Shown: one piece after another, positions 1 to 64,000 of the stretch
Layout: every line of letters starts with the position of its first letter
How positions within the stretch are numbered: the stretch's first letter is position 1
DNA from: Azoarcus sp. Aa7
GTDB lineage: Bacteria > Pseudomonadota > Gammaproteobacteria > Burkholderiales > Rhodocyclaceae
Length of the DNA: 64,000 nucleotides
Direction: 5' to 3'
Assembly: GCF_014822185.1 (NCBI RefSeq)
Contig: NZ_QVLR01000010.1
Span: 41,495-105,494, forward strand
Position numbers and translations under genes: made by a program
The notes under the pieces: model-generated
Seen by the model: only the letters and a program-made list of their open reading frames with translations
Told to the model about the DNA's origin: nothing
Database searches by the model: none

Positions 1-298
1 CTGCGGTACGCAGGGGTGAGGGACAGGAGCCCTCTGCCACGGCATAGCCCCGCTCTCCGGCATCGGGGCTGTTGGCCTCTGGATTCTTTGTAGTACGGCG
101 CATGGCTGCCTTTCTCCCAACGCCCGCAACCAGGGGCGTAAGGCAGACTTGTCGGGGTGGAACGACGTGGTTTTATTGGGGATCTTCTTGCTTTGAGCAT
201 AGCGCAGACCCGCCCTTCGACCGCGATTTTCACTACCCGATTTGGGCAGGATTTCACAAGCCGGAATCTTTAACCAAATATTTCCGACGAGAGGAGCG
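1..298. other. Intergenic region with several hairpins; possible structured RNA
   Basis: No convincing protein gene lies here. Read on the minus strand, the segment from about 150 down to 1 holds at least four short perfect stems: CTGCCTT/AAGGCAG around an inner CGCCC/GGGCG, AGCCCC/GGGGCT, GAGGG/CCCTC, and CTGCG/CGCAG. A minus-strand ATG at 103 with a GAGAAAGG-like ribosome site opens a frame to the window edge. Its third codon positions are far less GC-rich than in neighbouring genes, so coding is doubtful. A possible minus-strand -10 (TATGCT) lies at 201-196. In related genomes hslVU often follows xerC; it is not visible here. I do not recognise an RNA family. Confidence 0.3.
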
Positions 299-1222
299 TC
301 AACGGCGACGCGCGCGCGGATGCGCCGCATCATAGACTTTTGCGAGGTGCTGGAAATCGAGATGGGTATAGACCTGCGTGCTGCGGATGCTCGCGTGGCC
401 GAGCAATTCCTGCACGGCCCTGAGATCGCCGCTCGACTGCAGCACATGGCTCGCGAAACTGTGGCGCAGCATGTGCGGATGCACATGCACGCCGAGGCCG
501 CGCATCTGCGCCCAGCGCGCCAGGCGCGAACGGATCGCTCCCGAACTCATGCGCGTGCCGCTGCGCGTGACAAAGAGCGCGGGCTCGCCGTTCCGGGCCA
601 GTGCGCCGCGCTGCGCGAGCCACGCCGCGAGGGCAGCGACGGCCTGCGTGCCGACCGGCACGGAACGCATCTTGTTACGCTTTCCCCGCACGGTGACCAT
701 GCGTTCGACGAGATCGAGCGCAGGGCCGACGTCGAGCGCCGCGAGCTCCGCCAGACGCAGTCCGGACGAATACAGCAGCTCGAACATCGCATGGTCGCGC
801 ACCTCCAGCCCGTCCCCGGCCTCCGCGTCGAGCAGCGCCTGCGCCTGGTCGGGCGAAAGCGCCTTCGGCAACGGCTGCGGCGATTTGGGCGGGCGCACGC
901 CTTCGGCGGGATTCACGCCCATCTCCCCGCGCTGGCGAATGAACCAGCGGAACAGCCCGCGCCAGGCCGACAGCGCGCGCGCGATCGAACGCCCGCCCAG
1001 ACCTTCGCCGTGCATGCGCGCGACGAAGCGGCGGATGTCGTGGGAAGACAGGATCTGCGGGGCACGCCCGTCGGCAAGCCGATGCAGGCGTTCGAGATCG
1101 CGACGGTAGTTCTCCAGCGTCAGCGCGGCGGCGCGCCGCTGGGTCGCGAGATAGCCGAGATAGGCCGCCAGCCACTCGGGCGGCGGTTCCGCGACAACGG
1201 CCGGGTCGTCGCGGCCGGTCAT
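299..1222 (-). CDS. xerC: Tyrosine recombinase XerC
   Basis: Site-specific recombinase that, with XerD, resolves chromosome dimers at dif near the septum. The 307-residue length fits XerC. An N-terminal SAM-like core-binding domain (about 1-95) is followed by the catalytic domain. Arg in SSGLRLAEL, His-x-x-Arg in HPHMLRHSFASH, the following GH in LLGHASI and the nucleophile Tyr in STQVYTHLD are all present. The ATG at 1222 is chosen because it directly follows the DUF484 stop (TGA at 1227-1225) and gives the usual MTGRDD-like N-terminus. A much longer upstream frame exists but runs through the DUF484 gene. The order dapF-DUF484-xerC is typical of Betaproteobacteria and suggests one transcript. 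Confidence 0.93.
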   Translation of the reverse strand: MTGRDDPAVVAEPPPEWLAAYLGYLATQRRAAALTLENYRRDLERLHRLADGRAPQILSSHDIRRFVARMHGEGLGGRSIARALSAWRGLFRWFIRQRGEMGVNPAEGVRPPKSPQPLPKALSPDQAQALLDAEAGDGLEVRDHAMFELLYSSGLRLAELAALDVGPALDLVERMVTVRGKRNKMRSVPVGTQAVAALAAWLAQRGALARNGEPALFVTRSGTRMSSGAIRSRLARWAQMRGLGVHVHPHMLRHSFASHVLQSSGDLRAVQELLGHASIRSTQVYTHLDFQHLAKVYDAAHPRARRR

Positions 1223-1224
1223 GC

Positions 1225-1875
1225 TCAGCCCAGTTGCCGGCGCAGCGCCGAAGCGACGATGTCGCCGATGCGCGAGACGTAGAGCGTGCCCATCTCGGGG
1301 TAGAAGCGCTCGCTCTCCTGGCTGCCGAGGGCGAGCAGGCCGAACACCTGTGCGTCGCGGCGCAGCGGGATCAGCGCGACCGAGCGCACGTGCGCCGAGG
1401 CGTCGCCGAACCATTCGAGCACTTCGAGATTGACCGGCGCACCGCAGTGGGGATGGCGCATGTCGCCGGCGAAGAAGCGCACCGCCTCGCTGACCGGCGC
1501 GAAGTCATCGCCCTCGCGGGTCAGCACCGAGTTCCAGATGCGCAGCGCGATGCTGGGCACGGAGAAATCGTCGCGCAGGTTCTCGAACAGCGCGTGACGC
1601 AGGGTTTCGTAGTCCTCGGCCTCGAGCAGCGCGAGCGTCAGGCGATGCACCTTCTCGCCGATCTCGTCGTTCTCCTCGCCGAAGCGGATCAGCTCGGCGA
1701 GCTTGCCTTCGAGGAGCCGGATCTTGTCGCGCAGCGCGTGCAGCTGGCGCTCGGCGAGCGAGATCGCCTGTCCGCCGTGCGGATGCGGCACCGTCAGCTG
1801 GGTGAAGAGTTCGCCGTGCTCGGCGAGGAAATCCGGATGTTCCTTGAGATATCGTGCGACGTCGGCTGCATTCAT
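1225..1875 (-). CDS. DUF484 family protein (GAF-like)
   Basis: Conserved protein of 216 residues found between dapF and xerC in many Proteobacteria; its biochemical role is unsettled. The N-terminus (ARYLKEHPDFLAEHGELF) is the DUF484 signature, followed by a charged helical stretch (about 45-85) and a GAF-like domain. The ATG at 1875 is the family start; longer in-frame extensions are unlike relatives. Its stop is two bases before the xerC start, implying translational coupling. It lies 91 bases downstream of dapF on the same strand. Confidence 0.85.
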   Translation of the reverse strand: MNAADVARYLKEHPDFLAEHGELFTQLTVPHPHGGQAISLAERQLHALRDKIRLLEGKLAELIRFGEENDEIGEKVHRLTLALLEAEDYETLRHALFENLRDDFSVPSIALRIWNSVLTREGDDFAPVSEAVRFFAGDMRHPHCGAPVNLEVLEWFGDASAHVRSVALIPLRRDAQVFGLLALGSQESERFYPEMGTLYVSRIGDIVASALRRQLG

Positions 1876-1966
1876 GGAAAGACCACTCCCTGCGGACGGT
1901 TCGCGTCCGCGCGTGTTCATTGGCCACCGGGCCGGCGCGTGGATGGCACGGCGCCGCCCGGCTCGA

Positions 1967-2800
1967 TCATGCGAGTTCGATCTCGCCTGCAAATACGGTT
2001 ACCGTCGGGCCGGTCATCAGCACCGGCTCACCGACGCCCGCCCACGCGATCTCGAGCTCGCCGCCGCGCGTCTCCACGCGCACCGGCGACACCAGCAGCT
2101 CGCGGCGGATGCCCGCGACGACCGCCGCGCACGCGCCCGTGCCGCAGGCGAGCGTTTCGCCGGCGCCGCGCTCGTACACGCGCAGGCGGATGCGGTGCTC
2201 ATCCACCACCTCCATGAAGCCGGCGTTGACGCGGGCGGGGAAGCGCGCGTGGTTCTCGATCAGCGGCCCCTGCGCCGCCACCGGCGCGGCATCGACGTCG
2301 GCGACGACCTGCACCGCGTGCGGGTTGCCCATCGACACGGCGGTGATCGCGACCGGCGTGCCGCCGACATCGAACGGCTGCACGACGGCGTCCGAGTCCG
2401 ACACGAAGGGCACGCGCGCGGGCTCGAACACCGGCACACCCATGTCGACCGTCACCAGGCCGTTTTCCTCGAGGCGCGGCGCGATCACACCGGATTTGGT
2501 CTCGACACGGATCTCGCGCTTGGCGGTGAGCCCCTGCTCATGCACGAAACGCACGAAGCAGCGCGCCCCGTTGCCGCACTGCTCGACCTCGCCGCCGTCG
2601 GCGTTGAAGATGCGATAGCGGAAGTCCACGCCCGCCTGCCCGGCCGGCTCGACGACCAGCAGCTGGTCGCAGCCGACGCCGAAATGGCGGTCGGCGAGGA
2701 AGCGGACGCGCTCGGGCGTGAGTTCGACGTGCTGGCGCACGGCATCGATGACGACGAAGTCGTTGCCGAGGCCGTGCATTTTGGCGAAGCGCAAGTGCAT
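1967..2800 (-). CDS. dapF: Diaminopimelate epimerase
   Basis: Converts LL- to meso-diaminopimelate, the last step before lysine and a peptidoglycan precursor; a cytoplasmic, PLP-independent two-base racemase. The 277-residue length is standard. The N-terminus [19 protein letters not shown] is diagnostic. The two catalytic cysteines are seen in QCGNGARC (about residue 75) and ACGTGACAA (about residue 220). ATG at 2800 is unambiguous. It probably heads the dapF-DUF484-xerC operon. Confidence 0.97.
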
Positions 2801-2893
2801 GGAAGTATTCCGCTCAGAAGGTTCGATTGGGCGCAGGCCTAACGTTGGGATTCTCGCGCAGCACCCCGGGGGAGTCCAGCTAGGCCGAGCGGC

Positions 2894-3781
2894 TCAGTAC
2901 GGCCGCTTCTCGCCCGGCGGGCGAGTCTTGAAGCGGCGATGCACCCAGTAATACTGCTCCGGCATCGTGCGCACGACCGACTCGATCCACTGGTTCATGC
3001 GCAAGGTGTCGGCCTCGACGTCCGCGGTCGGGAAGTCCGCCCAGGGTTCGCCCAGACGCGTCACGTAGCCCTGGCCGCCCGGCAGCATCTCGGTCACGCA
3101 GGGCACGACGGCCGCGCGCGCGAGACGCGACAGGCGCGACAGGCCGGTGATCGTCGCCGCCGGCACGCCGAAGAAGGGCACGAAGATCGAATCCTCGCGC
3201 CCGTAATCCATGTCGGGCAGGTAGTAGAACGGGCGCCCCGCCTTCATCGCCTTCACGGTGCCGCGCACGCCGTCCTGGCGCGACAGCAGCAACTGGTCGC
3301 CGAAGCGGCTGCGGCCGTGGAACAGCCAGCGGTCGAACACCGGGTTGTTCTGGCGCGCGTAGACGCTCACGCTGTCGAACTCCATCGCGAAGCGCGCGCC
3401 GCCCATGTCGAGGCCGAGGAAGTGCGGCGCCAGCAACAGGACCGGACGCCCCGCGGCAATCAGGGCATCGACGTGCTCGCGCCCTTCGAGCCGGATCATG
3501 CCCTTCAGGCGCGCCTCGCTCGCCCACCACAACAGCCCGCGCTCGAGCATGCTGCGACCCAGCGCGCGAAAGTGCGCCCGCGCGATGCGCGCGCGCTCCG
3601 CTTCGTCCATCCGGGGAAAGCACAGGCGCAGGTTCACGTTGACGATGTGGCGGCGCCGGCCCGCGCAGCGGTACAGCAGCTCGCCGACCGCCGCGCCGAT
3701 GCGCGCCTGCACGCCGAGCGGAAACCAGTGCAGCAGCCAGAAGAGCGCGACCGCGATCCAGCTCGCGATGCGCGCCATCAT
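2894..3781 (-). CDS. LpxL/HtrB-type lysophospholipid acyltransferase (second copy)
   Basis: Predicted inner-membrane lipid A late acyltransferase that adds a secondary acyl chain to Kdo-lipid A or its precursor. The protein has 295 residues with one N-terminal membrane helix (about 5-25). The HxxxxD-type motif is HFLGLDMGG, and YYLPDMDYG and YYWVHRRFK are family landmarks. Its ATG (3781) overlaps the stop of the upstream paralogue by four bases (ATGA), so both are translated from one mRNA. Which acyl position each enzyme modifies cannot be read from sequence. Confidence 0.88.
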   Translation of the reverse strand: MMARIASWIAVALFWLLHWFPLGVQARIGAAVGELLYRCAGRRRHIVNVNLRLCFPRMDEAERARIARAHFRALGRSMLERGLLWWASEARLKGMIRLEGREHVDALIAAGRPVLLLAPHFLGLDMGGARFAMEFDSVSVYARQNNPVFDRWLFHGRSRFGDQLLLSRQDGVRGTVKAMKAGRPFYYLPDMDYGREDSIFVPFFGVPAATITGLSRLSRLARAAVVPCVTEMLPGGQGYVTRLGEPWADFPTADVEADTLRMNQWIESVVRTMPEQYYWVHRRFKTRPPGEKRPY

Positions 3782-4638
3782 CGTTCGCCCTCCGGCGCCG
3801 GCACGCCCGACGGCCGCTTGTAGCGGTTGTAGCCCCACAGGTACTGCGCGGGGCCGGCGAGGATCAGGCGCTCGATCTCGCGGTTGATCGCGACGCAGCG
3901 CTCCTCCAGCGTGCCCGCGATCGGCTCGACCGGCTCGGAAATGCGCAGGACGTAGCCCTCGCCGCGCGGCAGGCGCTCGGTCCAGATCATCAGTGCCTTC
4001 ACGCCCTTGACCTCGGACAGGCGCGCCGCGAGCGTCATCGTCCACGCCTGCCTGCCGAAGAAGGGCGCCCACACGCCCTCGCCCTGGCCCGGCGCCTGGT
4101 CGGGCAGCATGCCGACCATCTCGCCGCTCCTGAGCGCCTTCACCAGCCGCCGCACGCCGGACACGTCGGCCGGCGCGACGCGGATCTCGCCACGCGCGCG
4201 CCCCGCCTCCATCAGCGGCCCGAGCGACGCCTTGCGCGGCGGACGGAACAGCACCGTGATCGGGCCGTGCGTGGAACAGTATTGCGCACACATCTCGAAG
4301 CAGCCCAGATGCGGCGTCAGGAACAGGACGCTGGCCCCCTCGGCGCGGGCGCGCTCGATCAGCTCGCGGCCTTCGACGCGCACGACGCGCGCCAGCACCT
4401 CGTCCTGCGGGCGCAACCACACGAAGGGCAACTCCAGCGCCTGCCGCCCGGCCTCGGCGATGGCCGCCTTCATCAGCGCCGGATCGACGCGCCCGACCGC
4501 GTTCGCGAGGTTGGCCTCGAGCCTGCGCGCGTACGGCGGCGAGAAGCGCCACGTGAGCCAGCCGGCCCAGCCGCCGAGGCGGTGCAGCCACGCGAGCGGC
4601 AGTCGCGCAAGAATCCGGAAGAGTAGATTGACGATCAC
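3778..4638 (-). CDS. LpxL/HtrB-type lysophospholipid acyltransferase (first copy)
   Basis: First of two tandem lipid A acyltransferase-like genes. The 286-residue protein begins with a hydrophobic amphipathic segment (IVNLLFRILARLPLAWL). It carries the catalytic HLGCFEM version of HxxxxD, the MLPDQAPGQGEGVW substrate motif and a C-terminal QYLWGYNRYK. No ATG is available; GTG at 4638 gives the expected N-terminus, while a TTG 54 bases upstream would add a non-conserved tail. The gene diverges from metK, and a minus-strand TTAACT-N18-TATAGT promoter may lie between them. Confidence 0.85.
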   Translation of the reverse strand: MIVNLLFRILARLPLAWLHRLGGWAGWLTWRFSPPYARRLEANLANAVGRVDPALMKAAIAEAGRQALELPFVWLRPQDEVLARVVRVEGRELIERARAEGASVLFLTPHLGCFEMCAQYCSTHGPITVLFRPPRKASLGPLMEAGRARGEIRVAPADVSGVRRLVKALRSGEMVGMLPDQAPGQGEGVWAPFFGRQAWTMTLAARLSEVKGVKALMIWTERLPRGEGYVLRISEPVEPIAGTLEERCVAINREIERLILAGPAQYLWGYNRYKRPSGVPAPEGER

Positions 4639-4674
4639 GGGCGAGGGGCCGGATCGCGGGCAGGAAGTCCACGA

Positions 4675-4702
4675 TTGACCGGCCGGGTCCAAAGACTATA
4701 AT
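4675..4702 (+). promoter_or_regulatory. Sigma-70 promoter of metK
   Basis: TTGACC (4675-4680), a 16-base spacer and a perfect TATAAT (4697-4702) lie upstream of the metK leader. Transcription from about 4709 would give a leader of roughly 160 nt, long enough to hold the aptamer and terminator described below. Confidence 0.8.
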
Positions 4703-4740
4703 TATCGCCTAGCCGCCGAGTTAATACGACAACTTGCAGG

Positions 4741-4800
4741 GCGGCGCCGCGAACGCACCTAACCGGTCGTGGCAAACAAATACTGCTAAAGCGTCGCCTG
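4741..4800 (+). promoter_or_regulatory. SAM-II/SAM-V-class pseudoknot riboswitch aptamer (metK leader)
   Basis: An H-type pseudoknot can be drawn. P1 is GCCGCG (4746-4751) with CGTGGC (4768-4773). P2 is ACGC (4753-4756) in loop 1 with GCGT (4791-4794). Loop 1 contains CTAACCG and the 3' segment contains TGCTAAAGCG. Both resemble the conserved UUAACCG and GCUAAA elements of SAM-II aptamers, which share their core with SAM-V. Position directly before metK supports S-adenosylmethionine sensing. The assignment rests on motif and fold matched by eye. Confidence 0.7.
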
Positions 4801-4807
4801 CTCGACG

Positions 4808-4857
4808 AAATCCCCGGAGCCGGCCACGACGCCGGAACACTCTGGGGATTTTTGTTT
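4808..4857 (+). terminator. Intrinsic terminator/attenuator in the metK leader
   Basis: Stem AAATCCCCGGAG (4808-4819) pairs with CTCTGGGGATTT (4840-4851), followed by a T-rich run, all before the metK start. The apical part GCCACGAC (4823-4830) is perfectly complementary to GTCGTGGC (4766-4773), which includes the 3' strand of aptamer P1. Aptamer folding and this alternative pairing therefore exclude each other. This suggests SAM-dependent premature termination. Confidence 0.75.
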
Positions 4858-4870
4858 TCAGGAGCAGTGC

Positions 4871-6037
4871 ATGAGCAGGGAATTCCTCTTCACCTCGGAA
4901 TCGGTCTCGGAAGGCCACCCGGACAAGGTCGCCGACCAGGTCTCCGACGGCGTCCTCGACGCCATCCTCGCCGAAGACCCGAAGGCGCGCGTCGCGTGCG
5001 AGACGCTGGTATCGACCGGCCTCGTCGTGATCTCGGGCGAGATCACCACTACCGCCCACCCGAACTACCGCGAGATCGCGCAGGAAGTCATCCGCCGCAT
5101 CGGCTACGACAACTCCGACATCGGCTTCGACTACAAGAGCTGCGCGGTGCTGGCCGCGATCAACCGCCAGTCCGCGGACATCGCACAGGGCGTCAACGAA
5201 GGCGAAGGCCTGGACCTCGACCAGGGCGCCGGCGACCAGGGCCTGATGTTCGGCTACGCGTGCAGCGAGACGCCGTCGCTGATGCCGCTGCCCATTTATT
5301 ATGCGCACCGCATCATGCAGCGCCAGGCTGAGCTGCGCAAGGACGGCCGCCTGCCGTGGCTGCGCCCGGACGCGAAGAGCCAGCTGACCGTGAAGTACGT
5401 CGACGGCAAGCCGGTCGCGATCGACACCGTCGTGGTGTCCACGCAGCACAGCCCGGAAGTCTCACATGCGCAGATCGCCGAGGCAGTGATCGAGGAGATC
5501 ATCAAGCCGGTATTGCCGAAGGAACTGATGCAGGGCGAGGTGCGCTACCTGATCAACCCGACCGGCCGCTTCGTCATCGGCGGCCCGCACGGCGACTGCG
5601 GCCTCACCGGCCGCAAGATCATCGTCGACACATACGGCGGCGCGGCCCACCACGGCGGCGGCGCGTTTTCGGGCAAGGATCCGTCGAAGGTCGACCGCTC
5701 TGCCGCCTATGCCGGCCGCTGGGTCGCGAAGAACATCGTCGCGGCCGGCCTCGCCGACCGCTGCGAGGTGCAGGTCGCGTACGCGATCGGCGTCGCGAAG
5801 CCGGTGTCGATGATGGTGGAGACCTTCGGTACCGGCAAGATCGCCGACGAGAAGATCGTCGAACTGGTGCAGCGCCACTTCGACCTGCGCCCCAAGGCGA
5901 TCATCCAGGAGCTGAACCTGCTGCGCCCGATCTACGGCAAGACGGCCGCCTACGGCCACTTCGGCCGCGACGAGCCGGAGTTCACCTGGGAGAACGCCGA
6001 CAAGGCCGCCGCCCTGCGCGCCGACGCCGGGCTGTAA
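4871..6037 (+). CDS. metK: S-adenosylmethionine synthetase
   Basis: Makes S-adenosylmethionine from methionine and ATP; a cytoplasmic tetramer. The 388-residue protein begins with [20 protein letters not shown], which contains the ATP-site His. [12 protein letters not shown] (about 118-129) and the P-loop-like [16 protein letters not shown] (about 260-275) are both present. ATG at 4871 follows an AGGAGC ribosome site directly after the leader terminator. Together with ahcY and metF at 13-15 kb, the window carries most of the activated-methyl cycle, and both metK and ahcY appear riboswitch-controlled. Confidence 0.98.
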
Positions 6038-6045
6038 GCCCGCGG

Positions 6046-6077
6046 GCCGGGACGGCTGCTTGGCCGTCCCGGCTTTT
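6046..6077 (+). terminator. Terminator after metK
   Basis: Perfect 11-bp stem GCCGGGACGGC (6046-6056) and GCCGTCCCGGC (6063-6073) with a six-base loop and a TTTT tail, starting 8 bases after the metK stop. Confidence 0.88.
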
Positions 6078-6286
6078 CACCACTGCCGGGTGAGGCATTC
6101 GCCACCCGCCCTGCAAAGCCGAGACACGGCACAGCGGTTCGGTTTATCCTCGCAGCAGCCCGGCATTGCCGCGACGGCGGCCAGGCCACCCGCAGAGCAC
6201 CCAACGAGAGAAGCCGGCGTCACGGCCATGCAGACGGCAACACGCCGCGCCCGGACGCTCCATCAGGCCCCGGACAGACGAAGTCT

Positions 6287-7921
6287 TTGGAGCATTCGTT
6301 GGCACCACTGCCCTTTCTCGGGTCACTGCGCCTGAGCATCGTCCGCACGGCACCCGAGCCGCTCTGCCGCCTCCTGATGGCCGCGAGCGGGCTCCTCGTG
6401 CTGGAACTCGACCCGCCCGACTTCACGATCGCGCCGTCCGCGATCACCCCCCTGCTCCTCGGCTACCTGGCCTTCGCCGCCTGGCTGTTTGCGCGGGAAG
6501 TCCGCGGAAGACCGCCGCTCGCGCATGCCGCATGGGCGGACCTCGCATGGTGCCTCTCCCTCACCGCGGTGAGCGGCGGCACGAGCAGCGTGCTGTTCTT
6601 CTTCCTGCTGTTGCCCATCATGTCCCACGCATTCCGGGACGGCTATTCCGCCGGCTGGACGATGACCTGGGTGACCACCGTCGGCTTCCTCGCGGTCGGA
6701 CTGCCGAGCTCGCCGGGAGGCATCCTGTTCGAGTTCAACCGCGCCGTGATCCGGCCACTCACGCTGCTGATCCTGGGCTACATGATCGCGCGCGAGGGCG
6801 GCGTGCAGATCGGCGCGCGCAAGCGGCTGTCGCTGCTCGCCCGCATCGACACCGTGGCGAACCCCCGTTTCGGCGTAGACCGCACCCTGCTCAACGCCGC
6901 TGAACAGCTGCGGGCGGCCTATGGCGTGCGCGAATGCCTGATCGTGCTGCAGCATGCGGACTCCGGCGAGAGCATCCTCGCCCGCGCCGCCGCGGAGCGC
7001 CCCGCAACCGAAACGCTGCCGGCCGCCGCGGCCGCCCCGCTCCTGGCGCTGCCGCAGGAAGCGCTCGTCGTGCATTCGCCCCGCGGACAGCTGTGTGTGG
7101 GCGCGTCGTCCGAAGCCGTGCTGCCGCACTGCCAAGGGCTTGGCGACCTCCTCGAAACACCGGCGTTCGCATCGGTACCGATGAGTCATGGCGGCCGGCC
7201 CGAGGGGCGGATATTCCTCACCGGCGATGTGCTCCCACCCTTCGACGAGGCCGAGCTGAAATTCCTCGCCGAAGCCGGCATGCATCTGGCCCATATCGTC
7301 GAAAAGGTGGACCTTCTCGATCGGCTGGCCTCCCTCGCCGCCGAGCGCGAACGGCGACGCATGGCCCACGACCTCCACGACCGCGCGATCCAGCCATACC
7401 TCGGCCTGCAGCTCGGTCTCGAGGCGGCACTGCGGCGACCGGAATGCCCGCCAGCCCTCGCGGACGAACTGCGCGGCCTGCAGCAGCTCGCCCACCAGAG
7501 CGCCGACGAGCTGCGCGGCATGCTCGACGGGCGGAGCGCGGAAGGCGCGGGCGACAACATCCTGCGCGACTCGATCGCACGGCTGACGAAAGAATACCGC
7601 GACCACTTCAGCATCGAGCTCGCCTGCGACTGCCCGCCGGGATTCAAGGTCAACGACCGGCTCGCCGTCGACCTCGTCGGACTGATCAGCGAAGGCCTGA
7701 GCAACATCCGCCGCCACACTGCCTCCCGCTGGGCGCGGCTTTCACTCCAGGGCGACGACGGGATCTTGCGCCTCGCACTGACCAACGAACGTCCGCCGTG
7801 GGGCGGCACCGACTTCGTGCCAAAATCGATCCGGAACCGCGCACGCGAACTCGGCGGCGACGCCCGGGTGGACCATGGAACGGCCACCGAGACCACCGTT
7901 CGCGTTCATATTCCCTTGTGA
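6287..7921 (+). CDS. Membrane sensor histidine kinase (HisKA_3/NarX-like)
   Basis: Two-component kinase of about 544 residues. The N-terminal 170 residues contain about five hydrophobic helices. A GAF-like region (about 190-340) follows, then a HisKA_3 dimerisation domain with phospho-acceptor His about 364 in AHDLHDR. A C-terminal HATPase domain has its N-box near GLISEGLSNIRRH. No ATG fits the start; TTG at 6287 is used here, with another TTG at 6299 possible, so the first residues are uncertain. It is followed after seven bases by its likely cognate regulator, and next by a secreted glycine-rich protein that may be the pair's target. Confidence 0.85.
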   Translation: MEHSLAPLPFLGSLRLSIVRTAPEPLCRLLMAASGLLVLELDPPDFTIAPSAITPLLLGYLAFAAWLFAREVRGRPPLAHAAWADLAWCLSLTAVSGGTSSVLFFFLLLPIMSHAFRDGYSAGWTMTWVTTVGFLAVGLPSSPGGILFEFNRAVIRPLTLLILGYMIAREGGVQIGARKRLSLLARIDTVANPRFGVDRTLLNAAEQLRAAYGVRECLIVLQHADSGESILARAAAERPATETLPAAAAAPLLALPQEALVVHSPRGQLCVGASSEAVLPHCQGLGDLLETPAFASVPMSHGGRPEGRIFLTGDVLPPFDEAELKFLAEAGMHLAHIVEKVDLLDRLASLAAERERRRMAHDLHDRAIQPYLGLQLGLEAALRRPECPPALADELRGLQQLAHQSADELRGMLDGRSAEGAGDNILRDSIARLTKEYRDHFSIELACDCPPGFKVNDRLAVDLVGLISEGLSNIRRHTASRWARLSLQGDDGILRLALTNERPPWGGTDFVPKSIRNRARELGGDARVDHGTATETTVRVHIPL

Positions 7922-7928
7922 GACCGCC

Positions 7929-8576
7929 GTGACGATCCGGGTAGCCATCATCGACGACCATCCCAGCATCACCTGGGGATTCGAACGCCTCATCGCCACC
8001 GAAATGCCGCACATGTCGCCCGTGGGCACCGCGCACGACCTCGCGGGGGCGCGCCGGCTGCTGCGCGAGATGCGCCCGGATGTGGCGCTTCTCGACCTCG
8101 ACCTCGACGGCGAAAGCGGCATCGAACTGATCGCCGAGTTCGCGGACGATGCGATCCGGTTTCTCGTGCTGACCGGGATGCGGGACGAAAACATGCGCCA
8201 GGACGCGGTGCGGGCCGGCGCACGCGGAGTGCTCGGCAAGAGCGAACAACCGGCGACGATCATCCGCGCCATCGACCGCGTGCATGCCGGCGAACTGTGG
8301 CTCGACCGAGCCCGCACCGGCGAGCTCGTTGACAGCCTGCGTCGCCAGGCGCGTTCGGCCGCCGACCCGTTCGCGACACTCACGCCGCGCGAAAGACAGA
8401 TCGTCGCCGTCGCACTGGAACACAACGGCGCACCCAACAAGCGCATTGCCGAGCATCTGGGAATCGGCGAAAACACGCTGCGCAACGCGCTGTCGACGAT
8501 CTACTCGAAGACCGGCGTATCGAACCGACTGCAACTCTTTGCGCTGGCACTCGAGCACGCCCGGCGCGCTCCGTGA
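7929..8576 (+). CDS. LuxR/NarL-type response regulator
   Basis: DNA-binding regulator of 215 residues. The receiver domain has acidic pair Asp9-Asp10 (IIDDHPS), phospho-acceptor Asp56 (LLDLDLDG) and Lys about 106 (LGKSEQ). The C-terminal LuxR-type helix-turn-helix spans about 148-205 (LTPRERQIVAVAL, then NKRIAEHLGIGENTLRNALSTIYSK split by a short linker). GTG at 7929 gives a standard receiver N-terminus; a longer frame begins inside the kinase gene. Its probable partner is the kinase immediately upstream. Confidence 0.88.
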   Translation: MTIRVAIIDDHPSITWGFERLIATEMPHMSPVGTAHDLAGARRLLREMRPDVALLDLDLDGESGIELIAEFADDAIRFLVLTGMRDENMRQDAVRAGARGVLGKSEQPATIIRAIDRVHAGELWLDRARTGELVDSLRRQARSAADPFATLTPRERQIVAVALEHNGAPNKRIAEHLGIGENTLRNALSTIYSKTGVSNRLQLFALALEHARRAP

Positions 8577-8603
8577 CTTTCGTTACGCAGCACTGCAAGT
8601 ACG

Positions 8604-8615
8604 TTACATATGTAA
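8604..8615. promoter_or_regulatory. Palindrome TTACATATGTAA, candidate operator
   Basis: A perfect 12-bp palindrome in the 155-base gap between the response regulator and the glycine-rich protein gene. A second CGTTAC half-site lies about 20 bases upstream (8581-8586). LuxR-type regulators bind such symmetric sites, so this may be where the adjacent regulator acts. That is inference. Confidence 0.4.
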
Positions 8616-8731
8616 TGCTCCCGGGGTGACGCTCCTACCTCCCCCACGATACGCAGCCCCTCTAGGATTGTGAGGAAACGTAACCGGCACCACCGCCGGC
8701 ACGAACCGACACACATCGAGGGAGACCTGCC

Positions 8732-10621
8732 ATGACCACGTACACCTGGGAGTTCGGCGCCGACGGCAGCGGCCTGCATTTCACCGTCACCTTTGACGGC
8801 AACCAGTTCACGATCGAGAGCCTCGAAGGTTCCTTCGACCTCAACGCACTGTGGTTCTCCGACGGCGACACGCTCAAGGAAGGCGATACCACGCTGATCA
8901 AGTCCGACAACAGTCTGAACTTGAACGGCACCGGAATCGTCTGGGATGACTATCTCAAGGTTTCCAGCACCGGCTTGGGGTCCGAGGGCGAGAACAAGAC
9001 AAGTTTCATCTCGGAGGGCGAGACGCTCGTGATCGACGCGGACGACGCGAATCTGCTCCAGGCGTTTCTCGACGCCCCTGAAAGCTGGACGCTGGGCGTC
9101 CGCGCAACCAGCGTGAATGGTGACGGCAGCATCAAACTGGTCGACAGCGAGCCGACGGTCGAGGAAGACAACCCGTGGGGAGACAATCCGCTGGTACTGG
9201 GGGCTTTCACGGACGGGACGGATGGCGCCGCCGGGAGTGACGGTAGCGACGGGAGCTCAGGCACCCCCGGCAGCGATGGCACCGATGCGACGACCATCGC
9301 GCCCGACGGCAGTAATGGCGGCGTTGGCAGCGACGCCCATGTCTCGGGCAGCGGTTCGTCGCGTGTCAATATCGCGGCCTCCGCGGGCAGCGATGGCGCC
9401 AACGGCTCGGAAGGCGGCAACGGAACCGACGGTGCCGCCGGAACAGACGGAACTGCCGGCGGCAATGGGACCGCCGGTGGCGACGGGCAGGCCGCAGTCG
9501 TCGTCGACCAGTCCGCCGCCTACACGGGCATCCTGATCGACGCATCCACCGGCGAAGTCGTCATCCTCGGCGGCAACGGCGGCACGGGGGGCAACGGCGG
9601 CACAGGCGGCAACGGCGGCGCAGGCGGCGACGGCGGCGACGGTACTGCAGGAGGCGATGGCGGTGATGGCGGAGCCGGCGGCGACGGCATGACTGCTGGC
9701 GGCGGGGTCTTCCAGGACGGCGCCGATGGTGGCGACGGCGGCTACGGCGGCGTCGGCGGTGCTGCGGGCGACGGCGCCGACGGGGGCGACGGCGGCGCAG
9801 GCGGCACCGGTGGAGATGGTGGAGACGGCGGCGCCGCGATCATCAACGGCACCGTGGCGAACGTATTCATCATCGGCGGCAACGCCGTCACCATCCTGGG
9901 CGGACAGGGCAGCGCCGGCGGGTCCGGCGGCGGCGGCGGAACAGGCGGCGCCAGCGGGACAGCCGGCACCGCTGGCACAGGGGGCGACGGCGGCACGGGC
10001 GGCACGGGCGGCGACGGGGTCGGCTCGGGTACCGACGGCGACAGCGGCACGGGCGGTACAGATGGTGCGGACGGCACCACCGGCACCACCGGCACCACCG
10101 GCATCGACGGCAGCACGGGCACGATGGGAGCCGACGGAGCGGACGGCACCGGCTTCTCGCACAGCGTGAATGTCGACGCGAGCGCGCTTACCGGCCATCT
10201 GACGATCTCCGGGTCGAACGAAGCCGACACGATGACGCTCGGCAGCGGCGGCTCGACGGTATATGCGACCCAGGGAAGCGACAGCTACACGCTGGGAAGC
10301 GGAACCGACACATTCGTGTATACGTCGGCAGCTCAATCCGATGGCACGACCTACACTGACCGGTTCATGGGCTTCGATGTCAGCGAGGACTCGCTCGACG
10401 TTTCGACCATCGACGCGAACGCTGCGAATTCGGGTGATGATGCCTTTGGCGGAGTTCTCAACAGCGCCAGCCTGACCGCGCACAGCATCAACTGGTACTA
10501 CGATTCGGGCAGCGATACCACGTTTGTGCAATTCGATACCGACGGCAACACAGGCAACGCAGAGCTCACGCTGCAGCTTGCCGGCAGCGTCTCGCTCAGC
10601 GCCGACGACTTCGTGCTCTAA
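8732..10621 (+). CDS. Large glycine-rich protein, probable type I secretion substrate
   Basis: A 629-residue protein with three parts. Residues 1-150 form a globular beta-rich domain (DLNALWFSDGDT, GIVWDDYLK), seen by recall in other RTX-like exported proteins. Residues about 155-480 are a low-complexity region dominated by GG[DTAN] triplets, interrupted by short valine-rich strands such as AVVVDQSAAYTG. Residues about 485-629 resemble serralysin/RTX C-termini (TFVYTSAAQSDG, DRFMGFDVSEDSLDVS) and end in SADDFVL, typical of non-cleaved type I secretion signals. No Sec signal peptide is visible and no exporter is encoded in the window. ATG at 8732 follows a GGGAGA ribosome site. Function unknown; surface or biofilm matrix protein is plausible. 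Confidence 0.82.
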   Translation: MTTYTWEFGADGSGLHFTVTFDGNQFTIESLEGSFDLNALWFSDGDTLKEGDTTLIKSDNSLNLNGTGIVWDDYLKVSSTGLGSEGENKTSFISEGETLVIDADDANLLQAFLDAPESWTLGVRATSVNGDGSIKLVDSEPTVEEDNPWGDNPLVLGAFTDGTDGAAGSDGSDGSSGTPGSDGTDATTIAPDGSNGGVGSDAHVSGSGSSRVNIAASAGSDGANGSEGGNGTDGAAGTDGTAGGNGTAGGDGQAAVVVDQSAAYTGILIDASTGEVVILGGNGGTGGNGGTGGNGGAGGDGGDGTAGGDGGDGGAGGDGMTAGGGVFQDGADGGDGGYGGVGGAAGDGADGGDGGAGGTGGDGGDGGAAIINGTVANVFIIGGNAVTILGGQGSAGGSGGGGGTGGASGTAGTAGTGGDGGTGGTGGDGVGSGTDGDSGTGGTDGADGTTGTTGTTGIDGSTGTMGADGADGTGFSHSVNVDASALTGHLTISGSNEADTMTLGSGGSTVYATQGSDSYTLGSGTDTFVYTSAAQSDGTTYTDRFMGFDVSEDSLDVSTIDANAANSGDDAFGGVLNSASLTAHSINWYYDSGSDTTFVQFDTDGNTGNAELTLQLAGSVSLSADDFVL

Positions 10622-10637
10622 GTCGCTTCCGGCGGGC

Positions 10638-10676
10638 GGCACACCGGCGCAGGCAAGCCGCCTGCGCCGGTGTGCC
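10638..10676. terminator. Bidirectional terminator between convergent genes
   Basis: A perfect 16-bp stem (10638-10653 with 10661-10676, starting GGCACACCGG) separates the glycine-rich protein gene from the convergent P460-type cytochrome gene. The T-run is weak on both strands, so stem strength is the main evidence. Confidence 0.65.
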
Positions 10677-10696
10677 TTCGAATTGTGAATCTCTCG

Positions 10697-11191
10697 CTAC
10701 GGCAACTCCGCCGGATGCGTGAACACGAAGTCCCTGTCCTTCACCGGTTGGTGGCAGCCGAAACACTCCTGCACGAAGTTCGCGTCGGTCCCGTAAGGCT
10801 TCTGCGCCTTGCCGAGCCAGCGCGCGAAACCCCAACCGCCCGTCGCAGCATACTTGGAGCTGTCCTTGACCATGAACTCGGCATGGACGAAATCGCCCGG
10901 CGCGAGTGCCGTGTCCCAGCGATCGTGCTTGACCGCCTTCCACACCAGCTTGCCGAGGATCGCGCCGTCGGGCCACGGGTTGGTGCGCCCCTCACGCGCG
11001 GCCTTCACGGCCGCCTCGTTGCCGAGTACCGCGCGCAGCGTATTGTTGTCGGAGCGATGGTGAACGGACAGCACCTGCCACTGGCGATAGCCTTCGGGCA
11101 GGGCAATGCCGTTCGGGGCGGGCTCAACGGCAAAAGCGGAAGTCGCGGCGCAAAGCAGGGCGCCAGCCAATGAAGGGAATCGTCTGCTCAT
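10697..11191 (-). CDS. Cytochrome P460-like c-type haem protein
   Basis: Exported 164-residue protein: an N-terminal Sec signal (about 1-23, ending SAFA-V), a P460-like fold (LPEGYRQWQVLSVHHRSDN, then WPDGAILGKLVWK) and a C-terminal CFGCH haem-attachment motif about 20 residues from the end. Cytochromes P460 oxidise hydroxylamine or reactive nitrogen species. Whether this one carries the lysine cross-link that defines P460 haem cannot be told from sequence. The internal ATG at 11191 gives a clean signal peptide. Confidence 0.75.
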   Translation of the reverse strand: MSRRFPSLAGALLCAATSAFAVEPAPNGIALPEGYRQWQVLSVHHRSDNNTLRAVLGNEAAVKAAREGRTNPWPDGAILGKLVWKAVKHDRWDTALAPGDFVHAEFMVKDSSKYAATGGWGFARWLGKAQKPYGTDANFVQECFGCHQPVKDRDFVFTHPAELP

Positions 11192-11293
11192 GGAAAATCC
11201 TCGTTGTCGGGGAAGGACGTGCTCGCAGGCGCGACGCACGTTCAAGTCAAACAGCCGACTAGCGCGAATTGTTCCAGGCAGGGGAAAAAAGAA

Positions 11294-11554
11294 TCAGCGG
11301 CGGCGCCGCTGCTGCGGATTCACCGGACCACGACCTTCGATGTGGCGGAAGGTGATTCGCCCCTTGCTCAGGTCGTAGGGCGACAGTTCCAGCGAAACCT
11401 TGTCTCCGCACAGGATGCGGATGTGGTGCTTGCGCATCTTGCCGGCAGAGTACGCAACGAGATTGTGACCATTGTCCAGCGTCACACGGAATCGGGCATC
11501 AGGCAGCACTTCGACCACCACTCCACCCATTTCGATCAGTTCTTCCTTGGCGAT
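11294..11554 (-). CDS. infA: Translation initiation factor IF-1, with apparent AUC start codon
   Basis: S1/OB-fold protein that binds the ribosomal A site during initiation. Conserved sequence covers [19 protein letters not shown] and [12 protein letters not shown]. The standard IF-1 N-terminus (M)[10 protein letters not shown] is encoded in frame, but the codon at the initiator position (11554-11552) is ATC, not ATG. A GGAG ribosome site lies eight bases upstream. The first in-frame ATG (11530) would remove eight conserved residues, giving 78 instead of 86. I infer AUC initiation, comparable to the AUU start of E. coli infC. A sequencing error is the main alternative. Confidence 0.88.
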
Positions 11555-11577
11555 GACGTTTTCTCCTGGGAAAGGCG

Positions 11578-11611
11578 AAAAAAGAAAAGGCCGGGCTTGT
11601 GCCAGGCCTTT
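11578..11611 (-). terminator. Terminator between the cold-shock gene and infA
   Basis: Read on the minus strand: stem AAAGGCC-T-GGC, loop ACAA, GCC-C-GGCCTTT, then TCTTTTTT. It ends transcription from the upstream cold-shock gene about 25 bases before the infA start, so infA would need its own promoter or read-through. Confidence 0.82.
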
Positions 11612-11694
11612 CGGGGATGCGTTCCGGAACGGGTTCCGGTTACCGGCCCCGCCAGGGACCGGAGGCGCGGCACTGCTGCCGCGCCGGCGCGGGC

Positions 11695-11901
11695 TTAGTC
11701 AGCCGCGCGGATGTTCGACGCCTGCTGACCCTTGGGGCCGGTCGTCACGTCGAACGTGACGCGCTGGCCTTCGGCCAGGGTCTTGAAACCCGAACCCTGG
11801 ATCGCGGAGAAATGCGCGAACAGATCGTCACCGCCGTTTTCCGGGGTGATGAAGCCGAAGCCCTTGGAGTCGTTGAACCACTTCACGGTACCATTTGCCA
11901 T
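11695..11901 (-). CDS. Cold-shock protein (CspA family)
   Basis: RNA chaperone of 68 residues with a single OB fold. RNP1 (KGFGFITP) and RNP2 (LFAHFSAI) are both present, and the N-terminus [11 protein letters not shown] is canonical. ATG at 11901. The AT-rich upstream segment suggests the long leader common for csp genes. A strong terminator follows the gene before infA. Confidence 0.95.
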
Positions 11902-12267
11902 GTCTTGAATTTCCTGAAAATAAATTGAATTGCCCTAAGGCGAGGGCGAATGTCAAGACGGCAGGGTGAAGAGGTGAGGAATACCGCAGATACAGCAGAT
12001 ACCGGACCAAACAACAACTGTGCTACTTGAAAATCGCTGCTGCGCACTGTGGACTGCATTGGCCCACATTGCAACAAAAAAATTTACTTACACCTTCGCG
12101 GCACCACGAAAAGCGTCGCAGCCTTGCGAAGGGGAACCGATATAACGAGCGCCGTCAATCGCGCCAGAACGCCGGGCGCAGAGCCGCGACGCGACGCGAG
12201 CCCTGAACCGCGACGCCCCCGGATGCTCTAATATCCGGTCTTGCACCTCCACTCCGGATTTACCCCC
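11902..12267. other. Divergent regulatory region between the csp gene and a lipoprotein gene
   Basis: 366 bases without a gene. The half nearest the cold-shock gene is AT-rich for this genome and contains minus-strand TTGACA at 11956-11951, though a good -10 at the right spacing is not obvious. On the plus strand, TAATAT near 12229-12235 may be the -10 for the lipoprotein gene. Short repeats of TATCTGC occur on the minus strand around 11980-12005, meaning unknown. Confidence 0.4.
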
Positions 12268-12783
12268 ATGTTGCATCTCGCGCGTCGCGCCCATGTGCTG
12301 TTGCTGTCCGGGCTGCTGCTCGCCGGCTGCGCGTCCGCGCCGCCTCCCGCCTATCGCAGCGAGACCTTCGCCGCCGAATCGCCCTTCGTCACGTGGAGCA
12401 CGCGCGACCCCGACGCGGCCTGCGAGGTCGGCAAGCGCGCGCTGCTGAGCCAGGGCTACCAGGTCGACGCATCGAACGCGACGCGCATCCGCGGCGAGAA
12501 GTTCTTCCTGCCGAAGACCGACTACGGGATGACGCTCAACATCACGCTGGTGTGCCTGCCGAGCAACGTCGGCACCGCGATCTACGCGAACGCGCTGCAG
12601 ACGCGCTACGAGCTGAAGTCCGCCGCGACCAGCGCGGGCGTCGGCGTCGCGGGCATCGGCTCGATCTCCCTGCCGTGGACCGCCGACAAGGAGGCGCTGG
12701 TCAAGGTCGGCGAGGAAACCATCTCGGATCCGGATTTCTACAAGCGGCTCTTCGGCCTGATCGATTCGCTGCAGGGCAGCTGA
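12268..12783 (+). CDS. DUF2242-type lipoprotein
   Basis: Predicted outer-membrane or periplasmic lipoprotein of 171 residues. The signal peptide ends in a clear lipobox, LLLAGC (Cys at about 22). The mature part includes FLPKTDYGMTLNITLVC and matches by recall the beta-proteobacterial DUF2242 family; function unknown. ATG at 12268 is preferred over a TTG 27 bases upstream because it places the hydrophobic core correctly. Confidence 0.72.
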   Translation: MLHLARRAHVLLLSGLLLAGCASAPPPAYRSETFAAESPFVTWSTRDPDAACEVGKRALLSQGYQVDASNATRIRGEKFFLPKTDYGMTLNITLVCLPSNVGTAIYANALQTRYELKSAATSAGVGVAGIGSISLPWTADKEALVKVGEETISDPDFYKRLFGLIDSLQGS

Positions 12784-12828
12784 TCCGCGTTGCCGCCGGT
12801 GCCTTGCGGCATCCGGGAACTCCTACGC

Positions 12829-12834
12829 TATAAT
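12829..12834 (+). promoter_or_regulatory. -10 box of the ahcY promoter
   Basis: Perfect TATAAT about ten bases before the SAH riboswitch. The only -35-like element is TTGCGG at 12804-12809 with a long 19-base spacer, so the -35 is weak. The transcript would start almost at the 5' edge of the aptamer. Confidence 0.6.
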
Positions 12835-12843
12835 CGGGGCTTG

Positions 12844-12936
12844 CCGAGGAGCGCTGCGAGACTTTCGTCCCAGGCTCGGCTTTCCGGAACTGCGCTCACC
12901 TTAACCCGTGCCGGGCACGGGGTGACGAGGTGAGCT
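12844..12936 (+). promoter_or_regulatory. SAH riboswitch controlling ahcY-metF
   Basis: Matches the S-adenosylhomocysteine aptamer. CCGAG (12844-12848) pairs with CTCGG (12875-12879). The conserved GAGCGCTGC follows, and a pseudoknot joins GAGCGC (12849-12854) to GCGCTC (12892-12897). Downstream, GGTGAGC (about 12930-12936) can instead pair with GCTCACC (12894-12900), which overlaps the pseudoknot strand. This gives a plausible on/off switch. In known members SAH binding turns on ahcY, removing the toxic product. Confidence 0.92.
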
Positions 12937-12978
12937 CACCCGCAACACCCCTTCCCGGCCACACGTTCAGGAGTTCAC

Positions 12979-14406
<1,428 letters not shown>

Positions 14407-14418
14407 CCGGAGCGAGCC

Positions 14419-15252
14419 ATGGCCAAACCTGAAATTTCGATCGAGTTCTTCCCGCCGCAGACGTCCGAGGGCGACGAAAAGCTGCGCGCGACGCGCGACA
14501 AGCTCGCGCGCCTGAAGCCCGCCTTCTTCTCGGTGACCTACGGCGCCGGCGGCTCGACGCGCGAGCGCACCTTCGCGACGGTCAAGGACATCGCCGCGCA
14601 GGGCTTCGAGGCCGCTCCGCATTTGTCGTGCATCGGTTCGACGCGCGCCGGCATCCGCGAGATCCTCGCCGACTACACGGCCGCCGGCATCCGGCGCATC
14701 GTCGCGCTGCGCGGCGACCTGCCCTCCGGCGTGGGCGACCCCGGAGAGTTCCGCTACGCGAACGAACTGGTGGAATTCATCCGTGCCGAGACCGGCGACC
14801 GCTTCCGCATCGAGGTCGCGGCCTACCCGGAGTGGCACCCGCAGGCAAGAAGCCCGCAGGACGATCTGCAGGCCTTCAAGCGCAAGGTCGATGCCGGCGC
14901 AAACTCCGCGATCACGCAGTATTTCTACAACGCGGAAGCCTACCTGCACTACGTCGATGCGGTGCGCGCGATGGGTCTGGACACGCCCATCGTGCCCGGG
15001 ATCATGCCGATCGTGAGCTTCTACAAGCTCGCGCGCTTCTCCGACGCGTGCGGCGCCGAGATCCCGCGCTGGATGCGGAGGAAATTCGAGTCCTACGGCG
15101 ACGACACTGAGTCGATCCGCGCCTTCGGTCTCGACGTGGTGACCGCGCTGTGCGAGCGCCTGCTCGCGAACGGCGCGCCCGGCCTGCACTTCTACAGCAT
15201 GAACCAGTCCGGCCTCACGACGGCCATCTGCGAGCGCCTCAAGCTCGTCTGA
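14419..15252 (+). CDS. metF: Methylenetetrahydrofolate reductase
   Basis: FAD-dependent reduction of 5,10-methylene- to 5-methyl-tetrahydrofolate, the methyl donor for methionine synthesis. 277 residues. The N-terminus ISIEFFPPQTSEGDEKL carries the catalytic Glu, and LRGDLPSG and the FAD-site region ITQYFYNAEAY are visible. Starts 12 bases after ahcY behind a GGAGCGAGCC ribosome site; operon partner of ahcY in remethylation of homocysteine. Confidence 0.96.
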   Translation: MAKPEISIEFFPPQTSEGDEKLRATRDKLARLKPAFFSVTYGAGGSTRERTFATVKDIAAQGFEAAPHLSCIGSTRAGIREILADYTAAGIRRIVALRGDLPSGVGDPGEFRYANELVEFIRAETGDRFRIEVAAYPEWHPQARSPQDDLQAFKRKVDAGANSAITQYFYNAEAYLHYVDAVRAMGLDTPIVPGIMPIVSFYKLARFSDACGAEIPRWMRRKFESYGDDTESIRAFGLDVVTALCERLLANGAPGLHFYSMNQSGLTTAICERLKLV

Positions 15253-15256
15253 AACT

Positions 15257-15288
15257 ACGGGCACCTCCGCTTGGGCGGGGGTGCCCGT
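15257..15288. terminator. Bidirectional terminator after metF
   Basis: ACGGGCACC (15257-15265) pairs with GGTGCCCGT (15280-15288), with an additional inner stem. It sits between convergent metF and the chemoreceptor gene. The T-tract is poor. Confidence 0.6.
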
Positions 15289-15306
15289 GTTCGCGCGCGG
15301 TGAGCC

Positions 15307-16410
15307 TCAGCTCGAGCGTGCGCTTACCCCGTTCGCGATGTCCTGCAGGCAGTCCAGCACTTCCATGCTCGCGGCCTCCATCGCCGCGATGTCCTGCAAC
15401 CCGGACTGACTGTCGCCCGACAGCAGGCGTTCGAGACCGCGCCGGCCGCTCTCATGCACGCGCGCGTGCGGCGCTTCCAGCCTGCGGTAGGCCGGCGAGG
15501 ATGCGAAGCGCTTGCCCGGCCCCTCGTAATACCACTGCCCGAGCCGGCACTTGTGATGGCTGGAGAACTCGTCGGGACGCTTGGCGGAATTGCCCGACGC
15601 GGCCTTGTAGACCTCCATCTTGAAGATCAGGTGGTCGAGCTTGGCCAGTTCGACGAAGCTGCGCACAGCCGCCCCTTCCATCATGTCCCCCATCTCGCGC
15701 GACAGCCCGAACAGTTCGGTCATGCTCCCGCGCGCGCTGCGCCCGTCTCCGGCCGCTTCCGAGGCCTTGCCGGCGAGCGTCTGGATCATCGCCTGCGTCT
15801 GTCCCGTCTCGCCCTGGATGGCGCCGACCAGCTCCGAAATCTCGTTCGTCGCCGCCGCGGTACGCTCCGCGAGCTTGCGCACCTCATCGGCGACCACCGC
15901 GAAGCCGCGCCCCTGCTCGCCTGCGCGGGCGGCCTCGATGGCCGCGTTGAGCGCGAGCAGGTTGGTCTGGTCCGCGATCTCGCGGATCAGGCGCACGATC
16001 CCGTCGATCTGTCCCGCACGCTGATTGAGCTGATGCACGGAATCGACCGTGCCGCGCGTTTCCTCCGCCAGGCCGTCGAGGCTCGTCGAGATGCGCTCGA
16101 TAGCCGATGCGCTGTCGCTCGCCGACTGCGTCGAACGCTGGGCGACGTCATGCTGCTGCTTGAGCCCGTCGGCCAGTTGGCTGAACGTTCCCTGCACCGA
16201 AACCAGCGACTCGCCGTAGGTCCTGAGGTTTCCGAACAGCGCGTCGAGCATCGCCGTGCGCCGCGCCGCTGCCTCCATCTCGCTGCGCTGCCGCGCAAGC
16301 TGCTCCTCGAGCGCGGCCGAACGCGCGCGCTCGCGTTCCAGCGCCTCCTTGCTCGCTGCGAGCTCCTGCCGCAAGGCCGCGAGCTCGGCACCGCTGCCAA
16401 ACCATCCCAT
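15307..16410 (-). CDS. Soluble methyl-accepting chemoreceptor with CZB zinc-binding domain
   Basis: Cytoplasmic chemotaxis transducer of 367 residues with no membrane helix. It has an N-terminal coiled coil (about 8-50) and a signalling domain whose tip carries the hallmark [20 protein letters not shown] (split here by position about 145-165). The C-terminal CZB domain has its His and Cys zinc ligands in [16 protein letters not shown] and HARVHE. CZB receptors sense zinc or zinc-linked oxidants such as HOCl in studied cases; the ligand here is unknown. No che genes are adjacent. Confidence 0.9.
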
Positions 16411-16760
16411 TTTTCCTCTCCCAACGCATCATTCATCAGGAACCCGGCGCCGGGCCGGCGCCGGGGATCCCTTCCAGTCGACATATCGGCATGAAACGTA
16501 TGCCATTTAGTCTAAATCGATTTTCTTATACAAATTCCGGTATTCGCCCGCCGGGGCGCTCCGGGCAAAGCACGAAAGCGCCCCGCCGAAGCGGCCGGAC
16601 GTCGTTGACGAGGCCCCAGCTACGACTATATATGTAGAGTGAGACGCAATCTCACCAACCCCGACAGGGCGGCATCCGCAGCCTCCGGCTCACCTTTCCG
16701 GTCGAAGCGATCGTCTGCATCCGCCCGCCCCAGGCCAACCCGCAAACAAGGAGAACAGCC
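16411..16760. other. Regulatory region between the chemoreceptor and the DUF1326 gene
   Basis: 350 bases with no credible gene. An AT-rich patch at about 16500-16540 probably contains the chemoreceptor promoter on the minus strand. A GGGGCGCT/AGCGCCCC inverted repeat (about 16554-16582) could be a stem. The plus-strand promoter is listed separately. Confidence 0.5.
16605..16632 (+). promoter_or_regulatory. Sigma-70 promoter for the DUF1326-DUF2182 pair
   Basis: TTGACG (16605-16610), a 16-base spacer and TATATA (16627-16632). It predicts a leader of about 120 nt before the ATG at 16761. Confidence 0.7.
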
Positions 16761-17363
16761 ATGGCCTACCGGATCGAAGGACGACTGCTGGAAGTCTGTA
16801 CCTGCAAGGCGATCTGTCCGTGCTGGATCGGCGACGATCCCGACGGCGGCACGTGCGAGGGCACGCTCGCGTGGCACATCGACAAGGGCGAGGTCGGCGG
16901 CACCGACGTGTCGGGGCTCACCTTCGGCATGCTGGCGCACATCCCCGGCAACGTGCTGAAGGGCAACTGGCGCGCCCTCGCCTTCGTCGACGAGCGCGCA
17001 ACCCCGGCGCAGGAAGAAGCGCTGCTCTCGGTGTTCACCGGCAAGCTCGGCGGGCCGGTCGCGGACCTGGCACAACTGGTCGGCGAGGTGGTCGGGGTGG
17101 AACGCGTCGCGATCGAGTTCGACGTCAAGGAAGGCTCCGGGCGACTGCGCATCGGCAACACCGTCGCAGCCGACCTCGAATGCGCGCGCGGCCCCGACCA
17201 GCGCCCGACCGTAATGAGCGACACGATCTTCTCGACGATTCCCGGCTCGCCCGCCTACATCGGCCGCGCACCGCTTTACCGCGCGCAGTCGGAGCCTCTC
17301 GGCATCAACGTCAACCTGAGCGGCTACAACTCGGTGCAGGGCGCGTTCTGCTTCCAGGCCTAG
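16761..17363 (+). CDS. DUF1326 family protein
   Basis: Protein of 200 residues matching DUF1326 by recall. The N-terminal cysteines in EVCTCKAICPCWIG and a later TCEGTLAW suggest metal or redox binding, but no function is established. No signal peptide. ATG at 16761 follows AAGGAGAACAGCC. It is followed after 30 bases by a DUF2182 membrane protein; these two families commonly occur side by side, suggesting a joint role. Confidence 0.82.
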   Translation: MAYRIEGRLLEVCTCKAICPCWIGDDPDGGTCEGTLAWHIDKGEVGGTDVSGLTFGMLAHIPGNVLKGNWRALAFVDERATPAQEEALLSVFTGKLGGPVADLAQLVGEVVGVERVAIEFDVKEGSGRLRIGNTVAADLECARGPDQRPTVMSDTIFSTIPGSPAYIGRAPLYRAQSEPLGINVNLSGYNSVQGAFCFQA

Positions 17364-17393
17364 CGCCCGGCAACCGCCCGCCTTACCGAGTCC

Positions 17394-18191
17394 ATGGCCG
17401 CGGCGCAAGCTCCGCTGCACGCGATTTCCCGGCGCGACACGTTCGCCGTCGCGCTGGGAGCGCTGGTGCTCGCGGCATGGGTCGCCCTGTGGCTGTGGGA
17501 GCGTTCGCCCTACGGGCGCTACCTCAACCATGCCGAACTCGGCGGTCTCGCGCACGCCGCGACGGCCGATGCGGTGCTGGCGCAGTCGGCCCTGTACGTC
17601 GGCGGCTGGCTGCTGATGACGATCGCGATGATGCTGCCGACGACACTGCCGCTGCTCGACGCCTTCCGCCGCATGACCGCGCTGCGCGACGATCGCCGCA
17701 GCCTGCTCGCGCTCGTGATCGCCAGCTACCTTGGCGTATGGCTCGTGGCCGGCGCAGCGATGCATCTGTTCGATTTCGGCCTGCACGAGGCCTTCGAGCA
17801 CCTCGCCTGGCTGCAGGCCAACCCATGGGTGTTCGGCGCCGCGCCGCTGTTGCTGGCCGGCGCCTTCCAGTTCTCGGACCTCAAGCACCGCTGCCTCGAG
17901 CGTTGTCGTGCGCCGGTCGGTTTCGTCATCCAGCACTGGCGCGGCGGCAGCCCCGCGCTCCAGTCGCTGGCGATCGGCGCACACCACGGCCTGTTCTGCG
18001 TCGGCTGCTGCTGGGCGCTGATGCTGCTGATGTTCGCGGTCGGCACCGGCAGCATCGGCTGGATGCTCGCGCTCGGCGCGGTGATGGCGATCGAGAAGAA
18101 CCTCAGCTGGGGACGCCGCCTCAGCGCGCCGCTGGGCGTCGCGCTGCTGCTGTGGGGCGGCGCGATCGCCCTCCCGCAGCTCCTTGCCTGA
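17394..18191 (+). CDS. DUF2182 integral membrane protein
   Basis: Predicted metal-binding membrane protein of 265 residues with about seven hydrophobic segments. Conserved features include the MMLPTTLPLLDAF motif (about 78-90), SDLKHRCLERCRAP, and the Cys/His-rich HHGLFCVGCCWALM motif (about 198-211). Probably acts with the preceding DUF1326 protein in the inner membrane. Transported or bound ligand unknown. Confidence 0.82.
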   Translation: MAAAQAPLHAISRRDTFAVALGALVLAAWVALWLWERSPYGRYLNHAELGGLAHAATADAVLAQSALYVGGWLLMTIAMMLPTTLPLLDAFRRMTALRDDRRSLLALVIASYLGVWLVAGAAMHLFDFGLHEAFEHLAWLQANPWVFGAAPLLLAGAFQFSDLKHRCLERCRAPVGFVIQHWRGGSPALQSLAIGAHHGLFCVGCCWALMLLMFAVGTGSIGWMLALGAVMAIEKNLSWGRRLSAPLGVALLLWGGAIALPQLLA

Positions 18192-18206
18192 CCGTCGGAC
18201 GGCCGC

Positions 18207-18503
18207 TCACCCCATGCCGTGACGGCGCATCCATGTACGGAAGTCCTGGCTGGCCGCGGCGCCGCGCAGGCGCCCGAGATGCAGCACGAGGTTCTCGACC
18301 ATCGTGTGCGCCGCGATCGCGGCCATGACCTCGAGGCGCTCCTCGGCGCCCATGCCGTGTTCGGCGAGCCTGTGGTCGATATCGCAGAAATGGCGCGCCA
18401 TGAGGCTGCGCGCCTCCTGCTCGCCGATGGCGAGTTCCCCGAAATCGATGTGATCCTCGGCTTCGATCTCGGCGATCAGTGACTCGACGGATTCTGGCGT
18501 CAT
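18207..18503 (-). CDS. Small conserved hypothetical protein
   Basis: A 98-residue acidic, largely helical protein rich in His and Glu (MARHFCDIDHRLAEHGM), with no signal peptide or membrane helix. ATG at 18503 is preferred over a longer frame because it starts the regular helical part. Convergent with the DUF2182 gene, 15 bases away. I do not recognise the family. Confidence 0.55.
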   Translation of the reverse strand: MTPESVESLIAEIEAEDHIDFGELAIGEQEARSLMARHFCDIDHRLAEHGMGAEERLEVMAAIAAHTMVENLVLHLGRLRGAAASQDFRTWMRRHGMG

Positions 18504-18576
18504 GGCTGGACCTCGCGCGGACGGTGACATGCGCTTGGACAGCCGCCGTTCGCAGCGAGTTGCCTCGAACCTGCCG

Positions 18577-19467
18577 TCAGCGCCGCGCCATCACCAGCAC
18601 GCCCGCGATCACGAGGGCCGCCCCGGCAAGCTGCGACACGCCGAGCGCCTCGTCTAGCAGCAGCCAGCCGAGGAAGATCGTCACGACCGGGCCCAGCGTG
18701 CCCATCAGCGACACCGGCCCGGCACCGAGGCGGCGGATCGCCTCCGACACGAGCCACACCGGCGCGACCGTCGACATCAGCGCCATCGCGGCACCGAGCG
18801 CGTACACCTGCCACGGCAGATCGAGCGCGGAAACCGGCCGCAACACGAAGAACTGACCGATGCACAGCACGCACGCGACGCTCGTCGCGAAGGCCGTCAC
18901 GCGCATCGCACCGAGCCGGCCGACGACCTGGCCGTTGCCCATCAGGTACAGCGCGTAGGACAGCGCACTGGCGAACACCAGTGCGCCGCCGATTGCCACG
19001 TCCCGCGCGTCGCCGGCGACGTGCAGATCGTGCCCCACCGCCAGCCCGATACCGCAGTAGCACAGTGCGAGCGCGGCCAGTGTGCGCCGGCCGATCGGCT
19101 TCGCGAGAAAGAGCGCCGACAGGACGATCACGAGCGTCGGATAGAGGAACAGGATCAGGCGCTCGAGCGAGGCGGTGATATAGCGCAGGCCGAGGAAGTC
19201 GAGGTAGCTCGACAGGTAGTAGCCGGAAAAGCCCAGCGCGACCATCCACAGCCAGTCGCGCCCGTCCATGCGGTGCGCGGCGCGCGCGTCGGCGACCAGC
19301 CCCATCACGACGAAGAACGGCAGCGACAGGCCCATGCGCAGCGCGAGCAGCGTCTCCGCGTCCACGCCGTAACGGTACGCGAGCTTGACGAAGATCGCCT
19401 TGAACGAGAATCCGATCGCACCGAGCGTCGCAAACAGCAGCCCGGTGCGATTCGAGGCGAGGCTCAT
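18577..19467 (-). CDS. EamA/DMT-family permease
   Basis: Drug/metabolite-transporter superfamily inner-membrane protein of 296 residues with ten predicted helices in two EamA repeats (about 10-145 and 158-292). Motifs typical of the fold include SFKAIFVKLAYRYG near the N-terminus and GPVSLMGTLGPVVTIFLGWL in repeat two. Substrate cannot be inferred. Nineteen bases downstream of the HerA-like ATPase gene on the same strand. Confidence 0.88.
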   Translation of the reverse strand: MSLASNRTGLLFATLGAIGFSFKAIFVKLAYRYGVDAETLLALRMGLSLPFFVVMGLVADARAAHRMDGRDWLWMVALGFSGYYLSSYLDFLGLRYITASLERLILFLYPTLVIVLSALFLAKPIGRRTLAALALCYCGIGLAVGHDLHVAGDARDVAIGGALVFASALSYALYLMGNGQVVGRLGAMRVTAFATSVACVLCIGQFFVLRPVSALDLPWQVYALGAAMALMSTVAPVWLVSEAIRRLGAGPVSLMGTLGPVVTIFLGWLLLDEALGVSQLAGAALVIAGVLVMARR

Positions 19468-19485
19468 CCGCTCAGTTTCGACGCC

Positions 19486-21021
19486 TCATCGGCGGCGGCC
19501 GCCCAGCAGCGAACCGAGCAGCCCGCGCACGATCTCGCGCCCGACCGAACTGCCGATGGTGCGCACGACGGTCTTCGCGGCGATCTCGACCAACCCCTCG
19601 CGCTTGCCGCCGCGCGGCCCGGTCGAGCCGAACAGAATGTCGCCCATGCCGCCCAGCGCGCCGCCACCGTCCTGCCCCGCGCCCGACGCCTGCCCCGCGG
19701 GCGCCCCGGCAGAAGCACCACCGGCAGCCCCGGCCGGAGCGCCACCCGCCTGCGCGCGCAGCATCTCATAGGCGGACTCGCGATCGAGGAGCTTCTCGTA
19801 ATGGCCGTACAGCACCGAGCCCTCGATCGCGGCCTTGCGTTCGTCTGCCGTCATCGGGCCGAGGCGCGAGGCCGGCGCGATCACGGAGGCGCGCTCGACG
19901 ACCTCCGGGCGGCCCTTGTCGTCGAGGAAGGACACCAGCGCCTCGCCCACGCCCAGTTCGGTGATCGCGGTCGCCGCGTCGAAGGCGGGGTTCGCGCGCA
20001 TCGTCTCGGCCGCGGTCTTCACCGCCTTCTGGTCGCGCGGCGTGAAGGCGCGCAGCGCGTGCTGCACGCGGTTGCCGAGCTGGCCGAGCACCGTCTCGGG
20101 CACGTCGAGCGGGTTCTGCGTCACGAAATACACGCCGACGCCCTTCGAGCGGATCAGGCGCACGACCTGCTCGACCTTCTCGACCAGCGCCTTGGGCGCC
20201 TCGTTGAACAGCAGGTGCGCCTCGTCGAAGAAGAACACCAGCTTGGGCTTGTCCATGTCGCCGACTTCGGGGAGCTGCTCGAACAGCTCCGCCAGCATCC
20301 ACAGCAGGAAGGTCGAATACAGCTTGGGCGAGTGGTAGAGCTTTTCCGCGGCGAGGATGTTGATCACGCCGCGGCCCTCGCCGTCGGTCTGCATCAGATC
20401 GGCCAGATCCAGCATCGGCTCGCCGAAGAAGCTGTCGCCGCCCTCCTGTTCGAGCGCGAGCAGCCCGCGCTGGATCGCGCCGATCGAGGCGGCGGAGACG
20501 TTGCCGTATTCGGTCGTGAACGACTTCGCGTTGTCGCCGACGTGCTGGATCATCGCGCGCAGGTCCTTCAGGTCGAGGAGCAGCAGGCCGTTGTCGTCGG
20601 CGATCTTGAACACCAGCTGCAGCACGCCCGCCTGCGTCTCGTTGAGGTTCAGCAGACGTGCGATGAGGAGCGGCCCCATGTCGGAGATCGTCGCGCGCAC
20701 GGGGTGGCCCAGCTCGCCGAAGACGTCCCAGAACACCACCGGGTTGGCGCGCGGCGTGTATTCGGTGATGCCCAGCGCGGCGAGACGCTGCATGAGCTTT
20801 TCGGACGCGACGCCGGCCGCACCGGCGCCCGACAGGTCGCCCTTCACGTCGGCCATGAACACCGGCACGCCGATCGACGCGAAGGCCTCGGCCATCTTCT
20901 GCAGGGTCACGGTCTTGCCGGTGCCGGTCGCCCCGGTGATCAGGCCGTGGCGGTTGGCGAGGCGGGGCAGCAGGGTGATGTCCTTGTGGGCGTTCTTTGC
21001 GATCAGCAACGGCTCGGTCAT
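19486..21021 (-). CDS. HerA-like helicase/ATPase (DUF853)
   Basis: Cytoplasmic P-loop ATPase of 511 residues in the DUF853 branch of the HerA/FtsK group (E. coli YjgR-like). Walker A is GATGTGKT (about 29-36), Walker [13 protein letters not shown] (about 253-264), and an Arg/sensor region lies at [13 protein letters not shown] Gly/Ala-rich linker at about 425-465 precedes a conserved C-terminal helix. The cellular role is not known; unlike archaeal HerA it has no neighbouring nurA. Confidence 0.87.
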
Positions 21022-21085
21022 GTCGGGAAGCCTCTCTTGTTCGTTTGTGGCGGATGCAGTGTAGCAGCGGCGCGGCGGGCGGCCG

Positions 21086-21733
21086 TCACGGCGGCGAGCG
21101 GAAATCGCACAGGGTCACGCAGCGCTCGTAGGCGTCGTCGCACGCGACGCTGTGCGGAGCACAGGCCCGCAGCCGTTCCCCGCAGCCGCGCACGCAGGCA
21201 TTCCATTCGGGCTGCGCCGGCGTCGGCCGCGTGAGCAGGCGCCGGGTCGCGCTTTCTGCCGTGCAGGCGCGCAGCGCGAAGGTCCGCGGCGGCCCCGGGA
21301 TGCGCTCCCACTCGTCGGCGGAAAACTGCAACTCGCGCTCGAGCGCATCGACGCGCGCCGCATCGAGCAGCCCCGAACGCTGCAGCGACGCGAGCCCGTG
21401 GCAGTCCGCGCGCCGCGCATCGGCCGCCGTGCGTGCGCCATCGACCGGCAGGCCGAGGTTGTGGCGGGCGCATTCGTGTGCGAACAGGAACAGGCGCGAC
21501 TCCGCCGTCAGGCGCGGCAGGATCGCCTCGTTGTAACGGATCTCGGGCGAGCCCCCCGGACGGCTCGCGACCACGCGATCGAGCGCGGGATCGCTCACCG
21601 CGGCCACGGTACGGCCGTCGGCATCGATGCAGCCGTGGTAGCTCGTCTGCTCCTGGGCATGTGCCCCTCCCCCCGCGCACAGTTGCGCGAGTACCGCGCC
21701 CAGCAAGAGCCTGCGCCGCATCGTCTCTCCCAT
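21086..21733 (-). CDS. Exported protein with HExxxH motif, function unknown
   Basis: A 215-residue protein with an N-terminal Sec signal (cleavage near AHA-QEQ). The mature part contains [14 protein letters not shown], an H-E-x-x-x-H arrangement resembling but not equal to zincin HExxH. It also has many cysteines (at least nine) in the C-terminal half. Start ATG at 21733 or 21721 are both possible. I do not recognise the family; a metal-binding or peptidase-like fold is only a guess. Confidence 0.6.
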
Positions 21734-21903
21734 TCACGTCACGCCGGCCCTCCGGCATGCGCAGTCGAAAAATAATGACAGGAATCTACCAGAGCCGGCC
21801 GGCTTCGGGACAGATCGCCGGCGGTGAAGATGGGTGCGGCACGCCTGTATAATGCGCGCGGTTCAGTTCTTTCAACGCCACCCGGCAGGATTCGAGGTTT
21901 TTT

Positions 21904-22632
21904 ATGGCTGGTCATTCCAAATGGGCCAACATCCAGCACCGCAAGGGCCGTCAGGACGCGAAGCGGGGCAAGGTCTTCACCAAGCTGATCAAGGAAATCA
22001 CCGTCGCCGCGCGCATGGGCGGGGGCGACCCGAACTTCAACCCGCGCCTGCGCCTCGCCGTCGATAACGCGAAGACGCAGAACATGCCGGGCGAGAACAT
22101 CGACCGCGCGATCAAGCGCGGCACCGGCGAACTCGAAGGCGTGAGCTACGAGGAAGTGCGCTACGAAGGTTACGGCATCGCCGGCGCAGCGGTGATGGTC
22201 GACTGCCTCACCGACAACAAGACTCGCACCGTCGCCGACGTGCGCCACGCCTTCTCGAAGTACGGCGGCAACATGGGCACCGACGGCTGCGTCGCGTTCC
22301 AGTTCAAGCACTGCGGCCAGCTGATGTTCGCGCCGGGCACGAACGAGGACGCGCTGATGGAAGCCGCGCTCGAGGCCGGCGCCGAGGACGTCATCCCCAA
22401 CGACGACGGCTCGATCGAAGTCGTCACGGCCCCGTACGAGTTCTCCACCGTGAAGGACGCGCTCGAGAAGGCCGGCTTCAAGGCCGAGTTCGGCGAAGTC
22501 ACGATGAAGCCGCTGAACGAGACCGAACTCGAAGGCGACGACGCGGCGCGCATGCAGAAGCTGCTCGACGCGCTCGACTCGCTCGACGACGTGCAGAACG
22601 TGCATACCTCGGCGGTGATCGACGAGGAATAA
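21904..22632 (+). CDS. YebC/PmpR family DNA-binding or translation factor
   Basis: A 242-residue cytoplasmic protein starting [18 protein letters not shown], diagnostic for YebC/TACO1. KRGTGELEG and [19 protein letters not shown] (split here) are also typical. The family has been described as transcriptional regulators and more recently as helping translation of proline stretches. A TATAAT at 21848-21853 lies upstream. ruvC, often next to yebC, is here 14 kb away. Confidence 0.95.
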
Positions 22633-22683
22633 GCCCCGGGGCTTTTCGCAACGCTTCACGCGCCGCCACGGCGGCGCACCATG

Positions 22684-22713
22684 AAAACAGGGCCGGACAT
22701 CCGGCCCTGTTTT
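22684..22713. terminator. Bidirectional terminator between yebC and the cytochrome gene
   Basis: Perfect stem AAAACAGGGCCGG / CCGGCCCTGTTTT around a four-base loop. The flanking A/T runs serve both convergent transcripts. Confidence 0.9.
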
Positions 22714-22734
22714 CTTTCCGGCTACCGACTGCCG

Positions 22735-24738
22735 TCAGTGCGAGCCGAAGAAACCGATCGCGACCAGCGTCAGCAGCGTCAGGCCGGCAGCGATCAGCGT
22801 GAAGCCGAGGATCTTCGACCCCAGCGCCATCGGACGCGAGGGCGCATCCACGATGTACTTCTCCAGCTCCCCGCTCTTCAGCAGGCGCTCGTATTCCAGC
22901 GCGTGCTCGCGGCGGTACTCCTCGACCGACATCGAGCCCGTGAACATCACGACCTCCAGCGGGAACTTGTCGGGACGGAAGTGGTTGTTGAAGAAATGCA
23001 CGGTGAACAGGAACACCACGGCCAGGAAGGCTTCCTCGCTGTGGAAGATCGCCGCGACGTTGAACACCCAGCCCGGCAGGTAGGTGGCGGTGATGGTGGA
23101 CGCCCACATCATCAGTCCGCTCACGCCGATGATGGTCACCCCCCAGAACGGTGCCCAGTAGTCGAACTTCTCCCAGTAGGTCCAGCGGTCGAACACGGGG
23201 CGCTCGCCCCTGCCGAAGAACCACTTCAACATGGCGAGGAAGTCCTTGCCGTCCTGCAGCCCCGGCACCAGCGAGGTGGGGCCGAAGATGCGGAACTCCT
23301 TCCAGTTGCGCGCGAGCCGGACGGCGACGTAGGCGATGTGCCAGAGGAACACGGCCGCGAAGATCACTGCGTTCACGCGGTGGATGCCCCCCGCGATCTG
23401 CGGTCCGCCCAGCGCCTTCATGAGCGGCACGGCCCAGGGGGCGTCCGGATAGAAGAGCGGGATGCCCGTCAGCGTCAGGATCATCAGGCTTAGTGCGAAG
23501 GCGAGGTGCGCGGCGCGCCAGGTCGCGCTGAAGCGGCGGAAGTGCTTGCCCGCACTCCTGTCGCCGGCCAGGCCCGGTGCATCGGCACGCACGTGCGGGC
23601 GCACCTTGCCCTGCTGGCGGTCACGCAGTTCGCGCCAGAACCACAGCAGCGTGTGCAGCCAGAAGAAGCCGAAGGTGCCGACCAACAGCTGCACCATGAG
23701 CTGGTTCGCCAGCCACATCTGCGGGTAGCGCTCGAAGTCGCCCGCGTGGCCATGCGGCTGGTAGCTGGCGAAGCCCGGCGGCGCCTCGGGCAGGTCCTTC
23801 TTGCCGTTGTGGCATTCCTTGCAGGTCTTCATCCGCTTGTCCGGATGGACCTTGGAGTCCGGGTTCTTGACCGCCAGCACGTCGTGGCTGCCGTGGCAGT
23901 CGAAACACTTGGCGGTGTAGGCGTAGCCCAGCGTGTTGATCTGGCCGTGGTAGGTCGCCTTGTAGGACTTGAAGTTTTCCTCGTGACAGTTGCCGCATTC
24001 GGCCGTCACGGCCAGCTTGAACGGCGCGAGCGAGGTGTTGCCGACCGCGTGGGCGCTGTGGCAGTCGCTGCACACGGCCGCCTTGGCGTCCTTCTTCTGG
24101 AAGATCGCCTCGCCGTGGATCGATTCGGTGAAGGTTTCGAGCGACTCCTCGTGGCAGCTCTTGCCGCAGGTCTCGGGCACCCCCAGGCGCCACTCGGCGT
24201 ACTGCGGCGAGTCCTTGGGCGGGACATTGAAACTATGGCTACTGTGACATTCGTCACAGCTGGCATTCGGCCGTGTAGGGTCGTCGGCGTTCTTGCGCGC
24301 GTGGAAGGACTCCTTGTACGCGACGATGTTGTCGGCGACCACGCCGAGGCGCGGCCTGTCCTTCGCCGTCCCGTCCTGCTTGGCACGCTCCCACAACTCT
24401 TCGTGGCAGGACGCGCAATCCTTCACCTTCTGCGCCGGATCCCTGCGGTGGGCATTGTCCGTCTCGGCGTTGTCGCTGATCTCGGTGTGACACGCGACAC
24501 AGTCCATCTTCGCGTGCGCGCCGCCCGCGAACGCCTCGGCCGGCACAGCATGGAGTTCGCGGGATTCGCCATCGGCGCCGGGCACCTCGATCGCGGTCTT
24601 GCCGGCAGCATGACAGCTCAGGCATTTCTCGTTGTCGAGCCCGGGCGGTGCAGCCAGCGATGTTCCGGCAACACCGCCGAACAGACAAACCAGCATGGCG
24701 GCCGCGGCCGCGCGTAGATCGAAACGTTTCAGTCGCAT
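22735..24738 (-). CDS. Multihaem cytochrome c fused to a cytochrome b-type membrane domain
   Basis: A 667-residue membrane redox protein. After a signal/anchor (about 8-30), a periplasmic domain (about 31-320) carries eight CxxCH haem motifs (CLSCH, CVACH, CASCH, CDECH, CSDCH, CGNCH, CFDCH, CKECH). It also has one CGKSCH with three residues between the cysteines. The C-terminal half has about five to six membrane helices with conserved His residues (WLHTLLWFW, GGIHRVNAV, FLWHIAYV, FTVHFFNNHFRP), typical of b-type haem ligation in quinol-oxidising subunits. This architecture suggests electron transfer between the quinone pool and periplasmic partners. Start ATG at 24738. Lies downstream of a haem-binding cytochrome and frdABCD on the same strand. 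Confidence 0.85.
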   Translation of the reverse strand: MRLKRFDLRAAAAAMLVCLFGGVAGTSLAAPPGLDNEKCLSCHAAGKTAIEVPGADGESRELHAVPAEAFAGGAHAKMDCVACHTEISDNAETDNAHRRDPAQKVKDCASCHEELWERAKQDGTAKDRPRLGVVADNIVAYKESFHARKNADDPTRPNASCDECHSSHSFNVPPKDSPQYAEWRLGVPETCGKSCHEESLETFTESIHGEAIFQKKDAKAAVCSDCHSAHAVGNTSLAPFKLAVTAECGNCHEENFKSYKATYHGQINTLGYAYTAKCFDCHGSHDVLAVKNPDSKVHPDKRMKTCKECHNGKKDLPEAPPGFASYQPHGHAGDFERYPQMWLANQLMVQLLVGTFGFFWLHTLLWFWRELRDRQQGKVRPHVRADAPGLAGDRSAGKHFRRFSATWRAAHLAFALSLMILTLTGIPLFYPDAPWAVPLMKALGGPQIAGGIHRVNAVIFAAVFLWHIAYVAVRLARNWKEFRIFGPTSLVPGLQDGKDFLAMLKWFFGRGERPVFDRWTYWEKFDYWAPFWGVTIIGVSGLMMWASTITATYLPGWVFNVAAIFHSEEAFLAVVFLFTVHFFNNHFRPDKFPLEVVMFTGSMSVEEYRREHALEYERLLKSGELEKYIVDAPSRPMALGSKILGFTLIAAGLTLLTLVAIGFFGSH

Positions 24739-24765
24739 GGTCGAGCTTCCGCAAGGGTCCATGAA

Positions 24766-24788
24766 AACGCCGCGACGAGCGCGGCGTT
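24766..24788 (-). terminator. Hairpin between the two cytochrome genes
   Basis: AACGCCGCG/CGCGGCGTT, nine base pairs with a five-base loop. On the minus strand it is followed by TTTTC. It may attenuate transcription between the upstream cytochrome gene and the multihaem gene, or stabilise the upstream mRNA. Confidence 0.55.
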
Positions 24789-24841
24789 GTATAGCGGGCG
24801 ACGCGGACTCCGGACTTGCCGGCCCCGCGCCCGGAGCCGCC

Positions 24842-26143
24842 TTACGGCAGCTTCACGGCCTTGATGTCGGCCTTCGCCCCGAAACCGATCGTCTTGACGA
24901 AGGACACCTGGTGGCCGCGCGTGGTGATGTTGTCATCATGCACGGCGAAGCCGACATTGTATACACCTCCGGCCTTCAGGGCTTTGTCGTCGTCATTGGC
25001 GAGACCGAGCGGACGGACCATGACCACCGTCCACACGCCGTCCTTCCAGCTAGAGATGGCGTTATTGTCGGCGGCCGACCCCTTGGCGTCGGCGCGGCTG
25101 ACGACGTAGTCCGGGATCATGTCGCCTTCCTTCCAGCCGGCGTTCGGATCGAAGGGCACGGCGTTCTGCTCACGGATGAGGAAGTGGTCGCCCTTGTGCA
25201 GCTGGTCGACGGTGATCGACTTGTAGCCGACCTTGCTGGCGTCCCACATGAACTTCGGCTGATGCGTCTTCGCATCCGCGTTGCCGCCGAACATTTCCTT
25301 ACCCGAATCGCTGAGGCGGAATTCCAGCACGTAGCCGTCGTCGGTCATGCCGACCGGATTGCTGCGATGCGCACGCCACTGGATCAGGTCGACGAAACCG
25401 CCGGCCGCCTTGATCTTGGCGATGTCCTCGACGCTCTTGCCGGTCTTCCAGTCGGACGGGTCGGTGCGCGTGTCGGGGAGGTACTTGCGCACGTCGCGCT
25501 TCTTGATCGCCTGCAGCAGCGCGTTGCCGGCGACCTCGTCCTTGGTGAACTGCTTCGCCATGTCGCGCTGGCCGTCGTGGCAGGTGAGCCAGCAACCCTG
25601 GTTCGCGAAGCCCGGCACCTTGCCGTCGTCGATCATGATCGACATGCGGTCTTCGTAGATGCCCATTTCCTGGCCGTCCTGCACCGGCTTGTCGAGCTTC
25701 GGATAGCCGAACACCTTCCATTCCTTGCCGTCGAAGCGCAGGTACTGGTGCTCGCTGCCGGGATACGCGTTGTCGGTCTGCCACTGGAATCGCAGGTAGG
25801 CATTCTTCGCGTCGTACGCGGCCTGCACCTTCAGGGCCTTGTAACCGGACTTGCCCTTGACCGGCCGCGGCTCGAGCCGGCCGCCCTTGACCAGCTTCTC
25901 GCCGATGTCCTTCTCGGCGTCCTCCTCGTCGTGACACGAGGTACAGGAGTCGCCGCGCTTGACCTCCTTGACGGCCCCCTTGTGCTCCTCGCTGCGCAGC
26001 CATTCATAGGACGACTGGCCGGGGAAGAACAGCGGCACGGTCACAGCAGGAACCTTGCCCCAGTTGATCTTTGCCGGATCGGCGGCCTGCGCCGCACCAA
26101 TGCCCAAGAGCGCCAGGCTCACGAATAATGCCGTTTTTTTCAT
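24842..26143 (-). CDS. Periplasmic c-type cytochrome with ethylbenzene-dehydrogenase-like haem domain
   Basis: A 433-residue exported protein with a Sec signal (about 1-21, AAQA-AD). A CTSCH haem motif lies near residue 67, and GCWLTCHDG near residue 170 has a CxxxCH spacing. The second half resembles the haem-binding subunit of the ethylbenzene/dimethylsulfide dehydrogenase family (GYVLEFRLSDSGKEMF, YNVGFAVHDDN). No molybdenum catalytic subunit is nearby, so it is probably an electron carrier and not part of a complete dehydrogenase. ATG at 26143 follows AGGGGAAC. Likely redox partner of the downstream cytochrome b/c fusion. Confidence 0.8.
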   Translation of the reverse strand: MKKTALFVSLALLGIGAAQAADPAKINWGKVPAVTVPLFFPGQSSYEWLRSEEHKGAVKEVKRGDSCTSCHDEEDAEKDIGEKLVKGGRLEPRPVKGKSGYKALKVQAAYDAKNAYLRFQWQTDNAYPGSEHQYLRFDGKEWKVFGYPKLDKPVQDGQEMGIYEDRMSIMIDDGKVPGFANQGCWLTCHDGQRDMAKQFTKDEVAGNALLQAIKKRDVRKYLPDTRTDPSDWKTGKSVEDIAKIKAAGGFVDLIQWRAHRSNPVGMTDDGYVLEFRLSDSGKEMFGGNADAKTHQPKFMWDASKVGYKSITVDQLHKGDHFLIREQNAVPFDPNAGWKEGDMIPDYVVSRADAKGSAADNNAISSWKDGVWTVVMVRPLGLANDDDKALKAGGVYNVGFAVHDDNITTRGHQVSFVKTIGFGAKADIKAVKLP

Positions 26144-26158
26144 TTTATGTTCCCCTGA

Positions 26159-26173
26159 TTGTCAAGATGACAA
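26159..26173. promoter_or_regulatory. Inverted repeat TTGTCA-N3-TGACAA
   Basis: A perfect 6-3-6 inverted repeat 16-30 bases upstream of the cytochrome start codon. A second palindrome, ATTGGATCCAAT, lies at 26187-26198. Either could be an operator for the cytochrome genes. No regulator is assigned. Confidence 0.35.
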
Positions 26174-26265
26174 GAAGACCCGATGAATTGGATCCAATGT
26201 AATCGCGGGATGCGACCCGCGCAGTGCGAAAACCGGCACAAAGCCTCACTTATTGAAGGTTCCGT

Positions 26266-26634
26266 TCAGAATCCTACTGCCACCAATATCCACGCTGCAG
26301 TCATGGTTACAAGCAAAGCAAGGCCGTAGCATGCAAATTTCAGCGCCGTGCCCGCATGCACACCGAGGTCGTGCAGGCTGTGGAGGATGCGGTGCATGGC
26401 GTGCCACATGAACAGCGCGACCACGACGAACAGCAGCCCCTTGCCCGCCCAGTGCTGCGCGAAGGCCTGCATGCGCGGCCAGCTCATCGCATCCGCGGGA
26501 AGGATGAGCACCAGCGGCACCGCGATCCCGGTGATGAACACGAGCACCGGCCCAAAGAGCGCCGCAAGCATGCCGCCGGCACCGAACAGCCCCCAGAAGA
26601 CGGGCGCGTTGGAGCGTCTGTTGATCGGTTTCAT
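26266..26634 (-). CDS. frdD: Fumarate reductase membrane anchor FrdD
   Basis: A 122-residue, three-helix anchor. The N-terminus RRSNAPVFWGLFGAGGM and later MHRILHSLHDLGVHAG match FrdD of quinol:fumarate reductases. ATG at 26634 overlaps the frdC stop (ATGA). It holds FrdAB at the cytoplasmic face and helps form the quinol site. Confidence 0.93.
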   Translation of the reverse strand: MKPINRRSNAPVFWGLFGAGGMLAALFGPVLVFITGIAVPLVLILPADAMSWPRMQAFAQHWAGKGLLFVVVALFMWHAMHRILHSLHDLGVHAGTALKFACYGLALLVTMTAAWILVAVGF

Positions 26635-27038
26635 CGCGTCGCCCCCCATGCGAGGACCAAGGCGACGAGGCTGCAGACCACCGCTGCTGCCACGCCGCAG
26701 GCCGTGATCACGCCCGGGGCGACGCGCTTGCCGCGGACGGCGAGGGGCGGCATGGTCTTGGGCATGATGCGAAACCAAGTCCAGCTGTGGTAGCACATCG
26801 CTGCGAGCAGCACTCCGTGGAAGGCGACCGACCAGGGGCTGCGCAGCGCCTCCTGCCACCCGTTCCACGCCACTTCGCCCTGCGCGAGCCGCAGCAGTCC
26901 GACCAGCAGCACGAGGGCGTAGGCGGCGACGAAGAACGCGGTCGCCTCATGCACCATGTATTCGACGAAGAAGGGATTGCGGCGCCACCAGCCGGCCATC
27001 GGACGCACGTAGGGGCGGCGCGGATCGGGCGTATTCAC
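26631..27038 (-). CDS. frdC: Fumarate reductase membrane anchor FrdC
   Basis: A 135-residue, three-helix anchor. The conserved start region RRPYVRPMAGWWRRNPFF resembles E. coli FrdC (KPYVRPM). No suitable ATG exists upstream; GTG at 27038 overlaps the frdB stop by four bases (GTGA) and gives the family N-terminus. The internal ATG (codon 15) would remove the conserved PYVRP segment. Confidence 0.92.
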   Translation of the reverse strand: MNTPDPRRPYVRPMAGWWRRNPFFVEYMVHEATAFFVAAYALVLLVGLLRLAQGEVAWNGWQEALRSPWSVAFHGVLLAAMCYHSWTWFRIMPKTMPPLAVRGKRVAPGVITACGVAAAVVCSLVALVLAWGATR

Positions 27039-27799
27039 TTTGCACCTCCCTTCGGGCGGACGAGTCGCAGGAAGTAGTCCCCGGCCGCACGCGTCTTGTT
27101 CTGATTGACCGCGTTGGCGGGATCGACGTGCTTCGGACACACCTCGGAGCAGTAGCCGACCGCGGTGCAGTTGAAGACGCCCGCTTCCGAGCCGGCGATC
27201 TCCATGCGCTCGACGGCCGCGCCGTCGCGCGAATCGGCGTTGTAGCGATGCAGGAGCGCCATGATGCCCGGGCCGACGAAGTCGGGATTGAGGCCGTACT
27301 GCGGACACGCGGCGTAGCACAGCAGGCAGTTGATGCAGGAACTGAACTGCTCGTACACATCGAGCTGGGCGGGCGTCTGCAGGTACTCGCCCTGCGCGAG
27401 GGTTCGTTCTTCCTTCGGGATGATGTAAGGCTTGATGCGTTCGAGCTTGGCGAGGAAATCGTCCATCCGGATCACGAGATCGCGCTCGATCGGGAAGTGC
27501 GCCAGTGCCTCGACACGCACGGTGCCGGCGGGGAAATCGCGCAAAAAGGTCTTGCACGCGAGGCGCGGCTCGCCGTCTATCATCATCCCGCAGCTGCCGC
27601 AGATCGCCATGCGGCACGACCAGCGGAAGCTCAGCGTGCCGTCGAGCCAGTCCTTGATGTACTGCAGCCCCTGCAGCACCGACATGTCGTCGGTGAAGGG
27701 CACGTCGTAGCCTTGCAGGAAGGGTTCCTCGTCCTGCTCCGGGCGGTAGCGCAGGACCTCGACGCGGATGACCTTCCCGTTTCCGCTCGTTTCAGCCAC
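27035..27799 (-). CDS. frdB: Fumarate reductase iron-sulfur subunit
   Basis: A 254-residue electron-transfer subunit with three clusters: [2Fe-2S] CRMAICGSCG...C (about 62-82), [4Fe-4S] CINCLLCYAACP (about 154-165), and a third cluster at CTAVGYCSEVCPKHVDP (about 209-225). The last block is nearly identical to E. coli FrdB, which supports FrdB over SdhB. Its ATG at 27799 overlaps the end of frdA by eight bases. Confidence 0.96.
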   Translation of the reverse strand: MAETSGNGKVIRVEVLRYRPEQDEEPFLQGYDVPFTDDMSVLQGLQYIKDWLDGTLSFRWSCRMAICGSCGMMIDGEPRLACKTFLRDFPAGTVRVEALAHFPIERDLVIRMDDFLAKLERIKPYIIPKEERTLAQGEYLQTPAQLDVYEQFSSCINCLLCYAACPQYGLNPDFVGPGIMALLHRYNADSRDGAAVERMEIAGSEAGVFNCTAVGYCSEVCPKHVDPANAVNQNKTRAAGDYFLRLVRPKGGAK

Positions 27800-29663
27800 G
27801 GTGCGCCTCCCCTGTCCGGCCGGGCTGCGCGGCCCGCTCCTGTTCGACCAGCTCCTGTTCGACCAGCTCCTGTTCGACCAGCTCCTGTTCGGCCAGCTCC
27901 TGTTCGGCCTTCTCGCCGGCGGCGCCGTAGGCGCGGGTGCCCGGCGGGGAACGAGTGATCTTCACGTCGCCGTAGTCGATGTGCGGCGCGTCCGCGCCGG
28001 CGTGGTACGCCAGCGAATGCCTGAGGAAGTTGGCGTCGTCGCGCTCGCCATAGCCGTCGAGGCGCTGGTGCGCGCCGCGCGACTCGCGCCGCTCGAGGGC
28101 GGACCACGCCATCGCCTGCGCGACCTCGAGCTGGTAGCCGAGCTCGATCGCGAGCAGCCAGTCGGTGTTCCACACACTCGACGTGTCCTCGACCCTGACC
28201 TTGCGATAGCGCTCGCGCAGTTCGGCGAGCTTGTCGCAGGTCGCCTGCATGCTGCGCGCCTCGCGGTAGATGCCGCAGCCATCCTCCATGCTCTGCGCCA
28301 TCTCCTTGCGCAGGGTGGCGATGCGTTCCGTGCCGGAAGGGTCAATCACGAGATCGAGCGCGCGCTGCTGCGACGCCCCGGCCTGTTTCAGCAGCACGTC
28401 TGCAGGGCCGTGCGCCACCGACTTCGCAAAGGCGGCGGCCTCGACGCCGGCCGTCTTGCCGAACACGCACAGTTCCGCGAGCGAGTTGGAGCCGAGGCGG
28501 TTGGCGCCGTGGATGCCTACGCTGGAACATTCGCCGGCCGCGTACAGGCCGGGCAGCGGCGCGGCACAGCGCCCATCGACGAGGATGCCGCCCATCGTGT
28601 AATGGACGGCGGGCCGCACCGGGATCGGGGCCTTGGCCGGATCGACGCCGAGGAACTCCTCGGCGAGCTCGTAGATCTGCGGCAAGCGCTCGCGCAGCTT
28701 GGCTTCGCCGAGGTGGCGCAGATCCAGATGTACGACTGCCCCATGCGGACCGTCGATCGTCCGCCCCTTCTGCTGCTCGTACCAGAAGGCCTGGCTGAGG
28801 CGGTCGCGGGGCCCCAGCTCCATCGCCTTGTTGCGCGGCGTCGGCTCGGCGGGCCCGAGGCCGTAGTCCTGCAGATAGCGGTAGCCGTCCCGGTTCAGCA
28901 GGAAGCCGCCCTCGCCGCGGCACGCCTCGGTGAACAACAGGCCAGTGCCCGGCATGCAGGTGGGGTGATACTGGACGAACTCCATGTCGCGCAGCGGCAC
29001 GCCGTGGCGGTAGGCGAGCGCCATGCCGTCGCCGGTCACGATGCCGCCGTTGGTGTTCTCGCGGAACACGCGCCCGGCGCCGCCGGTGGCGAGGATTACC
29101 GCATTGGCCTGGATCAGCGTGAAGCGGCGCGAGGCGATATCGACGACGACGACGCCCTGCACGCGGCCGTCCTCGACGATCAGGTCGAGGCAGAAATGCT
29201 CGTCGAAGCGCCGAATCGACGGGTACTTGATCGAGGTCTGGAACAGGGTGTGCAGCATGTGGAAGCCGGTCTTGTCGGCGGCGAACCACGTGCGCTCGAT
29301 CTTCATGCCGCCGAAGGCGCGCACGTTGATGTGGCCGTCCGCCTTGCGGCTCCACGGACAGCCCCAGTGCTCGAGCTGCACCATCTCCTCGGTGCAGCGC
29401 GCGACGAAGTCCTCGACCACGTCCTGCTCGCACAGCCAGTCGCCGCCGGCGACGGTGTCGTGGAAGTGGTGCTCGAGGCTGTCATGGGCCTGCACGACGC
29501 CGGCGGATCCGCCCTCGGCCGCCACCGTGTGGCTGCGCATCGGGTAGACCTTGGAGACCAGCGCGATCTTCAGCGACGGGTCGGACTCGGCGGCCGCGAT
29601 CGCGGCGCGCAGGCCCGCTCCGCCCGCACCGACGATGGCGACGTCTGCCTTCCAGACTTCCAT
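27792..29663 (-). CDS. frdA: Fumarate reductase flavoprotein subunit, with repeat-encoded C-terminal tail
   Basis: Catalytic FAD subunit reducing fumarate with electrons from quinol, at the cytoplasmic side. 623 residues. The N-terminal Rossmann motif is VGAGGAGLRAA. The covalent-FAD His is in YPMRSHTVAAEGG. HFHDTVAGGDWLCEQD and GIHGANRLGSNSLAEL match FrdA closely. The last about 35 residues are unusual: a run of EQELV-type pentads encoded by a 15-bp tandem repeat (27836-27910). ATG at 29663 gives the standard start; a longer in-frame region upstream is not conserved. Operon order frdABCD with overlapping genes. Confidence 0.96.
   Translation of the reverse strand: MEVWKADVAIVGAGGAGLRAAIAAAESDPSLKIALVSKVYPMRSHTVAAEGGSAGVVQAHDSLEHHFHDTVAGGDWLCEQDVVEDFVARCTEEMVQLEHWGCPWSRKADGHINVRAFGGMKIERTWFAADKTGFHMLHTLFQTSIKYPSIRRFDEHFCLDLIVEDGRVQGVVVVDIASRRFTLIQANAVILATGGAGRVFRENTNGGIVTGDGMALAYRHGVPLRDMEFVQYHPTCMPGTGLLFTEACRGEGGFLLNRDGYRYLQDYGLGPAEPTPRNKAMELGPRDRLSQAFWYEQQKGRTIDGPHGAVVHLDLRHLGEAKLRERLPQIYELAEEFLGVDPAKAPIPVRPAVHYTMGGILVDGRCAAPLPGLYAAGECSSVGIHGANRLGSNSLAELCVFGKTAGVEAAAFAKSVAHGPADVLLKQAGASQQRALDLVIDPSGTERIATLRKEMAQSMEDGCGIYREARSMQATCDKLAELRERYRKVRVEDTSSVWNTDWLLAIELGYQLEVAQAMAWSALERRESRGAHQRLDGYGERDDANFLRHSLAYHAGADAPHIDYGDVKITRSPPGTRAYGAAGEKAEQELAEQELVEQELVEQELVEQERAAQPGRTGEAHRG
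27836..27910. repeat. Five tandem 15-bp units in the 3' end of frdA
   Basis: Units of GCTCCTGTTCGACCA (plus-strand reading) repeat five times in register, the last two with GG for GA changes. On the coding strand each unit encodes a five-residue Glu/Gln-rich step (EQELV/EQELA). Such in-frame repeats can change number by slippage without frameshift. Confidence 0.9.
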
Positions 29664-29784
29664 GACGCTTTCCCCCTTTCGGCAGGCCCGGCAATGCCGC
29701 GGGCCCCGGAAGACCGGCTCCTGCGACCGAAAGGGAATCGACCCGCCTTTCGGGTGCGGAGACGACAATATTCTTCTTATATAC

Positions 29785-29812
29785 CAACGTCACCAATCGG
29801 ACTATGACGTTG
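29785..29812. promoter_or_regulatory. Inverted repeat CAACGTCA-N12-TGACGTTG upstream of frdA
   Basis: Perfect 8-bp arms separated by 12 bases, 122-149 bases upstream of the frdA start, next to an AT-rich TATATA stretch (minus strand). Possible operator for frdABCD or for the divergent permease. It is not an FNR box, and the cognate factor is unknown. Confidence 0.4.
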
Positions 29813-29991
29813 TTGCAATCCAGTGTAACGCCCGACCCGCATGCCCACAATGCGGACATGGTCGCGACCCGCCCGACATGCGAAAAAAGTCATCGAACGA
29901 CAATTCGACGACGCCGCGCACGCATCAACGTGCATGTAAGATGGCCTCCTTCCGCCCTGCCGGGCCCGCACACGCACGTTCCCGACACGCC

Positions 29992-30873
29992 ATGGCCATC
30001 CTCCATCCCCGCCTGTCCGCCGCAGCCCCGCTCCTCTTCGTCCTGCTGTGGAGCACCGGCTTCATCGGCGCGAAATTCGGCCTGCCCTTTGCTGAGCCGC
30101 TGACCTTCCTGAGCACCCGCTACGTGCTGGTCATCACGCTGATGGGCGCACTGGCATTCGCCATGCGCGCCCCCTGGCCACGCGACTGGCGCCAGGTCAT
30201 GCACATCGGGGTGGCCGGACTGCTGGTGCAGGCGACCTATCTCGGCGGGGTGTTCATGTCGATCGACCGCGGCTTGCCCGCAGGGGTCTCCGCCCTGGTG
30301 GTCGGCATGCAACCGCTGCTGACGGCGCTCGGCGCCGGCTGGCTACTGGGCGAGCGGGTCACGCGACGCCAATGGGGCGGGCTCGTGCTGGGCTTCGTCG
30401 GCGTCACGCTGGTGGTGAGCAACAAGGTCGCGGTCGGCGTCTCGGCGGCGGAGCTGGGCTGGAAGCTTGCACCGGCCCTCGCGGCGCTGGCCGGCATCAC
30501 CGTCGGCACGCTGTACCAAAAACGCTTCTGCCCGAGCTTCGACCTGCGCACGGGTTCGGTCGTGCAGTTCATCCCCAGCCTGATCGTCACCGCCTTCATC
30601 GCCAGCCGCACCGAAACGCTGCACGTCGACTGGAGCGGGCAATTCGTCTTCGCCCTGCTGTGGCTCGTGCTCGTGCTCTCGCTCGGCGCGATCAGCCTGC
30701 TCAACCTGCTGATCCGCAGCGGCAGCGCCGTGAACGTGGCCAGCCTGTTCTACCTGACGCCGCCGACGACGGCGCTGATGGCCTGGCTGCTGTTCGGCGA
30801 GACCCTCACCGGCCTCGCGCTCGCCGGCATGGTCGTCGCCGTACTGGGCGTGTGGCTCGCCCGCAAGGCCTGA
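29992..30873 (+). CDS. EamA/DMT-family permease
   Basis: Inner-membrane transporter of 293 residues with ten helices and two EamA repeats. LLWSTGFIGAKFGLPFAEP near the N-terminus and LTPPTTALMAWLLFGETLTG in the second repeat are typical. ATG at 29992 is chosen; an in-frame ATG at 29941 lies within what looks like a -10 region (TGTAAGAT) and is less likely. Divergent from frdA. Substrate unknown. Confidence 0.87.
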   Translation: MAILHPRLSAAAPLLFVLLWSTGFIGAKFGLPFAEPLTFLSTRYVLVITLMGALAFAMRAPWPRDWRQVMHIGVAGLLVQATYLGGVFMSIDRGLPAGVSALVVGMQPLLTALGAGWLLGERVTRRQWGGLVLGFVGVTLVVSNKVAVGVSAAELGWKLAPALAALAGITVGTLYQKRFCPSFDLRTGSVVQFIPSLIVTAFIASRTETLHVDWSGQFVFALLWLVLVLSLGAISLLNLLIRSGSAVNVASLFYLTPPTTALMAWLLFGETLTGLALAGMVVAVLGVWLARKA

Positions 30874-30945
30874 CACCCCATCGAGCCGGCGGGCACAGCC
30901 CGCGCCACCCCGTCCGGCACGCTGCTCTGGCCGCATGCCCCTGCT

Positions 30946-30971
30946 CCGCATAAGTGATATCCACAATGCGG
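30946..30971. promoter_or_regulatory. Inverted repeat CCGCAT-N14-ATGCGG upstream of dctA
   Basis: Symmetric 6-bp arms about 75-100 bases before the dctA start. It could be an activator site, since DctA genes are often induced by C4-dicarboxylate sensing systems. No sensor genes are adjacent and no sigma-54 promoter is evident. Confidence 0.3.
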
Positions 30972-31044
30972 AAGTTCACACTGCCCATGATCGCCCTCGG
31001 TCGAAATAATCGCGGCCACGCAGTCAATAACCGAGGAGAGGAGT

Positions 31045-32430
31045 TTGGAAAAGAAACCGTTTTACACGTCGCTGTACTTCCAGGTCATCGTCGCGATCGT
31101 GATCGGCGTACTGCTGGGGCATTTCTACCCCGAGACGGGTGCCGCGATGAAGCCGCTGGGTGATGGCTTCATCAAGTTGATCAAGATGATCATCGCTCCG
31201 ATCATCTTCTGTACCGTCGTCGTCGGCATCGCCGGCATGGAGGACATGAAGAAGGTCGGCAAGACCGGCGGCCTCGCGCTGCTGTACTTCGAGGTGGTCA
31301 GCACGATCGCGCTGATCGTCGGCCTCGTGATCGTCAACGTCGTCCAGCCGGGCGCGGGCATGAACATCGACGTGTCGACGCTCGACACGAAGGCGATCGC
31401 CGCCTACACCGACCCGAGCAAGATGCAGTCGACCGTCCAGTTCCTGATGGCGATCATCCCGACCACCATCGTGGACGCCTTCGCGAAGGGCGAGATCCTG
31501 CAGGTGCTGCTGTTCTCGGTGCTGTTCGGCTTCGCCCTGCACAAGTTCGGCGGCCGCGGCACGCTGGTGTTCGATTTCATCGAAAAGTTCTCGCACGTGC
31601 TGTTCGGCATCGTCGGCTACATCATGAAGGTCGCCCCGATCGGTGCCTTCGGCGCGATGGCCTTCACGATCGGCAAGCACGGCGTGGGCGCGCTGGCGCA
31701 ACTGGGCATGCTGATGGGCACGTTCTACCTGACCTGCATCGTCTTCATCTTCGGCGTGCTGGGCGCCATCGCCCGCATCCACGGCTTCTCGGTCGTGAAG
31801 CTCATTTCCTACATCAAGGAAGAGTTGCTGATCGTGCTCGGCACCTCGTCGTCGGAATCGGCGCTGCCGCGCCTGATGGCGAAGATGGAGAACCTCGGCT
31901 GCAAGAAGTCGACGGTCGGCCTGGTCGTTCCCACGGGCTACTCGTTCAACCTCGACGGCACCTCGATCTACCTGACGATGGCAGCCGTGTTCATCGCGCA
32001 GGCGACCAACACCCCGCTCGATCTCACGCAGCAGCTGACGCTGCTCGCGGTGCTGCTCCTGACCTCGAAGGGCGCAGCGGGCATCACCGGCAGCGGCTTC
32101 ATCGTGCTCGCGGCGACGCTGTCGGCTGTGGGTGGCGTGCCGGTGGCGGGCCTGGCGCTGATCCTCGGCATCGACCGCTTCATGTCCGAAGCGCGCGCAC
32201 TGACCAATCTGATCGGCAACAGCGTGGCAACCGTGGTCGTCGCGAAATGGTGCAATGACGTCGATATGAAGGTGCTCAACAGCCACCTCAACAACGAGAC
32301 GATCGAGGAAGCCAACGACCCCGAGGCCGTGCTCGACTTGCAGGACGCGCACATGGACGTGCGCCCGGCAGTCGCCCGGACGGAAGAGGCGGCCGAAATG
32401 CCGCAGTTGGCGGTGCCCGCTCGCGCGTAA
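31045..32430 (+). CDS. dctA: C4-dicarboxylate:cation symporter DctA
   Basis: Sodium- or proton-coupled carrier for succinate, fumarate and malate (DAACS family). 461 residues, with eight helices and two re-entrant loops. [18 protein letters not shown] (HP1 Ser-rich), [20 protein letters not shown] and [20 protein letters not shown] are diagnostic. Start is TTG at 31045 behind a strong GAGGAGAGGAG ribosome site; the N-terminus [13 protein letters not shown] fits DctA. It could feed the fumarate reductase encoded 1.4 kb away. Confidence 0.95.
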
Positions 32431-32457
32431 GCACGCCGCCTTCGGCAGCAGGAAGCA

Positions 32458-32497
32458 AATCGGCCCGTCAGCAGATGCTGGCGGGCCGATTTTTTTG
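32458..32497 (+). terminator. Terminator after dctA
   Basis: AAATCGGCCCGTCAGCA pairs with TGCTGGCGGGCCGATTT around a short loop, followed by a T-run of seven. A strong intrinsic terminator; the same hairpin may serve the convergent gene. Confidence 0.93.
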
Positions 32498-32533
32498 CCG
32501 CGCGGGGCCGGCACCCGCCGCCCCCGGTCTGCG

Positions 32534-33454
32534 TCAGCCGGGCAGCAACACGCCGGCGTTGCGGATGGCCTTCTGGTACTCGGCCGTCGATTCGTCGATC
32601 GCCTTCAGCGCATTGTCGAGTTCGTTGCGCTTCGCCTGGGCGTCGGCATCCGCGCGCAGCTTGGCGGCGCGCTCGAGCGTTCCCTTGAGTTGCGCCTCGC
32701 GGGCGCTGCCGTTCGGCACCAGCATCGGGATCAGCATGCGGTAGGTCTCGTTGCGATCCTGCTCGTAACGGTATTCGTCGCCCTTGCTGTCGAACTGCAG
32801 CGCACGCACGAGCGTCTCGCCGCCGCGCAGGCGCTCGATCTGGACCTTGGTGCGCAGATAGGCGTGGTCGAGGATCGCACGGCCACGCTTGGCATTCTCG
32901 GCGACTTCGGCATCGGCATCGCCCATCAGCTTGTCGACGACCTTCACCTCCGCCCGGCCCTTGTCGTCACTCTTTTCCTCGGCAATGCGGGCCAGCGCGT
33001 CGCGCAGAGCCTTCGTCGATTCCTTGCGCGCTGCGTATTCCTTCTGCTCGCGCGGGTCCGCGGCCGTCGCCGGCGCGGCTGGCTTGGCGGCCGAAGCCGC
33101 GGGCTTCACGAGCCCGGCGATGGAGAGCTTGGCCGCGAGGTAGGCGTCTTCGAGCAGCAGGCGGGCGTCGAGGATCTTGCCGTCCGCTGCAGCGGCCTCG
33201 GCCTGCTTGATCTTCGCTTCGTTGTCCTGCACGACGCGCGAATTGTCCACCTTGCGCTGCTCGCCGACACGTTTGAGCGCCTTGTTGAGCTCCCTGGTGC
33301 TTTCGAGCATGCGCGCGAAGTCGCTTTTCATCCGCGCTTCCTCGGCGGCCACCACGCGGGCCGACTGCACGTCGGCGAACACGTCGGCCGTTCCGAGAAA
33401 GCCCGCGCCCGCGATCAGCGCGGCCCCGAGGGCGAATTTCGATCCGTTCTTCAT
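32534..33454 (-). CDS. Periplasmic helical protein of unknown function
   Basis: A 306-residue protein with a clear Sec signal (about 1-27, cleaving near VFA-DV). The rest is almost wholly alpha-helical and charged, with two similar halves. Each half has a LNKAL/TKALRDAL-type helix, an Ala/Lys-rich segment and an [LA]L[DE][HD]AYL[RA][TA]K motif (LLLEDAYLAAKL and AILDHAYLRTKV), suggesting internal duplication. An Ala/Pro linker (about 125-140) separates them. ATG at 33454 gives the signal peptide. Family not recognised. Confidence 0.7.
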   Translation of the reverse strand: MKNGSKFALGAALIAGAGFLGTADVFADVQSARVVAAEEARMKSDFARMLESTRELNKALKRVGEQRKVDNSRVVQDNEAKIKQAEAAAADGKILDARLLLEDAYLAAKLSIAGLVKPAASAAKPAAPATAADPREQKEYAARKESTKALRDALARIAEEKSDDKGRAEVKVVDKLMGDADAEVAENAKRGRAILDHAYLRTKVQIERLRGGETLVRALQFDSKGDEYRYEQDRNETYRMLIPMLVPNGSAREAQLKGTLERAAKLRADADAQAKRNELDNALKAIDESTAEYQKAIRNAGVLLPG

Positions 33455-33719
33455 GCATTTCCCCTTGTTTTGCGTATTCCGATGCATAGCCTTCCCCGCT
33501 TCCAGCCTCCCGTGGCTTCAATCCGGAAACGTGACGGGACGGCCGCGCCGCCCATGACAGAAGTCTAGCGCATTAGCCATGGCACGATCATGGGTTTGGT
33601 CAAATCGACGGTACTTTCGGGCAATGCTCCGGGCTGCGGAATATTGCGCGTACCGGGCGCGTTTACACCTTGCCGGCAGACGGATGGAGCCGGCGGGAGT
33701 GACCAACCAGGAGACGACA

Positions 33720-34229
33720 ATGAAACGACTCGCACTGACGAGCATTTGTGCGCTGGCGGCAGCCTGCATCGCGAGTGCCGCAACAGCAGGAGGAGGGGTG
33801 GACAAGATCCTTGAGTTCGACACGATGGTCGGGGTGCCGCAACCCTATACCGGTTCGACCAACGCGATCCGGGGGGTGAACGGCGGGGGCCTGCCATGGA
33901 CAGTGCAGAGCGCAAAGGGTGAGTTGACCGTCGACGGCAAGCTCGAGATCCACGTCACCGGTCTCGTCTTTGCCGACGCCCCGATCGTTCCCGAGAACAT
34001 TCGCGGCACGAACACCGTCGCCAACTTCCGCGCGATCGTCAGCTGCCTGAGCAGAAACTCGCCGGAAAGCGCGTCGACTGTGAATGTGATGACGGATCTC
34101 TTCCCGGCCACCCGACCCGGTGGAGACGCCACCATCGAGGCCCAGTTGGCCCTGCCGGAACCGTGCATCGCGCCAATCATCTTCGTGACGAGTCCGACCG
34201 GCGCATGGTTCGCTGCGACGGGCATGTGA
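33720..34229 (+). CDS. Exported hypothetical protein
   Basis: A 169-residue protein with a Sec signal (about 1-23, ATA-GG). The mature part is beta-rich with motifs DGKLEIHVTGLVF and NFRAIVSC. Two cysteines about 50 residues apart could form a disulfide. ATG at 33720 follows an AGGAGACGACA ribosome site. Function unknown. Confidence 0.7.
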   Translation: MKRLALTSICALAAACIASAATAGGGVDKILEFDTMVGVPQPYTGSTNAIRGVNGGGLPWTVQSAKGELTVDGKLEIHVTGLVFADAPIVPENIRGTNTVANFRAIVSCLSRNSPESASTVNVMTDLFPATRPGGDATIEAQLALPEPCIAPIIFVTSPTGAWFAATGM

Positions 34230-34250
34230 GAACAGCCCGCCGCCCGAGAG

Positions 34251-36068
34251 TCAGAAGCCGAGGCTGACCCCCGCCTGCAGCGCGTAGGCGCGCACGTCGT
34301 CCTGCGCGATGCGGGTCGACAGTGCGAGGTTGCCGCTCAGCGTCGGCGAGAACTTCGCGCCGACACCGACGACGGCCGTGCCCCACGTGCGCTCGGGGGC
34401 GAAGGCCGGCAGCGCGAAGCCGTTGGCCGGCAGGCTGGCGAGGTTCGCGCGCACCGTGCGGCCGTCGTCCTCGAAATCGTGGTTGAGGGCGACGCGCGCG
34501 TACGGCAGATAGCGGCCGAGGTCCCAGCTCGCCTGGTAGCCGATGCTACCGAGCAGGGAATTGCGGTCCTGGCTGCGGAAGGACATCGTCGTCGAGGACA
34601 GCCCCTTCTCGGTGAAACCGTCGACCTCGACCTGTTGCAGATGCATGCCGAGCGTCGGACCGTGGCGCAGCGCGCCCGCACTGAAGTCGTAACCCGCGAG
34701 CACGCCCAACGAGAGGTTGGTGCCCGACGTGGAGCCCTTCATCGTGCGCTGCGCCGCGCCGAGGGTGACGTCGCGACGGGTGTCGTAATCGATGCTGCCG
34801 AAGGCGCCGACGGCCGTCGCGTGCAGGGGCCCGCTGCGATAGCCGGCATACAGCGCGACGGTCTGTTCGCGCTGTTCGTAGTCGCCCGCGTCGGCGGAGA
34901 AGTCCGCATCCAGCATCGCCAGGCCGACCGCCGCGCCGACGCTGAGCGAAGGCGTGAGCCAGGTGTCGACGCCCACCGCAAGGTCGTAGGGATTGCCGCT
35001 GGCGCCGGGCAGCGCTTCACTCGACGAGTATTTGAGGCGTCCGCCGCCCAGGCTGGCCCACAGGTTGCGGCCGCTCTGCCCGCGCGCCCAGGCACCGAGC
35101 GCGAGTTGGTCCTGCACCGTGGAGTAGAACCCCTCGCGCACGTAGAGCGGCGACTCGGCCAGCAGCGACACTGCCCCCGGCGCGCGCAGCACGCCCAGTG
35201 CGTAGTCGGCGATCACGCGATGGCCGGCGGTGGTCGGATGCACGCCGTCGGCGAACAGGAAGCTCTGGTCGGCACCGGGGACAACGAAGTCGGCGGCCGT
35301 GCACAGCAAGGAGGGCGTTGCACCACAGGCCGGCACCGTCACGTTAGCAAAGCCGTAGCGGGCCGGATCGGCCCCTACTTCGCGCAACAAGGAAAAGGTG
35401 TCGAGCGGGATGACCTGGATCCGGGCGGCTGCCAGGCCACCATACAGCACCTGGTTATAGGCGCTCGACAGCGCCGTGATGCCTGCGGCATTGACGGGAC
35501 CGACGGAGGCGCCGAAAGGGGTTGCGCCGACGTCGGGCAGCGTCGACACGAGGATGTAACGCGCGCCCGCGGCCTTCAGCGTGCCGACCGCCGCGACCTG
35601 ATCGGATGCGGCCGTGACGATGTCGCCGAGCGGGTTCGTGGAGGTCTCGAGCGCCAGGAACAGATCGTTGGCACCGCCCCACACCGAGTACAGCGCGCCC
35701 GGGTCGGCCCGGCCGCCGGTGGACGCGAGGTAGGCGGCGATCTGGCTCTGGATCGGCGTGGCGAAGCGGGTAGGATCGGCGTCGGGGTATCCCGGCAGGG
35801 ACGTCACGCGTGCGCCGCCCATCGCGTAGTTGGTGCCGCCGGCCACGGCCGGGGTGGCTTCCGTCCCGAGCGCGGCGGCGAGATTCTCGCTCCACACCGG
35901 ACCCGGGTTGGTCGTGAAGCGGCCGGTGCCGGGCGGTACGAAGGCCGAAAAGCTGCCGGCATCGCTCAGGCTGTCGCCGAAGAAATACGTGTTGCTGAAA
36001 TCGGCGGCAGTCGCGCTCGCGCTGAATGCCGCCGCAACGGCGATGCCGAGCAGGGACGGTCTGATCAT
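34251..36068 (-). CDS. GDSL-type esterase autotransporter
   Basis: Type V secretion protein of 605 residues, EstA-like. Signal peptide 1-22 (ATA-AD). A GDSL/SGNH hydrolase passenger follows, with nucleophile Ser33 in FFGDSLSDAG, block III GGANDL (about 129) and the Asp/His pair in DGVHPTTAGH (about 280-289). A linker leads to a C-terminal 12-strand autotransporter barrel (about 330-605) ending in GVSLGF with terminal Phe. Expected to display lipolytic esterase activity on the cell surface. ATG at 36068 gives the signal peptide; longer starts are unlikely. No substrate can be inferred. Confidence 0.9.
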   Translation of the reverse strand: MIRPSLLGIAVAAAFSASATAADFSNTYFFGDSLSDAGSFSAFVPPGTGRFTTNPGPVWSENLAAALGTEATPAVAGGTNYAMGGARVTSLPGYPDADPTRFATPIQSQIAAYLASTGGRADPGALYSVWGGANDLFLALETSTNPLGDIVTAASDQVAAVGTLKAAGARYILVSTLPDVGATPFGASVGPVNAAGITALSSAYNQVLYGGLAAARIQVIPLDTFSLLREVGADPARYGFANVTVPACGATPSLLCTAADFVVPGADQSFLFADGVHPTTAGHRVIADYALGVLRAPGAVSLLAESPLYVREGFYSTVQDQLALGAWARGQSGRNLWASLGGGRLKYSSSEALPGASGNPYDLAVGVDTWLTPSLSVGAAVGLAMLDADFSADAGDYEQREQTVALYAGYRSGPLHATAVGAFGSIDYDTRRDVTLGAAQRTMKGSTSGTNLSLGVLAGYDFSAGALRHGPTLGMHLQQVEVDGFTEKGLSSTTMSFRSQDRNSLLGSIGYQASWDLGRYLPYARVALNHDFEDDGRTVRANLASLPANGFALPAFAPERTWGTAVVGVGAKFSPTLSGNLALSTRIAQDDVRAYALQAGVSLGF

Positions 36069-36236
36069 CTTGAATCTCCTGTTGGTTCCTGCCGCGAGCC
36101 GACTCGCGGCGAGGGGGGCGAGGGGGGGGGCGAGTATCGTACCGGCATTATCCGGCGTCAATCCGGCTGTCATGCAAGGCACGGCTTGTAACAGCGGGTG
36201 CGGCGAGGATAGGCGGCCTTCCTTTAGAATGCGCGG

Positions 36237-36800
36237 ATGAAGGTCACATCCGCATCGAGCATCGTCGCGACCCGCATCCTGGGCCTGGATCCCGGACTGC
36301 GCATCACGGGCTTCGGCGTCATCGACAAGCTCGGCAGCCAGTTGCGCTACGTCGCGAGCGGCTGCATCAGGACGCGCGACGGGGAACTCCCGGGGCGACT
36401 CAAAACGCTGCTCGATGGCGTGCGCGAGGTCATTGCGACCTATACGCCGGATCAGGCCGCAGTCGAGAAGGTGTTCGTGAACGTAAACCCGCAATCCACG
36501 CTACTGCTCGGGCAGGCGCGCGGCGCGGTGATCTGCGGCGCCGTGGCGTGCGACCTGCCGGTGCATGAATACACGGCCTTGCAGGTCAAGCAGGCAGTGG
36601 TCGGCTACGGCAAGGCGAACAAGGAGCAGGTGCAGCACATGGTGCAGCGCCTGCTCGCGCTCGACGGCAGCCCAAGCCCGGATGCGGCGGACGCGCTCGC
36701 CTGTGCGATCTGCCACGCACATGGCGGCGAGGGGATGGGCGGCGGGATCGGCGGACGCCGCCGCGCGGGCCGCATTCTCGTCATGCCGGAGCGGCGCTGA
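36237..36800 (+). CDS. ruvC: Holliday junction endonuclease RuvC
   Basis: Resolves Holliday junctions during recombination. 187 residues. Catalytic acidic residues are in ILGLDPGLR (about Asp18), AAVEKVF (about Glu78) and the C-terminal [14 protein letters not shown]. Starts at ATG 36237. The usual partners ruvA and ruvB do not follow: the next gene is on the opposite strand, 22 bases away. ruvC thus stands alone here. Confidence 0.96.
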
Positions 36801-36822
36801 CGAGGATGCGGCCCGGGCAAAC

Positions 36823-37404
36823 TCAAGCCTTGGGCAGGCGCCCCATCAGGTAGAACTCGTCGTTCGGCCGCATGCTGGAGAGATTCGCGAGGCGGTTGCT
36901 CATCGCGAAGAAGGCGGAGATCGCGCCGATGTCCCAGATGTCGGCCTCGCCGAAGCCGTGTTCGCGCAGGACGGCGAAATCGGCTTCGTCGACGGTGGCG
37001 GCCTGGAGTGCGACCTTCATCGCGAAATCCAGCATCGCGCACTGGCGCGGCGTGATCTCGGCCTTGCGGTAGTTGGTCGCGACCTGATCGGCGACGCGCG
37101 GGTTCTTCGCGCGGATGCGCAGGATCGCGCCGTGCGCGACGACGCAGTAGAGGCACTCGTTCGCGCCCGAGGTCGCGACGACGATCATCTCGCGCTCGGC
37201 CTTGGTCAGCCCCTCGTTCTTCTCCATCAGCGCGTCGTGGTAGGCGAAGAACGCCCGAAACTCGTCCGGACGGTGGGCGAGCGTGAGGAAGACGTTGGGC
37301 ACGAAACCCGCCTTCTCCTGCACGGCAAGGATCTTCTCGCGGATATCGTCGGGCAGGTCCTTCAGTTCGGGGACCGGAAAACGGCTGATCGCTTGTTCGC
37401 TCAC
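36823..37404 (-). CDS. AhpD/CMD-family peroxidase-related protein
   Basis: A 193-residue protein of the carboxymuconolactone decarboxylase/AhpD fold, 'peroxidase-related' subgroup by recall. The redox CxxC and its downstream His are in ECLYCVVAHG (about 107-116), with an upstream Glu in LTKAEREMI. Cytoplasmic. Peroxide detoxification is plausible but the electron donor is unknown. Start ATG at 37404 follows GAGAGGAGAG. Confidence 0.85.
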   Translation of the reverse strand: MSEQAISRFPVPELKDLPDDIREKILAVQEKAGFVPNVFLTLAHRPDEFRAFFAYHDALMEKNEGLTKAEREMIVVATSGANECLYCVVAHGAILRIRAKNPRVADQVATNYRKAEITPRQCAMLDFAMKVALQAATVDEADFAVLREHGFGEADIWDIGAISAFFAMSNRLANLSSMRPNDEFYLMGRLPKA

Positions 37405-37458
37405 GTCATCTCTCCTCTCTCGATAAACATCAGCATATTATTATTTTTTATACGTCGA

Positions 37459-37986
37459 TCAAGCCTTGTCCGAAGCCGGACCCGACATCAATCTGGCGGC
37501 CACCAGTCCGTTGACCAGGCCGAACACCGTCGCGGCGAGGGCGAACACCGGCACGAGATAGAACACGCCGTCGTGCGGCACGAGCCACAGCCGCGCGAGC
37601 ACGAGCTGGCCGCCGATGTGCGCGAAGGCCGCCAGCACGCTGAGGCTCACGGGGCCGAACCAGCGTCGCGGCAGGTGCATCGCGAGCCCCAGCGTGGCGA
37701 GGCTCGCAAGCGAGCCCGCGAGGCTGAGGAAGAACCCGGGCGCGAACAGCTGGCCGAGCAGCAGGCTGCCGGCAAACACGCGCAGCAGCGCGACCCACAC
37801 GGCGTCGCGCCAGCCCCAGCGCGCGAGCACGATGAGCGTGACGATGTTCGCCAGACCCGGTTTCACGCCAGGCAGCGGCAGGGGAATCGCGGCCTCGGCG
37901 ACGGTCAGCACGATCGCGGCGGTGGCCAGCCGCGCGATGCGCCGGTCGTCCGGGGTCGGCACAATCTCAATAGTTGAGGGAGTCAT
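37459..37986 (-). CDS. Gx-transporter-family membrane protein
   Basis: A 175-residue inner-membrane protein with about five helices. GVKPGLANIVTLIVL and GQLFAPGFFLSLAGSL are typical of the Gx transporter family (sometimes labelled heptaprenyl diphosphate synthase component I, similar to ECF S components). Overlaps the NusG-II gene by 20 bases, and these two often occur together near Rnf or flavin-linked genes. Substrate unknown. ATG at 37986 is used; an upstream in-frame start would deepen the overlap. Confidence 0.75.
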   Translation of the reverse strand: MTPSTIEIVPTPDDRRIARLATAAIVLTVAEAAIPLPLPGVKPGLANIVTLIVLARWGWRDAVWVALLRVFAGSLLLGQLFAPGFFLSLAGSLASLATLGLAMHLPRRWFGPVSLSVLAAFAHIGGQLVLARLWLVPHDGVFYLVPVFALAATVFGLVNGLVAARLMSGPASDKA

Positions 37987-38356
37987 AGTCCGCGGCACCG
38001 CCGGCAAGGCTCAGGGACACCTGGTTGGGCGCGCAGATCGCCACGGCGCCGGAACGCGTCAGCCAGCCCTGGCGCACGCAGTACTGGCGCGGGCCGGGGT
38101 CGGATGCGACGCGTGCGCGGCCCGGTTCGATCTCGATGCGCGTGACGCCCAGCGGGCCGGGGACTTCGACCACCTGCGTGCGAGCGAGTCCCACTTCGGC
38201 GAACACCTTGCCGCCGGCGCGCACGACCGCCTTGTCCGGCGCCCCGCCACGCCACAGTGTCAGCGCCGACAGCACGCACACTAGCAAGGCGCCGGCGAGC
38301 ACGAGCCAGTCGCCCGGCCGCAGCAGGACGATCCATTCGGCCAGACGCGCCTTCAC
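37967..38356 (-). CDS. NusG domain II-containing membrane-anchored protein
   Basis: A 129-residue protein with one N-terminal helix (about 12-35) and an extracytoplasmic NusG-II-like domain ([37 protein letters not shown]). The cysteine pair in YCVRQG and AICAPN is conserved in this family. GTG at 38356 overlaps the rapZ stop (GTGA) and puts the helix at the N-terminus. Function not known; partnership with the overlapping Gx transporter is likely. Confidence 0.77.
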
Positions 38357-39231
38357 TGATCGGCCGGCCGCGCCCCGTGGTCCACAGCGCGGCGCACGGC
38401 CGAGCGATGGCGGACCAGCACGCGGACGGAGTCGGCGAAGTGGCGCCCCAGTTTCTCGGCCAGATACACCGAACGGTGCTGGCCGCCGGTGCAGCCGATC
38501 GCGACGGTGAGATAGCTGCGGTTGTCGCGCGCGTAGCTGGGCAGCCAGTTGGCGACGAAGCTGCGGATGTCCTCGTACATGCGCGCCACTTCGGGCATGT
38601 TCTCGAGGAAATCGATCACCGGCTGATCCTTGCCGGTAAAGGGCCGCAGCAGCGGATCGTAGTGCGGATTGGGCAGGCAGCGCACGTCGAACACGTTGTC
38701 GGCGTCGAGCGGGATGCCGTACTTGAAGCCGAAGGACTGGAACATCAGCGTGAGCCCGGCGGTCGCCTCGATCTGCATGAAGTCCTTGATCCACGCGCGC
38801 AGCGTGTTCGCCTGCAGGTCGCTGGTGTCGATGCGGTGACCGAGCGCAGCGACCGATTCGAGCGCGTCGCGCTCCTGCTGGATCGCCTCCTCGAGCGACA
38901 CCGCGTCGCTCGCGAGCGGATGGCGCCGGCGCGTTTCCGAGAAGCGCGCGATCAGCGCGTCATCACGCGCTTCGAGGAAGATCACGCGCAGGTCGCCAGC
39001 CGTCCGGCGCAGGTCTTCGACCTTCTGCGGCAGGGCCGCGATGTTGGCGCCGGAACGCACGTCGACGGCGACCGCGACACGCTCGTGGCCGAGCCGCCGC
39101 AGCTCCGCCATGAGCTTGGGCAGCAGGCTCGCCGGCAGGTTGTCGACGGCGTAATAGCCCGCGTCCTCGAGCACCTTGAGCGCGACACTCTTCCCCGAAC
39201 CCGACAAGCCGCTAATCAGAACGATCTGCAT
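38353..39231 (-). CDS. rapZ: RNase adapter protein RapZ (nucleotide-binding)
   Basis: A 292-residue protein of the RapZ/YvcJ family. Walker A GLSGSGKS (about 8-15), [12 protein letters not shown], and the C-terminal [17 protein letters not shown] are diagnostic. In E. coli RapZ guides RNase E to the small RNA GlmZ to control glucosamine-6-phosphate synthase. Often located after ptsN/hprK; here upstream lies an unrelated MBL hydrolase gene. Confidence 0.94.
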
Positions 39232-39320
39232 GACCCGAAACTCCGCGTGGAGCGTCGATTATCGCCAAAGCGAGGCTCCACGGCCAGCGCGGGACGATGA
39301 CAGCTATGACTAAAGTCGGA

Positions 39321-40241
39321 TCAGGCGGCAACCAGCCGCTCGCCTTCGCGCCGGGCGACACCGGCCCGCGTGAGTTCGCCCACCAGCCAATCCGCGAGCG
39401 CTTCGGGCGCGAGGCCGAGGAAGCGCGCGTTGGCCTCGCGGTACAAGGGCACGTCCGCGAGATGCGCCGCGAGGGCATCGATCGCCATGCTGCGCGAATC
39501 GAGCAGCGAAAAGGTCATACACGCGCGGATCGCGTTGCGCGCCATGCGCGAGCCGTCCTCCTCGAAGGCGCGCAGGCGCGCGAAAGCACGCGCGAGGGCG
39601 TCGTCGAATTCGACGAAGGGGGCGCCGTGGCCGGGGATCACGATGTCCACGGGCAGGCGCGCGATCGCTTCCAGCGTGCGCCGCGCGGCACCGATGCCGT
39701 CACCCAGCCCCAGCACCTCGGCGAACAGGATGCCGAAACCGTCGCGCCACAGCGCGTCGCCCGAGATCAGGATGCGCCGATCCGGGTTGTGGAACACCAG
39801 CGCATCCATGTCGTGGCCGGGCGCGGCGATCGCCTGCCACACGAGTTCGCCCATTCCCAGCGTGTCGCCGGCATGGAGGGCACGGTCGGCGTGGAAGCGC
39901 TCGCCCGACTGCGCCGCGGTCGTCAGCAACAGCGCGTCCTCGTCCCAGGCCGCGACCGCCGGCAGCATCCCGGCCGGAACGCTGATGGAGCAGCCGAAGG
40001 TGCGCTGCAGCAGGGCGTTGCCACCGATGTGGTCGGAATGCGAATGGGTGTTGACGAGCTCCGCGAGCCGCCGCCCCGCCAACTCCTCGCGCAACAGCGC
40101 GACAGTCTGTTCGCGGTGGCTGACGTAGCCGCTGTCCACCACGGTTGCCCGGCCGCCGTCGAACAGCACGACGTTGTTGGCCGACAGCCAGCCGCGTTCG
40201 AGCACGCGGATCGTGTCGGGCAAAATGGCTGCGACGCTCAT
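39321..40241 (-). CDS. MBL-fold metallo-hydrolase
   Basis: A 306-residue protein. The zinc-binding HxHxDH motif is THSHSDHIGG (about 84-93), a third-motif His lies in APGHDMDALVF, Asp in ISGDALW, and a late His in IPGHGAPF. Glyoxalase II-like group, with a C-terminal extension of about 75 residues. ATG 40241 overlaps the upstream DUF1289 stop by four bases. Substrate unknown. Confidence 0.88.
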   Translation of the reverse strand: MSVAAILPDTIRVLERGWLSANNVVLFDGGRATVVDSGYVSHREQTVALLREELAGRRLAELVNTHSHSDHIGGNALLQRTFGCSISVPAGMLPAVAAWDEDALLLTTAAQSGERFHADRALHAGDTLGMGELVWQAIAAPGHDMDALVFHNPDRRILISGDALWRDGFGILFAEVLGLGDGIGAARRTLEAIARLPVDIVIPGHGAPFVEFDDALARAFARLRAFEEDGSRMARNAIRACMTFSLLDSRSMAIDALAAHLADVPLYREANARFLGLAPEALADWLVGELTRAGVARREGERLVAA

Positions 40242-40423
40242 TCGGAGCCTTCGCCGACCTGCGCTGCGACGTTGTCGGGCAGCGGCGCCGTGGCCTGCGG
40301 CCGCTCGGCCGGGGCCGACGGCACCGGCACACCGTCGATTTCCTCGGGCGTGCGCCCGCAACCGAGACACACGCCGGAGTCCCAGTCGATCATGCACACG
40401 CCGACGCACAGCGCATCGCTCAT
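40238..40423 (-). CDS. DUF1289 small Cys-rich protein (second copy)
   Basis: A 61-residue protein. The DUF1289 motif is CVGVCMIDWDSGVCLGCGRTPEEI, given here as CVGVCMID and GVCLGCGRT, with four cysteines probably binding metal. Overlaps both neighbours by four bases, forming a translationally coupled set with the paralogue upstream and the MBL hydrolase downstream. Confidence 0.82.
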   Translation of the reverse strand: MSDALCVGVCMIDWDSGVCLGCGRTPEEIDGVPVPSAPAERPQATAPLPDNVAAQVGEGSE

Positions 40424-40623
40424 GCGCCCTCCGTCGAGGCAAGGCGTGGCGCGGTACCGGAGGCGGCGCGACGCTGGGCGACAAGTTCGAGGATGCGCCG
40501 CTTGTCGGCGTCCTCGCTGCGGCTCCAGCGCACGATCTCGTCGAGGCTGCGGAAGCAGCCTTCGCACAGTCCGGTCGTCGCACTCATGCGACAGATGTTG
40601 ATGCAGGGGGATGCGATGCTCAT
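40420..40623 (-). CDS. DUF1289 small Cys-rich protein (first copy)
   Basis: A 67-residue protein with SPCINICRM and GLCEGCFRSLDEIVRW. The four Cys and the W at the end of the motif are standard for DUF1289 (E. coli YdhL-like). ATG at 40623. It is the first of the overlapping DUF1289-DUF1289-MBL set. Function unknown. Confidence 0.82.
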   Translation of the reverse strand: MSIASPCINICRMSATTGLCEGCFRSLDEIVRWSRSEDADKRRILELVAQRRAASGTAPRLASTEGA

Positions 40624-40715
40624 GTCGGGGTCGGGGGTGTTGTAGGTATCGGGTGCGGCGTGTTGTGGTGTTTGGTCCGCCGCAGCCCGATCGAGTTCAT
40701 TGTTCCAGAACGAAG

Positions 40716-41639
40716 TCAGCCGGAACAGGCTGCCTTCGCCCGTTTCGCGAGCACGGCGCGGGCTACGCGCGAGGCCGGCTCGCGGCCGAGCACCCCGCTG
40801 ATCCATGCGGCGATGTCGACCAGGCGCTCGAGATCGATGCCGGTGGCTATGCCCAGCCCGTTCAGCAGCCACACGACGTCCTCGGTCGCGACGTTGCCTG
40901 ACGCACCGGCCGCATAAGGGCAGCCGCCCAGGCCGCCGACGGAGGCGTCGAACACCGACACGCCCATCTGCAGCGACGCGTAGATGTTCGCCGCGGCCAT
41001 GCCGTAGGTGTCATGGTAATGGCCGGCGAGCCGCTCGACCGGCACGCGCTTGATGACCGCATCGAGCATGCGCGAGATGTTCACCGGATTGCCGCTACCG
41101 ATCGTATCGCCCAGCGACACTTCATAGCAGCCCATCGCGATCAGCGTCTCGGCCACCTCGGCGACCTTCTCCGGCGCGACCGGCCCCTCGTAGGGGCAGC
41201 CCGCGACGCAGGACACATAGCCGCGCACTTTCACCCCTGCGGCGTGCGCCGCCTCGGTGACGGGGCGGAAGCGCTCCAGCGACTCGGCGATCGAGCAGTT
41301 GATGTTCTTCTGGCTGAAGGACTCGGACGCCGCGCCGAACACCGCGACTTCCCCGGCACCGGCGGCGAACGCCGCCTCGAAACCTTTGAGGTTCGGCGTC
41401 AGCACCGGATAGGCCACGCCCGGCCGGCGCACGATGCGCGCCATCACCTCGGCGTTGTCGCCCATCTGCGGCACCCATTTCGGCGACACGAAGGAGGTCG
41501 CCTCGATCGCCGTCAGGCCGGCGTCGGCGAGACGCGCGATCAGCTCGACCTTGGTTTCGGTGGACACGATCTGCTTCTCGTTCTGCAGCCCGTCGCGCGG
41601 ACCGACGTCGACGATGCGTACCTTTTGCGGCAGTTGCAT
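40716..41639 (-). CDS. Hydroxymethylglutaryl-CoA lyase
   Basis: Cleaves HMG-CoA to acetyl-CoA and acetoacetate, the last step of leucine/isovalerate breakdown. The 307-residue TIM barrel contains the catalytic Arg-Asp in [10 protein letters not shown], metal ligands in [11 protein letters not shown], and the signature Cys in [18 protein letters not shown] at 41639 gives the family N-terminus. Lies 20 bases after an enoyl-CoA hydratase gene and probably in one operon with it. Confidence 0.95.
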
Positions 41640-41659
41640 GATCTTCTCCCGTCCTGAAC

Positions 41660-42448
41660 TTATTGCGCCGGCACCCAAGCCGCCGGACGCTTCGACAGGA
41701 AGGCGTCCAGCCCCTCCTTCGCCTCGGGCGTCACGCGCAGGCAGGCGATGCGTTGCGCGGTGTCCTCGACCACCTCGTCCGAAACGGGGCGGTTCGCGAC
41801 CGCGCGGATCAGGTCCTTCGCCGCGGCCTGCGACTTCGGGCCGCCCTGCAGCAGCGCCGTGACGATTTCACCCACCTTGGCGTCCAGCTCCTCGGCCGCG
41901 ACGACCTCGTGCGCGAGGCCGATCTCGCCGGCACGCTGCGCCGAGATGCGCTCGGCGGACTGGAAGTAGCGGTAGGACTGGCGCTCGCCGATCGCGCGGA
42001 TCACGTAGGGGCTGATCGCGGACGGGATGATGCCGAACTTGACTTCGGAGGTCGCGAACACCGCCTTGTCGGATGCGACACAGATGTCGCATGCGGACGC
42101 GAGCCCCATGCCGCCGCCCAGCGCCGCGCCCTGCACGCGCGCGATCGTCGGTTTGCGCATTTCGGCGAGCGTGCGCAGCATGCCGGCGAGCTTGCGCGCA
42201 TCGGCGAGGTTCGCCTCGATGCTCGCCTCGCCCGCGGCCTTCATCCAGTTGAGGTCGGCACCGGCCGAGAAGCTCTTGCCGCGGCCGGCGAGCACGACCA
42301 CGCGCACTGCGTCGTCGGCGTCGAGCTGGCGGCACGCCGCGGTGATGTCCGCGATCAGCTGCGCATTGAACGCGTTGTGCACATCCGGCCGATTCATCCA
42401 GATCGTCGCGACGCCCTGTTCGACGACGATTTCGAGGGTTTCGTACAT
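41660..42448 (-). CDS. Enoyl-CoA hydratase (probable methylglutaconyl-CoA hydratase)
   Basis: Crotonase-fold protein of 262 residues. The oxyanion-hole segments [13 protein letters not shown] (about 65-77) and [15 protein letters not shown] (about 105-119) are present. Its position directly before HMG-CoA lyase, and the LNWM variant, suggest LiuC-type 3-methylglutaconyl-CoA hydratase. A general short-chain hydratase cannot be excluded. ATG at 42448. Confidence 0.85.
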
Positions 42449-42600
42449 CAGTTTTGTCTCCTGTCCTCTACCGCCGGGGCTCTGGACGGCCCCGGTCGAC
42501 GTGAATAAAAAGATCCCGCGGGACGCCAAGGGCATCTAGAGGGAGGCTGCAGGGAGAACGCCCCCGGCGCCTGCACCCGCAGGATCGGGAAACTGCTCCG

Positions 42601-43734
42601 TCAGATCGCCAGCGAACGGCCGATCACGAGGCGCTGGATGTCGCTCGCGCCTTCGTAGATCTGGCACACCCGCACGTCGCGGTAGATGCGCTCGACCGGG
42701 AAGTCGCTGACGTAGCCGTAGCCGCCGTGGATCTGGATCGCGTCCGAGCACACCTTCTCGGCCATCTCCGAGGCGAAGAGCTTCGCCATCGACGCTTCCT
42801 TGAGGCACGGCCGGCCGGCGTCCTTCAGCGTCGCCGCGTGCCACACGAGCTGGCGCGCGGCTTCGAGCTGCGTCGCCATGTCGGCGAGGCGGAAGTTCAC
42901 CGCCTGGTGCTCGAAGATCGGCTTGCCGAAGGTCTCGCGCTCGTGCGCGTACTTCACCGCCGCTTCCAGCGCCGCACGCGCCATGCCGAGACACTGCGCG
43001 GCGATGCCGATGCGGCCCGCTTCGAGGTTCGACAGCGCGATCTTGTAGCCCTCGCCTTCGGCGCCGAGCAGCGCATCCGCCGGCACGCGGCAGTTCTCGA
43101 ACAGGATCTGCGCGGTATCGGAGGCCTTCTGGCCCATCTTCTCCTCGATGCGCGCGACGATGTAGCCCGGCGCGTCGGTCGGCACGAGGAAGCACGAGAT
43201 GCCCTTCTTGCCGGCGGTCTTGTCGGTCACCGCGAACACGATCGCGACGTCGGCTTCGCGCCCGGTCGTGATGAACTGCTTCACGCCGTTGATGACCCAG
43301 GCGTCGCCGTCCTTCACCGCCGTGGTCTTCAGCGCCGACGCATCCGAACCGACATGCGGCTCGGTCAGGCAGAAGCAGCCGAGCTTCTCGCCGCGCGCGA
43401 GCGGCTTCAGCCATTGTTCCTTCTGCGCATCGGAACCGTAGCGGTTCGGGATGCCGCAGGCGAGCGAGTTCTGCACGCTGACGATGGTCGAGGTCGCGCC
43501 GTCACCCGCCGCGATCTCCTCCAGCGCGAGCACCAGGCTTACGTAGTCCATTCCCGCGCCGCCCCACTGCTCCGGCACGACCATGCCCAGCGCGCCGAGC
43601 TCGGCCAGTTCCTTCAGCGCCTCGCGCGGGAAGGTATGGTTGCGGTCCCATTCGGCGGCGAAGGGGGCGAGGCGCTCCTGCGCAAAGGCGCGCAGGGAGT
43701 CGCGGATCATTTCCTGTTCTTGCGTGAGGATCAT
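42601..43734 (-). CDS. Acyl-CoA dehydrogenase, short/branched-chain type
   Basis: FAD enzyme of 377 residues, the usual size for SCAD or isobutyryl/2-methylbutyryl-CoA dehydrogenases. [16 protein letters not shown] (FAD loop), [13 protein letters not shown] and [16 protein letters not shown] are family motifs. The catalytic Glu is in [11 protein letters not shown] near the C-terminus. Abuts the thiolase stop (one base apart), so the two are co-transcribed. Substrate chain not determinable by eye. Confidence 0.92.
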
Positions 43735-44925
43735 TTAGATGAGCTCCACCGCAACCGCTGTCGCTTCGCCGCCGCCGATGCACAGGCTCGCCACACCGCG
43801 CTTCTTGCCGTACTGCTTCAGCGCGCCGAGCAGCGTGACGAGGATGCGCGCACCGGAGGCGCCGATCGGATGGCCCAGCGCGCAGGCGCCGCCATGCACG
43901 TTCACCTTGTCGTGCGGCAGGTCGAGTTCCTTCATCGCCGCCATCGTGACGACCGCGAAGGCTTCGTTGATTTCCCACAGATCGACATCGTCCTTGGACC
44001 AGCCGGCCTTCGCCAACACCTTCTGCATCGCGCCGACCGGGGCGGTCGTGAACCACGCCGGCTCCTGCGCGTGCGTCGCGTGACCGACGATGGTCGCGAG
44101 CGGCTTCAGGCCCAGCTTGTCGGCGGTCGAGCGGCGCATCATCACGAGCGCTGCCGCGCCGTCGGAGATCGAGCTGGAGTTCGCCGCGGTCACCGTGCCG
44201 TCCTTCTTGAACGCGGGCTTGAGGCCGGCGATCTTGTCGATCTGCGCCTTCGGCGGCTGCTCGTCCTTGTCGATGATGACCTCGCCCTTGCGCCCGGCGA
44301 CCGTCACCGGCGCGACTTCCCACGCGAACGAACCGTCCTTGATCGCGTTCTGCGCGCGCGTCGTCGAAGAGATCGCGAACTCGTCCTGCGCGGCGCGCGT
44401 GAAGTCGAAGTGGCCGGCGCAATCCTCGGCGAAGGTGCCCATCAGACGGCCCTTGTTTTCCTTCGAGTAGCTGTCTTCGAGACCGTCGAGGAACATGTGG
44501 TCGATGATCTGGCCGTGGCCGAGGCGATAACCCCCGCGCGCCTTCGGCAGCAGGTAGGGGGCGTTCGACATCGATTCCATGCCGCCCGCGACCATCACGT
44601 CGTTGGTGCCGGCCACGAGCAGGTCGTGCGCGAGCATCGTCGCCTTCATGCCGGAGCCGCACACCTTGCTCACGGTCGTGCAGCCGGCCGACAGCGGCAG
44701 GCCCGCGCCGAGCGCGGCCTGACGGGCCGGCGCCTGGCCGACACCGGCCGGCAGCACGCAGCCCATCAGCACTTCCTGCACCTGCTCGGCAGAGATCCCG
44801 GCGCGCTCGACGGCGGCCTTGATGGCGACGGCGCCCAGCTGCGGGCCGGTCAGGCCGGACAGCTCGCCCTGGAAACCGCCCATCGGCGTGCGTGCGGCGG
44901 AAACGATAACGACGGGATCACTCAT
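43735..44925 (-). CDS. Acetyl-CoA C-acetyltransferase (thiolase)
   Basis: A 396-residue thiolase II. The acylated Cys is in TVSKVCGSGMKA (about 92), with His in GHPIGASGARIL (about 351) and the second Cys in SLCIGGGEATA (about 381). It either condenses acetyl-CoA to acetoacetyl-CoA for PHB or cleaves acetoacetyl-CoA. Location between a degradation operon and phaC leaves the direction open. ATG at 44925 follows AGGAGAGAAGC. Confidence 0.95.
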   Translation of the reverse strand: MSDPVVIVSAARTPMGGFQGELSGLTGPQLGAVAIKAAVERAGISAEQVQEVLMGCVLPAGVGQAPARQAALGAGLPLSAGCTTVSKVCGSGMKATMLAHDLLVAGTNDVMVAGGMESMSNAPYLLPKARGGYRLGHGQIIDHMFLDGLEDSYSKENKGRLMGTFAEDCAGHFDFTRAAQDEFAISSTTRAQNAIKDGSFAWEVAPVTVAGRKGEVIIDKDEQPPKAQIDKIAGLKPAFKKDGTVTAANSSSISDGAAALVMMRRSTADKLGLKPLATIVGHATHAQEPAWFTTAPVGAMQKVLAKAGWSKDDVDLWEINEAFAVVTMAAMKELDLPHDKVNVHGGACALGHPIGASGARILVTLLGALKQYGKKRGVASLCIGGGEATAVAVELI

Positions 44926-44961
44926 GCTTCTCTCCTGTAAAACGTCTTGGTTATCCGGCTC

Positions 44962-46101
44962 TCAGGCCAGTGATTCAAGTGCCGCGGCATAGCGCGGCAT
45001 CAGGTCTTCCGGACGGCGCACGTTGAGCCCCAGGTCGCGCACCAGTCCGTCCTTCAATCCATAGATCCATGCATGCACCGTCAGCGGCTGGCCGCGGAGC
45101 CATGCGTCCTGCACCACCACCGTCTGGCATACGTTCACGACCTGCTCCAGCGCGTTCAGCTCGCACAGGCGGTCGTGGGCGAGCTCGGGCGGAAGCGCGT
45201 CGACGGACTTCTGGTGCTTCACATGCACGTCCTGCACGTGGCGCAGCCACAAGTCGACCAGCCCGATGCGATCGCGCATCAGGGCCGATTTCACGCCGCC
45301 GCAGCCGTAGTGGCCGACGACCATGATGTGCTTGACCTTCAGCACGTCGACGGCGAACTGGATCACCGACAGGCAGTTGAGGTCGGTATGCACGACGACG
45401 TTCGCGACGTTGCGATGCACGAAGACCTCGCCCGGCAGCAGGCCGATGATCTGGTTCGCCGGCACGCGCGAGTCCGAGCAGCCGATCCACAGGTACTCGG
45501 GCGACTGCAGCTTGGACAGCTTCGAGAAGAAATCCGCATCCACCTGGCGCATCTGCTGCGCCCAGGCGCGGTTGTAGTCGAACAGGTGGAACAGGTTCTC
45601 GTTCGCGACCTCTTCCTCGGACCAGTTCTCGAGGTCGAGCGAAAGCAGGATCGCGCCCTCGACCGGCGTCGGGTAGTAGGCCGGCGCTTCCGTGAAGCCC
45701 ATCTCGCGGTACAGCTTCAGCGCGATGCGCATCGCCGGCATGGTGTCGAGCATGATGCGGCGGTAGCCGAGATCCTTCGCGCTGCGGATCGCAGCCAGCA
45801 CCAGATCACGGCCGATGCCCAACCCGCGGTGCGCAGGCTCGACGTACAGGCGCTTCATCTCGCACATGCCGCCGGTGGTCGGACGCAGGCCCACGCAGCC
45901 GGCCGGCTGACCGTCCTTCTCGGCATAGAACAGACGCCCCTCGGGCGCCGCATAGGCGCCGGGCAGCGTGGCCATCTCGTCGCCGAAGCCCTGGAAGCAC
46001 AGGTCCACACCCAGCCACGCCGCGTAATTGCGGAAGAACTGGCGTACGTGATCCAGTTCGGCCTTGTCGTCAGCACTCAATATGCGAAGCTTCGCTGCCA
46101 T
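44962..46101 (-). CDS. Bifunctional GNAT acetyltransferase / beta-carbonic anhydrase fusion
   Basis: A 379-residue fusion. Residues 1-155 are a GNAT domain with an acetyl-CoA loop (PAHRGLGIGRDLVL). Residues about 165-379 are a full beta-carbonic anhydrase with zinc ligands Cys-x-Asp-x-Arg in WIGCSDSRVP and His-x-x-Cys in GHYGCGGVKSAL, and close likeness to E. coli Can (FVHRNVAN, HTDLNCLSV). The frame is uninterrupted through the junction. ATG at 46101 is the first good start. The joint role is unknown. A LiuR-like operator lies upstream. Confidence 0.9.
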   Translation of the reverse strand: MAAKLRILSADDKAELDHVRQFFRNYAAWLGVDLCFQGFGDEMATLPGAYAAPEGRLFYAEKDGQPAGCVGLRPTTGGMCEMKRLYVEPAHRGLGIGRDLVLAAIRSAKDLGYRRIMLDTMPAMRIALKLYREMGFTEAPAYYPTPVEGAILLSLDLENWSEEEVANENLFHLFDYNRAWAQQMRQVDADFFSKLSKLQSPEYLWIGCSDSRVPANQIIGLLPGEVFVHRNVANVVVHTDLNCLSVIQFAVDVLKVKHIMVVGHYGCGGVKSALMRDRIGLVDLWLRHVQDVHVKHQKSVDALPPELAHDRLCELNALEQVVNVCQTVVVQDAWLRGQPLTVHAWIYGLKDGLVRDLGLNVRRPEDLMPRYAAALESLA

Positions 46102-46337
46102 CGTCACTCCCAGGAACAGTCGCAGGCGGAATCCGTTGCCGGCTTCCGCAGGTTATCGTTGCAGCGCGGAACCGTGTTCCAGCGCCAAGCGTGCGCGGAC
46201 GCGCTCAACCCGCAATCCTGCCACAGTGCGGGCGCGCTCCCGCGCATCGCAACTTTCCCGCGGCCGCGACCGGCCACCGGAGAGCATCCGCGCCGTGCAA
46301 CCGGTCACACCCGCCCTGCCGTTCCCGTTGTTGTTAC

Positions 46338-46355
46338 GTTTACGTCAACGTAAAC
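46338..46355. promoter_or_regulatory. Perfect inverted repeat GTTTACGT-CA-ACGTAAAC, LiuR/MerR-type operator
   Basis: An 18-bp palindrome 237 bases upstream of the GNAT-carbonic anhydrase gene and just after the MerR regulator gene. On the minus strand a TTGACG (-35-like) begins ten bases before the first arm, so the repeat would lie between -35 and -10, as in MerR-type promoters. The sequence resembles reported LiuR sites for branched-chain amino acid genes. Confidence 0.7.
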
Positions 46356-46370
46356 TAACCGTCAAAAAAA

Positions 46371-46808
46371 TCAAGCCCCGGCGCGCATGCGGCGAACGAC
46401 TTCCGCGCGTTCCTCGGCGGCACGGGACGTGTCGTGGCCGAGCAGTTCCGAGCACTGCGTCTCCAGCGAATCGATCTCGCCCAGCACGGCCTCGATGTCC
46501 TCGCGCTGCTGTTCGAGCGCGGCACGGCGGTCGGCGAGCACGACGAGAAAACGCAGCAACTGGGGCGCCGCATTGCGCACGCCGCCGTGCATCTCGATCA
46601 GCTCCTTGATCTCGGCGAGCGACAGGCCCAGGCGTTTGCCGCGCAGCGTCAGCTTGAGGCGGGTGCGGTCGGATTTCGTGTAAACGCGGGTGCGGCCGAC
46701 ACGCGACGGCTTCAGCAGCCCCTGGTCTTCGTAGAAGCGGATCGCCCGCGGGGTCACGTCGAATTCCCGTGCGAGTTCCGTGATGGTGTAGGTTTGTTCG
46801 CTTGCCAT
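46371..46808 (-). CDS. MerR-family regulator, LiuR-like
   Basis: A 145-residue regulator. N-terminal winged helix-turn-helix (about 8-75: ITELAREFDVTPRAIRFYEDQ, split; LKPSRVGRTRVYTKSD), then a dimerisation coiled coil (about 85-130). No cysteine pair for metal sensing. The adjacent acyl-CoA genes and the TTTACG palindrome fit LiuR, which controls leucine/isovalerate catabolism in many Proteobacteria. ATG at 46808. Confidence 0.85.
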   Translation of the reverse strand: MASEQTYTITELAREFDVTPRAIRFYEDQGLLKPSRVGRTRVYTKSDRTRLKLTLRGKRLGLSLAEIKELIEMHGGVRNAAPQLLRFLVVLADRRAALEQQREDIEAVLGEIDSLETQCSELLGHDTSRAAEERAEVVRRMRAGA

Positions 46809-46825
46809 TGGCCGACCGATCGAAG

Positions 46826-46874
46826 TAAAACCGGTCCGGAGCGGGCGCGTTGCGTGCCCACCTGCCCGGACCGG
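46826..46874 (-). terminator. Terminator-like hairpin in the merR leader
   Basis: CCGGTCCGG (46831-46839) and CCGGACCGG (46866-46874) form a 9-bp stem with a further inner stem (GGGC.../GCCC). On the minus strand the hairpin is followed by TTTTAC, then by the MerR start codon 18 bases on. It could attenuate merR transcription or act as an operator. Confidence 0.45.
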
Positions 46875-46945
46875 GCGAAAAAGTTAATCAGAATTCGAGG
46901 GTAAGGGCAATGCTCGATTGCTTTCCCTCCAACGGAGACAATGCA

Positions 46946-47974
46946 ATGACGGCAAGCGGAGAACTGCAGTACCCCTTCGACGACACCCCCGGCGCGGGCG
47001 AAGTGAAGCAGGTCGCACCCGGCGTGGGCTGGGTGCGCATGCCGCTGCCCTTCGTGCTCAACCACATCAACCTGTGGACGCTGGACGACGGCGACGCGCT
47101 CGCCGTCGTCGACACCGGCTTCGGCATCGACCCGGTACGCGACAACTGGAACGCCATCCTCGACCGCGACCGGCGCCCGCTGTCGCGCATCGTCGTCACC
47201 CACAGCCACCCCGACCACCTCGGCCTCGCGAGCTGGCTCGCCGAGCGCGACGGCGCGCCGGTGCAGATGACGCAGGGCGAATTCTTCAACGGCCACGCGA
47301 TCTGGAACCAGGTCGCGGGCAACGCCGTCGAGGAGATGGTCGCGCACTTCGCCGCCCACGGCCTCGACCCCGAGCGCCAGGGGGCGCTGCGCGAGCGCGG
47401 CAACTCGTACCGCCGCGGCGTCCCGGCCCTGCCGAAATCCTATCAGCGCATCTTCGACGGCGACGTGCTGCGCATCGGCGCGCACGACTGGCGCGTGATC
47501 GTCGGCTACGGCCATTCCCCCGAGCACGCGAGCCTGTATTGCGAGTCGCTCGGAGTGCTCATTTCGGGCGATATGCTGCTACCGCGCATCTCGACAAACG
47601 TCAGCGTTTACGCCCTCACGCCGGACGACGACCTGCTCGGCTGGTTTCTCGAATCATTAAACCGCTTCAAGGACTTGCCCGACGATACGCTCGTGCTACC
47701 ATCGCACGGGCATCCGTTCCGCGGTATCCGTGCGCGCATCGAACAACTCGATGTGCACCACCGTGAACGCTGCGATGCACTATTGGACGAAATCAAGACC
47801 CCCCGCAGCGCCGGGGAACTGCTATCGACGCTGTTCCCCCGAGAGCTGGATACCCATCAGGTCATGTTCGCCATGGGAGAGGCGATTGCGCACCTCAACT
47901 ACCTCGTCGCGCGCGGCGAGGTCCGCAAGGTGGGCGACCGGACAGGCATCATCCGATTCGAAAAATCAGCTTGA
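46946..47974 (+). CDS. MBL-fold metallo-hydrolase next to phaC
   Basis: A 342-residue protein with HxHxDH in VTHSHPDHLGLA (about 80-91), Asp in LISGDMLLPRIS and a late His in LPSHGHPFRG. The C-terminal 80 residues are helical and may form a winged helix (GELLSTLFPRELD, AIAHLNYLVARGEVRK). ATG at 46946 lies eight bases after GGAG. phaC follows after 20 bases, suggesting co-expression. A hydroxyacyl-thioesterase role is possible but unproven. Confidence 0.87.
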   Translation: MTASGELQYPFDDTPGAGEVKQVAPGVGWVRMPLPFVLNHINLWTLDDGDALAVVDTGFGIDPVRDNWNAILDRDRRPLSRIVVTHSHPDHLGLASWLAERDGAPVQMTQGEFFNGHAIWNQVAGNAVEEMVAHFAAHGLDPERQGALRERGNSYRRGVPALPKSYQRIFDGDVLRIGAHDWRVIVGYGHSPEHASLYCESLGVLISGDMLLPRISTNVSVYALTPDDDLLGWFLESLNRFKDLPDDTLVLPSHGHPFRGIRARIEQLDVHHRERCDALLDEIKTPRSAGELLSTLFPRELDTHQVMFAMGEAIAHLNYLVARGEVRKVGDRTGIIRFEKSA

Positions 47975-47994
47975 AAACAGGAGCAAGACAAGAA

Positions 47995-49818
47995 ATGGCC
48001 GCACCCACACCCGAGACCGTGTTCGCCGACCTGCCCGACCCCAAGGAAGTCGCGAAAACCTACGCCGAGGTCGCCCAGCGCGCCTCGCACCTCATCAGCG
48101 AACACGTCCAGCGCCAGCTCAAGCGGGGCGTAACGACCCCCAGCGACGAGCTGGGCATCGCGCAGGCCTTCATGGACATGATGGCCAAGCTGCTGGCCAA
48201 CCCGTACAAGCTGGCGCAGTCGCAGATGAACCTGGTGTGGGACTACTTCTCGCTGTGGCAGCACTCGATGCTGCGCGTGATGGGCATGCACGGCGCGCCG
48301 ATCGCCGCGCCGGAAAAGACCGACAAGCGCTTCAAGGACGAGGAGTGGGAAGAGCACTTCCTGTTCGACTTCATCAAGCAGTCCTACCTGATCGCCGCAC
48401 GCCACGTGCATGACACCGTGTGCTGTGTCGACGGGCTCGACGAGCAGACGCAGAAGAAGGTCAATTTCTACACGCGCCAGTACATCGACGCGCTGTCGCC
48501 GTCGAACTTCGCGCTGACCAACCCGGAAGTGTTCCGCGAGACGGTCAAGAACAACGGCCAGAACCTGATCAAGGGCCTGAACAACCTGCTGCGCGACATG
48601 GAAGACGGCGGCGGCCAGCTGCGCGTGCGCATGACCGACACCAGCGCCTTCGAGCTGGGCAAGAACGTCGGCACGACGCCGGGCAAGGTCGTGTTTCAGA
48701 CCGACATGATGCAGCTGATCCAGTACACGCCGACCACGCAGAAGGCGTACAAGCGGCCGCTGCTGATCGTGCCGCCGTGGATCAACAAGTTCTACATCCT
48801 CGACCTGCGCGAGAAGAACTCGTACGTGAAGTGGTGCTTGGACCAGGGCCACACGGTGTTCGTGATCTCGTGGGTGAACCCGGACGAGCGCCTCGCCGAC
48901 AAGACCTTCGAGTCCTACGTGCTCGAAGGCATCATCGCGGCCCTCGACGCGATCGAGAAGCAGACCGGCGAGAAGGAAGTGAACGCCTGCGGCTACTGCC
49001 TGGGCGGCACGCTGCTGGCGACCACGCTCGCCTACCTCGCGGGCAAGAAGCAGAAGCGCATCGCCGCGGCGACCTTCTTCACGACCATGACCGACTTCTC
49101 GGAACCGGGCGAACTGGGCGTGTTCATCGACGAGCAGCAGGTATCCAGCCTCGAGAAGAAGATGTTCGAGCGCGGCTACCTCGAAGGCGCCGAGATGGCG
49201 GGCACCTTCAACATGATGCGCGCCAACGACCTGATCTGGTCCTTCGTCGTCAATAACTACCTGATGGGCAAGGATCCCTTCCCGTTCGACCTGCTCTACT
49301 GGAACTCCGACTCGACGCGCATGCCGGCGAAGATGCACAGCTTCTACCTGCGCGCGTTGTACATGGAAAACCGCCTCGTGCAGCCGGGCGGCATCGAGGT
49401 CGACGGCGTCGAAATCGACCTCGGCAAGATCAAGGTTCCCTGCTACTTCATCTCGACGCTGGAAGACCACATCGCACCGTGGAAGAGCACCTACACCGGC
49501 GCGACGAACTTCGGCGGCCCCGTGCGCTTCGTGCTGGGCGGCTCGGGCCACATCGCCGGCATCGTCAACCCGCCGGTCGCGAACAAGTACGGCTACTGGC
49601 TGAACCCGGCCGCGAAGCTCGCCGGCACCGCCGACAAGTGGTTCGAGGGCGCCGAGCACCAGCAGGGCTCGTGGTGGACCGACTGGCAGGCGTGGGTCAC
49701 CGCGCACGATTCGGAGCAGGTCGACGTGCGCGATCCGGCCAAGGGCAAGCTGAAGGTGGTAGAGGAAGCCCCGGGCTCCTACGTCAAGATCCGTCTCGAC
49801 GCGAAACAGGCCGCCTGA
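47995..49818 (+). CDS. phaC: Class I poly(3-hydroxyalkanoate) synthase
   Basis: Polymerises (R)-3-hydroxyacyl-CoA into PHA at granule surfaces. 607 residues. The lipase-like box with catalytic Cys is ACGYCLGGTLLA (about 335), Asp lies in STLEDHIAPW (about 495) and His in GGSGHIAGIVNPP (about 525). ATG at 47995 follows AGGAGCAAGACAAGAA. A partner thiolase lies 3 kb away. phaA-phaB proper and phasins are not in the window. Confidence 0.96.
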   Translation: MAAPTPETVFADLPDPKEVAKTYAEVAQRASHLISEHVQRQLKRGVTTPSDELGIAQAFMDMMAKLLANPYKLAQSQMNLVWDYFSLWQHSMLRVMGMHGAPIAAPEKTDKRFKDEEWEEHFLFDFIKQSYLIAARHVHDTVCCVDGLDEQTQKKVNFYTRQYIDALSPSNFALTNPEVFRETVKNNGQNLIKGLNNLLRDMEDGGGQLRVRMTDTSAFELGKNVGTTPGKVVFQTDMMQLIQYTPTTQKAYKRPLLIVPPWINKFYILDLREKNSYVKWCLDQGHTVFVISWVNPDERLADKTFESYVLEGIIAALDAIEKQTGEKEVNACGYCLGGTLLATTLAYLAGKKQKRIAAATFFTTMTDFSEPGELGVFIDEQQVSSLEKKMFERGYLEGAEMAGTFNMMRANDLIWSFVVNNYLMGKDPFPFDLLYWNSDSTRMPAKMHSFYLRALYMENRLVQPGGIEVDGVEIDLGKIKVPCYFISTLEDHIAPWKSTYTGATNFGGPVRFVLGGSGHIAGIVNPPVANKYGYWLNPAAKLAGTADKWFEGAEHQQGSWWTDWQAWVTAHDSEQVDVRDPAKGKLKVVEEAPGSYVKIRLDAKQAA

Positions 49819-49851
49819 TTCCCGTCTGAACCGGATCCGGCGACAATGAAC

Positions 49852-49874
49852 GCGAGGGGGCCCGGCCCCCTCGC
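49852..49874 (+). terminator. Hairpin after phaC
   Basis: GCGAGGGGG/CCCCCTCGC, nine perfect base pairs with a five-base loop, 34 bases after the phaC stop. A weak T-rich tail follows (TGTCGTTT). Confidence 0.65.
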
Positions 49875-49922
49875 TGTCGTTTACCGCCGCCCGTTACGCC
49901 AACCCGCCTTTCGGCCCCTGCG

Positions 49923-50411
49923 ATGCCAGCCGCCCTCCATTCCCCCCCGCCCGCCCCGTCCACCCTGCGTCTCGTGCTCGACACGAACACCGTGATGGCG
50001 CTGTGGGCGTTCGAAGATCCCCGGCTGCAGCACCTGCGCCAGTGGATCGAGCGCGACCGGGCAGTGCTGCTGGCCAGCGCGGCAACGCTGGAGGAGCTGC
50101 GGCGCGTGCTCGCCTACCGCCAGTTCGCGATTGCCCCGGAGCGCCAGGCGACCATCCTCGCGACCTACGCCGGCCGCTCGAGCACGGTACCGGCACCCGA
50201 CGCCGCAGAGGACCCGCCTCCCCTGCCCGCCTGTCGCGACCGCGACGACCAGAAATTCCTCGAAACCGCGCGCGACGGCGGTGCGAGCCATCTCGTCAGC
50301 CGCGACAAGCTGCTGCTGAAGCTCAACCGCCACCGGCTCGTGCGGCCGCTGTTCGCGATCCTGACGCCCGAGGCGCTCGACGCCACGCTGCGCACCGAGT
50401 CCGGCGCCTGA
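49923..50411 (+). CDS. PIN-domain protein (PIN_3, toxin-like)
   Basis: A 162-residue putative ribonuclease. Acidic residues are in LVLDTNTVMAL (first Asp), TLEELRRVL (Glu), CRDRDDQKFLETA (Asp pair) and SRDKLLLK, as in the 'putative toxin, PIN family' group. No antitoxin gene is adjacent. The start could also be at the internal region just before the PIN core; ATG at 49923 is used. Confidence 0.75.
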   Translation: MPAALHSPPPAPSTLRLVLDTNTVMALWAFEDPRLQHLRQWIERDRAVLLASAATLEELRRVLAYRQFAIAPERQATILATYAGRSSTVPAPDAAEDPPPLPACRDRDDQKFLETARDGGASHLVSRDKLLLKLNRHRLVRPLFAILTPEALDATLRTESGA

Positions 50412-50432
50412 GGTTCCTCGCGGGGGCGAGCC

Positions 50433-51266
50433 TCAGGTCGCTTCGGCGAGGGCGCGGCGCAATGCCGCCAGATAGCGCAGGCCCGCGGCCGCGCGGCTGC
50501 CGTACCAGGACGCCATCTCGCCGTCGATCATCGCCGCCGGCCGCCCCGACAGCGCCGCGACTTCGGCCAGATGCCGCTCGCGGAAGCGATAGGGTTCGCT
50601 TGACAGGAACACGCGCGCGACACCGGTCATCCACGGCGCCTGCCAACCGATTTCCGGATAACGCACGCCGGCGTCGGCGGGCAGCGTGTCCCACCCCACG
50701 GCCGCCAGCGTCGCGGAGATGTAGGTGTCGCGCGCGACGCTCATCCACGGCTCGCGCCAGATGAGATACAGGACGTCTTCGCGCGACAGCTCCCGCGCGA
50801 CCGCCTGCGCCTCGGCCAGCGCCGCCTCGAGGTCGGCGGCGAGGCGTACGGCGCGGTCGGCGCAATGGAATACGCCACAAAACAGGCGATACAGCTCGAG
50901 ATTGTCCGCCGGCGTGCAGGGATGGGTGACGATCACGTTGGGCACGAAGGTCGCCAGTTCCTCGACCGTCTCGCGCCTGTTCTCGTCGACATTGACGATC
51001 AGGTGGGTCGGCGCAAGCCCGCGCACGACTTCCATCTTCACGTCCTTCGTGCCGCCGACCTTGGGAATGGTCTTCAGGACATCGCGCGGGTGCACACAGA
51101 AGCCCGTGCGCCCCACCAGACGATCGGCCAGCCCGAGCTCGCACACGAGCTCGGTCAGCGAAGGCACGAGCGACACGATGCGCACTTCGCCGACAGCCGG
51201 CCGGTGTTCGATGCCGAGGGCGTCGCGGAGGGTCGATGCTAGGTCGGCCGCAGGTGATATTTTCAT
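50433..51266 (-). CDS. BtuF-like helical-backbone metal/cobalamin-binding protein, no signal peptide
   Basis: A 277-residue protein of the type III periplasmic binding fold. VRIVSLVPSLTELVCELGLADRLVG (split at about residue 40) and VGRTGFCVHPRD match BtuF/cobalamin-binding relatives. KVGGTKDVKME and LIVNVDENRRETVE also fit. No Sec signal or lipobox is visible and no permease is adjacent, so it may act in the cytoplasm or is misnamed by homology. ATG at 51266. Confidence 0.75.
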   Translation of the reverse strand: MKISPAADLASTLRDALGIEHRPAVGEVRIVSLVPSLTELVCELGLADRLVGRTGFCVHPRDVLKTIPKVGGTKDVKMEVVRGLAPTHLIVNVDENRRETVEELATFVPNVIVTHPCTPADNLELYRLFCGVFHCADRAVRLAADLEAALAEAQAVARELSREDVLYLIWREPWMSVARDTYISATLAAVGWDTLPADAGVRYPEIGWQAPWMTGVARVFLSSEPYRFRERHLAEVAALSGRPAAMIDGEMASWYGSRAAAGLRYLAALRRALAEAT

Positions 51267-51449
51267 CGACGTGGAACCTGAACGGGAATCGCTCGCGATT
51301 GTAGGGCAGGCGTCGCAACTGTGGACAACGGGACGGATGCCTCCGTCCTAGTCGGCTTGCCCGGCAGCGGGAGACGCCAATATTCCGCTGTTTCGGGATA
51401 TTGCGTTGCAGTATGCTTAGCCCCCCAAACAGAACATCCAGGGCTTGTC

Positions 51450-53360
51450 GTGCACACTGCCGACCGTGTGGAACACCCGACCGATACGCCAGCCGCCCAC
51501 CAGCGTGCCGGACTGGCCGGACTCGCTGTTTCGGCGATCGGCGTCGTCTATGGCGATATCGGCACCAGCCCGCTGTACACGCTGAAGGAAGTGTTCAACG
51601 GCCCGCACGCCGTGCCGGTGACCCCGGCGAACGTGTACGGGATCCTGTCGCTGGTGTTCTGGGCGCTGATGCTGGTGGTGTCGGCCAAGTACGTGGTCTT
51701 CATCACCCGCGCCGACAACCGCGGCGAAGGCGGGATCATGGCGCTGACCTCGCTCGCGCTGCGCGTCGTCCCCGACGGCCGCAAGGCCTGGGTGCTGTCG
51801 TCGCTGGGGGTGTTCGGCGCGGCGCTGTTCTACGGCGACGGCATGATCACGCCGGCGATCTCGGTGCTGTCGGCAGTCGAAGGCCTCGAAGTCGCGACGC
51901 CGGCCTTCGCGCCCTACGTGCTGCCGATCGCGCTCGTGGTCCTGGTGGGCCTCTTCATGATGCAGCGCCACGGCACCCAGAAGGTCGGGGCGGTGTTCGG
52001 GCCGGTGATGGTGTGCTGGTTCCTCCTGCTGGCGGCCCTGGGCATCTCCGGCATCCGCCTGCACCCGGAAATCCTCGGCGCGATGAATCCCGCGTGGGCC
52101 CTGGGCTTCCTCGCCGACAACCCGCTGCTGGGCTGGCTCGGCCTGGGCGCCGTGGTGCTCGCGATCACCGGCGGCGAGGCGCTGTACGCCGACATGGGCC
52201 ACTTCGGCCGCAAACCGATCAAGCTCGCCTGGTTCACGGTCGTGCTCCCGTCGCTGTACCTGAACTACCTCGGCCAGGGTGCGCTGATCCTCGACCACCC
52301 GGATAACGTCCGCAACCCGTTCTACCTGCTGGTGCCCGACGAGTTCGTGTATCCGATGGTCGGCATGGCGACGCTGGCGACCATCATCGCCAGCCAGGCC
52401 GTGATCTCGGGCGCCTACTCGCTGACGCGCCAGGCGATGCAGCTCGGCTACGCGCCGCGCATGCGCACGATCTTTACGTCGGCGCGCGAGATGGGCCAGA
52501 TCTACGTGCCGAGCATCAACTGGATGCTGCTCGGCGCGGTGATCGCGCTGGTCGTCGGCTTCCGCTCGTCGAGCGCGCTGGCTTCGGCCTACGGCATAGC
52601 GGTGACGATGACGATGATGATCGACACGGTGCTCGCCTTCGTCGTCGTGCGCGCGCTGTGGGGCTGGGGCAAGGTGCAGGCGGGCCTCTTCCTCGCGGTG
52701 TTCCTCACCGTCGATATCGCCTTCTTCTCCGCGACCACGGTGAAGATCCTCGCCGGCGGCTGGTTCCCGCTGCTGATCGGGGCCGTGATCTTCACCTTCC
52801 TGACGACCTGGAAGCGCGGCCGCACGATGCTCAACAACCGCATCCGCACCGACACCATCCCGCTCGACCTGTTCATCCAGTCGATGTTCACGAGCCCCCC
52901 GCCGCGCGTCGCCGGTACGGCGGTGTTCCTGACGACCTGGCTCGACGGCGTGCCTCGCGCGCTGCTGCACAACATCCTGCACAACAAGGTGCTGCACGAG
53001 CGCGTGGTGGTGCTGCTGGTGCATACCGCGGACGTCTCCCACGTCGCGGAGAAGGACCGCATCGAGCTCGAGGAGGTCGACTACGGCTTCTACCGCCTGC
53101 GCCTGACCTTCGGCTTCATGGACGATCCGGACATCCCGGCCGAGCTGGCGCGCTGCGCCGAGCACGGACTCACCTTCGAGACCATGGAGACCTCGTTCTT
53201 CCTCGGCCGCGAAACCATCGTCCGGCGCATGGGCTCGGGCATGGCACGCTGGCGCGAGCGCCTCTTCATCGTCATGTTCCGCAATGCCGGCAGCGCGGCC
53301 GACTACTTCCACCTGCCGCCGAACCGGGTGGTGGAACTGGGTACCCAAGTCGAGCTATGA
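51450..53360 (+). CDS. kup: Kup-type potassium:proton symporter
   Basis: A 636-residue inner-membrane potassium transporter with twelve helices (about 20-440) and a cytoplasmic C-terminal domain. GVVYGDIGTSPLYTLKEVF near the N-terminus and FYGDGMITPAISVLSAVEG are diagnostic; GGEALYADMGHFGR follows. GTG at 51450 gives a typical N-terminus of about 25 residues before helix 1; the longer frame from 51321 is unlikely. Divergent from the BtuF-like gene. Confidence 0.93.
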   Translation: MHTADRVEHPTDTPAAHQRAGLAGLAVSAIGVVYGDIGTSPLYTLKEVFNGPHAVPVTPANVYGILSLVFWALMLVVSAKYVVFITRADNRGEGGIMALTSLALRVVPDGRKAWVLSSLGVFGAALFYGDGMITPAISVLSAVEGLEVATPAFAPYVLPIALVVLVGLFMMQRHGTQKVGAVFGPVMVCWFLLLAALGISGIRLHPEILGAMNPAWALGFLADNPLLGWLGLGAVVLAITGGEALYADMGHFGRKPIKLAWFTVVLPSLYLNYLGQGALILDHPDNVRNPFYLLVPDEFVYPMVGMATLATIIASQAVISGAYSLTRQAMQLGYAPRMRTIFTSAREMGQIYVPSINWMLLGAVIALVVGFRSSSALASAYGIAVTMTMMIDTVLAFVVVRALWGWGKVQAGLFLAVFLTVDIAFFSATTVKILAGGWFPLLIGAVIFTFLTTWKRGRTMLNNRIRTDTIPLDLFIQSMFTSPPPRVAGTAVFLTTWLDGVPRALLHNILHNKVLHERVVVLLVHTADVSHVAEKDRIELEEVDYGFYRLRLTFGFMDDPDIPAELARCAEHGLTFETMETSFFLGRETIVRRMGSGMARWRERLFIVMFRNAGSAADYFHLPPNRVVELGTQVEL

Positions 53361-53399
53361 TCCGAACAGTCGGATTTCCAGCGATGAGGGCGCGCCGCC

Positions 53400-53861
53400 A
53401 TGAAACACATCGTCTCGGCCGTGCCCGGCCGCATACGGGTCCGGGATAGCCATCTGCGCGATGGCGCACGGCATGCCGGACTGGGTGCTGAACTGGCCGC
53501 GCTCGAGGGCGTGAGCTCGGTCGAGGGCAATATCGTCACCGGCAGCTTCCTGCTGCGCTACGATGCGGCGCAGGTCCCTCACCCCGTGATGGAAGCCCGC
53601 GTATCGACCGCAGTCGCCGCCGCGCTCGACCTGCCACCAGTTGCCGCGCAGGAAGAGGCATCCGGCCGACGCACGCTGCGACGCTGGCAGCGCGACCGGC
53701 GCCTCAACACCTGGGCGAAATACGGCATGCTGGGCAGTCTCGGCGCCTCGCTGGCGCTGGCCGCAGCCGGCAGCAAGAAGGCGCATGCGGCGACCGGCGC
53801 CCTGTTCCTCGGCCTGCTGGGCATCCACATGGCGGTACACCGCCGTCATCTGTTCAAATAG
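53400..53861 (+). CDS. HMA-like domain protein with C-terminal membrane segment (candidate fez-type)
   Basis: A 153-residue protein. An HMA_2-like ferredoxin fold lacks the CxxC metal motif and instead starts HIVSAVPGRIRVRDSHLRD, with an Arg-rich GRIRVR. The C-terminal 50 residues contain a basic linker (RRWQRDRRLNTW) and one or two hydrophobic helices (about 107-147). First gene of a tight operon ending in a P1B-type ATPase, which shares the GR[IV]R motif. ATG at 53400, 39 bases after kup. Confidence 0.75.
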   Translation: MKHIVSAVPGRIRVRDSHLRDGARHAGLGAELAALEGVSSVEGNIVTGSFLLRYDAAQVPHPVMEARVSTAVAAALDLPPVAAQEEASGRRTLRRWQRDRRLNTWAKYGMLGSLGASLALAAAGSKKAHAATGALFLGLLGIHMAVHRRHLFK

Positions 53862-53904
53862 CGGGCACACGACCGCTGCCATCTCCGGACCCACGCCGCA
53901 TCCC

Positions 53905-54240
53905 ATGGACGCATTCGAGCAACTGCAACGCTTCTCGCGCAACCTGCGCATCGCCCATCACATCCCGGGGCGCATCCGCCTCAAGCTCGAAGTCGATCTC
54001 GACCAGGGCCAGATGGACGCGATCGGCGACGCGAAACGCTTCGGGCAGGCGCTCGACCACACCCCCGGGATCCGCTCGGTCAAGCTGAACCTGCTGGCCC
54101 GCTCCTGCACCGTCGAATACGACACCGGGGCGATTCCCGCCGCCGCTTGGCCGGACCTGCTCGGCGGGGTGCGCTCGCCCGCGGCCGAGGCCCTGCTCGA
54201 CATCCTCGTCGCCAAGCACCGCGAGGTGTCGAGTGCATAA
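53905..54240 (+). CDS. HMA-like domain protein (candidate fez-type)
   Basis: A 111-residue soluble protein with RIAHHIPGRIRLKLEVD (about 18-34), the same GRIR motif, followed by a beta-alpha-beta core (GIRSVKLNLLARSCTVEYD) typical of HMA_2. No CxxC. ATG at 53905. The end overlaps the next gene by eight bases. Probably works with the ATPase in the same operon. Confidence 0.75.
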   Translation: MDAFEQLQRFSRNLRIAHHIPGRIRLKLEVDLDQGQMDAIGDAKRFGQALDHTPGIRSVKLNLLARSCTVEYDTGAIPAAAWPDLLGGVRSPAAEALLDILVAKHREVSSA

Positions 54241-54928
54241 CTACGACGAGGCGATCCTGCGCGGCCGGCGCATCGAGCGCAAGGCGCCGTTCCCGCCGAC
54301 ACACCAGGCGCTGCGCATCGCGCTGTACGACGAATTCGCCGCCCGCGCCTTCTTCCGCAAGGCGGTCGAGGCCTACGGGCCGCGGGAACCGTTCGCCGCG
54401 AGCCTGAAGGCGGCCGAGGCGCGCATCGCGACGCTCGCACGGTTGTGCCGGCGCCACGGCGTCGCCAGCCCGCTCGATCCCTTCCTGCTGGAGACCAGCC
54501 TCGCCGCAGGCTGGCGCGCGAACTGCGAGCGTGGGCTTGCCGGTACGCTCGGCCGCCTGCAACTGTACGAGACGCTGATCGCGCGCACCGACGGTGGCCT
54601 GCGCAAGAGCCTGCGCCGCCTGCAGGCCGAGGATGCGCGGCAGTTGCAGGTATGGCACGAGGCCGCCGCGGATGCGCTGCGCCTCGAGCAGGTGCACGCG
54701 CAAGGCGGCGTCGCGCCCGAGGAGGCCCACATGGAACACGGGCTGATCGCCGATTTCCTCGAAAAGACTTTCTCCGTGCTCAGCGGCCAGCACCACGCCA
54801 TCGGCGTCGTCGGCCCGCTGCTGGGCAAACTCAACCCCGCACTGCTGGCCGGCATCGCAGCCGGCGGCGCGGGCGTCCTGCTTGCCCGCGGCAAGCGCAA
54901 TTTCACTCACGACGGAAAGGAGGGATGA
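54233..54928 (+). CDS. Ferritin-like helical protein in the fez-type operon
   Basis: A 231-residue protein. A four-helix arrangement is suggested by ALRIALYDEFAARAFFRKAVEAY, AEARIATLARLCRRHG, RLQLYETLIART and LQAEDARQLQVWHEA (residues about 25-145). Glu and His placement resembles ferritin-like/DUF2202 folds, though the second ExxH is altered (EARI). A C-terminal hydrophobic Gly-rich helix follows (about 190-220). GTG at 54233 overlaps the previous stop; the usual HNYDEAILRGRR start supports it. Iron binding is inferred. Confidence 0.65.
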   Translation: MHNYDEAILRGRRIERKAPFPPTHQALRIALYDEFAARAFFRKAVEAYGPREPFAASLKAAEARIATLARLCRRHGVASPLDPFLLETSLAAGWRANCERGLAGTLGRLQLYETLIARTDGGLRKSLRRLQAEDARQLQVWHEAAADALRLEQVHAQGGVAPEEAHMEHGLIADFLEKTFSVLSGQHHAIGVVGPLLGKLNPALLAGIAAGGAGVLLARGKRNFTHDGKEG

Positions 54929-54929
54929 G

Positions 54930-55355
54930 ATGTATCCCGTGCTTCCATTCGCAATCGGCGCCATGGTCGGCGCCGCGGCCGTAAGGCTGCTGAAGACGGT
55001 CAGCCTGCGCGGCAGCCTGGACAAGGCGCAGGAACGACTGCGCGACGCGACGATTTCCAGCCTCGACGCGATCGAACACTCGTCGGCGGGCCTGAAAGCC
55101 AAACTGGCGGCGCCTGCAGCTCCGGAAACCGCAGCCCCGGCTGCGGCCGCATCCGCCGACCCGGCAGTTGAAACCGCGCCGGCAAGCAAGCCCCGGGCGC
55201 GCCGCCGCAGCAGCCCTGTCACCAGCGCAGCCAAGACGGCCGATGCCACCAAGGCCGCCAAGACCGCCGAAGCGGCCGCAGCGCGCCCGCGCACACGCAA
55301 GAAAGCCGCGGCTCCGGTTCCGGTGCCGCCTGCCGACACCGGAGACTCGGCCTGA
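54930..55355 (+). CDS. Small membrane-anchored Ala/Lys/Pro-rich protein in the fez-type operon
   Basis: A 141-residue protein. N-terminal hydrophobic helix (about 3-20, PVLPFAIGAMVGAAAVRLL), an amphipathic helix (about 28-55) and a long low-complexity Ala/Pro/Lys/Arg-rich tail (about 60-141). Begins one base after the preceding stop. The basic disordered tail on a membrane anchor resembles scaffold proteins of compartments, but that is inference. Confidence 0.68.
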   Translation: MYPVLPFAIGAMVGAAAVRLLKTVSLRGSLDKAQERLRDATISSLDAIEHSSAGLKAKLAAPAAPETAAPAAAASADPAVETAPASKPRARRRSSPVTSAAKTADATKAAKTAEAAAARPRTRKKAAAPVPVPPADTGDSA

Positions 55356-55717
55356 TGCGCGCGATGCGTAAGCTTCCGGTCAAGGTGAAGGCCGGCGAGA
55401 TGCCGGCGAATTTCGTCCGCGGCTTCGTCGCCACCGGCCTGCTGGCGGCCCTGCAGGAGCCGGCCGGGCGCGCCACGCCGGCGGCCGGCCGGGCCGTGCT
55501 GAAGCAGGCGCTGCAGGGCGGCACAGCGCTGGCGGCCGGCTGCGCGGCAGCCGATGCCTGGCAACGGCAGGATTTCCGCGGCGTGCTGGTGGCCGTCGCG
55601 AGCGGCGCGGCGGGTCTGGCCGCGATCGATTACCTGGCGCGCCAATCCGCGCGCCGCAGCAACGGAAAAAGGGAGAAGCACCTTGGGCAAGAAGAAGCAC
55701 AAGAAAGCGCGGCATGA
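55355..55717 (+). CDS. Small Gly/Ala-rich hydrophobic protein in the fez-type operon
   Basis: A 120-residue protein with two hydrophobic, Gly/Ala-rich segments (about 22-33 and 50-93, e.g. GTALAAGCAAADAW and GVLVAVASGAAGLAAIDYL) and a charged C-terminal tail. ATG shares bases with the preceding stop (TGATG). No known family recognised; predicted membrane-associated. Confidence 0.65.
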   Translation: MRAMRKLPVKVKAGEMPANFVRGFVATGLLAALQEPAGRATPAAGRAVLKQALQGGTALAAGCAAADAWQRQDFRGVLVAVASGAAGLAAIDYLARQSARRSNGKREKHLGQEEAQESAA

Positions 55718-56051
55718 CGAGTACGCCGCCGGCTACGCGCCGGGCGGCTGGGGCAGCGGCTACGGCATGCCCGCCGGCGGCCAGGGCGGCCCCGCGGGCC
55801 ACGGCTTCGACGCGGGCCTGCTGCACGCGATGCCCGGCCTGCTGAAGTCGCGCCAATACGACCAGTTCCTGCTCGGCGCCGCGATCGGCGCGGCCGCCGC
55901 CTACGTGCTGAGCGACGAGGAGCTGCGCGGCAAGCTGCTGAAGACGGGCATGAAGCTGTATGCGGGCATGCTCGGCGGCGTCGAGGAGTTCAAGGAACAG
56001 ATGGCCGACCTGAAGGCCGAAGTTGAGGCGGAGCAGCACGGCGGCGCATGA
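55683..56051 (+). CDS. YtxH-like Gly-rich small protein in the fez-type operon
   Basis: A 122-residue protein. A lysine-rich start (GKKKHKKARHDEY), a Gly-rich stretch (about 20-45), one hydrophobic helix (QFLLGAAIGAAAAYVLSDEE, about 58-77) and a C-terminal amphipathic helix (LGGVEEFKEQMADLKAEVEAE). This fits YtxH/DUF5132-like proteins. No ATG; TTG at 55683 lies behind GGGAGAAG and overlaps the preceding gene by 35 bases. Its end overlaps the ATPase start by four. Confidence 0.68.
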   Translation: MGKKKHKKARHDEYAAGYAPGGWGSGYGMPAGGQGGPAGHGFDAGLLHAMPGLLKSRQYDQFLLGAAIGAAAAYVLSDEELRGKLLKTGMKLYAGMLGGVEEFKEQMADLKAEVEAEQHGGA

Positions 56052-58135
56052 GCGGCGGGTCGTGGTTCCGCTCGCTGACGGTCGCGCACCGCACGCGCGG
56101 ACGGGTACGCTTCCGCTTCGCGTGCGCTCCCGGCACGCCCGCGGCGCCACTCGCGATCGAACGCGCGGCGGAAAACATCCCCGGCGTGCATGAGGCGCGG
56201 GTCAATCCGCGCGCGCATTCGCTGGTGCTGACTTTCGATCCCGCGGCAACCGGGGTCGAGGCCTTGCAGCAGGCCGTCGCGGCACTGCCGCCGCCGGGCG
56301 CGCGTGCTGCGCGCGCGAACACCGTCGACGCCGAGGGAGGTGCCGGGCCGCTGGTGGCCAGCCTCGCGACCCTGCTGGGCACCCCCTACCTGCCCGCGTC
56401 GGTGCAGTTGCCGGTCACGCTCGGCGCCGCGGCACCGCTCATCAAGCACGCCCTCGACGACTACCGCGACAACGGCATTTCCTCGCACGTGCTCGAGGCG
56501 CTGGCGGTGTCGATCTCGCTCGCGCGCGGCGACTTCAGCGCCGCCAACACCACGACCTTCATGCTCGCGCTCGGGGAGTACCTCGAAGACTCGATCGCGC
56601 GGCGCTCGGACGATCTGCTCAAGCACCTGCTGCGCCCGTCCAGCGACGAGATCTGGATCGTGCGTGACGGACAGGAAGTGCTCGTCCCCGCGGCCGAGGT
56701 GAGCGTCGGCGATACGGTGGTCGTCGGCACCGGCGCCGTGATCCCGGTCGACGGCACCGTGCTCGGCGGCGAAGGCACAGTGAACGAGGCCGCGATGACC
56801 GGCGAGAGCGTCGCGGTCGTGAAGGGGCGCGGCGACGCAGTGCTCTCGGGCACGCTGATCGAGGAAGGCCGGCTGCAGATCTACGCCGAGCAGGTGGGCA
56901 CGCGCACCGCCGCGGCGCGCATCGCCGACTACGTCGAACAGTCACTCACGGCGAAGAGCGAGGCGCAGCTCGGCGCGGCTCGCCTCGCCGACCGCCTGGT
57001 GCCCATCGTGCTCGGGCTGGCAGGTTCGACCTACCTGCTGTCGCGCGACTGGCGCCGCGCCGCCGCGGTGCTGCAGGCCGACTACTCGTGCGCGCTGAAA
57101 CTGGCGACGCCGGTCGCGTTCAAGTCGGCGATGTACCGTGCCGGGCGCTCGGGCATCCTCGTGAAGGGTGCGAGCGCGCTGGAGCGGCTGGCCGACGCCG
57201 ACACCTTCGTCTTCGACAAGACCGGCACGCTCACGGCCGGCCGGCTCGCGGTCACCGACTCGGTGACCTTCGACCCCAGCTTCACCGCCGACGACCTGAT
57301 CTGCCTCGCCGCATCGGTCGAGGAGCATTACTTCCACCCCCTTGCGCTGGCGGTCGTCGCGGCGGCGAAGGAGATCTCCGGCAAGCACTTCGATCACCAG
57401 GAAGTGCAGTTCATCGTCGCGCACGGCGTCGCCAGCGTGATCGACGGCCGGCGCATCGTCGTCGGCTCGCGCCACTTCATCGAGGACGACGAGAAGATCG
57501 ATGTCTCGGCGCACATCGAAACGATCGACCGCCTGTACCGCGAGGGCAAGACGCTGCTGTACATCGGCTTCGGCGGCACGCTGCTGGGCGTGCTGGCACT
57601 GAAGGACGAAGTACGGGCCAACACCGCCACGACCATCGCCCGGCTGCGCGGACTGGGCGCCAAACGAATCCTGATGCTGACCGGCGACCACCACGAACGC
57701 GCCGCCGAGCTCGCCGCGGAGCTGGGCCTCGACGCCTTCCATGCCGAACTGCTGCCCGAGCAGAAGGCGCACATCGTCGAGGAGCTGGGCCGGCAGGGCG
57801 CGCGCATCGCCTTCATCGGCGACGGCATCAACGATGCCCCCGCGCTCGCCGGCGCCCACGTCGGCGTCGCGATGCAGAAGGGTGCCGATATCGCCCGCCT
57901 GACCGCCGACGTCGCCCTGCTGGAGGACGACATCGGCTGTGTTGCCGACGCCAAGGCGCTCGCGCAGGCGACGATGAAGCGCATTCGCAACAACTACCGC
58001 CTGACCGTCGGACTCAACACCGCGATCCTCGGCGCGGCGGCGATCGGCGTGCTGTCGCCGGTGACGACGGCGATGCTGCACAACGGCAGCACGATCGCGA
58101 TCCTGCTCAATGCGCTGCGCGGCCGCTCGGCCTGA
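56048..58135 (+). CDS. P1B-type ATPase, P1B-6/FezB-like
   Basis: A 695-residue P-type metal ATPase. In place of a CxxC metal-binding domain the N-terminus carries Arg-rich AHRTRGRVRFRFA (about 13-25). Conserved parts are AMTGES (actuator), FDKTGTLT with phosphorylated Asp390, LTGDHHERA and GDGINDAPAL (hinge). The membrane metal-site motif is DYSCALKLATP (Cys348), where classical copper or zinc pumps have CPC. This combination is characteristic of the P1B-6 group that includes FezB, the ATPase of ferrosomes. Expected role: iron transport into a membrane compartment. Last gene of the operon; ATG at 56048. Confidence 0.88.
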   Translation: MSGGSWFRSLTVAHRTRGRVRFRFACAPGTPAAPLAIERAAENIPGVHEARVNPRAHSLVLTFDPAATGVEALQQAVAALPPPGARAARANTVDAEGGAGPLVASLATLLGTPYLPASVQLPVTLGAAAPLIKHALDDYRDNGISSHVLEALAVSISLARGDFSAANTTTFMLALGEYLEDSIARRSDDLLKHLLRPSSDEIWIVRDGQEVLVPAAEVSVGDTVVVGTGAVIPVDGTVLGGEGTVNEAAMTGESVAVVKGRGDAVLSGTLIEEGRLQIYAEQVGTRTAAARIADYVEQSLTAKSEAQLGAARLADRLVPIVLGLAGSTYLLSRDWRRAAAVLQADYSCALKLATPVAFKSAMYRAGRSGILVKGASALERLADADTFVFDKTGTLTAGRLAVTDSVTFDPSFTADDLICLAASVEEHYFHPLALAVVAAAKEISGKHFDHQEVQFIVAHGVASVIDGRRIVVGSRHFIEDDEKIDVSAHIETIDRLYREGKTLLYIGFGGTLLGVLALKDEVRANTATTIARLRGLGAKRILMLTGDHHERAAELAAELGLDAFHAELLPEQKAHIVEELGRQGARIAFIGDGINDAPALAGAHVGVAMQKGADIARLTADVALLEDDIGCVADAKALAQATMKRIRNNYRLTVGLNTAILGAAAIGVLSPVTTAMLHNGSTIAILLNALRGRSA

Positions 58136-58150
58136 GGCCCGGAAGTCCGC

Positions 58151-59380
58151 GTGACCATCCCCACCCACCGGATGTTGCCGCCCCTTGCGATGCTTCACCG
58201 CCTGCTCGCCTTCGCGCTCGCGCTGTCGTGTTTAGCTGCACTGCCGGTCCGCGCAGGAGCGGCACCGCAGCAATGGCAGGGCGCCGCGTTCGCCGGCGAC
58301 CGGGATGCCCTGGGGAAACTTGCCGCGGCCGGGGCCAAGGTCGTCCGCGTCTATGGCGAAGCCGACGCGTGGGTGCTCGACGAGGCGCAACGCCTCGGCC
58401 TGCGCGTGGTGATGGGCCTGTCGATCGCGTATCCGCGCGACGCCGACGCGCTGCGCGCGCAGGAGCAGGCCATCCGCCGCTTCGTCGAACGCCACCGCAA
58501 GCATCCTGCGCTGCTCGCCTGGGGGGTGGGCAACGAGGTCGAAACCGGCGCAGCCGACCCCTTGCCGACGTGGCGCGAGATCGATCGTCTCGCGCGCATC
58601 ATCAAGACGATCGACCCCGCGCACCCGACCCTGATGGTCGTCGTCGATGGCGGCATCGAACGCCTGAAGCTGCTCGCCACCTGCTGCGCGAACGTCGATC
58701 TGCTGGGCATCAACGCCTATGCGGGGGCGGCATACACCCTGCCGCAGCGCGTGCGCGACGCCGGCATCACGAAACCGGTCGTCATCGGCGAACTCGGGCC
58801 GCTGGGCCAGTGGCAGGCCGGGACAAAGCCGTGGGGCGCGCCGGTCGAGCCCACCAGCAGCGAGAAGGCCGCGTTCTTTCGCGACGTGCTCGCCTTCCTG
58901 CGCACACAGCCGCAGATCGCGGGCGCCTTTCCCTTCCTGTGGGGGGCGAAGCAGGAGCAGACCGAGACCTGGCACGGCCTGCTGCTCGCGGACGGCAGCC
59001 TCACGGCGATGAGCGACGCGCTGGCGCAGGCGTGGGGCAAGCCCGTCACGGAGCCTGCGCCGGCCATCCGCGGCATCGGCATCGCGGCGGACGCATTCGC
59101 GCCGGGCCAGGAAGTGTCGGCCGGCGTGGATGCTGCATCTTTCGATGGGTCCGCCCTGCGCACCGAGTGGAAAGTGCTGGCCGAAGCGACCGACTTGCGC
59201 GGGGGCAGCGGCATCGAGACGCCCCCGGCGCGCATCGCGGTACCCGTGCTGCACGCCGACGCGGCCGGCGTGCGCTTCCTCGCCCCGCAGCGGCCGGGCG
59301 CCTACCGCCTCTTCATCACGATCCGCGACCGCCAAGGCAAGGCGGCCACCGCGAACCTGCCCTTCCTCGTGCGCGATTGA
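58151..59380 (+). CDS. Exported glycoside hydrolase-like TIM-barrel protein
   Basis: A 409-residue protein with a Sec signal (core LLAFALALSCLAAL). The TIM-barrel domain has the acid/base Glu in AWGVGNEVET (about 120) and the nucleophile candidate Glu in VVIGELGPLG (about 210), as in clan GH-A (GH2/GH5-type). The C-terminal 90 residues are beta-rich. Start is GTG 58151 or ATG 58172/58190; the last gives the shortest signal peptide. Only 15 bases from the ATPase gene, but function looks unrelated. Substrate unknown. Confidence 0.75.
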   Translation: MTIPTHRMLPPLAMLHRLLAFALALSCLAALPVRAGAAPQQWQGAAFAGDRDALGKLAAAGAKVVRVYGEADAWVLDEAQRLGLRVVMGLSIAYPRDADALRAQEQAIRRFVERHRKHPALLAWGVGNEVETGAADPLPTWREIDRLARIIKTIDPAHPTLMVVVDGGIERLKLLATCCANVDLLGINAYAGAAYTLPQRVRDAGITKPVVIGELGPLGQWQAGTKPWGAPVEPTSSEKAAFFRDVLAFLRTQPQIAGAFPFLWGAKQEQTETWHGLLLADGSLTAMSDALAQAWGKPVTEPAPAIRGIGIAADAFAPGQEVSAGVDAASFDGSALRTEWKVLAEATDLRGGSGIETPPARIAVPVLHADAAGVRFLAPQRPGAYRLFITIRDRQGKAATANLPFLVRD

Positions 59381-59450
59381 CCGGGAGCAGCGCAGCGAAT
59401 CCCGCCACGCGGCGGCAGGGCGGGCAAGCAGGCCGACGCCCCGGACGACC

Positions 59451-59469
59451 GGCGGGATTTCATCCCGCC
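59451..59469. terminator. Hairpin between convergent genes
   Basis: GGCGGGAT/ATCCCGCC with a TTC loop, between the glycoside hydrolase-like gene and the convergent U32 gene. There is no clear T-run, so terminator function is tentative. Confidence 0.4.
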
Positions 59470-59485
59470 CTTCGGACGGCCCCAC

Positions 59486-61390
59486 TCACCCCGCCGCGGA
59501 CCGTTCCCCATTGCCGGTCACACGCCGGCCGACCACGTGCATCTCGCACTTCTTGCAGTCGAAGCGCAGCGTCAGCGGCTCGCGCACGACGCGCTCGCCG
59601 TCCGCGCGCTCCTGCCACAGCGTCATCGGCTCGGGGCGGATGCCCTTCACCTGCTTCGGACACAGGTTGAAGCTGTAGCGCAGGCAGTGCTTGGTGATCA
59701 TCAACGACACGAGCCCGTCTTCGTGGTTCGCCTCGAAGGCGTCGGCGATCAGTTCGACGCCGTGTTTGCGGTAGAAGTCGCGCGCGCGGGCGTTGAAGAC
59801 GTTGCCGAGGTAGTTCAGCGAAGTGTCCGGATAGCGCGCGGGCGGATCGACGGGAAGCGCACGCGGCGGGCGCCGCCAGCCCGCGGCACGCGCGGCGGTG
59901 AGCGCCTCGACCGCAGCACGGCGCAGCGCGTTGAGCTGCCCGACCGGCACGAACCAGGGCTGCGCCGTGTCGATTGTCACATCGTCGGCAGCCGCGACGA
60001 ACAGCGTGCCGCCGAGCTTCGCGAGACTGTCGCGCAGCGTCGTCAGCGCGCGCACCGGGTCGCGCGCACCGGCCTTGTCGCAGGCGAGCGTGGCCGTCGC
60101 GGAGATGCCGGTTTCGTCGCTGATCGTCAGCGCCAGTCCGTCCGCCGCGTCGGCAAGACGCAGTCCGACCTGCACGCGACGTTCGGCCGACTTGCCCGCG
60201 AGCTGCTTCTCGAACGCGTGATCGACGTTGCGATACAGCGTCGCGCCGCTCACGAGCCCCTGCGGCAGGTCGACGAGCTGGATCCTGTTGTCATCGACGC
60301 GATTGACGCGCGCGCCCAGCAACTCGCCCGCGGCGTTGAACCACGCCAGGCCGTCGCCGTTGGCGAGCGGTTCGGCCGCATCGACGGTGACGAAGCGCCC
60401 GCTCACGCCCAGCACGCGCCCGACCGGGGCGCCGACGAACTTGGGCGACTCGAAGGACTCGATGTCGCCGTGGCGGCCATTCACGAAGTAGTCCGTGCTG
60501 CCGCGATTGAAGGTCTTGTCCGGCCGCGGCGCAAAGGTGAAGGTCGAACGGCCCGCCGAACTGCGTGCGAGTTCCGGCCGAGCTTCGAGGATGCGGTCCA
60601 GCTCCTGACGGTAGTGCGCCGTCACGTTCTTCACGTAGGCCAGGTCCTTCAGCCGGCCTTCGATCTTGAACGAGCGGATACCGGCGTCGATCAGCGCGTC
60701 GAGGTTCGCCGTCTGGTCGTTGTCCTTCAGCGACAGCAGATGCCGGCGATCGGCCACCGGCGTGCCGTCCGCGTCCTTCAGCGACCACGGCAGGCGGCAC
60801 ATCTGCGCGCATTCGCCGCGGTTCGCGCTGCGTCCGGTGAAGGCGTGGCTGATCGTGCACTGTCCCGAGTAGCTGACGCACAGCGCACCGTGGATAAAGA
60901 ACTCCAGCGCGCAGCGCTCGCGGTCGGTGGCGTCGGCGATCGCACGGATCTGGCCCAGGTCGAGCTCGCGCGCCAGCACGATCTGCGAGAAGCCCACGTC
61001 CTGCAGGAAGCGCGCCTTCGCCGGCGTGCGGATGTCGCATTGCGTGCTCGCGTGCAGCTGGATCGGCGGCAGGTCCAGCTCCAGCAGGCCCATGTCCTGC
61101 ACGATCAGCGCATCGACCCCGGCCTCGTGTGCCTGGATGACCACCTTGCGTGCGTCTTCCAGCTCGTCGTCGCGCAGGATGGTGTTGAGCGCCAACAGCA
61201 CGCGCGCCGAATAGCGGTGCGCGTGCGCGGCGAGCGCGGCGATGTCCGCCATGCTGTTGCCGGCAGAGGCACGCGCGCCGAAGGACGGCCCGCCGATATA
61301 CACGGCGTCGGCCCCGTGCCCGATGGCGGCGACGCCGGATTCGAGGTTGCGGGCAGGAGCGAGAAGTTCGAGGGCGAAGGCGTGCGACAT
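59486..61390 (-). CDS. rlhA: U32 family protein, RlhA-type 23S rRNA hydroxylase
   Basis: A 634-residue protein. Peptidase U32 core at about 1-300 (ALELLAPARNLESGVAAI, GGPSFGARASAGN, FIHGALCVSYSGQC, NRGECAQMCRLPW). A DUF3656-like C-terminal half ends in cysteine-containing YSFNLCPKQ and DCKKCEMHVVG. Length and the C-terminal domain fit RlhA (E. coli YdcP), which hydroxylates C2501 of 23S rRNA, and not the shorter tRNA enzyme TrhP. The cysteines probably bind Fe-S. ATG at 61390. Confidence 0.85.
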   Translation of the reverse strand: MSHAFALELLAPARNLESGVAAIGHGADAVYIGGPSFGARASAGNSMADIAALAAHAHRYSARVLLALNTILRDDELEDARKVVIQAHEAGVDALIVQDMGLLELDLPPIQLHASTQCDIRTPAKARFLQDVGFSQIVLARELDLGQIRAIADATDRERCALEFFIHGALCVSYSGQCTISHAFTGRSANRGECAQMCRLPWSLKDADGTPVADRRHLLSLKDNDQTANLDALIDAGIRSFKIEGRLKDLAYVKNVTAHYRQELDRILEARPELARSSAGRSTFTFAPRPDKTFNRGSTDYFVNGRHGDIESFESPKFVGAPVGRVLGVSGRFVTVDAAEPLANGDGLAWFNAAGELLGARVNRVDDNRIQLVDLPQGLVSGATLYRNVDHAFEKQLAGKSAERRVQVGLRLADAADGLALTISDETGISATATLACDKAGARDPVRALTTLRDSLAKLGGTLFVAAADDVTIDTAQPWFVPVGQLNALRRAAVEALTAARAAGWRRPPRALPVDPPARYPDTSLNYLGNVFNARARDFYRKHGVELIADAFEANHEDGLVSLMITKHCLRYSFNLCPKQVKGIRPEPMTLWQERADGERVVREPLTLRFDCKKCEMHVVGRRVTGNGERSAAG

Positions 61391-61665
61391 CGGGAAAACC
61401 GGGCGAATCGAAGGGGTGCCCGGCGTATCGCGGACGGCTCCGAATAATAGGCCTTTTCCCGCCGCGCCGTCTCTGATCGCACACCCCGGCGGACGCAGTA
61501 ACAAATCGTCACATTCCGTGAAATGCTTCACACCAAGCGCCGCACCCCCTGTACCTCCGGCCAATACCTTCCGATCGACCTCCGGGCTACTCTGTTACCA
61601 AGTGTAAAAGGATTCCCGCGCAGCCGCCCCGGCGGCTTCGCCAGACGATCAGAGGAGCAGGGAAA

Positions 61666-64000
61666 ATGGCACAAGCGATTGCGGTAGTCGTGGCGGTCAC
61701 GGGCAGGGCATTTGCGCGCGATGTGAAAGGCAACCTGCGTCCGCTCAAGGCGGGTGACACGCTGCAGGAAGGCGAAGTGGTCATCACGATGTCCGGTGGC
61801 AATGTCGAACTGGCAATGTCGGACGGTGCGCCGATGACGGTCACGGCAGACCAGATCGTGACCCTGACCGCGGAGGTGTCCGCGACGACCCGTCCGGGCC
61901 GCGAGGATGCCCAAGTCTCGCAGGGTACCGTCGACCAGGTGATCCAGGCCCTTGAACGGGGCGGCAACCTCGACGACCTCGAAGCCCCTGCGGCCGGTCT
62001 GGCCGGCGGCGGCGGCGGCGACGGCAACAGCTTCGTGCGCCTGCTGCGGATCGCGGAGGGAGTCAGCCCGCTCGAATTCGACTATGCGCAGGAGGCGGCA
62101 GCCCTCCTCGAACCGGAAGAACCGGCGCCGATCACCGAGGAGGCGGTGCCCCTCGGCACGACGATCACGCTCGGCGACATCACGGTGTTCGAAGGCACGG
62201 GCACGGCGACGATCACCGCGACCGTCAACAACCCGGTCACCGGCAGTGACCTCGTCATCACGCTGAGCAACGGCGCGATCATCGTCATCCCGGTCGGCTC
62301 GACCACCGGAACCTCGACGCCCTTCCCGATCCAGGGCGAAGACCCCTACATCGACGCCGAAACCTTCCCGGTCTCGGTCGTCGACACCAGCGGCAGCGAC
62401 TTCGGCACGGTCTCCCCGACCGGCCCGGCCACCGTGGTGGTGAACGACACGATCGACCAGACCAACTCCTCGCTCACCGTCACGATCGAGGCGGCCCCGT
62501 CATTCACCGAGGACGGCACCACCCTCACATACGTCGTCACGCTCAACGCCGCCGTGCGTCCGGGCGACGATCCGGTTACGATCACCTTCACCGATCTCGC
62601 CGGCAACACGCAGACGATCACCATCAGCGAAGGCACGAGCGCCTCGCTCGCGGTCCCGATTCCCGAATCGCTGTTCGAGGACGTCTACAAGGAAGCGGAC
62701 GCAGTGCTGCCGGTCGCGACCAATGTCGCGCTCTCGGGCGGCTCCAACTTCGAAGCCCTCAACCCGCCCACGGTCGGCAACGTGACTCTGGTCGACACCA
62801 TCGACACGACCACGGTCACGCTCAATGCCTCGAGCGAGGTATCGGAACTGGGTGGCGCGGTCACATACACCGCCTCCGTGACCAGCGCGCCGCTGGGTAC
62901 CCCGTTGGAACTCACGCTATCGAATGGCGCAGTGATCGTGATCCCGGTCGGCAGCCTTGAAGGCTCGACCAGCGTCACGCTCACCGAATCCGAACTCGAT
63001 GCGATCGCCGGCGACACCGTGACGGTAACGGTCACCAGCGCCACCGGCGGCACCTATGAAGCTCTCGACACTTCCGACGATGCGATCACCCGCATCGACA
63101 GGATCATCAATGTCGACGGCGATACGATCACGGTGAACGAAGCAGCTCTTGTCGGCGAAGGCGGCACGCTCACGCCGACCACGGTCAGCGGCAGCTTCGT
63201 GATCACCGCGCCCGATGGCGTCGGATCGCTCACGATCCAGAATCTTACGATCGGAGACATGCAAGTCATCGTCGACGGAGTGTTCACGCCAACGTCGGCC
63301 ACCACCCCGCTCGGCAATACGCTGTCGGTTACCGCTTTCGATCCGGCTACCGGCACGATCACTTACAGCTACACGCTGAACGCTGCCGAGACGCATACTC
63401 AGCCCGCCAACGATACCGAGCTGGTCGAACAGTTCGGGGTCGTTGCGACTGACGGCGACCCGGTGGATCCGAACATCGCGACGACGCAGCTGACGGTGAC
63501 GATTGTGGACGATGTGCCGGTCGCCTCGATCACGGCAGCCAGCGAGGCCAGCCTAGCTGTCGACGAAACGGGCGGCGTCAATGTACCCGATGATGCATCG
63601 CCTGCCGGAACACTCGGGCAGGCCACGATCAGCGCCGCAAACCTGTACTCCAACACCACCGACTTCGGTGCAGACGGTCCAAGCACTTCCGGCGCCACCG
63701 CCTATTCGCTGGTGTTCGATGCGGGCAACACCGCCACCGGCCTCACCGATACGCTGTCCGGACAGGCCATCGTCCTCGTCGATAACGGCGGCGTCATCGA
63801 GGGTCGCACCACCACCGGCAACGATCTCGTCTTCACCGTCAGCATCAATGCCTCCGGCGACGTCACCCTCACCCAGTATCGCGCCATCGTCCATAACGAT
63901 TCCGGCGATCCGGACGAAGCCGGCTCTTCGGCCGCCTTCCTCTCCGGCAGCTCCCTCGCCGTGCGCGTGACCGTCACCGACGGTGACGGCGACACCGATA
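61666..64000 (+). CDS. Giant LapA-like adhesin, N-terminal 778 codons (runs off the window)
   Basis: Biofilm adhesin of the LapA/BapA class. The N-terminal retention module (1-105) is followed by Pro108-Ala-Ala-Gly111, matching the TAAG/PAAG cleavage site of the periplasmic protease LapG. A Gly-rich stretch and SFVRLLRIAEG come next. From about residue 165 come immunoglobulin-like repeats of roughly 100-120 residues, each with NGAxIVIPVGS-type strands and Asp-rich Ca-binding turns. No signal peptide: such proteins use type I secretion. ATG at 61666 follows AGAGGAGCAGGGAAA. No stop before the window end. lapBCE, lapD and lapG are not in view. Confidence 0.92.
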   Translation, partial: MAQAIAVVVAVTGRAFARDVKGNLRPLKAGDTLQEGEVVITMSGGNVELAMSDGAPMTVTADQIVTLTAEVSATTRPGREDAQVSQGTVDQVIQALERGGNLDDLEAPAAGLAGGGGGDGNSFVRLLRIAEGVSPLEFDYAQEAAALLEPEEPAPITEEAVPLGTTITLGDITVFEGTGTATITATVNNPVTGSDLVITLSNGAIIVIPVGSTTGTSTPFPIQGEDPYIDAETFPVSVVDTSGSDFGTVSPTGPATVVVNDTIDQTNSSLTVTIEAAPSFTEDGTTLTYVVTLNAAVRPGDDPVTITFTDLAGNTQTITISEGTSASLAVPIPESLFEDVYKEADAVLPVATNVALSGGSNFEALNPPTVGNVTLVDTIDTTTVTLNASSEVSELGGAVTYTASVTSAPLGTPLELTLSNGAVIVIPVGSLEGSTSVTLTESELDAIAGDTVTVTVTSATGGTYEALDTSDDAITRIDRIINVDGDTITVNEAALVGEGGTLTPTTVSGSFVITAPDGVGSLTIQNLTIGDMQVIVDGVFTPTSATTPLGNTLSVTAFDPATGTITYSYTLNAAETHTQPANDTELVEQFGVVATDGDPVDPNIATTQLTVTIVDDVPVASITAASEASLAVDETGGVNVPDDASPAGTLGQATISAANLYSNTTDFGADGPSTSGATAYSLVFDAGNTATGLTDTLSGQAIVLVDNGGVIEGRTTTGNDLVFTVSINASGDVTLTQYRAIVHNDSGDPDEAGSSAAFLSGSSLAVRVTVTDGDGDTD

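Follow-up and report, generated by a model that had tools for sequence, protein, structure and literature searches.

Does a cluster of seven genes in Aromatoleum, whose members degrade aromatic compounds anaerobically, specify a ferrosome, and what might a ferritin-like protein contribute to such an organelle? Ferrosomes were named only in 2022. The cluster lies in a stretch of 64,000 nucleotides from the genome deposited as Azoarcus sp. Aa7 (hereafter the window), and an initial annotation had described it as a candidate ferrosome (fez-type) operon of seven tightly packed, mostly overlapping genes. All seven are present on the plus strand between positions 53400 and 58135 (Table 1), and comprise two HMA_2 proteins (A and B), a predicted ferritin-fold protein (C), three small membrane proteins (D, E, and F), and a P1B ATPase (G). 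Overlaps of 8 (B/C), 1 (D/E), 35 (E/F), and 4 (F/G) bases join most neighbors, and gaps of 1 bp (C/D) and 43 bp (A/B) separate the remaining pairs. The operon starts 39 bp past kup, which is located directly upstream.

Table 1. Genes of the candidate ferrosome operon, with positions given in the window
Gene	Length (aa)	Position	Strand	Features
A	153	53400..53861	+	N-terminal HMA_2 with PGRIR replacing CxxC, followed by a pair of long helices bearing H129 and H143; resembles FezC, membrane protein predicted to bind haem b
B	111	53905..54240	+	Second HMA_2 protein (HMA_2 E 3.4e-7), IPGRIRLK
C	231	54233..54928	+	GTG start; predicted ferritin-fold domain ~20-157; C-terminal hydrophobic segment ~200-218
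D	141	54930..55355	+	N-terminal membrane segment, amphipathic stretch, variable Ala/Lys/Pro-rich tail (alignment and hydropathy)
E	120	55355..55717	+	Two hydrophobic segments, no known family (alignment and hydropathy)
F	122	55683..56051	+	TTG start; glycine-rich membrane segment, then Glu/Ala/Lys amphipathic helix (hydropathy)
G	695	56048..58135	+	P1B-6-type ATPase resembling FezB; HMA-like domain at the N terminus carries GRVRFR; YSC in ion-binding helix, HN in last helix

The first indication of what the operon does comes from its architecture in other genomes. The genome scan covered the best 80 of 120 relatives. A G match was present at 84 loci, and gene order was counted in the 69 that have enough upstream DNA, the other 15 being on contigs that are short upstream. 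The order A-B-D-E-F-G was found in 38 of these 69 loci, A-B-C-D-E-F-G in 11, and B-C-D-E-F-G in 3 more; the remaining 17 have a partial or rearranged order. Judged by sequence comparison, A-B-D-E-F-G is thus a conserved unit, and C is absent from most loci seen. A further arrangement, B-D-F-G with A on the opposite strand, occurs at L039, L045, L053, L054, L076, and L077.

Both HMA-like assignments hold, as Pfam places HMA_2 in A (E 2e-8) as well as in B, whose profile finds a best match in 72 loci. The arginine-rich GR[IV]R motif originally noticed where CxxC would be expected can be seen directly in A (VPGRIRVR), B (IPGRIRLK), and G (TRGRVRFR). With the window copy counted in each case, a regular expression recovers it from 55 of 58 A rows, 70 of 72 B rows, and 60 of 79 G rows. 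These counts mark the motif as a family trait rather than a chance occurrence. CxxC is found in one of 58 A rows, none of 72 B rows, and one of 79 G rows (searched in the N-terminal part of G).

The class of the pump can be approached through its membrane motifs and its phylogeny. FezB, the ferrosome pump, is a P1B-6 ATPase. Tyr-Ser-Cys, reported earlier for G in place of Cys-Pro-Cys, is indeed present, and a pattern search finds YSC in 67 of 79 G rows; among the matches listed, 110 of 120 database homologues carry it too. The HN pair of the last helix, described as a P1B6 feature (PMC9374683), is present in 77 of 79 G rows, including that of the window. For the ATPase tree, rows that lacked an exact DKTGTLT or were shorter than 580 aa were set aside; this left 78 of the 84 loci, to which the window and seven outgroup sequences were added. 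In this tree the 79 rows stand apart from the seven CPC pumps (E. coli CopA and ZntA and five CPC pumps of the window's genome) with a support of 100, and seven Aromatoleum rows join 36 mostly alphaproteobacterial rows, Rhodopseudomonas among them, with a support of 97. G is thus placed outside the copper and zinc exporters, in keeping with its first assignment. Identity as such an exporter was rejected on the basis of the tree, YSC, and HN, even though TIGR01512, a cadmium-family model of NCBIfam, scores G above its cut-off (375.9 vs 313.5 bits). By its YSC and HN motifs G is P1B-6-like.

At the other end of the operon, A resembles FezC, the ferrosome cytochrome that binds haem b in vitro, as tested with the protein of Desulfurispirillum indicum (PMC10979944). 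The HMA and two-helix build of A, modeled with a mean pLDDT of 91.6 (model m3710d929f871), fits that of FezC, and both proteins have DUF4405-like helices with conserved histidines; H129 and H143 are each present in 58 of 59 A rows. In contrast to FezC, A scores below the DUF4405 cut-off in the window (E 0.009, 16.9 vs 26.7 bits), with matches in 5 of 26 family members, and its haem role is predicted, the likeness to the D. indicum protein being one of description rather than of sequence alignment. By sequence and model, A has the build of FezC, with two nearly invariant histidines.

The tie to an established organelle runs through a relative from Rhodopseudomonas. Ferrosomes of R. palustris CGA009 are reported to be made from six fez genes, RPA2333-2338 (PMC12016538). 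The strain compared here was BR0M22 rather than CGA009, and its locus (L047), which is outside the 69 loci due to a contig that is short upstream, carries the same families in the order A-B-D-E-F-G, with the HMA/two-helix protein first and the P1B-6-type ATPase last. One of the five ATPase matches in BR0M22 is near the query (69%), and the other four reach at most 38%. Family for family, the small proteins of the window follow the succession seen in the Rhodopseudomonas operon; the window differs in adding C between B and D, and in its lineage kup lies directly upstream.

Indications of a link to iron come mainly from other copies of the operon. An iron ABC transporter adjoins the Azospirillum copy, and FeoA and TonB receptors adjoin the Cereibacter copy. 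In 9 of 56 loci the 300 bases preceding A contain a Fur-like site (at least 13/19), compared with 1.1% of 2447 background tiles; the count is 8 of 53 without L003, L004, and L056, where A lies behind G. No such site was found upstream of A in the window, where the best candidate reaches 10/19. Because of this, and because the operon starts so close to kup, iron control is not visible in the window. Iron-responsive (Fur) control has been reported for C. difficile (PMC12574912), and this paper is one of two in the literature searched that mention both "ferrosome" and "ferritin-like."

Considering gene content and order, we find it probable that the operon is of the fez type and serves iron storage in membrane-bound granules, with a seventh gene for a predicted ferritin-folded, membrane-anchored protein in which four of the five diiron ligands expected of it are missing. 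Since the operon matches the Rhodopseudomonas six-gene operon gene for gene plus one, ferrosomes are likely built here too. The fez-type interpretation given in the initial annotation is therefore supported by the sequence tests, and the organelle itself is predicted from the genes. That annotation had also proposed two notable additions to the fez set. The ferritin-like gene remains one, but the protein with the Ala/Lys-rich tail (D) was dropped as a special addition, because the six-gene set regularly includes it, with a tail that varies. Only C is an addition.

The ferritin-like character of C is supported by prediction and by its relatives, but Pfam is silent on the window protein itself, for which no family, DUF2202 included, was found. 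C is predicted to adopt the four-helix ferritin fold, and the best Foldseek E-value is 3.4e-3. DUF2202 is matched by 13 of 30 C relatives. Searched by sequence against solved structures, the C profile gave only chance-level rows, among them a bacterioferritin (E 0.74), and a stand-alone relative weakly matches MJ0754 (E 0.066) along its first two helices, where E and ExxH line up. NCBI gives near relatives of C the name "ferritin." C shares with DUF2202/rubrerythrin-like and bacterioferritin-fold proteins a predicted four-helix fold and recognizable ligand columns, and differs from them in its C-terminal hydrophobic segment, second conserved residue set, and location in a fez operon. In the literature searched, no text contained DUF2202, and none joined "ferrosome" with "Aromatoleum." Among 300 genomes of the window's order, nine have a C-like match, including all six that have the pump, and in each of these six C is located 1.0 to 2.2 kb upstream of the pump. 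Within the family, 5 of 10 further genomes carry the operon without C.

At its ligand positions C departs from a ferritin. From the expected diiron set of E, ExxH, E, and H, the window protein keeps one ligand of five (E34, A61, R64, T105, Q137). A second set is conserved, consisting in the window of W94, N97, R100, E152, H155, G159, H169, and E177. We counted 19 betaproteobacterial operons with C, excluding the window (L001), L099 and L122 (judged by length to be on the contigs of L025 and L046), and L003, L073, and L075 (not Betaproteobacteria); L120 and another Aromatoleum row may belong to one species. One of these 19 operons has the complete set of five diiron ligands, and W94, R100, E152, H155, G159, H169, and E177 are present in all 19. 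Conversely, three stand-alone relatives from pump-less genomes keep all five ligands and do not have W94, R100, or E152. Loss of the ligands is not general: 23 of 50 database relatives and the operon L125 keep the five ligands together with E152/H155, and L003, L073, and L075 also keep all five.

Tentatively, C might represent a new class of ferritin-fold protein, a membrane-anchored ferrosome subunit whose diiron ferroxidase center has been lost several times in different ways and whose other invariant set (W94, R100, E152, H155, H169, E177) docks, loads, or seeds iron at the organelle membrane. We regard this as possible rather than probable. If true, iron storage in protein cages and iron storage in membrane organelles, otherwise separate strategies, would have merged.

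It is unlikely that C is instead a working ferritin-like ferroxidase of a ferrosome operon, with its ligands shifted so that Fe2+ is oxidized at a rebuilt site made from E34 plus E62, E133, or D134, or from the second set. The fold and purifying selection have been kept, the acidic residues E62, E133, and D134 adjoin lost positions, and E152/H155 form an ExxH in 64 of 64 rows (L003, L073, and L075 excluded). However, R occupies position 64 and T position 105, and the losses differ between lineages, in which the five positions read EARTQ, EQRTY, ECREY, EVREQ, or QTRTD. Such lineage-specific losses fit relaxed constraint rather than one rebuilt site.

Even less probable is that the whole locus encodes an efflux platform for another metal, such as Zn2+ or Mn2+, in which G exports across the cytoplasmic membrane and D and F act as PacL-like scaffolds with no organelle involved. 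The model for this arrangement is the mycobacterial PacL-CtpC system, in which PacL1 is described as combining a membrane segment with a repeat region and a disordered tail and as holding CtpC, termed P1B6-like, in foci (PMC9374683). D and F are built comparably, with the hydropathy maximum of D at residue 3, and both systems combine a P1B6-like pump with small membrane-anchored scaffolds that have repeats and disordered tails. In some databases, relatives of G go under the names "manganese/zinc-transporting P-type ATPase C" or "cation-transporting P-type ATPase C," and the score of G above the cadmium-family cut-off points the same way. In contrast, CtpC carries CPC according to that paper, where G carries YSC; the six-gene order is that of Rhodopseudomonas; and iron genes adjoin two other operon copies. 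In addition, neither the D nor the F family matches DUF1490 or DUF6110 in Pfam, and identity of D or F as PacL/DUF6110 was dropped for this reason and left as an analogy. Pfam has no family for D or E of the window, F resembles YtxH/DUF5132 below the cut-off, and a PHROGs search gave no match for A, C, D, E, or F.

That C is a decaying passenger with no function is very improbable, since despite the loss of four of five ligands in the window and its absence from most operons seen, C has an open reading frame in the window, retains the second set in all 19 betaproteobacterial operons, and has dN/dS values of 0.19-0.24 against four close relatives (somewhat above those of B and below those of A and D), which indicate that it is under purifying selection and led us to reject a pseudogene.

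For an operon of the fez type, the following arrangement can be envisioned. G would move Fe2+ out of the cytoplasm and into the lumen of small vesicles, and A, with haem b held between its conserved histidines, would pass electrons across the vesicle membrane and thereby determine the Fe2+/Fe3+ state of the mineral stored there. B may be a second, soluble HMA-type partner, and E a further vesicle membrane protein. D and F each join a short, glycine-rich segment in the membrane to an amphipathic or disordered part, and might gather the pump into clusters and give the vesicle its shape or coat. C would reside on the same membrane, where in this lineage it would no longer oxidize iron at a ferritin-type center and may bind iron, haem, or a partner through the second residue set, thereby aiding docking, loading, or nucleation.

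The operon thus places ferrosomes, as predicted from genes, in Aromatoleum, and its seventh gene offers a handle on the question of whether ferritin-type chemistry is used for iron inside these organelles. Operons whose C proteins keep five ligands (L125, L003, L075), four (L010, L011), or one (the window) form a natural series for swapping and measuring. Two other genomes of the same genus were sampled, of which one lacks the ATPase and the other carries it.

The best reading of the seven-gene operon is that of a fez operon, the type of gene cluster that encodes ferrosomes, with an added ferritin-fold membrane protein. Its seven genes lie tightly packed on the + strand of the window, and four adjacent pairs overlap, by 1 to 35 bases. 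Loci for comparison came from a scan with the ATPase G of named species genomes (the best 80 of 120 relatives), plus four from plasmids, and upstream families were identified by iterated profiles. The same families occur upstream of G in other loci. Gene order was compared in the 69 loci whose upstream sequence is long enough: it is A-B-D-E-F-G in 38, A-B-C-D-E-F-G in 11 and B-C-D-E-F-G in three, and the remaining 17 are partial or rearranged. Rhodopseudomonas sp. BR0M22, one of 15 loci that lie near the upstream end of their contigs, carries the six-gene form, and its ATPase is the sole close relative of G in that genome. Ferrosomes are reportedly made from six fez genes in R. palustris CGA009 (PMC12016538).

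A variant order, B-D-F-G, occurs in L039, L045, L053, L054, L076 and L077. In these loci the E profile picks up the F frame as well, and a FezC-like A lies downstream on the opposite strand. Plasmid-listed replicons of Arcobacter (L003), Azospirillum (L002) and Cereibacter (L004) carry fez-type operons or parts of them. The Cereibacter plasmid is typed as conjugative, and its copy adjoins genes for FeoA and TonB-dependent receptors.

In the original ferrosome work, the ATPase FezB is said to be of the P1B-6 type. ATPase G is 97% identical to its A. tolulyticum counterpart; together with the position of kup ahead of the operon in four Aromatoleum loci, this suggests that the window belongs to an Aromatoleum-like betaproteobacterium. 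G scores above the cut-offs of the heavy-metal P1B ATPase and cadmium-family models and below that of the copper model. In a FastTree phylogeny of 86 rows, the 79 G rows including the window separate from E. coli CopA, ZntA and five CPC pumps of the window's genome (support 100). The seven Aromatoleum rows are sister to 36 mostly alphaproteobacterial rows that include Rhodopseudomonas (97 for the joint 43); long branches were flagged, among them L003, L004, L005 and L073. 'HN in TM6' is described as a P1B6 mark (PMC9374683).

Proteins A and B exceed the Pfam cut-off for HMA_2. The initial annotation noted an Arg-rich GR[IV]R in A, B and G at the place expected for CxxC; the motif proves to be a family trait, present in 55 of 58 A, 70 of 72 B and 60 of 79 G rows. 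For the small membrane proteins, the best Pfam matches of F (YtxH and DUF5132) fall below their cut-offs, D yields a chance-level row only, and E, like C, matches no Pfam family. According to PMC10979944, FezC is a DUF4405-like cytochrome whose spectra in vitro resemble those of haem b. In A, both H129 and H143 are conserved, each in 58 of 59 rows, and the predicted structure of the protein has an HMA-like N-terminus followed by two long helices. Because these features match the FezC description, A looks like a FezC, and it would presumably bind haem.

The extra gene, C, is the operon's point of interest. Among 300 genomes of the window's order, the ATPase is found in six (E up to 1e-150) and a C-like match in nine, which include all six; in each of the six, C lies 1.0 to 2.2 kb upstream of the ATPase. 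The other three matches are stand-alone frames of 140-150 aa with all five diiron ligands, lacking W94, R100 and E152 of the second conserved residue set; they are not long enough to include the anchor. The ATPase occurs in 11 of the 121 genomes of the family sample, at only 41% identity in one of them. Of the ten besides the window, C adjoins G in three (L120, L122, L125), and five have the operon without it (L121, L123, L124, L126, L127); thus C does not always accompany the operon, even at family level. L128 starts too near a contig end to show whether C is present, and in L129, the 41% case, G is the sole gene recognised. In the class sample of 369 genomes, the ATPase occurs in the window's own genome only.

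C is maintained by selection, less strictly than the pump G: between the window and L006-L009, dN/dS is 0.19-0.24 for C and 0.10-0.13 for G (B, 0.07-0.21; D, 0.27-0.32; A, 0.25-0.40). C retains its predicted fold, its hydrophobic segment and the second residue set, while different copies lack different combinations of the diiron ligands. This pattern suggests that C acts at the ferrosome membrane in some way other than as a ferroxidase. In the cyanobacterial Cyanobium sp. CH-040 (L073), C, F and G occur together, a B-like gene lies some 4 kb upstream of them, and C has all five diiron ligands. Candidatus Dactylopiibacterium carminicum (L020, 5130-5930) has two overlapping C-like reading frames, a possible sign that its C gene is broken.

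Genes flanking the operon in the window
Feature	Position	Strand	Relation to operon
kup, Kup-type K+ transporter	51321-53360 (stop 53360)	+	39 bp upstream
Gene with glycosyl-hydrolase-like TIM barrel domain	58151-59380		downstream

In the window, the 300 bases before A contain no Fur-like site; the best match there, 10/19, is an ordinary value. At other loci, the DNA upstream of A has a match of at least 13/19 in 9 of 56 and of at least 14/19 in 4 of 56, compared with 1.1% and 0.25% of the 2447 tiles used as background. One of the nine is L003, whose site is away from the start of the operon because A follows G there. The promoter of the operon may lie within kup or ahead of it; kup is found upstream in four Aromatoleum loci (L006-L009) and is absent within L010 and L011. 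Two ferritin-family genes lie elsewhere in the window's genome, so the operon would supplement protein-based iron storage, not replace it. The TIM-barrel gene holds the same downstream place in four Aromatoleum loci and has no obvious link to iron.
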